Positions 1-46,754 of a stretch of 46,754 bases of DNA are shown here, piece by piece. The position numbers were made by a program, and so were the translations under genes. The notes below the pieces were generated by a model that saw only the letters and a list, made by a program, of their open reading frames with translations, did no database searches and had not been told where the DNA came from. The DNA lies in contig JAIEFT010000051.1 in the NCBI GenBank assembly GCA_029066805.1, forward strand, positions 1 to 46,754, in the 5' to 3' direction. Each line of letters starts with the position of its first letter. Positions within the stretch are counted from its first letter, which is position 1. The stretch is from Clostridiales bacterium. Its GTDB lineage: Bacteria > Bacillota > Clostridia > Christensenellales > Pumilibacteraceae.

Positions 1-2
1 AG

Positions 3-104
3 CCTGAAGAGAGCGAAGTTCAGTTTTTCCGTACGTTCACTGCGGAGATCGAACTCAAGCGCGAACAGCTTGCCAAGCTCAACAAAAAACTGGAAACGCT
101 GTAA
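3..104 (+). CDS. C-terminal end of an unidentified protein (partial)
   Basis: An open frame enters from the left edge and stops at TAA 102-104, leaving 33 codons. The visible tail is charged and helical-looking (ends KLNKKLETL), as in a coiled-coil or helical C-terminus. Too little remains to name a family. It is followed directly by a hairpin terminator, which supports it being the true end of a gene. Confidence 0.6.
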   Translation, partial: PEESEVQFFRTFTAEIELKREQLAKLNKKLETL

Positions 105-117
105 ACAACCAAACAAA

Positions 118-155
118 AAAGCAGGATTTGGATCGAACCCAAGTCCTGTTTTTGT
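118..155. terminator. Bidirectional Rho-independent terminator
   Basis: An A-rich stretch, then CAGGATTTGG, a short loop, and CCCAAGTCCTG followed by TTTTTGTTTT. The arms pair over about 10 bp with one G-T wobble. It lies between the left-edge gene (+) and the convergent LysR gene (-), so it can serve both. Confidence 0.75.
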
Positions 156-156
156 T

Positions 157-1032
157 TTAGATAATTTCACGCAAACGCTGTAAAAAAACTTCCGTGCATT
201 TAGGGAACACTTGATACTTTTTCCAAGCTATATCAAGGTGCGATTTAAGCTCTGGGTAGAGCGGACGGAAACAGAAGTCGCTCGTGCCGTCCGTGCGCAT
301 TATTTTGTCGAGCGTTACCGCATATCCTAAGCCTTCTTCCACCAGCAGCGATATGTTATAAAGTAGGTTGCCCGTGGCTACGACGTTCAATTCTTCGATA
401 CTCTTTTTAAACCAATCGCTCAGTTTGTTTTTGCCTAACGTTTGCCTAGAGAGTATCAGCGGCTTGTCCCATAGATCTTCGGGCGTTATATATTCCTTTG
501 CTGCCAGCGGACTGTCCTTTCTCATTAGCACGCCCCAAGTATCGGTAAGCGGCAGACGCACGTGGTCGTACTTTGACAGATCGAACGGTTCTATAAAAAT
601 GCCGAAATCGATAAGCCCTTTGTCAAGTCTTTCAGACACGGTGGCGCTGTCGCCGCTGAATAGGTGATACTTAACGTTGGGATAGTCGCGGCTGACACTG
701 TGCGCCGCTTGTGCTATTATCCCCATAACGTAGCTTTCACCACCGCCGATATGAATATCTCCGCTTACGTCGGTAATGGGCGTGCTCAGCTCGCTTTCGG
801 TCTTGACGTACAAATCCATTATTTCCTCGGCGCGCTTGCGCAGCAATTGTCCCGCATCCGTAAGAGTAATTTTTCTCGGGCCGCGAATGATCAGCGGCTG
901 ACCGATTTCCTTTTCGAGCTTTTGTATCTGTCTCGATAAATTCGGTTGCGTAACGTACATCGCTTCCGCCGCTTTGGAAATGCTTTGCTCGCGTGCAACC
1001 GCCAAAAAATATTTAAGTTCTCTAAGCTCCAT
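157..1032 (-). CDS. LysR-family transcriptional regulator
   Basis: 291 aa. The N-terminus carries the LysR winged helix-turn-helix (about residues 18-37, with SKAAEAMYVTQPNLSRQIQ). The rest has the length and layout of the periplasmic-binding-like effector domain, giving the usual LysR size of about 300 aa. I start it at MELRELKYF (ATG 1030-1032): a purine-rich AAAGGCGGTG sits just upstream, and the longer version adds residues that LysR proteins lack. It is divergent from the hydrolase/alcohol dehydrogenase pair, the classic arrangement in which a LysR protein controls its neighbour and itself from the shared gap. The inducer is unknown. Confidence 0.93.
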   Translation of the reverse strand: MELRELKYFLAVAREQSISKAAEAMYVTQPNLSRQIQKLEKEIGQPLIIRGPRKITLTDAGQLLRKRAEEIMDLYVKTESELSTPITDVSGDIHIGGGESYVMGIIAQAAHSVSRDYPNVKYHLFSGDSATVSERLDKGLIDFGIFIEPFDLSKYDHVRLPLTDTWGVLMRKDSPLAAKEYITPEDLWDKPLILSRQTLGKNKLSDWFKKSIEELNVVATGNLLYNISLLVEEGLGYAVTLDKIMRTDGTSDFCFRPLYPELKSHLDIAWKKYQVFPKCTEVFLQRLREII

Positions 1033-1050
1033 ATCCACCGCCTTTACCGC

Positions 1051-1080
1051 AGTATAACACAAAACTTATATGCGTGTCAA
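1051..1080 (-). promoter_or_regulatory. Promoter of the LysR gene
   Basis: On the minus strand, TTGACA (1075-1080) and TATACT (1051-1056) are separated by 18 bp. Both are near-consensus sigma-A elements. The start codon lies 18 nt beyond the -10 box. Confidence 0.7.
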
Positions 1081-1097
1081 TTATGGGTTTTCCATAA
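1081..1097. promoter_or_regulatory. Candidate LysR operator (perfect palindrome)
   Basis: TTATGG, 5-nt spacer, CCATAA: a perfect inverted repeat containing the T-N11-A pattern typical of LysR boxes. It lies between the two divergent promoters, just upstream of the rightward -35. Assignment to this LysR protein is inference from position. Confidence 0.55.
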
Positions 1098-1108
1098 AAT
1101 ATAAGTAT

Positions 1109-1137
1109 TTGATATATTGCGGAATTTGCGGTATAAT
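1109..1137 (+). promoter_or_regulatory. Promoter of the hydrolase-ADH operon
   Basis: TTGATA (1109-1114), 17-bp spacer, TATAAT (1132-1137). The hydrolase ATG is 45 nt downstream and preceded by AAAGGAG. Confidence 0.75.
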
Positions 1138-1182
1138 TATTGTGGACATAGTATTTAATCGATAAAGGAGTTGTTATTCAAC

Positions 1183-2157
1183 ATGGAGCAAAGTTTAAAG
1201 TTAGTGCAGGAATGGGATAAGGTTTTCCCTAAAAGCGAAAAAGTCAACCACGAAAAAGTTACTTTTCACAACCGTTACGGCATAACTCTTGCGGCGGATC
1301 TGTACAGCCCGAAAAACGCAAAAAGCAAGCTTCCTGCGATCGCGGTCTGTGGTCCGTTCGGCGCGGTTAAGGAACAGTCGTCGGGGCTTTATGCTCAAGC
1401 AATGGCGGAACGCGGATTTTTGACGATCGCTTTCGACCCTTCATTCACCGGCGAGAGCGGTGGGCAGCCGAGATACGTTGCTTCACCCGACATTAACACC
1501 GAGGATTTTTGTGCGGCGGTGGATTATCTTTCATGCCGCGTTGACGTTGATGCCGATAAAATATGTATTATCGGTATTTGCGGTTGGGGCGGTATGGCGA
1601 TCAATGCGGCGGCTATCGATACGAGAATAAAAGCAACGGTTGCTTCTACTATGTATGATATGACCAGAGTAAACGCAAAGGGATATTTTGACGAGGCGGA
1701 CAGCGAGCAGGCGCGATATGAAACCAAAAAGGCGTTAAACGCTCAGCGCACCCGCGACTACAAAAACGGCAGTTACGAATTGGGCGGCGGCGTAGCCGAT
1801 TCGCTTCCTGCCGACGCACCGTTCTATGTAAAGGACTATTACGATTACTACAAAACAAAACGCGGCTATCATAAGCGTTCGTTAAATTCCAACGGCGGCT
1901 GGAACAAAACCTCCGCTCTTTCGTTTATCAATATGCCGATACTCGCTTACAGCAATGAAATACGCAGCGCGGTGCTTGTAATGCACGGAGAAAAAGCGCA
2001 TTCCTGCTACTTCGGTAAAGACGCGTTTAAGAATCTGAAAGGCGATAACAAGCAGCTGCTTCTTATTCCCGATGCGGTGCATACCGATTTGTATGACAGA
2101 ATGGACGTGATTCCGTTCGACACGCTTTACGAATTTTTCCGTAAGGCTTTTAATTAG
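1183..2157 (+). CDS. Alpha/beta hydrolase (dienelactone-hydrolase-like)
   Basis: 324 aa. The nucleophile elbow reads GICGWGG with Cys at about residue 133, as in dienelactone-hydrolase-like and YcjY-type enzymes rather than Ser esterases. A late 'DAVHTDLYD' segment supplies a plausible catalytic His. Expected to be cytoplasmic; the substrate cannot be told from sequence. Start chosen at ATG 1183 because AAAGGAG (1164-1170) is 12 nt upstream; a TTG four codons earlier would begin directly at the ribosome site. It is followed after 19 nt by the alcohol dehydrogenase, so the two are probably co-transcribed under the divergent LysR regulator. Confidence 0.85.
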   Translation: MEQSLKLVQEWDKVFPKSEKVNHEKVTFHNRYGITLAADLYSPKNAKSKLPAIAVCGPFGAVKEQSSGLYAQAMAERGFLTIAFDPSFTGESGGQPRYVASPDINTEDFCAAVDYLSCRVDVDADKICIIGICGWGGMAINAAAIDTRIKATVASTMYDMTRVNAKGYFDEADSEQARYETKKALNAQRTRDYKNGSYELGGGVADSLPADAPFYVKDYYDYYKTKRGYHKRSLNSNGGWNKTSALSFINMPILAYSNEIRSAVLVMHGEKAHSCYFGKDAFKNLKGDNKQLLLIPDAVHTDLYDRMDVIPFDTLYEFFRKAFN

Positions 2158-2176
2158 AATATTTAAGGAGACCATC

Positions 2177-3343
2177 ATGTTAGGAAACTTTACTTACTGC
2201 AACCCCACAAAACTGTACTTCGGCAAGGACGCGCTTGGCGGCTTGAACGAAGAACTGCCCAAGTTCGGCAAAAACGTTTTGCTTGTCTACGGCGGCGGGT
2301 CTATCAAGAAGAACGGCATATACGACAAAGTGGTCGAAATACTCAAGGCTAACGGCAAAGCGATATTCGAGGACGCGGGCGTTATGCCCAATCCCACGAG
2401 CGAAAAGCTCAACGAGGGTATAGCTAGGGCAAAGGCGGCAAACGCGGACTTGATACTCGCCGTAGGCGGCGGCTCGGTGTGCGATTACGCCAAAGCCGTG
2501 TCGGTATCGGTAAACGCAGGCGACGACGCTTGGAAAAAATACTTTATACGCTTTGAAGAACCGACTTGCAAGATTATTCCCGTCGGTTGCGTACTTACAA
2601 TGGTAGGCACGGGCAGCGAAATGAACGGCGGCTCGGTAATTACCAATCATGCGCAAAAGCTCAAAATCGGACACGTTTTCGGCGAAAACGTTTTTCCTAA
2701 GTTCTCTATTATGAACCCCGAATTTACCTATACTTTGCCTAAGTACCAAATGATTTCGGGCATTTACGACATTATGTCGCACATTCTGGAGCAGTATTTT
2801 TCAGGCACGGACGACAATACCAGCGACTACATTATGGAAGGACTGCTGCGCTCGCTAATTCACAGCGCGAACGTCGCTGTCGAAAATCCCACCGACTACG
2901 AGGCGCGCAGCAACATTATGTGGACTGCGACTTGGGCGCTTAATACGCTTGTAGCCAAGGGCAAGACTACCGACTGGATGGTGCACATGCTCGGACAGGC
3001 GGTTGCGGCGCACACCGACGCTACGCACGGCATGACGCTTGCCGCCGTTACTATGCCGTACTACAGATTTATCCTGCCTTACGGCACGGCTAAGTTTGCG
3101 CGCTACGCCGTAAACGTTTGGGACGTCAATCCCGACGGCAAGACGGAAAAGCAAGTTGCCGAAGAGGGCTTGGCTGTTATGGAAAAGTGGATGAAAGGTA
3201 TCGGGCTTGTGATGAACATAACAGAGCTTGGCGCAACAAAGGATATGCTCGACGGGATTGTGGAAAGCACGCTCGTCATGGACGGCGGCTACAAGGTTTT
3301 AGATAAAAAAGATATTCGCGCAGTGCTTCAGGCAAGCTTTTAG
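2177..3343 (+). CDS. Iron-containing alcohol dehydrogenase (butanol dehydrogenase/YqhD-like)
   Basis: 388 aa, full length for the family. The nucleotide-binding GGGSIKKNG and GGGSVCDYAK segments are present. The four metal ligands of the YqhD/BdhA group are all visible: D198 and H202 (YDIMSH), H270 (WMVHMLGQ) and H284 (DATHG), with the family's spacing. It probably reduces aldehydes to alcohols with NAD(P)H, either as a fermentative step or for aldehyde detoxification. ATG 2177 is preceded by AAGGAG. Second gene of the LysR-linked operon; the hydrolase might supply or remove a carbonyl substrate, which is inference. Confidence 0.93.
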   Translation: MLGNFTYCNPTKLYFGKDALGGLNEELPKFGKNVLLVYGGGSIKKNGIYDKVVEILKANGKAIFEDAGVMPNPTSEKLNEGIARAKAANADLILAVGGGSVCDYAKAVSVSVNAGDDAWKKYFIRFEEPTCKIIPVGCVLTMVGTGSEMNGGSVITNHAQKLKIGHVFGENVFPKFSIMNPEFTYTLPKYQMISGIYDIMSHILEQYFSGTDDNTSDYIMEGLLRSLIHSANVAVENPTDYEARSNIMWTATWALNTLVAKGKTTDWMVHMLGQAVAAHTDATHGMTLAAVTMPYYRFILPYGTAKFARYAVNVWDVNPDGKTEKQVAEEGLAVMEKWMKGIGLVMNITELGATKDMLDGIVESTLVMDGGYKVLDKKDIRAVLQASF

Positions 3344-3344
3344 C

Positions 3345-3571
3345 ATGTTAAGTATCATGACAGACGCAAGCATGCAATAGTTGAGAACCTGATTGACGCG
3401 GGTTGTGATAAGCGGCTTATAGAACAGACTATGACGTTGCTTTCCGAATGCAAAACAGCCGAAATGCTCTCGCTGCTCGCCACGCACAGAAAGAGCTTGC
3501 TGGACTGCATTCATTCGGAAGAACGCCGAATCTATTGTCTTGACTATCTTGTAAACAAGCTCAAAAATTAG
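3345..3571 (+). pseudogene. Small conserved-type protein gene with disrupted start
   Basis: From AAG 3350 a clean 73-codon frame runs to TAG 3569-3571, reading KYHDRRKHAIVENLIDAGCD and then ERRIYCLDYLVNKLKN. I believe I recognise this as a small helical protein family common in gut Clostridia, which normally begins MKxxDxRKHxIVENLIDAGCD. Here the only upstream ATG (3345) is out of frame by two bases (ATG-TT-AAG), so a 2-nt insertion would explain the loss. The first in-frame ATG is 3431 and would give only 46 aa. It follows the ADH gene immediately. Either a broken gene, a sequence error, or use of a weak start. Function unknown. Confidence 0.55.
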
Positions 3572-3585
3572 TATAAAAGCTAATG

Positions 3586-3620
3586 CAAATGCCGTGTACC
3601 AATCGGGTATACGGCATTTA
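3586..3620. terminator. Bidirectional terminator
   Basis: AAATGCCGTGTACC, loop AATC, GGGTATACGGCATTT: a stem of about 14 bp with one wobble. A runs on one side and T runs on the other fit termination from both strands. It separates the convergent ADH-side gene and the AlkZ-related gene. Confidence 0.75.
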
Positions 3621-3629
3621 TTAAATCTA

Positions 3630-4235
3630 CTACACCGCGGGCGAGAGAATTTTCGTCCGCGTTTTTTCGTCGAATTCCTGTAAGCCTTTGCACAGCTCGA
3701 GTAGCTTGTCCGCATTTTCTTGCGGAGTTAGGCTGTACGCGCTTCGCACGTAGTCGTAGCCGAAAATATCCTCGGGACGGCACAGCATTGCCGTGCCCAT
3801 ATAGCTCTTTTGAAATGTCAGGCACAGATACGTTTTGTTTTGCAGTGAGGTAATAACGCCGTCAAAGCCTTTCATACTAAGCGACTGCTTAAGCTGGTAC
3901 GACCTAGTGGGCTGTGTGCCGACGGCGGACATAAGCTCTATCTCGCGGCGCGGCGCTCTGCCCTCGTCGGACAGCGAGTCGAAGTCGTAGCCGTCGCGGC
4001 GCAGCGAGCACAGGTAGGGAAAAGCTTCCAGCGACACAAACGTCGCTTTTTTGTTTACAAACTTGCCGTACGCTATCTTTTGTGTGTTTATAGCCTTTTC
4101 GCGCAAGTTCCACAGCTTTAAAAAGCTAACGCCGCTCAACTGCCAAGCGGAAAATCCGTCCTCCACCCAGTACGGAAGTATGCCGTATTCGTTTACGCAG
4201 TCTATTAAATCGTCTACAGTAAATATTTTTTCCAT
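3630..4235 (-). CDS. AlkZ-related protein
   Basis: 201 aa. The pattern 'KIAYGKFVNKKATFVSLEAFPYL' followed by an R-D-G-Y-D block and a 'GFDGVITSLQNKTYL' winged-helix-like segment resembles short clostridial proteins annotated as AlkZ-related, kin to the HTH_42/AlkZ DNA glycosylases. No catalytic residue can be assigned, so glycosylase activity is not claimed. ATG 4233-4235 has no Shine-Dalgarno; a TTGACA-17-TAAAAT promoter ends 6 nt before it, so the mRNA is probably leaderless. Divergent from the DUF815-like ATPase. Confidence 0.6.
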   Translation of the reverse strand: MEKIFTVDDLIDCVNEYGILPYWVEDGFSAWQLSGVSFLKLWNLREKAINTQKIAYGKFVNKKATFVSLEAFPYLCSLRRDGYDFDSLSDEGRAPRREIELMSAVGTQPTRSYQLKQSLSMKGFDGVITSLQNKTYLCLTFQKSYMGTAMLCRPEDIFGYDYVRSAYSLTPQENADKLLELCKGLQEFDEKTRTKILSPAV

Positions 4236-4241
4236 ACATGT

Positions 4242-4270
4242 ATTTTATAATATGTATCGAATTTTGTCAA
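4242..4270 (-). promoter_or_regulatory. Promoter giving a probable leaderless mRNA (AlkZ-related gene)
   Basis: Minus strand: TTGACA (4265-4270), exactly 17 bp, TAAAAT (4242-4247), then 6 nt to the ATG. The expected start site (6-8 nt after the -10) falls on the A of ATG. Confidence 0.7.
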
Positions 4271-4284
4271 ACAAGAGCAAGGTT

Positions 4285-4291
4285 TGTCGAA
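4285..4291 (+). promoter_or_regulatory. Candidate Spo0A box
   Basis: TGTCGAA, the exact consensus 0A box, within TTTGTCGAAAG. It lies between the divergent promoters of the AlkZ-related gene and the DUF815-like ATPase, upstream of both -35 elements. Confidence 0.4.
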
Positions 4292-4316
4292 AGTGATTTT
4301 GCGGGTTTTTGTGTTG

Positions 4317-4345
4317 TTGACAAACATATTGATAAGTAGTACAAT
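4317..4345 (+). promoter_or_regulatory. Promoter of the DUF815-like ATPase
   Basis: TTGACA (4317-4322), 17 bp, TACAAT (4340-4345). ATG is at 4358, so the 5' leader would be about 5 nt. A second -10-like TATAAC (4349-4354) lies even closer. No Shine-Dalgarno. Confidence 0.7.
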
Positions 4346-4357
4346 TAGTATAACTTT

Positions 4358-5476
4358 ATGGTCGACAGTATGCACGAGCTTTATCTCAGATACAATTCGG
4401 TGTCGGTTTTCGGAAGTACGGCTGCGGCGATTGCACCGCTTGCCGAGCTGATCACCGCACACGACATGCCGAGCCGCGTGAGGAATGCGGCGGCGGTTTT
4501 TCGTGCCGTAGCGGACTCAAACTGCGACAGCACGGGCGAGTGGATAAAAAAGCTTGTCATATCCGACGACAATCCGTTCAGTCGCGCCGTTGCAATGGGC
4601 GAGCGCGTTTCGCCCAAGATCAAAGCGCAGGTGATGAGTGAGCTTACGACCTTTAAACAGCTTTCGCTTGTAAGCCCTCGCGAGTTTGCCGGCGACGCTT
4701 CGGAATTCTTTCCGCAGTTCGGGTTCGGCGGCTTTTCCGTTTCCTACGACAGCCTTGTCAAAACCTATGCCCAAAACGGCTGCGGACTGTTCGGCGAAGC
4801 GGCGACCTTTGTGTACCATGGCGGCGAATTTATTTCGGCAGTCAATCGCAACGAGCGATTGTCCGACCTAAAGGGTTACGCCGAGGAGAAGTACGAGATA
4901 GAAAGCAACACGCACAGCTTTTCCGTAGGCTGTCCTGCATTCCACACGCTTTTGATAGGCGAGCGCGGTACGGGTAAGTCTGCGACTGTTCGCGCTGTAG
5001 CGCGTGAGCAGAGCGGAATGGTCAAGCTGATTGAACTGCCAGACGTTTCCGAGCTTGCCGATCTTGTCAAAAAGATAAGCGGACTCAAGCAGAAGTTTAT
5101 TATCTTTATAGACGCGCTTGATATGCGCGAGTGGGAAAAGAACCGTACGGCGACGGACAGGGTTCTCGACGCGCCCGTATCCAACTATCTCGTATATTGC
5201 ACGGTAGACCGCGACAAGGGCTGCGGCGAGGCGAGCGACAGCGAGCTTATGCTGTTTGACAGATTCGGACTGGTGGTTACATATCTTTCGCCGGACAAGG
5301 ACGAGTTTTCGGACATTCTCAAACAGATACTACGTTCGCGTTCGATCAAATGGCGTGACGAGTACGGTTCGATCGCCGAGCTTGCCGCGCGCAAAAAGGG
5401 CGGGCGCAGTCCGCGTGCCGCCAAGCAGATAGCCGACCTTATTGAATGCACGTATGCGCAAAAGAGGTGCGACTGA
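4358..5476 (+). CDS. DUF815-like AAA+ ATPase
   Basis: 372 aa. The N-terminal half (to about 190) is helical and unassigned. The C-terminal half is an AAA+ module: Walker A GERGTGKSAT at about residue 201, Walker B KFIIFIDALD, and an arginine-rich 'GRSPRAAKQIADLI' end. This matches the DUF815 (YifB-unrelated, ATP/GTP-binding) layout. In usual DUF815 proteins Walker B ends DD; here it is D-A-L-D. Function is unknown even for the family. The promoter sits directly against the ATG (probable near-leaderless mRNA). Its stop overlaps the metal-exporter ATG (TGATG), so the two are translationally coupled. Confidence 0.75.
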   Translation: MVDSMHELYLRYNSVSVFGSTAAAIAPLAELITAHDMPSRVRNAAAVFRAVADSNCDSTGEWIKKLVISDDNPFSRAVAMGERVSPKIKAQVMSELTTFKQLSLVSPREFAGDASEFFPQFGFGGFSVSYDSLVKTYAQNGCGLFGEAATFVYHGGEFISAVNRNERLSDLKGYAEEKYEIESNTHSFSVGCPAFHTLLIGERGTGKSATVRAVAREQSGMVKLIELPDVSELADLVKKISGLKQKFIIFIDALDMREWEKNRTATDRVLDAPVSNYLVYCTVDRDKGCGEASDSELMLFDRFGLVVTYLSPDKDEFSDILKQILRSRSIKWRDEYGSIAELAARKKGGRSPRAAKQIADLIECTYAQKRCD

Positions 5477-6498
5477 TGGGCGAAGTTTTTCTTGACGCAT
5501 TTTTAGACACGCTCAAGGTCCTGCCGTTTCTGCTGATAATGAACTTTATAATCGAGCTACTCGAGTACAGGTCCAACGGGCTGAAAATGCAAAAGGCGTT
5601 AAACGGCGGGTTTGCGCCGCTGATAGGCGGTTGCGTGGGCATCGTCCCGCAGTGCGGCTTTTCGGTGGTAGCGACCGAGCTGTATACAAAGCGCAAAATC
5701 GCTCTGGGCACGCTGCTTGCCGTGTACATAGCAACCAGCGACGAGGCGTTGCCGATTATGCTGTCCGACTTGTCGCGCGATCCCGCGGTCTGGACTAAAA
5801 TCTTGCCCGTAATGATAATCAAGCTGGTATTTGCGCTTATAGTCGGTTATGCTGTTTTTGCAGTACAAAAACTAATGCAAAAGCAAAGCGCATATCCAAT
5901 CGAACAAGCGGCTACTTCCGCCGTTGCGGAAGAATACGAGCAAGCTCATGAGCATGACCATGAACACGAGCATGACGACAACGACCGCGTGAGCGATGAA
6001 GGTCTTGTTCACATTCACGGCTGTCACCATCACGCGCTTGACGGCGAGGACGATTTCGACGAGAAAAACGCGACCAAAGCGCAAAAGGCAAAGCGCGTGT
6101 TCGATTTGTATTTTAAACACCCGCTACTGCACACCGCAACCGTTATATTTTTTATATTCGTCGTAAACGTGGTTTTCGGCACAGCGGTCTATTATGTGGG
6201 CGAAAATCGAATAGCCGCGTTTATAGGTTCGACAGGATATTTTCAGCCGTTGCTTGCAGGCGCGGTGGGGCTTATACCCAACTGCGCCGCGTCGGTCGTT
6301 ATAACCGAGCTGTATATGGTGGGCGGGCTGTCCTTAGGCGGCGCGGTCGCGGGATTGTCCGTCGGCGCGGGCATAGGCTATGCCGTTCTCGCCAAACAAA
6401 ACAAGTCGGTAAAGAACACGGTATTCATAATTGTACTTATGTACGTGATTTCGGTCGCGCTCGGCATGATAATAAACGCAATCCCGTGGTGGTTCTGA
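5476..6498 (+). CDS. Putative manganese/heavy-metal exporter, 10-TM type (ArsP_2-like)
   Basis: 340 aa. Two homologous-looking hydrophobic halves each carry a 'GxVGxIPxCxxSVVxTELY' block (GGCVGIVPQCGFSVVATELY; later GLIPNCAASVVITELY). This inverted-duplicate layout fits the putative manganese transporter / 10TM heavy-metal exporter family. The cytoplasmic linker (about residues 155-190) is very rich in His and Asp (EHDHEHEHDD, HIHGCHHH), as expected for metal binding or sensing. I start at ATG 5476, which overlaps the upstream TGA and has AAGAGGTG 7 nt upstream; a longer version would add 10 residues lying inside the previous gene. Confidence 0.82.
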   Translation: MGEVFLDAFLDTLKVLPFLLIMNFIIELLEYRSNGLKMQKALNGGFAPLIGGCVGIVPQCGFSVVATELYTKRKIALGTLLAVYIATSDEALPIMLSDLSRDPAVWTKILPVMIIKLVFALIVGYAVFAVQKLMQKQSAYPIEQAATSAVAEEYEQAHEHDHEHEHDDNDRVSDEGLVHIHGCHHHALDGEDDFDEKNATKAQKAKRVFDLYFKHPLLHTATVIFFIFVVNVVFGTAVYYVGENRIAAFIGSTGYFQPLLAGAVGLIPNCAASVVITELYMVGGLSLGGAVAGLSVGAGIGYAVLAKQNKSVKNTVFIIVLMYVISVALGMIINAIPWWF

Positions 6499-6523
6499 TT
6501 CCTATAATTAATAAAACTTTGCC

Positions 6524-6552
6524 TTGACAAAAAAGATAATCTATATTATACT
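6524..6552 (+). promoter_or_regulatory. dnaX promoter giving a probable leaderless mRNA
   Basis: TTGACA (6524-6529), exactly 17 bp, TATACT (6547-6552). ATG 6559 begins 7 nt after the -10, where transcription should start. There is no ribosome binding site. Confidence 0.8.
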
Positions 6553-6558
6553 GTGCGT

Positions 6559-8367
6559 ATGGCAACATTGTACAGAAAGTATAGGTCGCAAAGGTTTGAG
6601 GACGTGATAGGGCAAGACCCGATCGTCACCACTCTCACCAACCAGATAAAGCTAAATCGCATAGGGCATGCGTATTTATTCACCGGCAGCCGCGGCGTGG
6701 GCAAAACGTCGTGCGCGCGCATTTTTGCGCGGGCGGTAAACTGCTTGCACCCCGTAAACGGAAGTCCGTGCGGCGAGTGCGAGGTTTGCAAAAAGCTCGC
6801 CGCCGACAACGTGGATATTATAGAAATGGACGCCGCGTCAAACAACGGCGTGGACGACGCGCGCGATATACGGGAAAAGGTGAAGTATCTGCCCGTCGCG
6901 TGCAGATATAAGGTGTATATAATCGACGAGGTCCACATGCTGACGGGCGGGGCATTTAACGCACTGCTCAAAACAATAGAAGAGCCGCCCGAGCACGTCA
7001 TTTTTATTCTTGCCACTACCGAGCCGCAAAAGCTGCCGCAGACCATTCTGTCGCGGTGCATTAGGTTCGATTTTAGGCTTGTTCCGACCGACGTTCTTGC
7101 CAAACACATCGCGCGTATTTACGACGCGGAAGGAATAAAGTATACAGCGGAGGCTGTCGAAGAAATAGCGCGCCTCGGCGAGGGCAGCGTCAGAGACGCG
7201 CTCTCCGTTGCCGATACGCTCGCTTCCGCCGCGGCGGAAATCACGCCCGAGGTTGTGCTGTCGCTCACCGGTGCGGGCGACAATGCGGCGATTGCCAAGC
7301 TGTTCGACTGCACGGCGTCCCGCGATCTTACCGGCGTGCTCACCGTAATAGACGGGCTTGTCAAGAGCGGCAAGTCCATGCCTGCCGTGTGCCGTCAGTT
7401 AATCGACTATACAAGAAACGTTTTGGTATGCAAGTCGGTGGGCAAAGACAAAGCGATAGCAGGCGGACTTATCAATGCGGACAAAACGTCGCAGCAAGCG
7501 ATTGCCGCGTCGGCGGATAAGTACGAAATGTCCGAAATTTCGCGCATACTTACAGACCTCGGTTCTGCCGAGAGCGGACTGAAGTATTCGGTAAATCCGC
7601 GCGTGTTTATGGAAACCGCGCTCGTCAAAACCGTGTGCGGCGGACAGAGAGAGGACGACATACTGCGTAGACTTGCTGCGCTTGAAAAAAACTCCGCAGG
7701 GTTTCCCGCGGAGCAAAAAAAAAATATTGAAGTAGCGGCGACTTCCGTTAATCCAGAGCCTAAGCCAATAGAGAAAAAAAGACCCGAGCAAATTATCGAG
7801 AAACCGCGTGTTAAGGCAGAGCCGCAAAAACCTATCGAACCACAGCCGATAGAACCTCCGCCGCCCGAGTACGAGCCCGAGCCTCCGCCCGAATATTACG
7901 GCGCGCCTGAGGTCGAGTCCGTGCCGAGTAGCGAAACAGTAAAAAAGCCGATAGCGGAAAGGTCGTCGCAGGCGAGGAGCGCTTCGCCGCAAAGTAATGT
8001 GTCTGCTGCAGACGAGGGCGAGTTTTGGCACTTAAAGGCTACCGCCGAGCAAGGGCTTGAACTGCAAGGCAAGATAGTAAGGGCTTTGCGAAAATCCGAC
8101 GCGGCGAGCTCCGCGCGGGTAATGCGACTGCTTGCTCGCGGCGTTGCTGTGCGCGAGCGCGACGAGTATATAGGGTTTGTATCGCCAGACGATGTGTTTT
8201 TGCAAATGGGCGATCTATCCGTGACCGACGTGCTAAACGCAACGCTCGACGCGCTTGGCGTGAAAAAGCGGGCAAAAATCGAGCGTACGGAAGATGATTT
8301 ATTTCAGCAGGATATTGCGCGAGCAAAGCAATTATTTTCTCGAGATGGTGTGATAATAGCCGAGTAA
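6559..8367 (+). CDS. dnaX: DNA polymerase III gamma/tau subunit
   Basis: 602 aa clamp-loader ATPase. Walker A TGSRGVGKT at residues 42-50, a Cys4 zinc module (CLHPVNGSPCGECEVC) shortly after, Walker B VYIIDEVHML, and the SRC sensor/arginine finger (ILSRCIRF). After about residue 370 comes a Pro/Glu-rich linker (EPPPPEYEPEPPPEYYG) and a tau-type C-terminal domain. ATG 6559 is preferred over a GTG at 6553 because the promoter places transcription start at 6559. An A10 tract at 7715-7724 (about codon 386), behind a strong hairpin, leads to stops in both other frames and could produce a short gamma form. nadE follows after 15 nt. Confidence 0.96.
   Translation: MATLYRKYRSQRFEDVIGQDPIVTTLTNQIKLNRIGHAYLFTGSRGVGKTSCARIFARAVNCLHPVNGSPCGECEVCKKLAADNVDIIEMDAASNNGVDDARDIREKVKYLPVACRYKVYIIDEVHMLTGGAFNALLKTIEEPPEHVIFILATTEPQKLPQTILSRCIRFDFRLVPTDVLAKHIARIYDAEGIKYTAEAVEEIARLGEGSVRDALSVADTLASAAAEITPEVVLSLTGAGDNAAIAKLFDCTASRDLTGVLTVIDGLVKSGKSMPAVCRQLIDYTRNVLVCKSVGKDKAIAGGLINADKTSQQAIAASADKYEMSEISRILTDLGSAESGLKYSVNPRVFMETALVKTVCGGQREDDILRRLAALEKNSAGFPAEQKKNIEVAATSVNPEPKPIEKKRPEQIIEKPRVKAEPQKPIEPQPIEPPPPEYEPEPPPEYYGAPEVESVPSSETVKKPIAERSSQARSASPQSNVSAADEGEFWHLKATAEQGLELQGKIVRALRKSDAASSARVMRLLARGVAVRERDEYIGFVSPDDVFLQMGDLSVTDVLNATLDALGVKKRAKIERTEDDLFQQDIARAKQLFSRDGVIIAE
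7692..7724 (+). promoter_or_regulatory. dnaX: Predicted transcriptional-slippage/frameshift site in dnaX
   Basis: Hairpin CTCCGC-A-GGG-TTT-CCC-GCGGAG (7692-7713), one base, then ten consecutive A (7715-7724). Adding one A gives reading CAA AAA AAA AAA TAT TGA; removing one gives CAA AAA AAA ATA TTG AAG TAG. Both end at once, leaving about 389-391 aa (domains I-III, i.e. gamma). Thermus thermophilus dnaX uses a comparable A9 slippage tract. Confidence 0.6.
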
Positions 8368-8382
8368 CCGAGGGGAGTTTCT

Positions 8383-10215
8383 ATGAAGTACGGAATGGTA
8401 AGAGCGGGTGCGTATACTCCCGTTATTAAGGTTGGTAATCCCGATCACAACCGCAAGGCGATAATCGATTTGATAAAGCAAGCCGAGGACAGCGGCGTGG
8501 AGATAGCGGTTTTTCCCGAGCTGTGCGTGACGGGCTATACATGCGCCGACCTTTTTCTTACGCGCGAGCTAATGAAAAAGACTGTGCAGGCGGTCAAGTC
8601 GATTGCCGACGCCGTGCACGATAAAACTGTTGCAATCGTAGGCGCGCCCGTCGCGCAAAACGGCAGACTGTACAACTGTGCGATAGTCATGACGGGCGGA
8701 AAGATTCTCGGCATTGTGCCAAAGACAGAGCTGCCCGATTACGGCGAGTTCTACGAAAAGCGGTATTTTACTTCGGCGTTCGACGGCGTTATTACAAGCG
8801 AGGATTACGGCGTGCCAATGGGCAACGTTTTGTTTAAGTGCAAAAATTATCCCGATTTAATAATCGGTTGCGAAATTTGCGAGGATATGTGGTCGGACAT
8901 TCCGCCGTCGGTGTACGCGTGCCGCGCGGGCGCGACGGTAATAGCCAATCTTTCTGCGTCGGACGAGGTCGTGGGCAAAGCGGAGTACCGTGAGCTGCTT
9001 GTAAAGAGCTTGTCCGGCAGACTGCACTGCGCATACGTTTACGCCGACGCAGGCGAGGGCGAATCGTCTACCGACGTTGTTTTTTCGGGACACAACATTA
9101 TTGCCGAAAACGGCGGGATAATAGCCTGTAGCGATCCGTTCGAGCGTGGCAATGCCATGACCGATATAGATATAGAACGGCTTATTTACGACCGCAGAAA
9201 AATGGGTGTAAGGCACACCGACAAAAAGTTTGAGATTGTAGACTTCGAGCTTGACGACAAGCTTAGCGGTTCGCTTTGCCGCGAGACTCCTCGTTATCCG
9301 TTTGTTCCGACGGACGACTCGGGTTGTCGCGCCGAGCTCATTCTTGCCATGCAAGCTGCGGGACTTAAAAAGCGCGCTTCCGCAAGCCATGCCGACGCGC
9401 TTGTCGTAGGCGTTTCGGGCGGACTGGATTCGGCGCTCGCATTGCTTGTTTGTAACCGCACGATCGCAAAGGGTAAGATAAAGGCGGTAACAATGCCGTG
9501 CTTTGGCACTACCGCGCGCACAAAAGGCAATGCCGAAAAGCTGTGCGCCGCGCTCGGCATAGAAATAACGACCATCGATATTAAAGATACGGTAAACAGC
9601 CATCTAAAGGATATAGCGCACGACAAGACGGACGTCGTTTACGAAAACGCACAGGCGCGCGTACGCACCATGACGCTGTTTGACATAGCCAACAAGTATA
9701 ACGGGCTTGTTGTCGGCACAGGCGATTTGAGCGAGCTTGCGCTCGGCTGGTGTACGTACAACGGCGATCACATGTCGTCGTACTGCGTCAATTCGGGCGT
9801 GCCCAAAACCCTGGTAAAACACCTTATTGCATACGAAGCGGCGCGATTAGGCGGCAAAGTCAAAGCTGTTTTGGACGATATTATGAACACCGACATCTCG
9901 CCCGAGCTGTTACCCGCCGATAACGGAAAAATAGTGCAAAAGACTGAGGATATCTTGGGCAAGTACGACCTTTTGGACTTTATAATGTACTACTATTGCC
10001 GTTATGGGTTCACGCGTAAAAAGATAGAGTTTCTGCTCAAAACCGCATTCTGTGACGTGGATAACGCACAGATACAAAAGGCGCTCGACACATTTTTTAA
10101 CAGGTTTTTTATGTCGCAGTTCAAGCGGTCGTGCATGCCGGACGGCGTTAAGATCGGATCGGTGTCGTTTTCGCCGCGTTCGGACTTCAGACTGCCGAGC
10201 GACATAGAGAATTAA
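8383..10215 (+). CDS. nadE: Glutamine-dependent NAD+ synthetase
   Basis: 610 aa, the long two-domain form. The N-terminal nitrilase-type glutaminase (about 1-285) has the Glu/Lys/Cys triad: E46 in FPELCVTGY, Lys in PKTELPDY, Cys166 in CEICEDMW. The C-terminal synthetase (about 320-600) has the PP-loop SGGLDSALAL. It makes NAD+ from deamido-NAD, ATP and glutamine in the cytoplasm. ATG 8383 follows AGGGGAG. Directly downstream of dnaX and probably co-transcribed. Confidence 0.96.
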   Translation: MKYGMVRAGAYTPVIKVGNPDHNRKAIIDLIKQAEDSGVEIAVFPELCVTGYTCADLFLTRELMKKTVQAVKSIADAVHDKTVAIVGAPVAQNGRLYNCAIVMTGGKILGIVPKTELPDYGEFYEKRYFTSAFDGVITSEDYGVPMGNVLFKCKNYPDLIIGCEICEDMWSDIPPSVYACRAGATVIANLSASDEVVGKAEYRELLVKSLSGRLHCAYVYADAGEGESSTDVVFSGHNIIAENGGIIACSDPFERGNAMTDIDIERLIYDRRKMGVRHTDKKFEIVDFELDDKLSGSLCRETPRYPFVPTDDSGCRAELILAMQAAGLKKRASASHADALVVGVSGGLDSALALLVCNRTIAKGKIKAVTMPCFGTTARTKGNAEKLCAALGIEITTIDIKDTVNSHLKDIAHDKTDVVYENAQARVRTMTLFDIANKYNGLVVGTGDLSELALGWCTYNGDHMSSYCVNSGVPKTLVKHLIAYEAARLGGKVKAVLDDIMNTDISPELLPADNGKIVQKTEDILGKYDLLDFIMYYYCRYGFTRKKIEFLLKTAFCDVDNAQIQKALDTFFNRFFMSQFKRSCMPDGVKIGSVSFSPRSDFRLPSDIEN

Positions 10216-10246
10216 TTCGGAATTCAGAATTCAGAATTAAGAATTG
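10210..10246. repeat. Intergenic GAATT-box repeat, copy 1
   Basis: A run of GAATT/GAATTC/GAATTA units (AATTCAGAATTCAGAATTAA and AGAATTG). Related strings occur at 23902-23921, 27199-27233 and, inverted, 29243-29280, always between genes. Confidence 0.5.
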
Positions 10247-10255
10247 AATAAGGTG

Positions 10256-10284
10256 TTGATTTTTTGCTGTAAATGGTGTACAAT
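10256..10284 (+). promoter_or_regulatory. Promoter of the aminotransferase gene
   Basis: TTGATT (10256-10261), 17 bp, TACAAT (10279-10284). Leader of about 40 nt with AAAGGAG before the TTG start. Confidence 0.65.
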
Positions 10285-10330
10285 ATAGCAATAACACATT
10301 CTTTTGCTTAACTAAAGGAGAAATACTCAA

Positions 10331-11530
10331 TTGGAAATAGCACATAGAGCAAAACAGATTGCGCCTTCGTTGACTTTGGAGATCACGGCGCGTGCGAAAA
10401 AGATGAAAGCGGACGGCATGCGCGTTGTGTCGTTTGCGGCGGGCGAGCCCGACTTTAACACGCCCGACTACATTGTGGACGCGGGGCGGGAAGCGCTTGA
10501 TAAGGGGCTTACCAAGTACACGCCTGCGGCAGGCACACTGGCGCTTCGTCAGGCGATTTGCCAAAAGCTGAAAAACGACAATGCGCTCGACTACGAACCT
10601 GTAAATATAGTAGTCAGCAACGGTGCAAAGCATTCGCTGTTTAACGCATTTATGGCTATACTCGATCCGGGCGACGAGGTCATCATTCCGTCGCCGTACT
10701 GGCTTAGCTATCCCGAGATAGTCAAGATGGCGGGCGGCGTGCCTGTGTTTGTGCAGACCAAGGCGGAGAACAGCTTTAAGATAACTCCCGCCGAGCTTGC
10801 GGAAGCCATAACAGACAAGACCAAGGCGTTTATACTCAACAACCCCAACAACCCGACGGGTGCGGTGTATACCAGGAGCGAGATAAACGCGCTTGCCTGC
10901 GAGATAGAAAAGCACGAGATTTTTGTCGTATCCGACGAGATTTACGAAAAGCTGACGTATGAACGCAGACATCACTCCATAGCGGCGTATTCGGATATAC
11001 TCAAGGAACGCACAATCGTAATAAACGGCATGAGCAAGACGTACTCTATGACGGGCTGGCGAGTGGGCTACGCGGCTGCGGAGGAACATATATCGTCCGC
11101 CATGGCGAGCATGCAAAGCCACAGCACGTCCAACGCTAACTCCATTGCGCAGTACGCGTCCGCAGTGGCGCTTGCCGACAAGCTTCACGGCGAGGCGTTT
11201 TTGGAGGGAATGAAGGCGACGTTTGACGCAAGGCGCGCGCTAATGATGCTAAGATTGCAGCGACTTAAGGTGGACTTTATCGAACCTAAAGGCGCGTTCT
11301 ATATTATGATGTCGGTCAAAAAGTTTATCGGAAAGCAAATCGACGGACAGCGCATACGTTCTGCGTTCGACTTTGCGTCGGTACTGCTCGAGCAGGCGTT
11401 GGTAGCGGTCATTCCGTGCGAAAGCTTCGGCGCGCCCGACTACGTCAGACTTTCATACGCCGCGTCCGAGATAGATATCGAGCGCGGGCTGGACGCGATT
11501 TCCGCGTTTGTCGCACAGCTTAAAGATTGA
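10331..11530 (+). CDS. aspB: Aspartate aminotransferase, class I (Ib-type)
   Basis: 399 aa PLP enzyme. It has the class I/II signatures AAGEPDFNTPDYI, NNPNNPTGAVY, SDEIYE, the PLP-binding Lys236 in SKTYSMTGWRVGY and a late Arg in 'DYVRLSYA'. It should interconvert aspartate and oxaloacetate with 2-oxoglutarate/glutamate. Some relatives act on other substrates (prephenate, methionine intermediates), so specificity is inferred. The start is TTG at 10331: AAAGGAG lies 10 nt upstream and the family N-terminus begins exactly there. Monocistronic, with its own promoter. Confidence 0.9.
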   Translation: MEIAHRAKQIAPSLTLEITARAKKMKADGMRVVSFAAGEPDFNTPDYIVDAGREALDKGLTKYTPAAGTLALRQAICQKLKNDNALDYEPVNIVVSNGAKHSLFNAFMAILDPGDEVIIPSPYWLSYPEIVKMAGGVPVFVQTKAENSFKITPAELAEAITDKTKAFILNNPNNPTGAVYTRSEINALACEIEKHEIFVVSDEIYEKLTYERRHHSIAAYSDILKERTIVINGMSKTYSMTGWRVGYAAAEEHISSAMASMQSHSTSNANSIAQYASAVALADKLHGEAFLEGMKATFDARRALMMLRLQRLKVDFIEPKGAFYIMMSVKKFIGKQIDGQRIRSAFDFASVLLEQALVAVIPCESFGAPDYVRLSYAASEIDIERGLDAISAFVAQLKD

Positions 11531-11728
11531 GAACTGCCGATTCAGTTCGTGCGGCAATCTTGCTGTCGATTTCTGCGCTACGTGCGGCTGCAAATAGCGG
11601 ACGTAGCGCCGCTACGACCACTGTTTGTAGCCTTCGTATCACAAAAATCGCCGACGCAATCTTGCTCGCGTCACTTCATCATCAGTTCTATTAACAACAC
11701 AAAAAACCATACAAGGAGAATACATATT
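11531..11728. repeat. Intergenic hairpin-rich element
   Basis: 198 nt without a gene. It contains a perfect inverted repeat GCGCTACGT (11575-11583) / ACGTAGCGC (11601-11609) and two direct copies of GCAATCTTGCT flanking the region, plus TCGAT/ATCG pairs. This looks like a small nonautonomous or REP/BIME-type repeat. No promoter for the downstream operon is obvious in it. AAGGAG for the next gene lies at 11713-11718. Confidence 0.45.
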
Positions 11729-12130
11729 ATGATTTCTGTTATCTACGGTTCAAAAGGTACGGGCAAAACCAAGCGCGTCATGGACGCAGCCAACGCCGCC
11801 GCCGAAAACGCGACGGGTCAGGTTATGTTTATAACCGACAACAACGGCTCGCTCGGACTTGCGCACAACATACGTTTTGTCAACGTCGCGGATTACGGCG
11901 TCAGAAATACTTATGAGCTCAGCGGATTTTTAAAGGGCATGCTTGCTACCAACTTCGATATTCAGTACGTGTTTATCGACGGGCTGAATAGACTGCTTGC
12001 CGTTGATCCCGAGGCGCTCAAACCCATTTTCGATACTATGGAAAAGTTTGCCGACACCGACTTTACGGCTACGGTTTCGGCAGATAAGCTGCCCAACTTC
12101 TTTAACAAGTTTAATATAATCAATGACTAA
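11729..12130 (+). CDS. Small P-loop ATPase-like protein
   Basis: 133 aa. Starts MISVIYGSKGTGKTK, a Walker A (GSKGTGKT) at residues 7-14. 'YVFIDGLNRL' looks like Walker B. The size and motifs resemble small clostridial P-loop proteins of unknown role; a thymidine-kinase-like or PilT-like origin cannot be decided. ATG 11729 follows AAGGAG. The stop overlaps the thrC start by 8 nt, so it leads that transcription unit. Confidence 0.7.
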   Translation: MISVIYGSKGTGKTKRVMDAANAAAENATGQVMFITDNNGSLGLAHNIRFVNVADYGVRNTYELSGFLKGMLATNFDIQYVFIDGLNRLLAVDPEALKPIFDTMEKFADTDFTATVSADKLPNFFNKFNIIND

Positions 12131-13565
12131 ATACATATCCACCCGCGACGCGTCGGCAACAGTCGACAGTGCGACTGCGGTGCTTGACGGCTTCGCGCCG
12201 GACGGTGGATTGTATGTTCCGGAGTCGCTGCCCGCATTGAACTATGCGGACTTGCTCGACCTAGACTATGCGTCCAGGGTCGATACGGTTCTTCGCGCAT
12301 TTTTCGACTTTGACGTAGGTGGCGTTGCGGAAGATGCTTGCGCTACGTTCGAGGGTGATGATATTATTCCTACCGTCAAGATCGACGATAACGCGTTTAT
12401 TTGCGAGCTTTGGCACGGAATGACGTACACGTCCAAGGACGTGTCGCTTTCCGTTTTGTCGCGACTGATTGAAAAGGCGAGAGCGGAGAAAAAAATAGAC
12501 GGACGCCTACTCATTCCCATTGCTACCAACGGCGATTTGGGCAAGGCTGCGGCGGAAGCGTTTAGGCATGCGGGTCGCGCGGACGTTTGCGTGTTCTATT
12601 CGACTCGCGGAATGGACGATATAACAAAACTTGAGCTTTGTGCGACGAACGCGAAAAACGTTTGCGTAGTCGGCGTTGACGGAAGCTTTGACGATATCCA
12701 AGCGGCGGTAAAATCCGCTTTTGAGGGACACGGTTTAAACGCGGCGCTCGGAGAGAATAATATTAAGCTGACGTCGGCCAACTCGGTCAACATCGGCGTG
12801 GTCGTGCCGCAGATCGCATGCTTTTATTCCGCATACTGCGATTTGATAAATTCGGAAGAAATCCGATCGGGCGAGCAGGTCGACTTTGTAGTGCCGACCG
12901 GCAACTTCGGTGCAATGCTTGCAGGCTACTATGCCGCAAAAATGGGTTTGCCCATAAACAGGCTTGTGCTTGCTGCAACAAACAACATGGCGCTTACAGA
13001 CTTTATCGCTTCCGGCGAATACGACGTAAGCCGCATAAGCGAAAGACCTTCCGCGCCCGTGCTTGGTAATCTCGAGCGGCTTATATTCGGCATAAGCGGC
13101 GACTGCGCGCTTACGGCAAAGCGCATGGATGCGCTTAAAACGGACGGAAGATTTTCTGTGACCGAGGACGAAATGGACGCGCTTCGCACGCTGTTTGCGG
13201 GTGACGCTATGGACAGCGAGGAAGTCGCGGGCGTTATAAGCTATCTGTTCGACGAGTACGGCTATCTTGCCGACGCTCACACTGCGGCGGCATACGCCGT
13301 AGCGGACGTCCGCGAGTTTATCCACCCGACGGTGGTAATGTCATTAGCAAGTCCGTACAGAGCGGCGAGGGCGGTCATGACGGCGCTCGGCGAAAAGTGT
13401 CCAAAGGACAACGGAGAGCTGCTACGCCGCATGGAAATGGCAACCGCACTGGACGTGCCGGAGGGACTGATCGATTCGCTTACGGCGGAGCGCGTTCACA
13501 GCACGATAATATCCCCTCAAGAAATAATCGGGTTTTTAACCGAAAAATACGGCAAAAAACAATAA
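12123..13565 (+). CDS. thrC: Threonine synthase
   Basis: 480 aa PLP enzyme making threonine from O-phosphohomoserine. N-terminal FAPDGGLYVPE; the PLP lysine is K105 in ELWHGMTYTSKD (the family usually has HGPTxAFKD, so this motif is divergent); VPTGNFGAMLAGYYAAKMG and NRLVLAATNNM are typical of the long, fungal/E. coli-like class. The usual phosphate loop STGDTGSA is replaced by IATNGDLGKAA, another departure. Overlaps the upstream ATPase gene by 8 nt; trpS follows after 13 nt. Confidence 0.9.
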   Translation: MTKYISTRDASATVDSATAVLDGFAPDGGLYVPESLPALNYADLLDLDYASRVDTVLRAFFDFDVGGVAEDACATFEGDDIIPTVKIDDNAFICELWHGMTYTSKDVSLSVLSRLIEKARAEKKIDGRLLIPIATNGDLGKAAAEAFRHAGRADVCVFYSTRGMDDITKLELCATNAKNVCVVGVDGSFDDIQAAVKSAFEGHGLNAALGENNIKLTSANSVNIGVVVPQIACFYSAYCDLINSEEIRSGEQVDFVVPTGNFGAMLAGYYAAKMGLPINRLVLAATNNMALTDFIASGEYDVSRISERPSAPVLGNLERLIFGISGDCALTAKRMDALKTDGRFSVTEDEMDALRTLFAGDAMDSEEVAGVISYLFDEYGYLADAHTAAAYAVADVREFIHPTVVMSLASPYRAARAVMTALGEKCPKDNGELLRRMEMATALDVPEGLIDSLTAERVHSTIISPQEIIGFLTEKYGKKQ

Positions 13566-13578
13566 TAGTAAGCATATT

Positions 13579-14601
13579 ATGAACGAACAGAATTTACAGC
13601 AAAACGCGGAAAAGCGCAAGCGCGTATTCTCCGCCATAAAGCCTACGGGCAATCCCACGCTCGGCAACTACCTCGGCGCAATGAAGTATTGGGGCGATAT
13701 GGGCAAGGATTGCGACGCGATGTTTGCAGTTGCGGACTTGCACGCCATAACCGTAGCTATCGAGCCCAAGGTGCTGCGCGAAAACAGCAAGCGCCTTTTT
13801 GCACTGCTAATCGCGGTGGGTATAGACCCGGAGCGTGACGTAGTGTTTATGCAGTCGCACGTGACCGCGCACGCCGAGCTTAGCTGGCTGCTTAATAACT
13901 ATACCATGTTCGGCGAAGCCAGTCGCATGACGCAGTTTAAGGACAAGAGCAAAAAAGCGCCCGACAATATCAACGTCGGTTTGTTCGACTATCCCGTGCT
14001 CATGGCGGCGGACATTCTGCTGTACCAAGCGGATATAGTGCCGGTCGGCGAGGATCAGCTTCAGCATGTGGAGCTTTGCAGAACTATTGCAAACAGGTTC
14101 AACAACCGTTACAGCCCCACGTTTACCGTGCCGGAGGGCAAGATACCAACGTACGGCGCGCGCATACACTCTCTTGCCGATCCTACGGCAAAGATGGGTA
14201 AGAGCGAGGGCGAAGGCGACGGAACTATATTCATTCTCGATACGCCCGACGCGATCATGCGCAAGTTTAAGCGCGCCGTCACCGACTGCGATACCAAGGT
14301 GAGGGTCGGTGCGGACAAGGCTGGCATTACAAATCTACTGACGATTTACGCCGCGCTAAACGATATAACCATAGAGCAGGCTGAGCGTGAGTTTGAAAAT
14401 TCGTCGTATGCCGAGTTCAAGACGAGAGTAGGTGAGGCGACGGTGGAAAAGCTTCGTCCCATACGCGAAAAGTACGAGGCGCTTCGCCGCGACGACAACG
14501 CGCTTTGCGAACTGATGAAGTCCGGCGCGGATAAAGCGGCGTACCTCGCTCGGAAGACTCTCGAAAAAGTTTACAAAAAAATCGGGTTTGTGCGCGTCTG
14601 A
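13579..14601 (+). CDS. trpS: Tryptophan--tRNA ligase
   Basis: 340 aa class I aminoacyl-tRNA synthetase. HIGH-region: KPTGNPTLGNYLGAMKYW; KMSKS-loop: AKMGKSEGEGDG, with Gly replacing the first Ser. 'GEDQLQHVELCRTIANRFN' is the tryptophan/ATP pocket segment. It charges tRNA-Trp in the cytoplasm. No convincing Shine-Dalgarno precedes ATG 13579 and the gap to thrC is only 13 nt, so no T-box can be present. Its TGA overlaps the next ATG. Confidence 0.95.
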   Translation: MNEQNLQQNAEKRKRVFSAIKPTGNPTLGNYLGAMKYWGDMGKDCDAMFAVADLHAITVAIEPKVLRENSKRLFALLIAVGIDPERDVVFMQSHVTAHAELSWLLNNYTMFGEASRMTQFKDKSKKAPDNINVGLFDYPVLMAADILLYQADIVPVGEDQLQHVELCRTIANRFNNRYSPTFTVPEGKIPTYGARIHSLADPTAKMGKSEGEGDGTIFILDTPDAIMRKFKRAVTDCDTKVRVGADKAGITNLLTIYAALNDITIEQAEREFENSSYAEFKTRVGEATVEKLRPIREKYEALRRDDNALCELMKSGADKAAYLARKTLEKVYKKIGFVRV

Positions 14602-15470
14602 TGTACGGCTATGTTGTTCCCGACAAATCGACGCTCGGCATGAGCGACTATGTGCTTTACCGATCGTTCTATTGCGGAATGTGCTGTCAGACCGGCGAGC
14701 TGTTCGGCAAGCTGCCGCGGCTTACCACCAACTATGACTTTGCGTTTTTTGCGGCGTTGCTTCACGACTATTCTGCGCAAAACGTGGTTATAGAGGAGCA
14801 CGGCTGTATACTCAATCCCAAGCACAAAGCGATACTCCAGCCAAATCCGTTACTCGGTCGGCTTGCCGCAACCAATATTTTGCTGTCATACCAAAAGGCT
14901 AACGACGGTGTTATCGACGGCGACGGCGTTAAGTATCGTGTGGTGCGGCGCGCGCTGAAAAAGCCTTTCCGCATCGCAAAGCAAGCGTATCCGGAGATAC
15001 AAGCCGCGATAGAAAGGGCGTATGACTTGCAGCGAAAAGTGGAGCAATCGGGCGTGACAAGCATAGACAGAGCCGCCGATCCGTTTGCGAGCTTGCTCAA
15101 AACCTTGCCCGATTTGATTTTGGGCGTTCAAACAGATGACAATTTAAAAGGCTTGTGCTATAATATAGGTAAGTTCGTATATCTTGCCGACGCGCTGGAC
15201 GACATAACCGAGGACTTTAAGCACAAGCGGTATAACCCGTTTTTGGCGGCATACGGCGAGTTTACGGATAGAAAGAGCTTTATTGCCGCGCACAAGGACG
15301 AACTCGAGTTCTGCTTTAACAGCGTTTGCGGCAGAGCGCAGGCGTGCTGTAACGGACTGAGGTTTTCGCAGAGCTATTCGCTCATTCGCAACATCGTGTT
15401 CAAGGGTTTGCCCGACAAAGCGGCGGAATTGTTGCGATCGGACAGAAAACTTAAGAACCCCAGAGTTTAG
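14601..15470 (+). CDS. DUF5685 family protein
   Basis: 289 aa. Opening MYGYVVPDKSTLGMSDYVLYRSFYCGMCCQTGE, with a CGMCC Cys cluster and 'RLTTNYDFAFFAALL', is characteristic of clostridial DUF5685 proteins. Further on, 'YNIGKFVYLADALDDITEDFKHKRYNPF' carries an Asp-rich helical motif (DALDDITED) reminiscent of isoprenoid-synthase folds, but no activity is established. Start overlaps the trpS stop (TGATG), so translation is coupled. Confidence 0.82.
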   Translation: MYGYVVPDKSTLGMSDYVLYRSFYCGMCCQTGELFGKLPRLTTNYDFAFFAALLHDYSAQNVVIEEHGCILNPKHKAILQPNPLLGRLAATNILLSYQKANDGVIDGDGVKYRVVRRALKKPFRIAKQAYPEIQAAIERAYDLQRKVEQSGVTSIDRAADPFASLLKTLPDLILGVQTDDNLKGLCYNIGKFVYLADALDDITEDFKHKRYNPFLAAYGEFTDRKSFIAAHKDELEFCFNSVCGRAQACCNGLRFSQSYSLIRNIVFKGLPDKAAELLRSDRKLKNPRV

Positions 15471-15495
15471 GCGGCTGCTATAAAAGGAGAGTATT

Positions 15496-16140
15496 ATGAA
15501 AGACCCTTACAAGATTTTGGGAGTGGAAAAGAACTCCGACCCCGAACTTATAAAGGCTAAATATCAAGAATTGCACGACGTGTACAGCGAGCAAAGGTTT
15601 CGCTCGGGCGCGGAGGGCAACGAGGGCGCACGGAAACTTCAGGAGCTGGAGGAAGCGTGGGCGCTTATTTCTATGGACTTGCAGCACGACACGGTTAATG
15701 ACAACACTACGGGCAATCTGTCCACGGTTGACGAGCTTATCCGTCAGGGCAAGTATAACGAGGCGCAGGATATACTCGACTCAATTCAGGACCGCAACGG
15801 CGAATGGCATTACATGCAGTCCATAATATTTTATAAGCGCGAATGGCTGACCGATTCCAAAACGCAGCTCGAAATGGCGCTTCGCGAAGACCCCGGCAAT
15901 GCCAAGTACCGCACGTCGCTCGACAAGTTAAACTTGGCGATGGGCGGCGCGCAATCGCAAAGCTCGCAGCAGAACCAAAACCAATACCAAAACCAAAATC
16001 AAAACGGCGGACAGTATAATGGGCAGCCGTACAACGATTACGGCGGACAGAACCCGCAGGATATGTCCAACTGCCTTTCTACATGCTGCTGCGCGTACTG
16101 CCTTACAGACTGCCTTTGCAACATGATGCGTTGTTGCTGA
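15496..16140 (+). CDS. J-domain-like protein with Cys-rich tail
   Basis: 214 aa. The N-terminus (DPYKILGVEKNSDPELIKAKYQEL) is a DnaJ J-domain, but the HPD tripeptide needed to stimulate DnaK is absent (LHDVYSEQRF instead), so it probably does not act as a normal Hsp40. The middle is TPR-like (IRQGKYNEAQDILDSI). A Gln/Asn-rich stretch (about 154-190) leads to a Cys-rich end (CLSTCCCAYCLTDCLC... RCC). Related clostridial J proteins end in similar CC-rich tails. Preceded by AAAGGAGA; stop overlaps the next ATG. Confidence 0.75.
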   Translation: MKDPYKILGVEKNSDPELIKAKYQELHDVYSEQRFRSGAEGNEGARKLQELEEAWALISMDLQHDTVNDNTTGNLSTVDELIRQGKYNEAQDILDSIQDRNGEWHYMQSIIFYKREWLTDSKTQLEMALREDPGNAKYRTSLDKLNLAMGGAQSQSSQQNQNQYQNQNQNGGQYNGQPYNDYGGQNPQDMSNCLSTCCCAYCLTDCLCNMMRCC

Positions 16141-16814
16141 TGAAGGTTCAGACCAAAAAACTGACAACGGCAGCGGTATGCACCGCGATTGCCGTAATAA
16201 TGTGCGCCGCTACGGCGTATCTTCCGCTTAGCTTTATGCCGTTATTTTTAGCGGCATTTTGCATATTTTTGGCATGCAAGCGCGGAAGCCTGCCGTACGG
16301 GCTGCTGTGCGCCGCGGCGACAATTGGGCTGATGTTTTTGATGAGCGGACTTACCGTCAAGTGGCTTATGCTTGTGCTTATATTTGCCCCGTACGGAATA
16401 GTCACGGTGTTTTTGGACAAGCTATCTTATTTTAAGGTCAAGTCGGCGATAATTCGCGCGGTTATCGCAATAGTGTTTTTCAACGTCACGGTGGGGACAT
16501 TGTACGCGATAGTCGTAAATGTGCTGACGATCGGTATTGACGTAAACATATCCGAATGGGTAGGCAGAGTAGGCGGATATGCCGTGTTTGCCGTTATTGC
16601 AACGGTTGTGCTTGTTCCGCTCGACTTTATGTTCGGCACGCTTAGCGCGACAGTATTGAAAAAAATTCCCGTACGGCTAAGTAAAGCCGAAATGTTGCAG
16701 CAAAAAAAGGATGAACAAAAAAAGCGTGACGATCAGCCCAAAGAACCCGAGTACGACATTTTCGGTTACGAGATATGCCGCGATGACAATGATGACGATG
16801 ATAAAAAGCGGTAA
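16140..16814 (+). CDS. Multi-pass membrane protein (ECF S-component-like)
   Basis: 224 aa. After KVQTKKLTTAAVCTAIAVIM there are about six hydrophobic segments. Segment size and the small-residue-rich first helix resemble substrate-binding S components of ECF transporters or DUF2232/YybS-type proteins; no specificity motif is visible. The C-terminus is highly charged (KKDEQKKRDDQPKEPEYD... DDDDKKR) and cytoplasmic. ATG 16140 overlaps the preceding TGA; a longer frame starting inside the J-like gene is rejected. Confidence 0.65.
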   Translation: MKVQTKKLTTAAVCTAIAVIMCAATAYLPLSFMPLFLAAFCIFLACKRGSLPYGLLCAAATIGLMFLMSGLTVKWLMLVLIFAPYGIVTVFLDKLSYFKVKSAIIRAVIAIVFFNVTVGTLYAIVVNVLTIGIDVNISEWVGRVGGYAVFAVIATVVLVPLDFMFGTLSATVLKKIPVRLSKAEMLQQKKDEQKKRDDQPKEPEYDIFGYEICRDDNDDDDKKR

Positions 16815-16839
16815 TCCGTTGCCGGCTTAAGGTGAATAA

Positions 16840-17451
16840 ATGTATAAAATACTTGTAAGGGAAGACGACGAGAGCATAAGGCGCGAGCTTACCGCACTGC
16901 TTGAAACTAACGGCTATGCCGTTGTGTCGGACTTGCCGTGCGACCTTGCGCTACTCGACGTGAACATGCCCAAAGAGAACGGGTTCGAGCTTTGCGCTCG
17001 GCTTAGAAAACAGACCGATATTCCGGTGATTTTTCTCACTGCGCGCGACAGCGCGGAGGACGAGATCATCGGGTTCGGCGTGGGTGCGGACGATTACATA
17101 CGCAAGCCGTATAATTCGTCCGTTTTGCTTATGCGCATTTCTCGGCTGCTCAATCGCAGGGCGGACGGCACAGCCGAGCAGCGCGGGCTGAAGCTGGATA
17201 TAGCGGACATGCGCGCGTATTATAAGGGCGAATCGGTCGAGCTGACAAAAAACGAAACGCGCATACTTGCCGCTATGTTCAAAAAGCCGCTGATAACGCG
17301 CGACGAGATAATCGACGAGCTGTGGAACAACAGCCTGTACATAGACGAAAGCACGCTGTACGTAAACATCAACCGATTGCGCGAAAAGCTTAAATCTATC
17401 GGCGCGAGCGACTTTATCCGCACGGTGCGCGGCGTGGGGTACAGACTGTGA
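16840..17451 (+). CDS. OmpR-family response regulator (Bce-type)
   Basis: 203 aa. The receiver has acidic D9/D10, phospho-acceptor D40 (ALLDVNMP), Thr (FLTARD) and Lys (IRKPYN). It is unusually short: D40 comes about 12 residues early because the helix-2/strand-3 region is missing. The C-terminal winged helix (about 115-203) has 'ELTKNETRILAAMF' and 'ESTLYVNINRLREKL...RTVRGVGYRL'. It should control the downstream ABC genes with its cognate kinase. AAGGTGA precedes ATG 16840; the end overlaps the kinase GTG start by 4 nt. Confidence 0.92.
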   Translation: MYKILVREDDESIRRELTALLETNGYAVVSDLPCDLALLDVNMPKENGFELCARLRKQTDIPVIFLTARDSAEDEIIGFGVGADDYIRKPYNSSVLLMRISRLLNRRADGTAEQRGLKLDIADMRAYYKGESVELTKNETRILAAMFKKPLITRDEIIDELWNNSLYIDESTLYVNINRLREKLKSIGASDFIRTVRGVGYRL

Positions 17452-18422
17452 AGCTGCGCGACTATTTGGCGAGCAAGGCGGTCATGCTGTGCGGCATAGG
17501 CATTGCTCTTATAGTGTGGGGTGTGTTTGCATACCTGTGCGGTGCAAACGCCGTACTGCTGTGGGGCAGCGAGGCATTTTTTGTAGTTGCGGTAGTCGTG
17601 CGTTACTCGGTTGGGTATGCGGTTACGAACAGCAGGCTAAAGCGTTTGCAAAAAAGCCATGACGAGCTTGACAAAAAATATCTGCTCGGCACTCTTTTGC
17701 CCAAGCCGCCGGGCAGCGTGGAACGCGAGTATTATGAGATTATGAGCAGCGTGTCGCGCTCGGCGATAGGCGAGGCGGAAAACGCGCAGCGCGAAAAGGA
17801 AGAGTACTGTGAGTTTGTCGAACAGTGGATACACGAGCTGAAAACTCCGCTGACTGCGTGCTCGCTCATTTGCGATAACGGCGGCGATAAGAGCAAGCTG
17901 AAGCGCGAGCTTAAGCGTGCGGACAACATTGCCGACACCGCACTGTATTATGCGCGGCTGCGCAGCCCGGAAAACGATACGGTAATTGCCGCAATCGATT
18001 TGCGCAAGGTTTTGGACGACGCGGTAATCAGTCAGCGCGAGCTATTGACCGCCGCAAAGATTAGTGTGGAAATAAACGGCGGATTTACGGTAGATACCGA
18101 CGGCAAAGCGGTCGGGTTTGTCGTAAAACAGCTTTTGATAAACTGCGCCAAATACTGCGCCGGCTGTCACATCGTGATGACTGCGGAAAACGGCGTGCTC
18201 AGCATTGCCGATAACGGCGTGGGCATAGCCTCAGACGAGCTTCCGCTCATCATGCGGCGTGGCTACACCGGCACGGAAGGACGGCGCATAGGCAGTACCG
18301 GCATGGGACTGTACATATCGTCCGAAATCTGCAAACGGCTTGAAATAGACTTCACCGCGCGATCCGAAGTAGGTAAAGGAACTACTTTTTATCTAAAATT
18401 TCCCAATCTTACAAAATCGTAA
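17448..18422 (+). CDS. Sensor histidine kinase (BceS/intramembrane-sensing type)
   Basis: 324 aa. Two N-terminal membrane helices (about 12-32 and 37-57) with almost no extracellular loop, the hallmark of BceS-like kinases that sense through their ABC transporter. H-box EQWIHELKTPLTA with H129; ATPase boxes N (LLINCAKYC), G1 (IADNGVGI) and G2 (STGMGLYIS). Start is GTG 17448 overlapping the regulator's stop. The promoter palindrome for the transporter begins within its last codons. Confidence 0.92.
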   Translation: MKLRDYLASKAVMLCGIGIALIVWGVFAYLCGANAVLLWGSEAFFVVAVVVRYSVGYAVTNSRLKRLQKSHDELDKKYLLGTLLPKPPGSVEREYYEIMSSVSRSAIGEAENAQREKEEYCEFVEQWIHELKTPLTACSLICDNGGDKSKLKRELKRADNIADTALYYARLRSPENDTVIAAIDLRKVLDDAVISQRELLTAAKISVEINGGFTVDTDGKAVGFVVKQLLINCAKYCAGCHIVMTAENGVLSIADNGVGIASDELPLIMRRGYTGTEGRRIGSTGMGLYISSEICKRLEIDFTARSEVGKGTTFYLKFPNLTKS

Positions 18423-18423
18423 G
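18408..18423. promoter_or_regulatory. Candidate response-regulator operator
   Basis: CTTAC-AAAATC-GTAAG, a perfect palindrome of the type bound by BceR-like regulators. It straddles the kinase stop codon. A weak -35 (TGGAAT, 18444) and TACACT (18467-18472) follow, fitting an activator-dependent promoter for the ABC genes. Confidence 0.6.
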
Positions 18424-18497
18424 ATTGCGTTAAGATAGCGTAATGGAATTTAGTATTGTGCCGTGATACACTATGGTTACAAAGCAGGAGGACAGAA

Positions 18498-19263
18498 ATG
18501 AACAAAATCTTAGAAGTTAAAAATGTAACCAAGTATTACGGCGGCGGTCAGGCAGTCACAAAGGCGCTGGACGGCATATCGCTGGAAGTGGAAAAAAGGC
18601 GAGTTTGTGGCGATCATGGGCGCGTCGGGCTCGGGCAAGAGTACGCTGCTCAACGTGATAGCCACGATCGACAAGGTCAGCTCGGGCGACATTATCCTCG
18701 ACGGTCAGAGCTTGTGCGACTGCAAGGACGCAGAGCTCGCCAAGTTCAGGCGCGACAAGCTCGGTTTTATCTTTCAGGACTACAATCTGCTCGACACTTT
18801 GACGATTGAGGAGAATATTATTCTGCCGCTCAACCTTGCGCGCGTTCCCAAAGAAAAGACAGACGAACTATTAAAGGACGTGGCGGAAAAGCTGGGCGTT
18901 GCCGATAAGCTAAAACAATTTCCGTACGAGCTGTCCGGCGGTCAACGACAGCGCGCGGCGTGTGCGCGTGCGTTAATTACCTCGCCGTCGCTAATGCTTG
19001 CAGACGAGCCGACGGGCGCGCTTGACAGCAAAAATTCACGGCTTCTCATGGACACGTTCAACATAATCAACGTAAATCTCGGCGCGACTATACTAATGGT
19101 CACGCACGACGCGGTTGTGGGCAGCTATGCGAGCCGCGTACTGTTCCTTAAGGACGGAAAGATTTGGAGTGAGGTCGTGCGCGGCGCTAGGTCGAGACAA
19201 GACATGTATGCCGATATCCTTTCCGTATCGTCCGCGCTCGGAGGTGATACAGATGTTCGCTAA
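18498..19263 (+). pseudogene. Bce-type ABC transporter ATP-binding protein, frameshifted
   Basis: Starts ATG 18498 (AGGAGG upstream) with MNKILEVKNVTKYYGGG. At 18592-18597 a run of six A puts the rest out of frame: five A would give the expected EVEKGEFVAIMGASGSGKST. From 18607 the second frame continues with Walker A GASGSGKST, Q-loop FQDYN, signature LSGGQRQRAACARAL, Walker B LMLADEP and THD, to TAA 19263. Joined, it is a complete BceA-like ATPase of about 255 aa. Explanations: homopolymer sequencing error (most likely), a real inactivating indel, or transcriptional slippage on A6. A -1 ribosomal shift would not restore the frame. The permease start lies inside its last codons. Confidence 0.85.
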
Positions 19264-21223
19264 GCTCGCATTCCGTAACGTTAAGCGACAGCTCGGCAAC
19301 TATCTTATATACTTTATAACCGTGTCGCTTACTGTCGCGCTGATGTTTGCAGTCAACAGCGTGATATTCGAAGAGCAACTGTTAGCCCGCGCGCAAACGA
19401 TCAGCGATTTGCGCACCGCGCTAACACTGATAACCGTGTTTATATCGGTTATCGTCGCGTTTGTGTTAGGATACGCAACTTCGTTTATGCTAAAGCTGCG
19501 AAAGCGCGAATTCGGAACGTATCTAACGCTTGGCATGACTCGGTCGAACATTATGTGCGTGTTCCTGTTGGAGTCGCTATTGCTGTGTGTAGTGTCGCTC
19601 GGTATCGGTATACTTTTGGGACTTGGATTCTATCAAGGCTTGATGGCGATTGTGACCAACGTAATGGACGTTGACTTCGGCTTTGCCGCATATTCGTATC
19701 AAGGCTTGCTCCTTACGGTTGGACTTGTGCTTGCAATATTTGCGCTGTCCTCGGCGGCTTCGGCAGTTTTCCTCAAGCGCGTCAGCATTTACAATCTTTT
19801 GCATGGCGCAAAAAAGACCGAAAAGGCAGTTCGCCATCCCGCAGTGTGGTGTATCTTAGCCGCCGTCGCGCTCGTGGGAATTATTGTCAGTATTGTTATT
19901 TTCAGCGACGCGGCAAAAGTATTGATCGGTGACGTAGATAACGGCAGACTGTCTAAGATAGTGATGTCACTCGCCGTGTTCGGCGCATGCGTCATTGTGT
20001 TTCACATCGGACTGTCGCGCGGCGTAATAGGCTTACTCATGCGCACTAAAAAGTTTAAAAACCGCGGCGCTAATATATTTACGTTCAGACAGCTCTCGGG
20101 TAAGCTTTCCTCAAGCTCGGTACTTATGGGTCTGCTCGCGTTTTTGATATCGTTTGCCGTGATTGGCTCTAATGCTTCGTTCACGCAGCAGATTGGCACT
20201 AACGCCATACTCGATAGGGACTATCCGTTTGATGTGTGCGCAATGGTGCGCAGCCACGAAGAACATGACATCACGTTCGACGAGGCTGAGCAAATAGTAA
20301 GCAAGTATTCGGAAATTAAGAACAGAGTGGATTTCAGTGTATATTATTCCGGCGACCGTTACCTGCACGGCTTTACCGATTGGGGCGGCTCTGAGTATTG
20401 GATGTACTACGACTCCTATATAGAAGAAAGTGTATTCAACAGGGTTTACGGCGAGATAGGGTATAAGCCCGTCAGCCTCGGCGACGGCTTTATGATAGCG
20501 GCGTATGACCGCCGCGCGGGTGAGTTCGACTTTTCCCAAGCGAATCTCGTTCTTGGCGGCAGACATCTATCCTACAAAGGCTTTTACGCCTGCCCGCTGC
20601 TCGGCAACGGTGTGTACGACTTTTTGGTGGTCGTGCCCGACGGCACAACCGCAGGAATGAAATCGTACTACGACGGCACGGTATTCTCGCTTGTTAACAC
20701 GCGTTACAACGCGGCGCAGTTGCGCGATGACCTTATGGTATCGCACGAGGACGAGGAGTTGGGCGTAACGTACGTTACCACCGACTACGGCCTTCGCGAG
20801 TACGCGAGGCTTATGCAAAATGCGAGTAACGCCGTGTTCATTGTGGCGGCGCTGTATATAGCGGTGGTGTTCGTGTTATTGGCAATGGCTATACTCGCGC
20901 TAAAGACCTTGTCCGGCATATCGGACGACAAACAGCGTTACGCCACGCTCGACCGCTTGGGAACAAGCAGGCGCGATATGTGCCGTACGCTGTTCAGACA
21001 GATATTCACGTTCTTTGCATTGCCGTTTGCGCTTCCGCTACTTATAAGCTTGCCCGCAGGGATTATCTGCTACTCGCTCATGACGATGGCGGAATTGCCG
21101 ATTGCGGCAACTCAAGCGGCGGCAGCGTCGGGCATAATAGCGCTTGTCATGCTCGCCGTGTACGCACTGTACTTTGCCGCAACGTATCTCGTATCAAAAC
21201 GCGCGGTTCTGCCTTCGACGTGA
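19253..21223 (+). CDS. FtsX-like ABC transporter permease (BceB-like)
   Basis: 656 aa, close to the roughly 650 aa of BceB. N-terminal MFAKLAFRNVKRQLGNYLIYF, then several membrane helices to about residue 330, including the FtsX block 'LRKREFGTYLTLGMTRSNI'. A large, mostly polar domain (about 340-530) should be extracellular and bind peptide antibiotics or lipid-II complexes. Three more helices at the C-terminus surround 'DDKQRYATLDRLGTSRRDM'. ATG 19253 follows GGAGGTGAT and lies within the end of the ATPase gene (11-nt overlap). With the regulator and kinase this is a four-gene antimicrobial-peptide sensing/resistance module. Confidence 0.9.
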   Translation: MFAKLAFRNVKRQLGNYLIYFITVSLTVALMFAVNSVIFEEQLLARAQTISDLRTALTLITVFISVIVAFVLGYATSFMLKLRKREFGTYLTLGMTRSNIMCVFLLESLLLCVVSLGIGILLGLGFYQGLMAIVTNVMDVDFGFAAYSYQGLLLTVGLVLAIFALSSAASAVFLKRVSIYNLLHGAKKTEKAVRHPAVWCILAAVALVGIIVSIVIFSDAAKVLIGDVDNGRLSKIVMSLAVFGACVIVFHIGLSRGVIGLLMRTKKFKNRGANIFTFRQLSGKLSSSSVLMGLLAFLISFAVIGSNASFTQQIGTNAILDRDYPFDVCAMVRSHEEHDITFDEAEQIVSKYSEIKNRVDFSVYYSGDRYLHGFTDWGGSEYWMYYDSYIEESVFNRVYGEIGYKPVSLGDGFMIAAYDRRAGEFDFSQANLVLGGRHLSYKGFYACPLLGNGVYDFLVVVPDGTTAGMKSYYDGTVFSLVNTRYNAAQLRDDLMVSHEDEELGVTYVTTDYGLREYARLMQNASNAVFIVAALYIAVVFVLLAMAILALKTLSGISDDKQRYATLDRLGTSRRDMCRTLFRQIFTFFALPFALPLLISLPAGIICYSLMTMAELPIAATQAAAASGIIALVMLAVYALYFAATYLVSKRAVLPST

Positions 21224-21242
21224 GTTCGTATCCATAAATTAT

Positions 21243-21271
21243 TTGACAAACTAATTTATATTTGCTAATAT
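21243..21271 (+). promoter_or_regulatory. Promoter of fakB-fakA
   Basis: TTGACA (21243-21248), 17 bp, TAATAT (21266-21271). Transcription should start about 21278, at the left arm of the hairpin that follows. Confidence 0.7.
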
Positions 21272-21309
21272 GTGCATGTGTGTAGTTTATTGTGGCTACA
21301 CATATGCAC
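21272..21309 (+). promoter_or_regulatory. 5'-leader stem-loop of the fakB mRNA
   Basis: GTGCATGTGTGTAG, 10-nt loop, CTACACATATGCAC: 14 bp stem with a single G-U. It sits at or next to the transcript 5' end, before AGGAGA and the fakB ATG. It could stabilise the mRNA or regulate translation; a run of T after it is weak. Confidence 0.5.
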
Positions 21310-21333
21310 GTTTATTTTAGGAGAAAACTACTT

Positions 21334-22233
21334 ATGAATAAAGTTAAAGTAATTACCGATTCTTGCGCCGACCCGTGCAAGGAATTGCGCGAAAAATACG
21401 ATATAGACTATGCGCTTATGAGCCTTATTTGGGACGGCAAGGAAATCCCCGCGTCCTGTGACCAAGATTTGTTCACATACAAGCAATTGTACGACGCCAT
21501 GCGCGACGGCAAAAGAATCATTACGCAGCAGGTTTCCGATCCCGAGTTTGAGCGCATTTTCACACTGTATCTCGAGCAGGGCTACGATATTGTTTACATA
21601 GCATGCTCGTCCGCGCTTTCGGGTTCGTACAACCTCGGTCAGATAGTCGCCAAGCGCCTTATGGAAAAGTACGAGGGTCAAAAGATTATTTGCGTCGATC
21701 CTAAAAACTCTGTCGCCGGCGAATTGATTGTCGCCATAGAAGCGGCGAAGGTCGCAGCGCTCGGCGCGGGCGTGGAAGAGGTCGCGGCGCTCGCCGAGGC
21801 TGTAGCACCTAAGGCGATGCAGTTCGCCGCAGTGGGCGATCTTACGTACCTTAAGCGTGCGGGCAGGGTCAAGGCTACGGCAGCATTTTTCGGCAATCTT
21901 TTCGGCATTAAGCCCATTCTCATCAGTAACAGGATAGGCGAAAACGAAGCTATAAAAAAGGTCAAGGGCAGAAAGAACTCGCTCGACGAGATCGTAAATA
22001 TGCTGGCTGCTTCACTCACAGACGAGGAATATCCCGCAAGCGAGCAGACCATATTTGTGGTTCACGCCGACTGCGAGGCGGACGCCAATTACCTTGCAGA
22101 ACAGGTCAAGACAAAAATCAATCCCAAAGAAGTTTACATTAACGCCATAGGACCTACTATAGGTGCGTCGGTAGGTCCTGAAACAGTTGCGCTTTACGCA
22201 TTCGGAAACCAGTATGCGACGATAGGAGACTAA
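21334..22233 (+). CDS. fakB: DegV family fatty-acid-binding protein
   Basis: 299 aa. DegV/FakB fold: N-terminal MNKVKVITDSCAD, ligand motifs 'QQVSDPEFERIF', 'YIACSSALSGSYN' and 'LTYLKRAGRVKATAAFFGNLFGIKPIL', and a GPTIGASVGPETVALY end. FakB presents an acyl chain to FakA for phosphorylation, feeding exogenous or recycled fatty acids into phospholipid synthesis. ATG 21334 follows TAGGAGA. fakA begins at the base after its stop, which supports the functional pairing. Confidence 0.9.
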   Translation: MNKVKVITDSCADPCKELREKYDIDYALMSLIWDGKEIPASCDQDLFTYKQLYDAMRDGKRIITQQVSDPEFERIFTLYLEQGYDIVYIACSSALSGSYNLGQIVAKRLMEKYEGQKIICVDPKNSVAGELIVAIEAAKVAALGAGVEEVAALAEAVAPKAMQFAAVGDLTYLKRAGRVKATAAFFGNLFGIKPILISNRIGENEAIKKVKGRKNSLDEIVNMLAASLTDEEYPASEQTIFVVHADCEADANYLAEQVKTKINPKEVYINAIGPTIGASVGPETVALYAFGNQYATIGD

Positions 22234-23904
22234 ATGGCTGCAACTTACAAGCTGGACGGCTGCGCTCTTGCCGATATGGTAAAAAGCGGCGCGGTCAATC
22301 TTCGCAACAACGCTCAAACCGTTAACGAGCTAAACGTATTTCCCATACCCGACGGCGACACCGGCGAGAACATGGCGCGCACTATCGAGGGCGGCGTTTC
22401 TTCGCTTGCCTCGGCGGACGGCGCTGTCAAAAGTGTATCTGCCGTGGCGGAAGCGCTGGCACGCGGTATGCTTCTTTCCGCGCGCGGAAATTCGGGCGTA
22501 ATACTCTCGCAGTTTTTCGAGGGGGTCAGGCTCGGGCTTATAGGCATAGCGCAGGCGGGGATTAAGGAAGTCAAAACGGCATTCGATAGCGGCGTAAAAC
22601 AAGCGTATTCGGCGGTAGTTAAACCTACGGAGGGCACGATACTCACCGTTATGCGCGAGGCGACCGAAGCGGCAAAAAGCGTGGGCGACGACGAGAGTTT
22701 GGAAAAGTACTTTTCGGTATTTATCGACGAGCTGTACGCGTCTCTCGACCGCACGCCCGAGCTGCTCCCCGTACTTAAGGACGCGGGCGTAATAGACAGC
22801 GGCGGCGCGGGCTTTGTGTACATAGCCGAGGGCATGAACCGCGCGCTCACAGGCGCGGCGGACACTGCTGTCGGGCACAACGCGCATAGCGAGGTGGCGG
22901 CAGCTGCGGACGACGATAAGTTCAACGAGAATAGCGAAATGAAGTTCGGCTACTGCACGGAAGTTATTGTTCAGCTCTTGAACAGCAAGACCGACGCGGC
23001 GGGATACGACGTAAAAACGCTTATAGCGTATCTGGAAAAAATGGGCGGCGATTCTATAGTCGCGTTCAAAACGGGCACGCGAGTAAAGATCCACGTGCAC
23101 ACCTTCGAGCCGAACAAGGTGCTTGAGTACTGTTTGGGCATAGGCGAGTTAGTCGCCGTCAAGGTGGAGAACATGTCGGTGCAGCACACCGAGGCGGTCG
23201 TGCGCAATCGGTTTGTGCGGCAAACTCCCAAAAAGACAGAAAGGAAAAAATACGCCTGCGTGGCGGTTGCAGACGGCGATGGGATCATAGAGCAGTTCCG
23301 TTCTCTCGGCGCGGACTATGTTGTGGACGGCAAGCAGACAATGAATCCCGCCACTCAGGACTTTATTTCCGCGTTCGACGAGGTTAACGCCGAGGTCATA
23401 TTTGTTCTGCCCAACAACGCAAACATAATCCTTACCGCCAAACAGGCGGCGGAGCTGTACAAAAAATCCCAAGTTGTTGTAGTGGATAGCAAGACGCTTG
23501 CGGAGGGGTATTCCGCAATGTCCATGCTCGATTATTCGTCGGACAATGCGGACAAGATAAAAGCCGCGTTTGAGGCTGCGGTTCAGTCGGTGGAAACGGG
23601 TTTAGTCACGTACGCCGTGCGCGACAGTCACGTAAACGGCAAGGACATAAAAAAGGGCGACTTTTTGGGCTTTGCGGACAAAGAACTGCTCGCGTGCAAT
23701 GCCGATATATTAAAGGCTGCATGCGAGCTTATCGATAAGATAGACAAGACCGACAAGTCGATAATAATAGCTATGCGCGGAAAGGACGCGGACGGGAACG
23801 TCACCGCGCAAATCGCCGAACATGTGCGCAAAACCACCGACCTCGAGTTTTACGAATTCGACGGCGGTCAGGACGTGTATTCGTTTATATTCGTAGTAGA
23901 ATAA
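22234..23904 (+). CDS. fakA: Fatty acid kinase catalytic subunit (DAK2/YloV family)
   Basis: 556 aa, typical for FakA. The N-terminal DAK2/DhaL domain has 'NELNVFPIPDGDTGENMARTIEGG' (metal/ATP Asp residues) and 'ARGNSGVILSQFFEGVR'. A middle domain has the 'GYCTEVIVQLL' and 'GDSIVAFKTGTRVKIHVHTFEP' blocks. A C-terminal DegV-like region interacts with FakB in studied homologues. It phosphorylates FakB-bound fatty acid. It abuts fakB with no gap. Confidence 0.93.
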   Translation: MAATYKLDGCALADMVKSGAVNLRNNAQTVNELNVFPIPDGDTGENMARTIEGGVSSLASADGAVKSVSAVAEALARGMLLSARGNSGVILSQFFEGVRLGLIGIAQAGIKEVKTAFDSGVKQAYSAVVKPTEGTILTVMREATEAAKSVGDDESLEKYFSVFIDELYASLDRTPELLPVLKDAGVIDSGGAGFVYIAEGMNRALTGAADTAVGHNAHSEVAAAADDDKFNENSEMKFGYCTEVIVQLLNSKTDAAGYDVKTLIAYLEKMGGDSIVAFKTGTRVKIHVHTFEPNKVLEYCLGIGELVAVKVENMSVQHTEAVVRNRFVRQTPKKTERKKYACVAVADGDGIIEQFRSLGADYVVDGKQTMNPATQDFISAFDEVNAEVIFVLPNNANIILTAKQAAELYKKSQVVVVDSKTLAEGYSAMSMLDYSSDNADKIKAAFEAAVQSVETGLVTYAVRDSHVNGKDIKKGDFLGFADKELLACNADILKAACELIDKIDKTDKSIIIAMRGKDADGNVTAQIAEHVRKTTDLEFYEFDGGQDVYSFIFVVE

Positions 23905-23921
23905 GAGAATTAAGAATTAAG
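23902..23921. repeat. Intergenic GAATT-box repeat, copy 2
   Basis: AGAGAATTAAGAATTAAGC just after the fakA stop; the same unit as at 10210-10246. Confidence 0.45.
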
Positions 23922-23939
23922 CAGCTAAGGCCGCATTAA

Positions 23940-24043
23940 GGAAGAGACTCTTCGCCTGCGGCTCTGAGTGACAAAAAGGAGTGGGAATCGCGAATATACT
24001 TTTGTCATTCAGAGCGAGCGTAGCGAAGCGAAGAATCTCTTCC
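23940..24043. repeat. 104-bp palindromic intergenic element (MITE-like)
   Basis: Begins GGAAGAGA and ends TCTCTTCC. Inside, CTCTGAGTGACAAAA is mirrored by TTTTGTCATTCAGAG, and GAGACTCTTCGC by GCGAAGAATCTC. The right arm contains the dispersed GTCATTC..GAGCG..GAAGAATCTC motif seen in many bacterial genomes. A second, partial relative is at 27254-27288. Confidence 0.6.
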
Positions 24044-24048
24044 GTATC

Positions 24049-24082
24049 AAAAAGGAACAAGCCGTGTGGTTTGTTCCTTTTT
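24049..24082. terminator. Bidirectional terminator between fakA and the PHP gene
   Basis: AAAAAGGAACAA, 10-nt loop, TTGTTCCTTTTT: a perfect 12-bp stem with flanking A and T runs, between convergent genes. Confidence 0.85.
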
Positions 24083-24086
24083 ACTA

Positions 24087-24827
24087 TTACTCAAAAATTT
24101 TATTTAACCACTCGCTTGCTTCTTTAAAGTGCTGACCTATCTTGTCCGAGATGTGGGCGTCCGAGCCAAGTACGGGCTTTATCTCTCCGCCGGCAGCCTT
24201 GTACGCGCGCAAAAATTCCTCGCGCGGCTGGTGTGGCGGGAGCGCTCCGTTGGTGTTTTCTTCTATCCGAATTCCGCGTGCTACGGCGACTTTGATTATG
24301 TCGTCCAGAATGTCGCGGTAAGTCTCGTAGTTCATGGCGATGTTTCTGTACCGCTCTAAAAATCCGATATGCCCGATTGTGCTGAACTCATAATCGACGT
24401 CCAAAGACCGCCGTATGGCGTTAAGGTACGACAGGAAAGGCGGCTCGTCCGCATGGGTCGGCGCGGGATAATAATGCACGCTGTTTATAACGTATTCAAG
24501 CGGCAAATCTTTTACTAGCTTTGCCGTTTCGCGCTCGTATTTCTGTTCGTATCCGACTTCCAGTCCAATATAGATGGTTAGGTCGGGATTGTCGTCGCGC
24601 ACGCGATTCCAAGAGGAAAAGTATTTGTCGAAGTCGATAATATACCCATCCCAGTGCCCGACATCTATATGGTCGGTGATTATAAAGCCGCGCAAGCCGT
24701 TCGCTCTAACCGTGTCGGCTATTTTTTGCGGCTCGTCCGCACCGCACGCATTTGCGTCCGGCGAGAACTTGCTGTGGATATGACAATCCATATTCGATAA
24801 ATCTGTAGCGTTAGGTATCAGCTTCAT
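24087..24827 (-). CDS. PHP-domain phosphoesterase (histidinol-phosphatase HisJ-like)
   Basis: 246 aa. All PHP metal-binding motifs are present in order: DCHIHS, TDHID, GLEVGYE, NSVHY, GHIGF and GSDAH. The layout fits HisJ-type histidinol phosphatases. No other histidine gene is nearby, so another phosphoester substrate is possible. I start at MKLIPNAT (ATG 24825-24827) because a perfect promoter ends 7 nt upstream, which rules out the 12-residue longer version. No ribosome site: probable leaderless mRNA. Divergent from spoIIE. Confidence 0.85.
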   Translation of the reverse strand: MKLIPNATDLSNMDCHIHSKFSPDANACGADEPQKIADTVRANGLRGFIITDHIDVGHWDGYIIDFDKYFSSWNRVRDDNPDLTIYIGLEVGYEQKYERETAKLVKDLPLEYVINSVHYYPAPTHADEPPFLSYLNAIRRSLDVDYEFSTIGHIGFLERYRNIAMNYETYRDILDDIIKVAVARGIRIEENTNGALPPHQPREEFLRAYKAAGGEIKPVLGSDAHISDKIGQHFKEASEWLNKIFE

Positions 24828-24834
24828 AGTTAAA

Positions 24835-24863
24835 AGTATATCACGGTTGGTGACTGCTGTCAA
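24835..24863 (-). promoter_or_regulatory. Promoter giving a probable leaderless mRNA (PHP gene)
   Basis: Minus strand: TTGACA (24858-24863), exactly 17 bp, TATACT (24835-24840), then 7 nt to ATG 24827. The predicted start site is the A of the start codon. Confidence 0.8.
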
Positions 24864-24904
24864 GTGGGGTAGTGTGCAATCGATAGCTGCGAATTATCCG
24901 TTTA

Positions 24905-24911
24905 TTCGACA
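24905..24911 (-). promoter_or_regulatory. Candidate Spo0A box upstream of spoIIE
   Basis: TGTCGAA on the minus strand (TTCGACA as written), exact 0A-box consensus. It is centred about 58 bp upstream of the predicted spoIIE start site, a position used for Spo0A activation of spoIIE-type promoters. Confidence 0.5.
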
Positions 24912-24950
24912 GTGTAATACCAAATATAGCAAAATCACTTGTTCCGTATA

Positions 24951-24959
24951 TGTTATAAC
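24951..24959 (+). promoter_or_regulatory. spoIIE: Extended -10 promoter of spoIIE
   Basis: TGT-TATAAC extended -10 element with no good -35 at 17 bp, as expected for an activator-dependent promoter. ATG 24968 is 8 nt beyond, so the mRNA should be leaderless or nearly so; no Shine-Dalgarno is present. Confidence 0.55.
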
Positions 24960-24967
24960 TTTTACAT

Positions 24968-27196
24968 ATGGGCAAAGTGTATAAAATATCGCCCGTCGCA
25001 ATTGTAGGCGCGGCGGCGCTGCTTGTAGTCACTATCGGCGGCAAGATTTACGGCGTTTCGCCGTTCGGCACGGCTATGTTTTGCGCGCTGTCAGGCAGCT
25101 TTTTTATCGGGTTTATTGCGCCGATATATCTGCTCTGCGAGTTTCTGTTTTCTTTTGAGGTGTGGCGGCTGTACGCAGGCGGCGCGGTCATTTTTGTTAT
25201 GGCTGTGCGGTGGTTGTTGTCGCTTAAGCTTCCCAAGCTCGACCGAGGCACGGCTAAAGCGCTGTTTTCCATGTTTGCAATACTGTTGCACACCGTGCTT
25301 GCGGCGCTTTTTGTACCTATTGCCGACGCGGTTATATCGGGATTTATAGGATGTTTGTTTTATTACTTTTCCGTCAATGTAGCGGCGTGTACGCGTAAGG
25401 CGTTCTCGTTTAAGCTGGGAGTGGTGGAAGCCGCGTCGGTGTGCGTGGTGTTTCTTGTTGCGGGGCTTGCGTTTGGCAGAGCGCGTTACGACGTGTTTAT
25501 AATCGGGCTTGCACCCGCAATGCTTATGATTCTGCTTTTAGGGCTTGTAGGCACAAAAGCCGTGCTGGCGGGCGGGGCAATGATTGCCGTGGGACTGGGT
25601 TATGCGTCGCCCGCACTTGTGCCCGCGTTTGTCATGTGCACACTTACTATCCCCGCTTTTTCGCGCCTTAATAGGTTTGTATACGCGCTTACTGCCATAG
25701 GGGTTTTTGCCGCTACGTCGGTGCTGTTCTTTTCCGATCCGATATCGGTAGGGTGGAACTCGCTAATGCTGGCGGCGGGCGCATTGCTGTTTTGCATTCT
25801 GCCTCGGCGTGCGGTAAAAAAGGTGCGCGACTACTTTGACTACGAGAGTTCGTCGCACATCGCGCTGCGCCATTACGTAAACCGTTGCAAGTACGACGCC
25901 GGCAACCGCATGCTTGCCGTAGCGTCCGTGTTTGACGAGACCGCGCGGCTGATGAGCGTTATGAGCTCGCCTCGCCCGGACTATTCAGGCATGGGTTATT
26001 CATTGAGCGATCGCGTTTGCCCGTACTGCCCCAAAAACTCCGAATGCGACAGAGCCGCACGCGAGCAGGCTTTTACGCTGCTTGCAGAGCGAGCCCAAAG
26101 CGGGCGGGCGATACTGTCCGATCTTCCCGAGTTCTTCACGGCGTCATGCGCACGCGCGGGCGAGGTCATAGCCGAATCGTCGGCAATCACCGACGGCGCG
26201 CGCGAGCGGCTAAAGGAAAAAGAAAGCGAGGATAAAGCCAAGGCGATAGTAACCGAAAGGCTTACGGCAGTAAAGGACGTGCTGGAAGAATTGGGCAGGT
26301 CGGAGGCTTTGCCCGTTGGGTTTGACGCTACCGCCGAAAAGCGGATAATTTTTGAGCTGTGCAGCAGCGGCGTGGAGTGCGCCGACGTGTTTGTCACGCG
26401 CGACGCGGTCACGGCGGTGGTGCGCTCAAGCACAGTCTCGCATGAAAGAATTCGCCGCGCGGTAAGCGTTTGTCTAAAATGCCGTTACGAAGTTGTGGCT
26501 ATAGAAAAAACTCAAGCAGCGGGGTGGAGCGTCGCCACGCTTAAGCGCCGTCCTATGTACGAAGCGGTGTACGCACGCGCGGGCGTGAGTAAAAACAAAA
26601 ACGGCGTGAGCGGCGATAGCTACACATTCAAGCGCATAGGCGACAGATTTCTGGCGGCGCTGCTGGATGGCATGGGCAGCGGCGAGAGCGCGGGCGAAAG
26701 CTCGGGTGCGGCGGTCGAGCTGATAGAATGCTTTTACCGCGCGGGGTTCGATTCCGCCTCGGTCATCGCGGGCGTTAACAGGTTTTTAAAGCTTCCCACC
26801 GCCGAGAACTATTCCGCCGCGGACGTAGCTGTGTGCGACCTCGACACCGCTACTGTCGATATTATCAAAATAGGCGCGCCGCCGTGCTATATCAAGACAA
26901 CGGACACAGTGCTGAAAATAGAGGGCAGCTCTTTGCCTATCGGTGTGCTTGACGAAATGCGCCCGTACATTGTGTCTAAAAAACTCTATCCCGGGCAGAT
27001 GCTGATTCTGGTCACCGACGGCATTGCCGACTGCTTCGACGGCGACGAGCTTCCGTCGTTTATAAACGGCTTGTCTGCGTTTAATCCCGAGTCGGCAGTT
27101 ACCGAAATTGTCAGCCGCGCGTTAAAGCTTTCGGGCGACGTCCCTAAGGACGACATGACCGCGATTGCGTTCAGACTGTACGAAAAGAAAAAGTAA
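24968..27196 (+). CDS. spoIIE: Stage II sporulation protein E-like serine phosphatase
   Basis: 742 aa. About ten membrane helices in residues 1-290 (starting SPVAIVGAAALLVVTIGGK), a central helical region with a CPYCPKNSEC cysteine motif, and a C-terminal PP2C phosphatase (about 540-740) with GVSGDSYTFKRIGD, 'ALLDGMGSGESAGESS' and 'LVTDGIADCF' metal sites. SpoIIE dephosphorylates the anti-sigma-F antagonist SpoIIAA and helps polar septation, so the organism probably sporulates or descends from spore formers. Length is slightly below the Bacillus protein (about 830 aa). Confidence 0.9.
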   Translation: MGKVYKISPVAIVGAAALLVVTIGGKIYGVSPFGTAMFCALSGSFFIGFIAPIYLLCEFLFSFEVWRLYAGGAVIFVMAVRWLLSLKLPKLDRGTAKALFSMFAILLHTVLAALFVPIADAVISGFIGCLFYYFSVNVAACTRKAFSFKLGVVEAASVCVVFLVAGLAFGRARYDVFIIGLAPAMLMILLLGLVGTKAVLAGGAMIAVGLGYASPALVPAFVMCTLTIPAFSRLNRFVYALTAIGVFAATSVLFFSDPISVGWNSLMLAAGALLFCILPRRAVKKVRDYFDYESSSHIALRHYVNRCKYDAGNRMLAVASVFDETARLMSVMSSPRPDYSGMGYSLSDRVCPYCPKNSECDRAAREQAFTLLAERAQSGRAILSDLPEFFTASCARAGEVIAESSAITDGARERLKEKESEDKAKAIVTERLTAVKDVLEELGRSEALPVGFDATAEKRIIFELCSSGVECADVFVTRDAVTAVVRSSTVSHERIRRAVSVCLKCRYEVVAIEKTQAAGWSVATLKRRPMYEAVYARAGVSKNKNGVSGDSYTFKRIGDRFLAALLDGMGSGESAGESSGAAVELIECFYRAGFDSASVIAGVNRFLKLPTAENYSAADVAVCDLDTATVDIIKIGAPPCYIKTTDTVLKIEGSSLPIGVLDEMRPYIVSKKLYPGQMLILVTDGIADCFDGDELPSFINGLSAFNPESAVTEIVSRALKLSGDVPKDDMTAIAFRLYEKKK

Positions 27197-27198
27197 GT

Positions 27199-27233
27199 TC
27201 AATGCAGAATTAATAATGCAGAATGCAGAATCA
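27199..27233. repeat. Intergenic GAATT-box repeat, copy 3
   Basis: TTCAATGCAGAATTAATAAT followed by GCAGAATGCAGAATC, the same family of strings as copies 1, 2 and 4. Confidence 0.4.
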
Positions 27234-27253
27234 AAGCTACAAAGTAAAGCCGA

Positions 27254-27288
27254 TTTTGTCATTCCGAACGCAGTGAGGAATCTCATCC
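27254..27288. repeat. GTCATTC-type dispersed repeat
   Basis: TTTTGTCATTCCGAACGCAG then TGAGGAATCTCATCC. It matches the right arm of the 104-bp element at 23940-24043 in its TTTTGTCATTC and GAATCTC blocks. Confidence 0.5.
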
Positions 27289-27312
27289 TTATTATACTAC
27301 ATGCAATTTCAT

Positions 27313-27341
27313 TTGACATTTTTAGAGTAATGTAATAAACT
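27313..27341 (+). promoter_or_regulatory. typA promoter
   Basis: TTGACA (27313-27318), 17 bp, TAAACT (27336-27341). Leader of about 33 nt; only a weak CAGGT ribosome site precedes ATG 27382. Confidence 0.6.
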
Positions 27342-27381
27342 TATTCCATAATAATAGCAAACTACAGGTCGCTTACTAATT

Positions 27382-29226
<1,845 letters not shown>

Positions 29227-29242
29227 GAAATCTATCCTATTT

Positions 29243-29280
29243 ATAATTCTAATTCTGCATTCTTAATTCTTAATTAATTC
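29243..29280. repeat. Intergenic GAATT-box repeat, copy 4 (inverted)
   Basis: AATTCTAATTCTGCATTCTT then AATTCTTAATTAATTC: the reverse complement of the GAATT strings found in copies 1-3. Confidence 0.45.
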
Positions 29281-29293
29281 AAAGGAGTACATT

Positions 29294-30823
29294 ATGGCAC
29301 AGACAGTTTTGGTAGTGGATTTCGGCGGGCAGTATAACCAGCTGATCGCACGGCGCGTGCGTGAGGCAAATGTTTACTGCGAGCTGATTTCGTTCGAAAA
29401 AATCACCGAGAAGATTGCCGAAACCAATCCTATAGGGCTTGTGTTTACCGGCGGTCCTGCGTCGTTTAACGAACCGGGCGCGCCGCGCATTCCCGCCGAG
29501 GTTTTCTCTATGGGTATTCCCGTGCTCGGCATTTGCTACGGCTGTCAGCTTATTGCAGGCACGCTTGGCGGTGCGGTGGGCGAAGGTCCGCGCGAGTACG
29601 GCAGGCGCACGCTCAAAGTCGAGCAAAATAAGTCCAAGCTGTTCGACGGCGTCAAGGCGCAATCAACGTGTTGGATGAGCCATACAATTTACATAGAAAA
29701 GCTGCCTGCGGGCTTTGCCGTTTCCGCTACTACAGAAACGTGTCCCGTCGCGGCTATGGAAGACCCTGCGCGCAAGCTGTACGGCGTGCAGTTCCACCCG
29801 GAAGTCATGCATACCGACGAGGGCTTTAAGATACTTAAAAACTTCCTATACGGAGTGTGCGGCGCGACCGGCGAGTGGACTATGTCCGGCTACGTCGAGC
29901 GCACCGTCGCCGAGCTCAAAGCCAAAATCGGCGACAAAAAAGTGCTGTGCGCACTGTCCGGCGGCGTCGATTCGGCGGTGGCGGCAACGCTCATTCACCG
30001 CGCGTGCAAAAACCTCACTTGCATTTTTGTAGACCACGGCTTGCTTAGAAAGGGCGAGGCGGAAGAGGTTATTCGCGTGTTCCGCGACGAACAGGGCATG
30101 AACCTTGTCGCGGTTGACGCGGGCGCAAAGTTTTTGGCTAAGCTCGCGGGCGTAACAGAGCCCGAACGCAAGCGCAAGATTATCGGCGAGGAGTTTATCC
30201 GCGTATTCGAAGAGGAAGCCAAAAAGATCGGCGCGGTGGACTACCTTGTTCAGGGCACGATTTATCCCGACGTGATTGAGAGCGGGCTCAACCATTCCGC
30301 CAAGATAAAGAGCCACCACAACGTAGGCGGACTGCCCGACGTGGTAGACTTTAAGGAGCTTGTCGAGCCGCTTAGATTGTTGTTTAAGGACGAGGTGCGA
30401 AGATTAGGCTTCGAGCTCGGCTTGCCCGAATATATAGTAATGCGCCAGCCGTTCCCCGGTCCGGGACTTGCCATACGCGTTATCGGAGACATCACCGAGG
30501 ATAAGCTCAAGATACTTCGCGAGGCAGACTTCATTCTTCGCGACGAAATAGCCAAGAACAAGCTCGACAGAGAGATTTGGCAGTACTTTGCGGCGCTTAC
30601 CAATATTCGCACGGTGGGCGTTATGGGCGACGAGCGCACGTATGACTACACCGTTATAATCCGCGCCGTCACAAGCGTGGACGGCATGACCGCCGACTGG
30701 GCGCGCATTCCGTTTGACGTGCTGCAAACCATTTCCGACCGCATAGTCAACGAGGTCAAGCACGTCAACCGCGTCGCTTACGACATAACGAGCAAGCCGC
30801 CCGCAACTATCGAATTAGAGTAA
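29294..30823 (+). CDS. guaA: GMP synthase (glutamine-hydrolysing)
   Basis: 509 aa. Class I amidotransferase domain (1-190): FTGGPAS, nucleophile C81 in [13 protein letters not shown] with the His/Glu of the triad. Synthetase domain: PP-loop [14 protein letters not shown]; dimerisation domain ends KPPATIELE. Converts XMP to GMP in the cytoplasm. AAAGGAG precedes ATG 29294. A transposon-end-like sequence begins 25 nt after its stop codon, so the gene seems to be the landing site of the Tn7-like element downstream. The coding region itself is intact. Confidence 0.97.
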
Positions 30824-30843
30824 ATCCGTAGTGTTTTAGTACA

Positions 30844-31046
30844 AAGCATGTTTTCGTCGGGATAGAGAAATCACTTTCTCATAAAGACTAAAACTTCACA
30901 CGCTATATATAGAGACCTGTATCACAAGATATAGGTCTTTTTTCTTGTTCATATGTGGGTGGGACACTAAATAAGACAATTCTAATAAGGACGGTATATG
31001 CTTGCGTTCGGGAAAGAGATTTTTCTATCCCGACGAAAACACGCTT
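30844..31046. mobile_element. Candidate Tn7-like transposon end / inverted-repeat block
   Basis: Left arm starts AAGCATGTTTTCGTCGGGAT and right arm ends ATCCCGACGAAAACACGCTT; the arms are inverted repeats of about 37 bp with about four mismatches, including the inner AAATC-CTTTC part. The left TGTTTTCG begins at 30849, 25 nt after the guaA stop, matching the offset of Tn7 from glmS. Because the arms face each other 200 bp apart, this may also be a small nonautonomous derivative using the same ends. A terminator lies inside. Confidence 0.6.
30913..30943 (+). terminator. Rho-independent terminator
   Basis: AGACCTGTAT, loop CACAAG, ATATAGGTCT, then TTTTTT. It is the first terminator after guaA but lies within the inverted-repeat block, so it may belong to the inserted element and insulate it from guaA transcription. 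Confidence 0.8.
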
Positions 31047-31118
31047 ATATGCGAACATAGTGAGAATATAAGCAGTTTGAGTGGGAAACGGTAAGAAAAC
31101 TAAGATAATCGCTTATAT
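31042..31118. repeat. Three copies of CGCTTATAT upstream of tnsA
   Basis: CGCTTATAT at 31042-31050 and 31110-31118, and inverted ATATAAGC at 31066-31073. Possible transposase-binding or regulatory sites between the transposon end and tnsA. The gap 31047-31243 has no other gene that I can support. Confidence 0.4.
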
Positions 31119-31243
31119 AGCTCTTTTGGCAAAGAAAATTATAAATTTTGCTTTCCTGAAGCTATTCCCAGTGTTTTCCCCAATGAAAGAGCAATTCGTT
31201 GGGGCAGATTGGGATAGATTGGCAAAACATACTGAGAGGTATT

Positions 31244-31588
31244 ATGTACAGCAAAAACTATAAGGGTAGGTGCGATAAGCGCAAAATTGGCAAGTGTGAA
31301 GATGTGATTCGATGCTACGATGCTATTATGACCGCATATGTCAGTCAACTTGAAAAAGATGATGAGGTGGTGGAGGTAAGGGTAAATGTTCCGCTAGATG
31401 ATTTTCCTCTTGGAGAGTTCACTACTGATTTTGTATGCACTTTGAAGGACGGAAGTATCAAAGTTAGAGAGTGTGTATTTAGAGATAAAGTGTCACATCC
31501 GATTGTCTCAAAGAAGTTAGATGCAAGCCGTGTTTATTGGCTTAAGCGTGGAGTAGAAAACTGGGGGTTGGTCGTAGAGTGCAGATAA
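31244..31588 (+). CDS. tnsA: TnsA-like endonuclease subunit of a Tn7-like transposase
   Basis: 114 aa. The 'GEFTTDFVCTLKDGSIKVREC' core followed by 'KKLDASRVYWLKRGVENWGLVVE' is the TnsA N-terminal nuclease pattern (D in TTDF; YWxxxGxxWGLV end). The catalytic (E/Q)-x-K is not seen: the strand ends R-E-C-V, with Lys a few residues later (FRDK). I recall similar REC-type short TnsA proteins in gut Bacillota, so this may be a variant rather than a dead copy. It lacks the C-terminal TnsC-binding domain of Tn7 TnsA (273 aa). Start at ATG 31244 after GAGAGG. Overlaps tnsB by 10 nt. Confidence 0.75.
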   Translation: MYSKNYKGRCDKRKIGKCEDVIRCYDAIMTAYVSQLEKDDEVVEVRVNVPLDDFPLGEFTTDFVCTLKDGSIKVRECVFRDKVSHPIVSKKLDASRVYWLKRGVENWGLVVECR

Positions 31589-33354
31589 ATGATTTATGCC
31601 GATTTGACGGATCTATTTTCCGTGTGTTGGCTATAGACGAACAATCCGTTTTGGTCATTGATTGTATCAAGAGGCAGATGCCTTCTTGGGTTACTATTCC
31701 TACCGAATACACGCTTTGCACTGAAGAGAAATTACTATCGGAAACCGGCGTTGTTATGGTAACAGATGAAGAGTCATTAAGCCAAGCAGAGAGAAAGACT
31801 GCTCATCAAAGATATACGATGATTGCCCCTGCTCTTATTGTAATCGAAGATATACACGCTAGGTCGGATATGATTAATTTTGTAAGCAAGAAGCATAATG
31901 TTTCCAAACCAACACTGCGTAAGTATCTCTGTTTGTACCTCGCTTTTCAGAACATTTGTATTCTTGCTTCTCAGACCAAATTTAAGGCAGATAAATGCCT
32001 TACGGACGAACAGAAAGTGTTTAGATGGGCGTTGAATAAGTTCTACTACACAAGCCGTAGAAATAGCCTTAAAACTGCTTACACGATGATGCTGAAAGAG
32101 AAGTATTGCGATGAGTTTGGAACACTTTTAGCCGATTACCCACCATTCCATCGCTTCTATTATTTTTACCAAATACACAACAAGGAACGCAATAAAATCA
32201 TATCGCGAGAGGGGGTGTCAAATTATCAGAGGAATCATCGTCCGTTATTGGGAGATGGGGTTAGAGAGTACTTTCCGACTATCGGTTACGGACTTCTAGA
32301 CAGTACCATAACGGATATATACCTCGTGAATGAGAGTGGGCAATTAGTCGGCAGACCTATCCTAACGGTCTGTGTTGATGCTTATAGTTCTCTCTGTATG
32401 GGATATTCTCTCGGGTGGAAGGGCGGAGCTTATTCCGTCGCGCAGATGTTTCAAAATGTTATCGCTGATAAAGTAGAGCATTGCAAAAAGTACGGTATTA
32501 TTATTTCTTCTGATGATTGGAATTGTGCCGCATTACCTGCCACCATCCTAACTGACCGAGGCAAAGAGTATGTCGGAGACACTTTGGAACACCTAACCGA
32601 CTTGGGTGTTACTATAACTAATTTGCCACCATTTAGAGCCGAACTAAAAGGAACGGTAGAAAAGTTTTTTGATATTATTCAGAACCTTTATAAACCTTAT
32701 TTGAAAGGCAAAGGTGTAGTAGATACGGATTATCAAGAGAGGGGCGCTCACGATTATAGGAAAGATGCTTGTCTTACAATAACGGACTTCGAGAAAGTAA
32801 TTCTTCGCTGTATTCTATACTACAATACACAAAGAATTATCGAGAATTTTCCCTATGCTGGTAAAGCGATTAAGCCTTATGCAAATACCATTTGGAATGA
32901 GTTCTACAAGCAAGGCAATATCATATCTGTTAAATCGGATTTGCTCTATAAAACACTTCTTCCGAGGACAGAGGCGAAGTTTACTCGTCATGGCTTAAAG
33001 GTCGGCAGATTGCATTACAAGTGCTTAGGTTTTGTAGAAGAGTATTTGCGAGGTGATAAGGCTGTCGTAGCTTATGAGCCTAATGACTGTTCATATGTGT
33101 TCTTGATGAAAGACAGTGATTACATACGCTTTACACTAATTGAGATGGCTTTTTTGGGCAAGTCGATAGAAGAGGCAGAGGAAATGATAAGGGGACATTC
33201 CGATGTCGTAAATGGTGAAATACGCAATAATACGCAAGCCAAAATAGACTTAGCACATGATATATTAGCTATCGCTAATAGCTGTGTCCAAACTACAAAG
33301 GTTACAGTCAAAGGCGTTAGGAAAACACGACAAAGAGAAGCGAGGAAACCTTAA
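31579..33354 (+). CDS. tnsB: TnsB-like DDE transposase
   Basis: 591 aa. The RNase-H catalytic triad is visible: D267 (TVCVDAYSS), D326 (ILTDRGKEY) and E361 (LKGTVEKFF), with D-E spacing of 35, as in TnsB/TniA/Mu-type enzymes. An N-terminal DNA-binding part (about 60-200) has HTH-like segments, and a Mu-type beta-barrel follows the core. It cuts 3' transposon ends and joins them to target. Start is GTG 31579 inside the tnsA end. Its stop overlaps the tnsC ATG. Confidence 0.92.
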   Translation: MQINDLCRFDGSIFRVLAIDEQSVLVIDCIKRQMPSWVTIPTEYTLCTEEKLLSETGVVMVTDEESLSQAERKTAHQRYTMIAPALIVIEDIHARSDMINFVSKKHNVSKPTLRKYLCLYLAFQNICILASQTKFKADKCLTDEQKVFRWALNKFYYTSRRNSLKTAYTMMLKEKYCDEFGTLLADYPPFHRFYYFYQIHNKERNKIISREGVSNYQRNHRPLLGDGVREYFPTIGYGLLDSTITDIYLVNESGQLVGRPILTVCVDAYSSLCMGYSLGWKGGAYSVAQMFQNVIADKVEHCKKYGIIISSDDWNCAALPATILTDRGKEYVGDTLEHLTDLGVTITNLPPFRAELKGTVEKFFDIIQNLYKPYLKGKGVVDTDYQERGAHDYRKDACLTITDFEKVILRCILYYNTQRIIENFPYAGKAIKPYANTIWNEFYKQGNIISVKSDLLYKTLLPRTEAKFTRHGLKVGRLHYKCLGFVEEYLRGDKAVVAYEPNDCSYVFLMKDSDYIRFTLIEMAFLGKSIEEAEEMIRGHSDVVNGEIRNNTQAKIDLAHDILAIANSCVQTTKVTVKGVRKTRQREARKP

Positions 33355-34583
33355 TGGAATGGAAAGACTACATTGCTCCGATGTATGAAGGCGAAGAACT
33401 TATAAAGAGGTTGGCTGTCCATACCGAATACAATGAATCGATTCGTAGCGCCTCTGTTGCAGAAAGATTGATGGCACTGTCGAGCTTATACGATATGTAT
33501 ATACCAACTGATATGTCTGTGGAAATTTACTATAAGCTCTATCTAGCACTAGTGCATTCATTATCTCGGAAAAGAACATCGAATTCAAATACGCAACTTT
33601 ATGAGAACTATAAAGCAATTAAAGGGTCGCCTTATCACGGAATATTAGGTGGTATTGATTCATTTGTGATTACGGGCGGTAGCGGCATCGGCAAAAGCTC
33701 TGCAATCAGTAGGGCAATATCTGTAATATCAGCAGATAATATAATTGAGATTAAATCACCTTATCAAAAAATCATACCATTCCTAGTGGTACAAACGCCA
33801 TTCGATTGCTCCCTTAAATCACTTCTGTTAGAGATTCTGAGGAAAGTTGATGAAGTGTTGGGCACTAAATACCTATTCAACTCATTACGCACGAGAGCAA
33901 CTACAGACATCTTAATTGGAACGGTTTCAACGGCGGCTATGAATCATATTGGAATTTTGGTGTTGGACGAGATTCAAAATGTAGCCAATTCTAAGAATGG
34001 GAAAAACCTAGTGGGAAGCATTGTGCAGCTGATAAACTCAAGCGGAATAGCTATCGTGTTTGCAGGTACAGCGTCTATTGTTCCATTTATTCAAGCGGAC
34101 TTTATGCTTGCAAGACGACTGATGAATTTGCATTATAATCCTTTGCCGTATAACCAAAAGTTTTACAGCCTATGTAAAATAATTTTCATGTTTCAGTTTA
34201 CAAAAGAGAAAAGCGAGTTGACCGAAGAAATTACAAGTTTGTTGTACAAGTTCTCGCAAGGCAATATATCCGTAATTATTTCGCTGATAGTGGAGGCGCA
34301 AGAATCCGCTATCCAGTGCGGTCAGGAAGCCATTTCCATAGAGACCATACAATCTGCCTACAAGAAGCGTTTGAGGCTTCTGGACGGCTTCCGGTCGTCT
34401 CAGGATAAGCGTTATGATGTTCCAAGCAAAGAAACATTCTTTCTGCCGATTTGCAATGACCCAAATAATGAAAGTGAGCACTTGTTTTCAGACATAGTTG
34501 TGAGAAGCAAAGCAATGAAGGTAGGCATTTTAGAACTTCTTAGACAATATAACATAGCGGTAGAAGAGGTGGATATTGGATGA
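33354..34583 (+). CDS. tnsC: TnsC-like AAA+ transposition regulator
   Basis: 409 aa. Walker A GGSGIGKSS at residues 108-116, Walker B GILVLDEIQNV, sensor-type 'FAGTASIVPF'. It should link the target selector (TniQ) to the transposase by polymerising on DNA in an ATP-dependent way. ATG 33354 overlaps the tnsB TAA; the end overlaps the tniQ start by 4 nt, so all four transposition genes form one coupled operon. Confidence 0.92.
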   Translation: MEWKDYIAPMYEGEELIKRLAVHTEYNESIRSASVAERLMALSSLYDMYIPTDMSVEIYYKLYLALVHSLSRKRTSNSNTQLYENYKAIKGSPYHGILGGIDSFVITGGSGIGKSSAISRAISVISADNIIEIKSPYQKIIPFLVVQTPFDCSLKSLLLEILRKVDEVLGTKYLFNSLRTRATTDILIGTVSTAAMNHIGILVLDEIQNVANSKNGKNLVGSIVQLINSSGIAIVFAGTASIVPFIQADFMLARRLMNLHYNPLPYNQKFYSLCKIIFMFQFTKEKSELTEEITSLLYKFSQGNISVIISLIVEAQESAIQCGQEAISIETIQSAYKKRLRLLDGFRSSQDKRYDVPSKETFFLPICNDPNNESEHLFSDIVVRSKAMKVGILELLRQYNIAVEEVDIG

Positions 34584-35476
34584 TAGGCATTTTACCAAGG
34601 CTTTATGAGGATGAGCTTTTATATAGTTTCTTATCGAGATATGCTGTTACGGTGGCAGGGAATACATATCGCGGCGTATCGGAAGATTTATATACAGACC
34701 CATTGTGTTGTCCGAATATATTACTGTTAAATCATATGAAAGAAGACTTACTAAGCAAGTTAGAACCACAAGCATCTTTGAGAGAAATAGTTTTGAACCA
34801 CACAATGTTTTCATGGTTTTGCAGGTTCGCAAGAAAAGAGAGAAGGGACAAGGCATTTAAGTTAGCTACCGAAATGAACATAAAGAAGCTCTACGATAGT
34901 CTTCCGATACCAAACTACACAGATAGATACAAGGAAAGAAGAACGATTAAGTATTGCCCCGATTGTGCACAAGAACAGAGAACGCAATTTGGTGAAGCGT
35001 ATTTCCAAAGATTCAACCAAATCTTTGAACTTACCCTGTGCCCGATACACCATTGTAAATTACATCGAACAAGCATAGCTATAGATGGAAGAGTAAGCCC
35101 GGCTTTTATAACAGCTGAGATGGTGATACCTAAAGAGAATGAGATAGTCTATTCTGAAAGCGAATTAGGAATTAGAGTAGCAGAATATTTACTGGATGTA
35201 TTAAACCAACCGCTTGATATTGAAAATAAAAGTGATGTAGGGATTTATTTAGATTACAGGCTACGAGATAGAGGCTATGTTAAGAGTAATGGAACGAGGG
35301 ATATGGGAAAATTAACAAATGACTTCAATGCATTCTATGCTGATATTGGCGTTAAGAGAGAATACTGGTTTCTTCAAAAGTTGTTTTCGCATTATGTTTA
35401 TAACGCTTATGAAATATCTTTGATGGGGCTGTTCCTCAACATATCCACAAAAGAGCTATGCGAACATAAACTATAA
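34580..35476 (+). CDS. tniQ: TniQ/TnsD-like target-selection protein
   Basis: 298 aa. N-terminal 'GILPRLYEDELLYSFLSRYA' is the TniQ opening. A zinc motif follows: C126-P-D-C129 and C154-PIHHC-KLH (C-x2-C...C-x2-H). The region after about residue 170 is short compared with Tn7 TnsD (508 aa), whose C-terminal part reads the glmS sequence. As the only selector seen in the window, it is the candidate for recognising the 3' end of guaA. ATG 34580 overlaps the tnsC stop. Confidence 0.88.
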   Translation: MIGILPRLYEDELLYSFLSRYAVTVAGNTYRGVSEDLYTDPLCCPNILLLNHMKEDLLSKLEPQASLREIVLNHTMFSWFCRFARKERRDKAFKLATEMNIKKLYDSLPIPNYTDRYKERRTIKYCPDCAQEQRTQFGEAYFQRFNQIFELTLCPIHHCKLHRTSIAIDGRVSPAFITAEMVIPKENEIVYSESELGIRVAEYLLDVLNQPLDIENKSDVGIYLDYRLRDRGYVKSNGTRDMGKLTNDFNAFYADIGVKREYWFLQKLFSHYVYNAYEISLMGLFLNISTKELCEHKL

Positions 35477-35492
35477 GAATATTTTTTCTTAT
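35473..35492. terminator. Weak bidirectional hairpin between tniQ and the convergent gene
   Basis: ATAAGAA, 6-nt loop TATTTT, TTCTTAT. The stem is A+T only, so termination strength is doubtful, but its placement between convergent genes fits. Confidence 0.35.
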
Positions 35493-36316
35493 CAGAAAGG
35501 TTCAAGATATAAATCATTATTACTTAGAGTAGATATATTATTAATATTATATTTTACAATGCAGTTCAACGATTTATATTCTGTAGATTCAATTATCGGC
35601 ATAGGGCTACCTAAAATGTCGTGATTTTGGCTATTATACGGTAAAATAAATTCGTTTTCTTGATTTTTTATTGGGTTTGCAATCCATTTATTTACCAAGA
35701 ATCCTGTCAACACCTCAGTCATGTTTTCTGTGCTATTGGTAAGCTTTCTGCTTCGATTAAAGTCGTAAAGAATGTTATCGGTTTCAAGTTCTAATTTAGA
35801 GTATTCATTAAATACATGTTTGCCATCGCCAGTTTCTCTATTAGCTTCTTCGGCAAAAGAAATAAAGTCACCGCAATATCGTTCAATAAATTCCTTTGAA
35901 CATGAGTTTACAGTGCGATGCGTCCAGCGTTGCTTAAATGAATAGGCAAGACGGTTTTGTAAGTGTTCTCTTGTTTTAACAGGGCTGTAATTAAACTCTG
36001 TTCCAAAACTGCCGTTGAAATACTGCTGAATTGTGTCAGATATTGTTCGTAGCTTATCTATGATTATTGTGATATGAAGATGAGCAGGTTTTTCTTTAAC
36101 TCGCGGCAAGAAGTAACTGCCGTAGCGACCTCTTCTTGTGCCGCCTTTTTCACATTTACTTATTACAATAATAGCAAGACAATTCAGCTCTTCTTTTTTA
36201 CAAATCCTTTCAAGTTTTTTCTTAATTCTATTTGCGGCGAGTTCCGCTTTATGATAATTTTCGAATAAGCCCGATGGACTGTCAAATCTTGCTACATGTG
36301 GTCTAGATTGATTCAT
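35492..36316 (-). CDS. Unknown protein with HUH-like motif
   Basis: 274 aa, no family recognised with confidence. 'KPAHLHITIII' in the middle contains a His-hydrophobic-His (HLH) flanked by strand-forming residues, and about 46 residues later comes 'LAYSFKQR' with a YxxK pattern. This order and distance resemble HUH Rep/relaxase/Y1-transposase nucleases. An upstream basic stretch (RIKKKLERICKKEE, GGTRRGRYGSYF) would fit nucleic-acid binding. Start ATG 36314-36316 with AAGGA upstream. It is convergent to the transposition operon. Confidence 0.5.
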   Translation of the reverse strand: MNQSRPHVARFDSPSGLFENYHKAELAANRIKKKLERICKKEELNCLAIIVISKCEKGGTRRGRYGSYFLPRVKEKPAHLHITIIIDKLRTISDTIQQYFNGSFGTEFNYSPVKTREHLQNRLAYSFKQRWTHRTVNSCSKEFIERYCGDFISFAEEANRETGDGKHVFNEYSKLELETDNILYDFNRSRKLTNSTENMTEVLTGFLVNKWIANPIKNQENEFILPYNSQNHDILGSPMPIIESTEYKSLNCIVKYNINNISTLSNNDLYLEPF

Positions 36317-37036
36317 ATTATTTTCCTTGTTGATTGATTATTTTCTTTTGTGCGGATTCTTCCTTGTATATTCATATTACAGGGTTTGTTTTGCGTTGAG
36401 AATGCGTATACACTCTCACTATAATAATACAGTATTAAAAACGGTGTTTTAAACGGTTTTTGCGTTTACCGATGGAAGCGTGGTAGTTTAGAGTAATAGT
36501 GTTCTATTATAATAATACAGTTTATTTTTTGTGAGTAATATAAAAGTTTTAGAAATTTTTTTTGAAACAAAAAACGGCTTATTCATAGCCGTTTGATTGG
36601 AAGACTACTGCTAATTGCAGTATTATTGGCATCTCATAGTATGACGAAGTATCCGGGGCTGCATAGTAGGGACATGTTATGGCTTTTCTTATTTACTAAG
36701 AAAAGTGTCAATGGAGTGTTTATTGACTGTTCATTTCAAAAACTTGTATATATATATCTGGATATATTATTTATTATATATATTATTTATATATTATATA
36801 TATATTATTTACAGTTTATTTTTGCAAAAACGCCACTTTTGATTCAAAATATTTTTAAAAATATTTTTCATTTGCAGATAATTTTTGGTTGACTTGATGG
36901 ATATGTGCATTGTTATAATATTTCTATGGTAAATGTTATAAGAGAGTGATGGCGATACGGTGTATGTAGTAATGCTATATGTCAGTATTAGAGACTTGCG
37001 TATAATGTTTTTATATGGGCTTAGTGAGGTGCATTA
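36317..37036. other. A+T-rich non-coding region with promoter-like repeats
   Basis: 720 nt without a supported gene. It holds a TTGAGA-18-TATAAT promoter (36396-36425), two direct copies of TATAATAATACAGT (36420-36433 and about 36509-36522), a hairpin AAACGGCT/AGCCGTTT (36572-36594) that would be a terminator on the minus strand, a long TA-rich track near 36750-36810, and an extended -10 promoter TGT-TATAAT (36911-36919) with TTGACT 19 bp upstream. A small RNA or plasmid-like origin is possible but not shown. Confidence 0.4.
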
Positions 37037-37657
37037 ATGACATTTGAGGAATTTAAAAGCACTGTGATGGATAGCGCGACAATCAGCGATGGATTGAAAT
37101 TTGCAAAACCGACGTGGTGGAGAGGTCGGTTTTTGTTCCCTGTGTGTATCATCGGAATGGATAATGCGGATTCGATTGTAAAAATACCTCAATGGTATAA
37201 ACTCGAATCCGGTGCGATAACTCGCGTTAATTCGATTATAGATAATGTGCTCGGCAGTAATGCAAATATGACCGACTTGATATTGCCGCCGAGTATAGAA
37301 AGATTTACGCCGCAGATGCTGTCAGCCTGCAATAAACTGAAACGGATGACTTTTCCGAAAAGCGTAACGTGTGTTCCCGAAAAAACGTTTCGAGATTGCA
37401 TTGCGCTTGAAGATGTTTATTACGAAGGGTCGCGGGAAGAGTGGGATAGAATCGATATCGTACACCGAAAAGACGTAGCGATTGTAGACCACTTTCGGCT
37501 CGGATTGCTTTGCAACGTCGATAACGTGCGCTACCCGATATATGGTAACGAGCCGCTGTTTAACGCAAGAATTCATTTTGATTGTGACTTGGGCGGTAGC
37601 GGTTCAATAGGCGAGTTAGGTGTATATTTAAATGGTAAACCTCTATCGCTAAAGTAA
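37037..37657 (+). CDS. Leucine-rich repeat (LRR_5/BspA-type) protein
   Basis: 206 aa. The central part 'LILPPSIERFTPQMLSACNKLKRMTFPKSVTCVPEKTFRDCIALEDVYYEG' in broken form (PPSIERF, KRMTFPKSV, EKTFRDCIALEDVYYEG) is the LRR_5 repeat pattern ending in the common 'YYEGSREEWDRI'. There is no signal peptide, so it is probably intracellular. GTGAGGTG precedes ATG 37037. Base composition is richer in G+C than its neighbours, suggesting a different source. Role unknown. Confidence 0.7.
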   Translation: MTFEEFKSTVMDSATISDGLKFAKPTWWRGRFLFPVCIIGMDNADSIVKIPQWYKLESGAITRVNSIIDNVLGSNANMTDLILPPSIERFTPQMLSACNKLKRMTFPKSVTCVPEKTFRDCIALEDVYYEGSREEWDRIDIVHRKDVAIVDHFRLGLLCNVDNVRYPIYGNEPLFNARIHFDCDLGGSGSIGELGVYLNGKPLSLK

Positions 37658-37703
37658 ACGATTTAATTCATAAACAGAAATCTTTATTATGTGGGTGTAA
37701 GTT

Positions 37704-38222
37704 ATGGAAAAATTAATTGATAATACCGTATATCCTGTCAATGTTTTATCAGCAATATTTGGCACAGGTGGAGATGAGTACTTTTACTACTGTGATAAAG
37801 AACAGCTCGAACAAACGGTAAATGAAATCATGCAGCTCAACTTTACGACAGAAGATTGCACGGTTTTCTTTTCTGTGTACAAAGAAAGAAAACCTATAAG
37901 TAAGATAGCCAATGAGTTGGATTGCGCGGAAGAGACTATTACTTATATTCACTCGCGCATTTTGCGAAATCTCAGATGTCCTAAATTGTCTAGACGATTA
38001 AATGCATTTACCGACACAGTTAAGGTTTGCGATGATGATAGTGGGCTTATAAGTGAAATTAAACTTGATAATGAGCCAATTGCGGTAACAAATAATGGCG
38101 AGATTAAAGCGTTTATAATGAGTCCGGATCTATATAATACGTTAAATCAAAAAGCTATGCTTGTCGATAAAATAATGTGCGTTATAAAAGAGCATTATGA
38201 TAAATTGTATGGCTCGTTATGA
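37704..38222 (+). CDS. Sigma-region-4-like HTH protein with antitoxin-like tail
   Basis: 172 aa. Residues about 35-100 (IMQLNFTTEDCTVFFSVYKE, then KPISKIANELDCAEETITYI and ILRNLRCPKLSRRL) follow the sigma-70 region 4 pattern, including the LRxPxxSRRL end. Residues about 120-155 (EPIAVTNNGEIKAFIMSPDLYNTL) look like the Phd/YefM antitoxin core. No region 2 is present, so it is not a full sigma factor. Probably a DNA-binding regulator of the element; the fused tail is unusual. No toxin gene is evident next to it. Confidence 0.6.
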   Translation: MEKLIDNTVYPVNVLSAIFGTGGDEYFYYCDKEQLEQTVNEIMQLNFTTEDCTVFFSVYKERKPISKIANELDCAEETITYIHSRILRNLRCPKLSRRLNAFTDTVKVCDDDSGLISEIKLDNEPIAVTNNGEIKAFIMSPDLYNTLNQKAMLVDKIMCVIKEHYDKLYGSL

Positions 38223-38224
38223 CG

Positions 38225-38284
38225 GTAATGAGTTAGATTTGGGTGATAGTTGGTATGGCTATCGTACCAACTAACGCTCATTAC
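38225..38284 (+). repeat. Cassette stem-loop repeat, copy 1
   Basis: Outer stem GTAATGAG/CTCATTAC, then TTAG/CTAA, inner stem AGTTGGTA/TACCAACT with loop TGGCTATCG and an 11-nt one-sided bulge (ATTTGGGTGAT). About 40 nt of it recur at 39634-39679 and a shorter version at 38758-38788. Confidence 0.75.
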
Positions 38285-38307
38285 ATAAATTTTTTAGAGA
38301 GGCTATT

Positions 38308-38739
38308 ATGAAAATTTATTTAGATGAAAACATATCTTTGAATGAAAACCGCCTTATGGAAATAGCTATCGTCAATCCGAGGCTTTGTGACCAACTCACA
38401 ATTCAGGTTGAGGTGGAACAGAGAAACGAAGGTCCGATTCCTCATGTTCATGTTTATCATGATAAGACAAGAAATCCGAAGAAGTGCTCTTATGTTCGTC
38501 TAGACAAAGCGGAGTATTGTTCATTTCATGGCGATGCTCCAACATTACCGAAAGACTTAAAAAAAGAATTTGTACAACTTATGACAACCATTTATGTTAA
38601 AAGGCGTACAGGTGAAAAGGTTTCTGGCTATGAGATGGCGGTAGATACATGGGTCGAGACCTATGAAGATGATTATGACAAGTTTGCTCTTGATACAGAT
38701 GGCAAGCTTGTAATGCCTGATTACACCCAGTTGAAATAG
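38308..38739 (+). CDS. Unknown small protein (DUF4160-like), N-terminus shared with next gene
   Basis: 143 aa. The first 20 residues (MKIYLDENISLNENRLMEIA) nearly match those of the gene at 38822. The middle 'PIPHVHVYHDK...CSYVRLDKAEY...' with HVHV, then LPKDLKKEF, is weakly like DUF4160 proteins. No enzyme motif. AGAGAGG precedes ATG 38308. Flanked on both sides by the stem-loop repeat. Confidence 0.6.
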   Translation: MKIYLDENISLNENRLMEIAIVNPRLCDQLTIQVEVEQRNEGPIPHVHVYHDKTRNPKKCSYVRLDKAEYCSFHGDAPTLPKDLKKEFVQLMTTIYVKRRTGEKVSGYEMAVDTWVETYEDDYDKFALDTDGKLVMPDYTQLK

Positions 38740-38757
38740 AGATAGGAACAAATATGA

Positions 38758-38788
38758 ACTAGTTGGTATGGTTACCGCACCAACTAAT
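38758..38788 (+). repeat. Cassette stem-loop repeat, copy 2
   Basis: TAGTTGGT, loop ATGGTTACCGC, ACCAACTA: 8-bp stem, same core as copies 1 and 3 but without the outer arm. Confidence 0.65.
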
Positions 38789-38821
38789 ATAACTACATAT
38801 CTTATATAAAGGATGGTAAAA

Positions 38822-39187
38822 ATGAAGATTTATCTGGATGAAAATATCTCGTTGAATGAAGATAGCCTTATGGAAATGGCTAATCTACGCCAAAAAAGAA
38901 CTGGCATTGTAGGCGAAATTTGGGTAGATGAGGGTGCTTATAGAAGAGATATAAAACACGGTAAGTATAGAATAAAATATGAAAATGCCGGCTCATCGGT
39001 CTATATAAAATTTGCAAATGATGAACCCGAGGTGGTTGGTAAGTATAAGAAAACGGATTTATCTGAACTGCCCAAAGTAATAGAGTGGATAAAAATAAAC
39101 AGACCGTTCCTCATTAAACTCTATGATAGAGTAGATGACTACGATATTATGGATTTTATTACAGATATGAAACCTGTCAAAAGTTGA
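38822..39187 (+). CDS. Unknown small protein, paralogue of the preceding cassette gene
   Basis: 121 aa. N-terminus MKIYLDENISLNEDSLMEMA matches the 38308 gene at protein and DNA level; the rest diverges. The body (YRIKYENAGSSVYIKFAND, then LPKVIEWIKINRPFLIKLYD) has the strand-then-helix order of DUF4160-like proteins. I start at ATG 38822 because AAAGGATGG lies 5-13 nt upstream; an ATG at 38813 would be inside that ribosome site. The next gene begins 11 nt downstream. Confidence 0.6.
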   Translation: MKIYLDENISLNEDSLMEMANLRQKRTGIVGEIWVDEGAYRRDIKHGKYRIKYENAGSSVYIKFANDEPEVVGKYKKTDLSELPKVIEWIKINRPFLIKLYDRVDDYDIMDFITDMKPVKS

Positions 39188-39198
39188 GAGAGGTTGCC

Positions 39199-39633
39199 AT
39201 GCGTGCAAGATTAGTAGAAGACATTGAACTATATAAAGGTATCTTTTGGATTGTAGATACCGATAACATAGAGCGTAATAAGGATTACTGCTTTAAGATA
39301 CCCTGTACTTCCGATGGTAATAGCTCCGGTATTGATTCATCGCTTGGCATAGCTAAAAGCGGTGATACCTATAATCACCAAGCCACATGGAACAAGTTGT
39401 CTAGTTCTATGACCAACAACAAACCGTATAATTACTATCCTCGTGGTAGAGTAGAGATACGAAACGGTGTTGCAAGAATATTCCTAAATGGCAATATCAA
39501 TTATGATGAAGTAGTTGATTTTCTTGTTAAAGAATTTAATCTTATATCTCATAACGGTATCAAAAAAGTTACTGTTATTGAAGATAATAGCCAACATTAT
39601 TTGTGTTATTTGGATAATAGATATAATGGATAA
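39199..39633 (+). CDS. Unknown small protein
   Basis: 144 aa from ATG 39199 (GAGAGAGG upstream). A recognisable block 'YNYYPRGRVEIRNGVARIFLNGNI' occurs near residues 78-101; I have seen similar YYPRGRVEI strings in accessory-region proteins but cannot name the family. No signal peptide or catalytic motif. It shares a cassette interval with the 38822 gene and is followed by stem-loop copy 3. Confidence 0.6.
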   Translation: MRARLVEDIELYKGIFWIVDTDNIERNKDYCFKIPCTSDGNSSGIDSSLGIAKSGDTYNHQATWNKLSSSMTNNKPYNYYPRGRVEIRNGVARIFLNGNINYDEVVDFLVKEFNLISHNGIKKVTVIEDNSQHYLCYLDNRYNG

Positions 39634-39679
39634 AATTAGATTTGGGTGATGGTTGGTATGGCTATCGTACTAACTAATT
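39634..39679 (+). repeat. Cassette stem-loop repeat, copy 3
   Basis: AATTAG/CTAATT outer stem and GGTTGGTA/TACTAACT inner stem (G-U pairs keep it folded), same bulge ATTTGGGTGAT and loop TGGCTATCG as copy 1. Paired substitutions that preserve folding suggest the structure matters. Confidence 0.75.
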
Positions 39680-39696
39680 AAAGAGAGAGGTAAAAT

Positions 39697-40434
39697 ATGG
39701 TAAAGAAGCTTAATGAGAGTAGCTTATCTAGACTTCAGCAGTATTTGAAGAATCATGATGGTGTTTGTATAAGTGCTTGGGTCAGTCCACCTTTTAAGGA
39801 AGATGGCGAGAGTCAGCACGACTATGAAGACCGCATCAAAGGTTTTAATAGAAAGAGCAAAAATAGAAATTCACGTATGCTTCTCACCGAATTAAAGATG
39901 AAGCACTACACTATTATCAGTATAAAGGGATTCTATCAATATGACGGTCAATCTAAACCTGATAAAGAGAACTCGTTTGCTGTAATAAACACCAATAACG
40001 ATAAGGACTTTTGTCAGTTTATGTTAGATATGGCTGTAGAGTACAATCAAGAAAGTATGTTGTACATTCATGCAAGCACTTATAAGGGTGAGTATATTTA
40101 CACTGGTGTTCGTGGTGACCATAAATATGGTGATGTAGTAGATATGGGCACTGTCCACTTCGGTATGCAGTTATTAAATAAGAAGGATAGTCCAGAGGGC
40201 AGTCGAATACTATCTCGTGTTAATGGTAGACCGTTTGTTGCGTTTGATATGAATAAAATGGAACAAAGTAAGGAAGATGGTAGCGTGTATATTATAGAAG
40301 GTTATGCTCCAATTATTGATACACCGATAACCAGAGACGATGTGTCTTATTTAAGGTACATGAAAGGTATGGGTGAAGACGAGTCATTTACAGTTAGAAA
40401 AGCACTTGAACAGTTAAAGAATATTTGGGATTGA
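39697..40434 (+). CDS. DUF3293-like protein
   Basis: 245 aa. 'GVCISAWVSPP', 'NRNSRMLLTELKMKHYTIISIKGFY', 'ENSFAVIN' and 'YNQESMLYI' follow the order of the DUF3293 family (AIISAxxP, NxxNxxLLxxLxxxGYxxxxxxGxY, ExSFxV, Q-S-x-LY). The family has no known activity. The C-terminal half (about 130-245) is extra and unrecognised. AGAGAGG precedes ATG 39697. Preceded by stem-loop copy 3. Confidence 0.55.
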   Translation: MVKKLNESSLSRLQQYLKNHDGVCISAWVSPPFKEDGESQHDYEDRIKGFNRKSKNRNSRMLLTELKMKHYTIISIKGFYQYDGQSKPDKENSFAVINTNNDKDFCQFMLDMAVEYNQESMLYIHASTYKGEYIYTGVRGDHKYGDVVDMGTVHFGMQLLNKKDSPEGSRILSRVNGRPFVAFDMNKMEQSKEDGSVYIIEGYAPIIDTPITRDDVSYLRYMKGMGEDESFTVRKALEQLKNIWD

Positions 40435-40443
40435 TAAGGAATA

Positions 40444-40743
40444 ATGCAGACGAACAATACAGAGAACTGGTTTGGCATGTCCACATTACATGACACCCTA
40501 AACGATAGGATATTTGACCCTGAGACTAGGAAGCCCTACCCCGATGTAGTAGAGCAAATACAGGCAATAGTCCAAGACTTCCTAACTGATTTGAGAGAGA
40601 GCGGAATACCCATAGAGTATATAGAAACTCGACTAGTAGGTAGTAATCCTTCCTACATATTTTTTAGTAAGGCGATGATAGCCTCTTTTTTAGTGGGACT
40701 TGAGGTTCTGAGCAGTTCGATAATCTCTTTATCTTTTGCATAG
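40444..40743 (+). pseudogene. Truncated nucleotidyltransferase-like protein
   Basis: The first about 70 residues (STLHDTLNDRIFDPETRKPY, then VEQIQAIVQDFLTDL and ETRLVGSNPSYIF) resemble the start of phage/plasmid nucleotidyltransferase-fold proteins, which continue 'VGSNANYNYTxxSDIDLH'. Here the homology stops at SYIF, before the catalytic Asp pair. The remaining residues come from antisense reading of the XRE gene. The break coincides with the XRE stop codon (40653). Most likely a remnant left by recombination. Confidence 0.55.
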
Positions 40744-40961
40744 GCGTACATATCGTAGTAGAAGAACTCCTCAACGGTAGAGTTACAAGCGGCTATTATT
40801 TCAAGCAATGCAGAAACCGACGGCTCAAAGCTGTCGTTTTTTGATTCTAAGCGTGATATATAGGCAGAGTTTTTTCCGATCCTGAGACTCAACTCTCGCG
40901 CAGATAAGCCTGCCTTCGTTCGCATTATGCCAATTCTCTCAACAACATCATTTTTATCCAT
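40653..40961 (-). CDS. XRE-family HTH transcriptional regulator
   Basis: 102 aa. The HTH 'IGIMRTKAGLSARELSLRIGKNSAYISRLESKND' (about 9-42, read in pieces) is a typical Cro/CI domain. The C-terminus is short and helical. ATG 40959-40961 is preceded by AGAGGTG. A -10 TATAAT (minus strand, 40979-40984) and a cluster of TATATGC motifs upstream suggest autoregulation and control of the rightward genes. Confidence 0.88.
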   Translation of the reverse strand: MDKNDVVERIGIMRTKAGLSARELSLRIGKNSAYISRLESKNDSFEPSVSALLEIIAACNSTVEEFFYYDMYAYAKDKEIIELLRTSSPTKKEAIIALLKNM

Positions 40962-40990
40962 AATCACCTCTAGCTAAAATTATATTAAAA

Positions 40991-41100
40991 ATATATGCTA
41001 AAGAGTGTTTCGCTATACTTGTAAAAATTACATGTCATGAAACATAATTGCATATATAGGTGCAATTTAGTTGCTTTTATATGCAAGTATATGCTAGAAT
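40991..41100. promoter_or_regulatory. Promoter/operator region with four TATATGC motifs
   Basis: TATATGC at 40992-40998, 41078-41084 and 41088-41094, inverted GCATATA at 41050-41056. A rightward promoter TTGCTT (41071-41076)-18-TAGAAT (41095-41100) contains two of them in its spacer, a position where a bound repressor would block polymerase. The XRE protein is the obvious candidate binder (inference). Confidence 0.5.
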
Positions 41101-41195
41101 AATTCATAAGATGTGCAATATGTGCTTTGAGTAATAGCAATAGGGCATATTTGGTACTTCGCAATGTAAAGTAAAATATAAAGAGGTGTTTTATT

Positions 41196-41390
41196 ATGAA
41201 CAAAGAAACTATTAGGGATTTTTCGGGTAAGGTAATCGGTTCTATCGAGACCGACAGCGCCGGCAATAAAACGGTGCGAGACTTTTATGGTAGGATTTTG
41301 GGTTATTACGACAAATCCATAAATTCTACTACAGACTTCTATAAGCGTATTATTGCCAAAGGCGATTGCTGCGGCATTCTATTCAGATAA
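41196..41390 (+). CDS. Small repeat protein of unknown function
   Basis: 64 aa. Two internal repeats of the type RDFxGxxxGxxxxxxxxxK: 'IRDFSGKVIGSIET' and 'VRDFYGRILGYYDK', then 'TDFYKRIIAKGDCCG'. Similar short YD/GRILGYYD proteins occur in accessory regions of gut bacteria; role unknown. AAAGAGGTG precedes ATG 41196. Probably transcribed from the TATATGC-bearing promoter together with the Sel1 gene. Confidence 0.65.
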   Translation: MNKETIRDFSGKVIGSIETDSAGNKTVRDFYGRILGYYDKSINSTTDFYKRIIAKGDCCGILFR

Positions 41391-41410
41391 AATTGTTGGA
41401 GGAAAAACAA

Positions 41411-42343
41411 ATGGACGAAATTGAAAAGGCGTTTCAGGAGGGGAGTGCGCTTTATAAAGCGGAATCATATAGTGATGCTGTGAAAAAAATTCAGTTTGCA
41501 GCTAAACACGGTCATGCAGATGCGCAATATAGGTTTGGCGAGTGCTATTATTATGGTCAAGGTGTAATACAGAATTACGAAGAAGCTGTTAAGTGGTATC
41601 GTAAAGCAGCTGAACAAGGTGATGCAGATGCGCAATTTAATCTCGGTTTTTGTTATTACGAAGGTCAAGGTGTAATACAGAATTATGAAGAAGCAGTTAA
41701 GTGGTATCGTAAAGCAGATGAACAAGGTGATGCAGATGCGCAATTTAATCTCGGTTTTTGTTATTACGAAGGTCAAGGTGTAATACAGAATTACGAAGAA
41801 GCTGTTAAGTGGTATCGTAAAGCAGCTGAACAAGGTGATGCAGATGCGCAATTTAATCTCGGTTTTTGTTATTACGAAGGTCAAGGTGTAATACAGAATT
41901 ATGAAGAAGCAGTTAAGTGGTATCGTAAAGCAGCTGAACAAGGTAATGCAGATGCGCAATACAGTCTTGCGGGCTGTTACATGTCGGGAGATGGTGTAAG
42001 GCAAGATTATGGTGTTGCTTTAAAGTGGTATTTAGAAGCAGCCAAACAAGGCAATGTCGAAGCGATGGTTACCGTTGGTGATTGGTATTCAGAAGATGGT
42101 AATGATGACGAAGCATTGAATTGGTATTTGCAGTCGTTTGAAGAAGGAGATACTCGTAGGTATTTTCGAGTTGCGAGTATTTATGAGGACCAAAAGAATT
42201 ATAAGAAAGCGCTGGATCTATATAATATTGCAGTTCCCATTTTTGGACAAATGGCAGAGGAAAGATATGAGAGTTTGTTTGCGCAACTATATCCCGGCAC
42301 GCCAATTCCCAAAATTGATTTTCCGGAAGATGACGATGAGTAA
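41411..42343 (+). CDS. Sel1/TPR-repeat protein
   Basis: 310 aa built of 36-residue Sel1-like repeats of the form 'GDADAQFNLGFCYYEGQGV' + 'IQNYEEAVKWYRKAAEQ'. Five near-regular copies span about residues 35-215, then weaker ones. Such proteins are scaffolds for protein-protein contacts. GGAGG precedes ATG 41411. The DNA of the repeats is almost identical. TAA 42341 may be a premature stop: the same frame stays open for 27 more codons (YEDDDTLGILNALESLSFEK...) to TAG 42427. Confidence 0.85.
   Translation: MDEIEKAFQEGSALYKAESYSDAVKKIQFAAKHGHADAQYRFGECYYYGQGVIQNYEEAVKWYRKAAEQGDADAQFNLGFCYYEGQGVIQNYEEAVKWYRKADEQGDADAQFNLGFCYYEGQGVIQNYEEAVKWYRKAAEQGDADAQFNLGFCYYEGQGVIQNYEEAVKWYRKAAEQGNADAQYSLAGCYMSGDGVRQDYGVALKWYLEAAKQGNVEAMVTVGDWYSEDGNDDEALNWYLQSFEEGDTRRYFRVASIYEDQKNYKKALDLYNIAVPIFGQMAEERYESLFAQLYPGTPIPKIDFPEDDDE
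41513..41980 (+). repeat. 108-bp tandem repeats inside the Sel1 gene
   Basis: Period 108 bp, seen from GATGCAGATG at 41621, 41729, 41837 and (AATGCAGATG) 41945. Copies 1 and 3 share CGAAGAAGCTGTTAAG, copies 2 and 4 share TGAAGAAGCAGTTAAG, so a 216-bp two-unit block was duplicated recently. Confidence 0.9.
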
Positions 42344-42427
42344 TATGAAGATGATGATACGCTTGGTATCCTTAATGCCCTTGAGAGCTTGTCATTTGAG
42401 AAGGTTACTAAGAAGTTTCATAAATAG
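42344..42427 (+). pseudogene. In-frame extension of the Sel1 gene beyond TAA
   Basis: 27 codons, same frame, acidic start (YEDDD) like the sequence before the stop (PEDDDE), then an amphipathic helix (LGILNALESLSFEKVTKKF). It reads like a former C-terminal tail cut off by a nonsense mutation, though a natural end at TAA cannot be excluded. Confidence 0.4.
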
Positions 42428-42461
42428 TGTACAAGTATTTACTAGATATGTTATGATAGAT

Positions 42462-42497
42462 AATAAAGACAACTGAGTTTTTTCAGTTGTCTTTATT
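42462..42497 (+). terminator. Terminator after the Sel1 gene
   Basis: AATAAAGACAACTGA, loop GTTTTT, TCAGTTGTCTTTATT: a perfect 15-bp stem. It comes after the second in-frame stop (42427). Confidence 0.8.
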
Positions 42498-42531
42498 ATT
42501 TGGATAGATTACTGTATATTTGGTTATAGCA

Positions 42532-42635
42532 TACCAAAACAAACCTTTTCAATAAATGTACCAAAATTGGTTGACTTTAAGAACGCTCAAGAGGTATCAT
42601 CCCGATACCAAAAGTAAGTAAAGTTTGTTTTGGTA
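42532..42635 (+). other. Candidate res site of the serine recombinase
   Basis: A 13-bp perfect inverted repeat, TACCAAAACAAAC (42532-42544) and GTTTGTTTTGGTA (42623-42635), encloses GTACCAAAATTGGT (about 42558) and a palindrome GGTATC-ATCCC-GATACC (42593-42609). Nested inverted repeats directly before a resolvase gene are typical of res subsites. Confidence 0.6.
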
Positions 42636-42647
42636 CGGAGAATTGGT

Positions 42648-43349
42648 ATGTCGGTTTATGGATATGTCAGAGTAAGCACTAGGAAGCAAAAGTTGGATAG
42701 GCAAACAACTAATATATTATCAGCTTATCACACGGCTATAATTAAAAGTGAATTCTATACAGGAACTACTGTAATTCGTCCTGAATGGGATAAGTTAAAG
42801 AAAAAGCTTCATAGTGGCGATACTGTTGTTTTTGATAGCGTTTCAAGAATGAGTCGAAATGCCGATGAGGGTTTCATTGATTACCAAGAACTGTTTGACG
42901 CAGGGGTGCGCCTAGTCTTTCTCAAAGAGCCGCATATTAACACTGAGGTTTATAAACAATCAATAGCAAAGACTTTTGGTATAGAAGTGAGTACGGGGAA
43001 TGAAGCTGTCGATGAATACTTTGCAGGCAATATGGAATTGATTAATCGGCTGTTAATGAAACTCGCTCAACAACAAATTAAATTGGCGTTTGAGCAAGCT
43101 GAAAAAGAGGTAGCTGATTTACATCAAAGAATTTCTGAAGGCATTAGAGAAAGCAAGTTAAAGGGTACTCAAGTCGGATTGGCGAAAGGAACAAGTCTTA
43201 CAACAAGAAAATCTTTAGATTGTAAGAATATAATCAAGATGCACTCCAAGACGTTTGGCGGAAGCCTTTCGGATGAAGAAACGATAAAGCTTTGTGGGTG
43301 CTCGCGTAACACTTATTATAAGTATAAACGAGAGATGTACAAAGGCTAA
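42648..43349 (+). CDS. Serine recombinase (resolvase/invertase family)
   Basis: 233 aa. Catalytic domain starts SVYGYVRVSTRKQKLDRQ with the active Ser in RVST and 'VVFDSVSRMSRNADEG' (the conserved SRxxR-like arginines). A helical linker (KLAQQQIKLAFEQAEKEV) and a C-terminal HTH (LSDEETIKLCGCSRNTYYKY) follow. It should resolve cointegrates or excise/integrate cargo at the adjacent res-like site. ATG 42648 is in a good position after GGAGAATT. A remnant of a related resolvase lies at 46529-46604. Confidence 0.9.
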   Translation: MSVYGYVRVSTRKQKLDRQTTNILSAYHTAIIKSEFYTGTTVIRPEWDKLKKKLHSGDTVVFDSVSRMSRNADEGFIDYQELFDAGVRLVFLKEPHINTEVYKQSIAKTFGIEVSTGNEAVDEYFAGNMELINRLLMKLAQQQIKLAFEQAEKEVADLHQRISEGIRESKLKGTQVGLAKGTSLTTRKSLDCKNIIKMHSKTFGGSLSDEETIKLCGCSRNTYYKYKREMYKG

Positions 43350-43480
43350 TTTTCATGCATTACAGTGTTTTATTGAAAGTGCTTTGATAATAAAATAGTA
43401 GTTATTTCAAATTTTAAGTAAATTTTTGCACATTTTGTGCAAAAATCGTTTGAAAACTTTTTAAAAAAAGCATAATAGTA
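43350..43480. other. Non-coding A+T-rich gap before the defence genes
   Basis: No gene, strong hairpin or repeat is apparent apart from poly-T/poly-A runs. The promoter of the next operon starts at 43481. Confidence 0.5.
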
Positions 43481-43509
43481 TTGACAATATATTAAAAATG
43501 GAATATAAT
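43481..43509 (+). promoter_or_regulatory. Promoter of the AbiL-like operon
   Basis: TTGACA (43481-43486), exactly 17 bp, TATAAT (43504-43509): full consensus. GGAGGG lies before ATG 43531. A strong promoter implies the defence genes are constitutively expressed. Confidence 0.85.
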
Positions 43510-43530
43510 TAGATTAATGGAGGGTTCCAT

Positions 43531-44835
43531 ATGTTAATTGAGTTTAGCGTAACTAACTTTCAATCATTTAAAGAAAGACAAACATTCTCGACACTTGCCT
43601 CTAAGGACTCACTCTTAAATGCTACTAATTTGTTTGAAGTAAATGGAAAAAACTATTCTAAAATTAATGTTTTTTACGGTGCAAACGCATCAGGGAAGAC
43701 TGCATTTTTTAGAGCATTTCAATTTGTTAGAGCTTTTGTATCTATGTCAAATCAAATGCTTGATAAAACGTTGATTCCTTTAACCCCTTTTTGTTTTGAT
43801 GACGCATCTTTGAAGCGTCCTAGTGTTTTTGAATTAGTATTTTTTAAAGATAAAATTAAATATAGTTATAGTTTCTCGTGTGATAGAAAAGTAGTCTATA
43901 CAGAAAGGCTGGATATATATGAAAATGGAAAGCCTAAATTAGTGTTTGACCGTAGCAATATTAATCAGTACAAAATTAATTCGTATCATGAGTTAGAGAC
44001 TATTAAAGATAAAAATACAAATAATAAGTTGTTTTTATGTACAGCTGCTACGTGGAATTTTGACCTTGTAAAACCAGTTGTTGATTTTATATTGCAAGAT
44101 TTGAGATTTAGATTTAATGTTTCATATGAAGATAGTGGTGAAGTGGAGATGATTCCTTTTATTGAGCATTTACAAGAAGAAGGTCTATTTGATGAATATA
44201 AGAAATTTTGTTTAAAGTTATTGTCTATAGGGGATTTTAGTATAGCGGATTTTGATGCAAAAATCGAAAATGCTGACATTGAATCTTTCCCAGAAGAAAT
44301 AAGAGGCTTTTTTAATGCTGTTAAGCAACTGCCTTTGCCTCCGGAAGCTACAACTGATGTGTTGAAAAATTTAAGATTAATAACAATACACAGTGTGGTG
44401 GGCGAAGACGGTAAAATAATTAATAAAAGACTTAATTTTGAAAGTGAATCATTGGGAACGAAGGCATTATTTAAGATGGCTCCTGTGTTGTTTGATGTTT
44501 TAAGGCAGGGTAAAATTTTAGTAGTAGATGAATTAGACCGCAGCCTTCATCCGTTATTGGCTAAATATATAGTATCATTATTTGTGAGTGAGACAAATAC
44601 AAATAATGCGCAATTGATATTTAACACTCACGATACCAATTTGCTTGATTTGGATATTTTGCGTAGAGATGAAATTTGGTTTGTTGAACGCGATTCTAAG
44701 ACAGGGGTATCGGTTATTTATCCGTTGACTGATTTTTCTCCTCGAAATAATGAGAATATAGAGAAGGGATACTTGCTAGGGAGGTATGGTGCTATTCCGT
44801 TTATTCGGAATGGTGGAAATTTATGGGAAGAATAA
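43531..44835 (+). CDS. AAA15-type ATPase, AbiLi/RloA-like defence protein
   Basis: 434 aa. Opens 'LIEFSVTNFQSFKERQTFS' with Walker A GANASGKT at residues 50-57; late 'ILVVDELDRSLHPLLAKYIV' is the Walker B/D-loop and 'LIFNTHDTNLLD' the H-loop of SMC/OLD-type ATPases. Paired with the RloB-like gene it matches the AbiL (AbiLi-AbiLii) abortive-infection arrangement; related to the ATPase halves of PARIS and OLD systems. It probably senses a phage trigger and controls its nuclease partner. Overlaps the next gene by 13 nt. Confidence 0.87.
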   Translation: MLIEFSVTNFQSFKERQTFSTLASKDSLLNATNLFEVNGKNYSKINVFYGANASGKTAFFRAFQFVRAFVSMSNQMLDKTLIPLTPFCFDDASLKRPSVFELVFFKDKIKYSYSFSCDRKVVYTERLDIYENGKPKLVFDRSNINQYKINSYHELETIKDKNTNNKLFLCTAATWNFDLVKPVVDFILQDLRFRFNVSYEDSGEVEMIPFIEHLQEEGLFDEYKKFCLKLLSIGDFSIADFDAKIENADIESFPEEIRGFFNAVKQLPLPPEATTDVLKNLRLITIHSVVGEDGKIINKRLNFESESLGTKALFKMAPVLFDVLRQGKILVVDELDRSLHPLLAKYIVSLFVSETNTNNAQLIFNTHDTNLLDLDILRRDEIWFVERDSKTGVSVIYPLTDFSPRNNENIEKGYLLGRYGAIPFIRNGGNLWEE

Positions 44836-45458
44836 AAGAATACAAGCGAAAAGCGGGGATTGAAGTTGCAAGACCGGTTTATGCTATAATTTGCGAGGGA
44901 CGCAATCAAACTGAAAGTAAATATTTAGACCATTTTAAAACACGAAAAGGAATAAGCGTTAAGGTTGTTAAGTGTGAAGATACCGATCCTGTTGCTATGG
45001 TTGATAAGGCTAATGCTGTTATAGAATCAGAGGGGTTGTTGGTGGGTGAAGACAAGGTGTTTTGCTTAGTAGATTTAGATAATGATGAACAAAGGAAAAA
45101 TAAAATAGATGAGTTAAAAAAACATAATAGGCATATTAATTTTATTATATCTAATCCCAGTTTCGAAGTTTGGTTCTTATTTCATTTTTTGGATAATCCA
45201 CCACGTTTAAGCAATGGACAAGCTGCGAAAAGAGAATTGCGAAAATACATAGCCAACTATACAGAGAGCTATGATGTCTATTCAAGAGAAGCAGCAATAC
45301 GCAATAATCTTGATGTTGCAATTTCACGTTCTCGAAGCAAAAAGAATGTTCAAAATCAAAATGAGCATTGGATAGACGATGGAAGTTATCCTAATCCTTA
45401 TACGGAAGTAGATACCTTAATGGAAGAGTTGAGCAAGAATTATAAATGTCATCAATAG
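44823..45458 (+). CDS. RloB-like (AbiLii) TOPRIM-type nuclease
   Basis: 211 aa. 'YAIICEGRNQTESKYLDHF' supplies the TOPRIM Glu, 'CLVDLDND' the DxD, and 'FIISNPSFEVWFLFHF' is the signature block of RloB proteins. The predicted effector of the AbiL-like pair: a metal-dependent nuclease activated on infection (family inference). The start codon overlaps the ATPase gene, so they are made together. Confidence 0.87.
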   Translation: MGRIKEYKRKAGIEVARPVYAIICEGRNQTESKYLDHFKTRKGISVKVVKCEDTDPVAMVDKANAVIESEGLLVGEDKVFCLVDLDNDEQRKNKIDELKKHNRHINFIISNPSFEVWFLFHFLDNPPRLSNGQAAKRELRKYIANYTESYDVYSREAAIRNNLDVAISRSRSKKNVQNQNEHWIDDGSYPNPYTEVDTLMEELSKNYKCHQ

Positions 45459-45482
45459 AAAAATTATTTTAAAGGAGTAAAT

Positions 45483-45704
45483 ATGGAAATATATAAAAAT
45501 TTAAGTCATGATTCTAGTGTTAGAATGTATACAATAGGTACAGATTATATAGATGTTAAATTTACAACCGGTCCAATATATAGATATTCATATGCCAGTG
45601 CTGGTCGTGAGAATGTGGAGACTATGAAACGATTAGCTCTTTATGGAGATGGGCTAGGTAGTTTTATTCAAAGAAATGTTAAATATAAATATGTCAAATA
45701 TTAA
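45483..45704 (+). CDS. KTSC-domain protein
   Basis: 73 aa. 'YTIGTDYIDVKFTTGPIYRYSYASAG' is a KTSC-type beta-hairpin (pattern DYIDVxFxxGxxYxY); the family is common in mobile elements and linked by domain fusions to nucleic-acid enzymes, without a known activity. AAAGGAG precedes ATG 45483, 25 nt after the RloB-like gene, so it may be a third member of the defence operon. Confidence 0.75.
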   Translation: MEIYKNLSHDSSVRMYTIGTDYIDVKFTTGPIYRYSYASAGRENVETMKRLALYGDGLGSFIQRNVKYKYVKY

Positions 45705-45765
45705 TTGAAAAATTATAATATCTCATTACTATTCAAATTGCTAAAGTAACTTGTGGGGCAGTACT

Positions 45766-46488
45766 ATGGGAAAATATGATGACATAAAAAAGGAAATAGA
45801 GTCTTTACTAGAGCAAGGGCATAATTTATATCATGAGGTATATGAGAGTTACAAAATTAAAAAACAATGTAAGTTTTTGCTTGATAACTATGAGAGTTGG
45901 TATACTAAATCATTATATCTTGTGCGGCAATTAGCTTCCGAAAGAGAAAAAGATTTTATTGCTTGTTATAAATCAGATAAGAGGAGGGAACTCAACTCAA
46001 ATACGTATGTAATATCTGATATGATTCAAGGAGTTGGAGTGGCAAGTTGGTATATGAAAGTTGCCTATTTAATAAGGAATCAAGTAAGTATTTTACGTAG
46101 TTGTTATGATAAATTCGATAGCAAAGTTTTTGACCTTGAAACGCTTTTGCGAGCTGATGTGTTTGACTCTGAAATCGAATCAGCAAGACATCTTTTGAAA
46201 AATGGATTTCTTCGACCGGCAGGTGCAATATGTGGTGTTGTATTAGAAAAGCATTTAGCAAATGTTTGTAAAAATAGAGGGATAACGATAACGAGGAAAG
46301 ACCCTTCAATATCCGATTATAATGATAAGCTAAAAGATATCGCATATGACATTGTTGCATGGAGAAGGATGCAACATCTTGGAGATATAAGAAATTTATG
46401 TGACCATGAGAAGCATAGGGATCCCACTAAGGAAGAGGTAGAGGATTTGGTGGACGGAACTGATAGGGCAATAAAGAATATCTTTTGA
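45766..46488 (+). CDS. HEPN-like domain protein
   Basis: 240 aa. The N-terminal half is helical and charged (MGKYDDIKKEIESLLEQGHN). The C-terminal half, 'ESARHLLKNGFLRPAGAICG', 'LEKHLANVCKNRGI' and 'DIRNLCDHEKHRDPTKEEVEDL', follows the HEPN/DUF4145-like pattern; R-NLCD-H is the Rx4H motif of HEPN ribonucleases. It could be a defence effector or a toxin. ATG 45766 chosen over a start five codons earlier because of position after GGGGCAGT; the ribosome site is poor either way. 61 nt after the KTSC gene. Confidence 0.65.
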   Translation: MGKYDDIKKEIESLLEQGHNLYHEVYESYKIKKQCKFLLDNYESWYTKSLYLVRQLASEREKDFIACYKSDKRRELNSNTYVISDMIQGVGVASWYMKVAYLIRNQVSILRSCYDKFDSKVFDLETLLRADVFDSEIESARHLLKNGFLRPAGAICGVVLEKHLANVCKNRGITITRKDPSISDYNDKLKDIAYDIVAWRRMQHLGDIRNLCDHEKHRDPTKEEVEDLVDGTDRAIKNIF

Positions 46489-46528
46489 TAATTGGCTCGG
46501 CTAAACTATTTCTAATTAGCATAAAAAG

Positions 46529-46604
46529 AATGGCAAATCGCTTAGTGATAATAAAGCAATGAAATTATGCGGGTGCAACCATAGCTCTTATTATGTTTAA
46601 AATG
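46529..46604 (+). pseudogene. Remnant of a serine resolvase C-terminus
   Basis: Reads NGKSLSDNKAMKLCGCNHSS then YYV and a stop, closely matching 'GGSLSDEETIKLCGCSRNTYYKYK' at the end of the resolvase at 42648. Stops occur in frame just before and after. It is a decayed copy of a related gene, not the same sequence, left at the right side of the defence cargo. Confidence 0.65.
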
Positions 46605-46754
46605 TAAATAGGTGTAGCCGCAAGTTGATAGGTAGCTTGTGATTTATACAGTATTTGATATAAAAATATGACATAATTCCTAATATGAATAAAATTGAAA
46701 AGAAAAAATAACTTAATAAAATGGTTCCGAGAGGGTGACCAAAAGCAAAAAGGG
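46605..46754. other. Non-coding right edge of the window
   Basis: 150 nt of A+T-rich sequence with no recognisable gene. A short imperfect hairpin (CAAGTTGATAGGTAGCTTG) is near 46623. No copy of the transposon-end motif TGTTTTCGTCGGG is present here, so the element continues beyond the window. Confidence 0.5.

Follow-up and report, generated by a model that had tools for sequence, protein, structure and literature searches.

A probable Tn7-like transposon inserted next to guaA, from a family bounded by doubled end modules

Tn7 transposes through TnsABC and TnsD into attTn7 at glmS, where its tnsA-proximal end comes to lie beside the 3′ end of the gene and a 5-bp target duplication is formed. 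The islands GIsul2 and Tn5801, which are integrase-based and carry no TnsABC, reportedly integrate at guaA. As far as the available text of two reports goes, the Tn7 ends carry three sites on the left and four overlapping sites on the right (PMC8649781; PMC13370975). In the Tn3 family, the accessible part of a further report describes TIME modules of 262 bp, whose inverted repeats measure 38 bp and which are accompanied by 5-bp duplications, as well as TIME-COMP composites in which two modules, sharing one orientation in one case, flank a core devoid of transposition genes (PMC4133298). Here we analyse a stretch of 46,754 nt from a Clostridiales bacterium (contig JAIEFT010000051.1), hereafter the window, and estimate at roughly 85% the probability that it holds a Tn7-like (TnsA-TnsB-TnsC-TniQ) transposon inserted just past the guaA stop codon and belonging to a family with doubled end modules (Table 1).

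A sequence-only reading of the window had proposed a Tn7-like element at guaA, and the identity of the operon, a far end on another contig and empty sites in relatives all bear it out. Profile and PDB matches support the coupled tnsA-tnsB-tnsC-tniQ operon after guaA, so that TnsB (DDE), TnsC (AAA+) and a TniQ/TnsD protein are encoded together, as in Tn7-like elements. The TnsA_N match of the window ORF lies below the gathering score; across 17 aligned TnsA sequences D62 and E76 are invariant and there is no lysine two residues after E76, where we take the catalytic pattern to place one. The sequence to the right of guaA is A+T-rich, as had been stated, with G+C falling from ~0.51 to 0.31-0.41 at about position 31000.

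Table 1. Features of the guaA-proximal element and its surroundings in the window
Feature	Position	Strand	Evidence or remark
guaA (GMP synthase), attachment gene	29294..30823	+	NCBIfam NF000848, E=4e-233
CGTAG, left copy of 5-bp target duplication	30827..30831	.	right copy C48:78-82
Target-proximal end module, 226 bp	30832..31057	+	terminal inverted repeats TGTTTTAG.../...GCGAACA
Outer arm (tip and TGTTTTCGTCGGGATAGA), candidate TnsB-binding region	30832..30878	+	G003 match, 76% DNA identity
Terminator-like hairpin and T run, between arms	30911..30940	+	fold z-score -5.4
Inner, inverted arm of module, facing inward before tnsA	31012..31057	-	
tnsA, 114 aa	31244..31588	+	sub-threshold TnsA_N match, E=0.002 (ORF 31199-31588); invariant D62, E76
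tnsB transposase, 591 aa	31579..33354	+	PDB Tn7 TnsB, E=3e-46
tnsC AAA+ regulator, 409 aa	33354..34583	+	Tn7 TnsC, E=2e-18
tniQ, 298 aa	34580..35476	+	TniQ Pfam, 1.5e-11; Tn7 TnsD N-terminus, 4.5e-12
Convergent ORF, 274 aa	35492..36316	-	HLH stretch like HUH motif
Serine recombinase (cargo)	42630..43349	+	75-76% identical to those of the G270 element and the G002 remnant
AbiL-like (AbiLi/AbiLii, RloB-type) defence pair (cargo)	43531..45458	+	

The boundaries of the element can be read from a second contig of the same genome, C48, whose start repeats exactly the last 77 nt of the target-proximal module (window 30981-31057). The left junction, CGTAG|TGTTTTAG, has its counterpart on C48 in GCGAACA|CGTAG, which supplies the far end and the matching 5-bp duplication on which the sequence-only reading had staked its proposal. 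The right end of the window element is known from these 77 nt at the contig edge alone; with the last 255 nt before position 46754 as query, no other contig of the genome matched. The predicted empty site after guaA is present in four congeneric genomes, where guaA is followed by C48's first gene with no element between them, at spacings of 19 bp (G016), 24 (G019), 89 (G006) and 289 (G010). Given a tip at 30832 flanked by CGTAG, the element therefore begins 8 nt past the guaA stop, and not at the 25-nt offset that had been given for Tn7 and glmS; the AAGCA at 30844-30848, earlier put forward as the target duplication, is ruled out by the CGTAG pair. The sequence TGTTTTCG does lie 25 nt past the stop, as had been noted, but both the CGTAG duplication and comparison with genome G003, a second species carrying a copy, exclude it as the tip, and it proves to be one arm of an inverted repeat. 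The element would have reached this position by transposition.

This arm is part of an end module, 226-264 bp long in almost every copy measured, which is itself closed by terminal inverted repeats and encloses a predicted intrinsic terminator. The window repeat covers 35 nt at 91% identity (30844-30878 / 31012-31046), and its pairing extends outward to TGTTTTAG... at 30832 and ...GCGAACA at 31057; TnsB is predicted to bind the arms, and the hairpin between them may terminate transcription. Of 25 end regions compared by BLAST, 21 showed target-proximal arms of ~37 nt. As a candidate RNA the module was rejected, all Rfam matches being sub-threshold. The modules at the two ends of an element are direct repeats, 88-100% identical, with at least 92% identity in 10 of the 12 elements compared, and partial copies agree as well (77/77 positions in the window element, 95/95 in G789). 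Modules of different genomes are 80-94% identical, as high as the pairs in G835 (87.8%) and across a tns-less segment of G831 (89.4%). A second module with the inner flank GGATACTA (GGATACCA in G807) occurs in 10 of 21 genomes searched, the other 11 showing no complete second module. Both modules share a contig in G787, G807, G835 and G270. The copy in Sporomusa ovata DSM 2662 has both on one contig (47.6 kb), and its tnsA, tnsB, tnsC and tniQ frames are open. Instead of the unlike, inward-only end sites of Tn7-like elements, the same module thus stands at both ends with arms in both orientations, and no such doubled ends are described in the literature searched. The sequence-only reading had overlooked the inner copy of the end, the hairpin and the shortness of TniQ, and had anticipated neither the doubled modules nor ppdK as the more frequent target.

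A module with both tips could also be an element in its own right: two insertions would then be nested, with a small non-autonomous element (30832-31057) beside an ordinary Tn7-like element whose own ends went undetected, and C48 would be a population variant without the large element. Such a solo module exists in G831, which reads guaA|AAAGA|module|AAAGA|module, with AAAGA on each side; the 77-nt C48 overlap resembles an assembly branch, and Benler et al., in the part of their text available, offer nested or adjacent insertions as one way in which multiple ends may arise (PMC8649781). Nevertheless, the inner tip in the window is followed by TAGTG and not by CGTAG, and what follows this tip is conserved among elements: of the 23 loci listed, 22 have TGGTGATATT and L131 has TGGTGATAGT, and the window and G003 have TAGTGA. 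The second module has a conserved inner flank of its own in the 10 genomes mentioned, modules of the same element are mostly closer to each other than to those of other elements, and the four genomes with both modules on one contig weaken the nested arrangement further, so that we hold it to be very unlikely.

We propose instead that the elements have a composite-like build, in which two direct-repeat modules bound the tns operon and its cargo, and TnsB would join the outer tips of the left and right modules to yield the 5-bp target duplication. With both tips present in every module, a single one may be movable in trans or may be left behind by recombination between modules.

Across the family, the left and right 5-bp flanks match in 8 of 12 tabulated elements, compared with 2 of 132 cross pairs, and in 9 of 15 once G804 (CAAAT), G792 and G802 are included; the six mismatches are G793, G270, G798, G801, G802 and G792, the last with a 113-bp flank repeat in place of the duplication. 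The sequence-only reading had proposed guaA as the attachment gene of this element. The gene recurs in that role, and among 51 loci with TnsB relatives 11 lie at guaA and 16 at ppdK, while neither gene stands upstream in six relatives (L114, L119, L130, L140, L145, L158) and one distant element lies at rpsR. Two more guaA elements are on contigs with guaA that break inside the end module, and a module search added two more guaA genomes. The hosts are anaerobic bacteria, many of them from the gut. Insertion at guaA has a single orientation and a fixed distance downstream, 6 nt past the stop in 10 elements (L112, L115, L124, L128, L131, L143, L147, G808, G831, G835), 7 nt in G003 and ~109 nt in L144; at ppdK the distance is variable.

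The targets sort with TniQ. A single branch of the TniQ tree, with support of 100/99, separates the 12 rows from guaA elements from the 11 rows from ppdK elements, with one change each, and in the TnsB tree the target label changes four times, at least three of them forced, with two guaA elements combining a ppdK-type TnsB with a guaA-type TniQ; the TnsB proteins of L112, at guaA, and L110, at ppdK, are sisters. Exchange of the targeting gene, tniQ, thus seems to have changed where elements land, between ppdK and guaA, as judged from these trees. In Pseudoflavonifractor 524-17, which has a guaA-type TniQ, the guaA contig ends 83 nt past guaA inside a module, as expected; in the L134 genome a contig also ends at guaA but shows no module, and contig ends alone therefore prove nothing. 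The TniQ of L133 branches at the base of the guaA clade, yet guaA in that genome has no module. We suggest that TniQ/TnsD picks the attachment gene in this Bacillota family, by binding its DNA in the case of guaA, with ppdK and probably rpsR as other targets.

The window's own TniQ is shortened, at 298 aa versus 422-494 aa for the remaining TniQs of the family that were measured (486-489 aa in nine guaA elements; 467-493 in L141, L142 and L121). It aligns solely to the first ~300 residues of the 487-aa guaA-type TniQ/TnsD and lacks the C-terminal region, the predicted target-binding part, which in two relatives gives a weak, below-threshold TnsD match; this copy may therefore no longer find guaA alone. 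One reading of the truncation is that the element is a decaying remnant, once guaA-using and now immobile, with guaA targeting merely historical in the genus, in keeping with the interrupted tnsB and tniQ frames of the G003 copy and with the tns-less remnant that occupies this site in G002. The shortened TniQ, however, stops at the identical residue in both species, and comparison of the window with G003 gives dN/dS values of 0.072-0.079 for tnsA, for the 5′ part of tnsB and for tnsC, and of 0.116 for the first 220 tniQ codons, with 0.085 for part of guaA. Because these low values come at a dS of 0.7-1.6, the four tns genes have been kept under constraint, and we regard a decaying remnant as possible but doubtful.

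Alternatively, the short TniQ might work with a partner target selector, namely the convergent ORF (35492-36316), by analogy with CAST, where TniQ acts with Cascade, and Tn6022, where it acts with TnsF, and whose TniQ proteins likewise are short without a large C-terminal extension. In the text available, Faure et al. suggest such a TniQ as a hallmark of elements with an extra selector (PMC10293859). The ORF lies next to tniQ in both species and, among the loci compared, is found nowhere else. Against such a role, its dN/dS of 0.31 (window versus G003) implies looser constraint than on the tns genes, it occurs in two genomes only, and no Pfam, PHROG or PADLOC family matched it, the best PDB hit being no better than E=0.6; a partnership of this kind is unlikely. 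Its HLH stretch resembles an HUH motif, and a search of viral contigs and of plasmids gave no homologue. No Cas or TnsF gene was recognised in the window when the tested ORFs were scanned against Pfam, NCBIfam, PHROG and PADLOC. The serine recombinase was considered as a core resolvase and set aside, with high-identity copies in just two other loci, two further loci at 31-34% over ~90 residues, and none seen among ORFs of at least 120 aa in the G807 element; it is therefore taken as cargo.

Whether the family as a whole is obligately composite is, in our estimate, an even bet: its ends would be two direct mini-transposon copies with an insulating terminator, elements would collapse to, and rebuild from, solo modules stacked at the attachment gene, comparable to the solo LTRs left by LTR elements, and TniQ exchange alone would re-aim them from ppdK to guaA. 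The two attachment genes, guaA and ppdK, add to those of protein-guided Tn7-like insertion in Bacillota, and the natural swap points to TniQ as the selector, which is useful for new site-specific insertion tools; the Sporomusa ovata copy offers a practical model. The doubled modules challenge the view that a Tn7-like element has asymmetric, single ends; end-finding pipelines may overlook elements built in this way, and contig breaks beside tnsA may have their explanation here.

Compared with Tn7, the guaA family shares homologous TnsB, TnsC and a TnsD N-terminus, a tnsA-proximal end that adjoins a conserved gene on its 3′ side and the 5-bp duplication (CGTAG in the window genome), and differs in its target, guaA or ppdK, in a tip 6-8 nt past the guaA stop, in ends made of two direct copies of one module and in a tnsA of merely ~115 aa. 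GIsul2 and Tn5801 have guaA in common with the window element as integration gene, through an integrase rather than TnsABC; no guaA-directed Tn7-like element was found in the literature searched, in agreement with the suggestion that this target is new or little described. TIME-COMP elements, in the available text, share small inverted-repeat modules, 5-bp duplications and two-module composites with the guaA family; they belong to the Tn3 family and gene-directed insertion is not mentioned in that portion, whereas the guaA family is Tn7-like and site-directed, the window transposase is TnsB rather than a Tn3-family enzyme with Tn3-family ends, and most of the copies found, which were sought by TnsB, carry the tns operon between their modules.

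The operon and its boundaries can be traced across two contigs of a 1.9-Mb draft genome, of which the window is one complete contig, C47. As the sequence-only reading had proposed, a coupled tnsA-tnsB-tnsC-tniQ operon with overlapping frames lies 3' of the guaA stop, and G+C falls to 0.31-0.41 from ~31000 to the contig end. That reading had also taken TGTTTTCG, 25 nt past the stop, for the element end; this sequence is instead one arm of an inverted repeat (35 nt, 91%) and is faced by the other arm. The anticipated far end with a matching target duplication exists on C48, a second contig of the genome, which opens with an exact copy of the last part of the window module and continues as chromosome. 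Because the outward-read tips (left, CGTAG/TGTTTTAG; right, GCGAACA/CGTAG) are both flanked by CGTAG, the element starts 8 nt after the guaA stop.

Features and their coordinates (L006, stretch of C48; L078, stretch of G002; L073, stretch of G270)
Feature	Location	Remark
ORF used in congener comparison	window 27382-29226	
guaA stop	window 30823	
Element start (left tip)	window 30832	
Module	window 30832-31057	
TGTTTTCG arm	window 30849	
Partner arm	window 31012-31046	
Stretch copied on C48	window 30981-31057	
ORF beside tniQ	window 35492-36316	
S-adenosylmethionine lyase family ORF	window 39697-40434	Pfam PF23780, E=5e-10
Serine recombinase	window 42630-43349	
AbiLi/AbiLii-like pair	window 43531-45458	AAA ATPase + RloB
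First gene of C48	L006:163-489	
G002 remnant	L078:719-6200	
Its recombinase	L078:2402-3145	
Recombinase, G270 rpsR element	L073:9546-10244	

A comparison of related genomes for empty sites had been suggested as a check: the first gene of C48 follows guaA in four congeners (G016, 19 bp; G019, 24 bp; G006, 89 bp; G010, 289 bp), which therefore represent four such sites. The same gap measures 758-1181 bp in G017, G013 and G009, and in the congeners G004, G005, G008, G012 and G015 the gene is preceded by a gene that ends, by eye, like the tabulated window ORF upstream of guaA. With the guaA end plus module as DNA query, 61 genomes gave 42 matches, and besides the window's the match spans the module only in the congener G003 (76%). 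A diverged module in G002 was spotted by eye, not by the DNA search; there, a remnant at guaA carries one module at its far end and, without tns genes, a recombinase and dCMP-deaminase-like and kinase-like ORFs (the last two named by eye).

TnsB scans yielded 51 loci, 43 from named genomes and 8 from viral contigs, with some redundancy (L138 is G003; L153 shares a contig with L121). The proposal of guaA as attachment gene is borne out, since guaA lies upstream of the operon in 11 of the 51 (L112, L115, L122, L124, L128, L131, L138, L141, L143, L144, L147). The gene ppdK does so in 16 (L109, L110, L111, L113, L116, L117, L120, L123, L125, L129, L132, L146, L148, L149, L150, L159) and neither in six, including L114, situated behind another element; in the remaining 18 the upstream gene is off the contig or outside the examined set. 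Target genes were named by NCBIfam for four guaA proteins, two ppdK proteins and rpsR, and otherwise by C-terminal sequence. In G270 the element follows rpsR, and its TnsB is 44% identical to the window's. Searching with TnsB gave matches, the window genome counted, in 5 genomes out of 396 at the level of the order and 23 out of 391 at the level of the class, the other 22 class-level matches falling at 46-55% (six) or 26-35% identity (16). Judged by gene neighbourhood, guaA is a recurrent target of Tn7-like elements related to the window's.

In the TniQ tree (39 rows, the 16 without label uncounted), a single branch parts 12 guaA from 11 ppdK rows (support 100/99), and 0 of 500 label shuffles scored as low. 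In the TnsB tree (36 rows, 13 labelled guaA, L121 and L142 being labelled by then; the broken G003 omitted), the guaA label takes four changes, three of them forced by starred branches. L112 is a clear case of conflict between the two phylogenies: its TnsB is sister to that of the ppdK element L110 (100/99), whereas its TniQ groups with L121 (100/99) and then with Negativicutes guaA rows (99/98). L121 repeats the pattern; its contig begins beside tnsA, leaving the target gene outside, and the guaA contig of its genome, sought in parallel with the TniQ tree, stops 83 nt past guaA, within a module starting 6 nt after the stop. The guaA contig of the L142 genome stops 147 nt past guaA, with a hairpin and a differently worded tip. 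No module was found at guaA in the L134 genome (TniQ on the ppdK side), where guaA lies at the contig end, or in the L133 genome (TniQ at the guaA clade base). The attachment gene thus appears to track TniQ rather than TnsB. Passages of PMC11406308 report that TniQ partners have been exchanged in a different branch of Tn7-like elements.

The window TniQ aligns with the first ~300 residues of the 487-aa guaA-type protein, and the C-terminal part it lacks matches Pfam TnsD weakly, at a score below threshold, in the two relatives scanned. The G003 TniQ stops at the same residue, past a frameshift. Because dN/dS is low in all four tns genes, the short form has been retained. Passages of Faure et al. 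(PMC10293859) read a small TniQ as pointing to an additional selector; the only local candidate noticed, on thin evidence, is the ORF beside tniQ. Among the cargo are the defence-type AbiLi/AbiLii-like pair and an ORF of the S-adenosylmethionine lyase type, known from phage anti-restriction. The serine recombinase is 75-76% identical to those of the G002 remnant and the G270 element and, with G270 TnsB at just 44%, would be shared cargo with its own history.

BLAST detected inverted arms of ~37 nt in 21 of 25 target-proximal end regions; L138 matched as one long inverted stretch, L141 showed palindromes only, and the tips of L111 and L131 were visible by eye only. The arms enclose a terminator-like hairpin; three examples have fold z-scores of -5.3 to -6.0, and the window stretch has one terminator-like site vs 0.4 expected. 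The inner arm is followed by TGGTGATATT in 22 of 23 loci displayed, or by TAGTGA in the window and G003, and then by tnsA. Searching 21 genomes by pattern returned additional copies, and fetched flanks placed second modules, in the same orientation and with inner flank GGATACTA or GGATACCA, in 10 (G787, G788, G791, G792, G793, G798, G801, G802, G804, G807); G789 holds a partial one of 95 nt. The second module of G793 (448 bp) and the G806 module (524 bp) are longer and look internally duplicated or interrupted. Both modules share one contig in Sporomusa ovata (G787; 47.6 kb), G807 (17.6 kb), G835 (33 kb) and G270 (19 kb), G807 and G270 alone being fetched in full. Within the order of S. ovata, a module search was positive in 4 of 28 genomes, G787 and G789 being known beforehand. 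Identity within an element is at least 92% in 10 of 12 elements, and between elements of related genera 80-88% (four comparisons); the S. ovata module is 84-94% identical to those of three other genomes in its order, and the window's is ~52% identical to those of S. ovata and G270.

Exact 5-bp flank pairs and within-element module identity
Element	Flank pair	Identity
Window	CGTAG	
S. ovata	AAAGA	248/251
S. acidovorans	CTAAA	
Pelosinus propionicus	TAATA	252/252
P. fermentans	CAATA	234/253
G807	TTAAA	230/250
G835	ATAAG	223/254
G831	AAAGA (outermost)	227/254 (modules 3-4)
G804	CAAAT	250/262
G793	unmatched	
G270	unmatched	226/240
G798	unmatched	260/262
G801	unmatched	235/249
G802	unmatched	234/250
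G792	unmatched	232/252

Exact target duplications accompany 9 of 15 elements, with pairing assumed for modules on separate contigs in five of the nine matches and three of the six failures. In a tabulation of 12 elements, own flank pairs match in 8 and cross pairs in 2 of 132. The flanks agree at 4/5 positions in G801 and, shifted, in G798; a different module in G801 does have a left flank matching this right flank, but the two are in the wrong order for a single element. In Propionispira arboris (G792; contigs C30 and C36, stretches L144 and L202), ~113 bp after guaA recur beyond the right module, with no 5-bp duplication. G831 reads guaA, AAAGA, module, AAAGA, module, TTAAAT, module, a 4.6-kb cargo segment with no tns gene seen, module, AAAGA; its lone AAAGA-flanked module therefore indicates that a module can stand alone at the site, and such a copy may have jumped in trans or may be left over from recombination between direct repeats. 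A tandem pair of elements downstream of ppdK on G798:C7 (L191, L192) meets at a module-TGGT-module junction.

In open-licence PubMed Central, PMC8239412 was the one match for guaA together with Tn7-like, and likewise with TnsB. The main texts of PMC8649781 and PMC10293859 lack 'guaA', an entry in their supplements being possible. Papers matching both Tn7 and pyruvate phosphate dikinase were unrelated by title, and no description of doubled Tn7-like ends appeared among the open-licence matches listed. The nearest mechanism to doubled end modules, going by passages of PMC4133298, is TIME-COMP of the Tn3 family.
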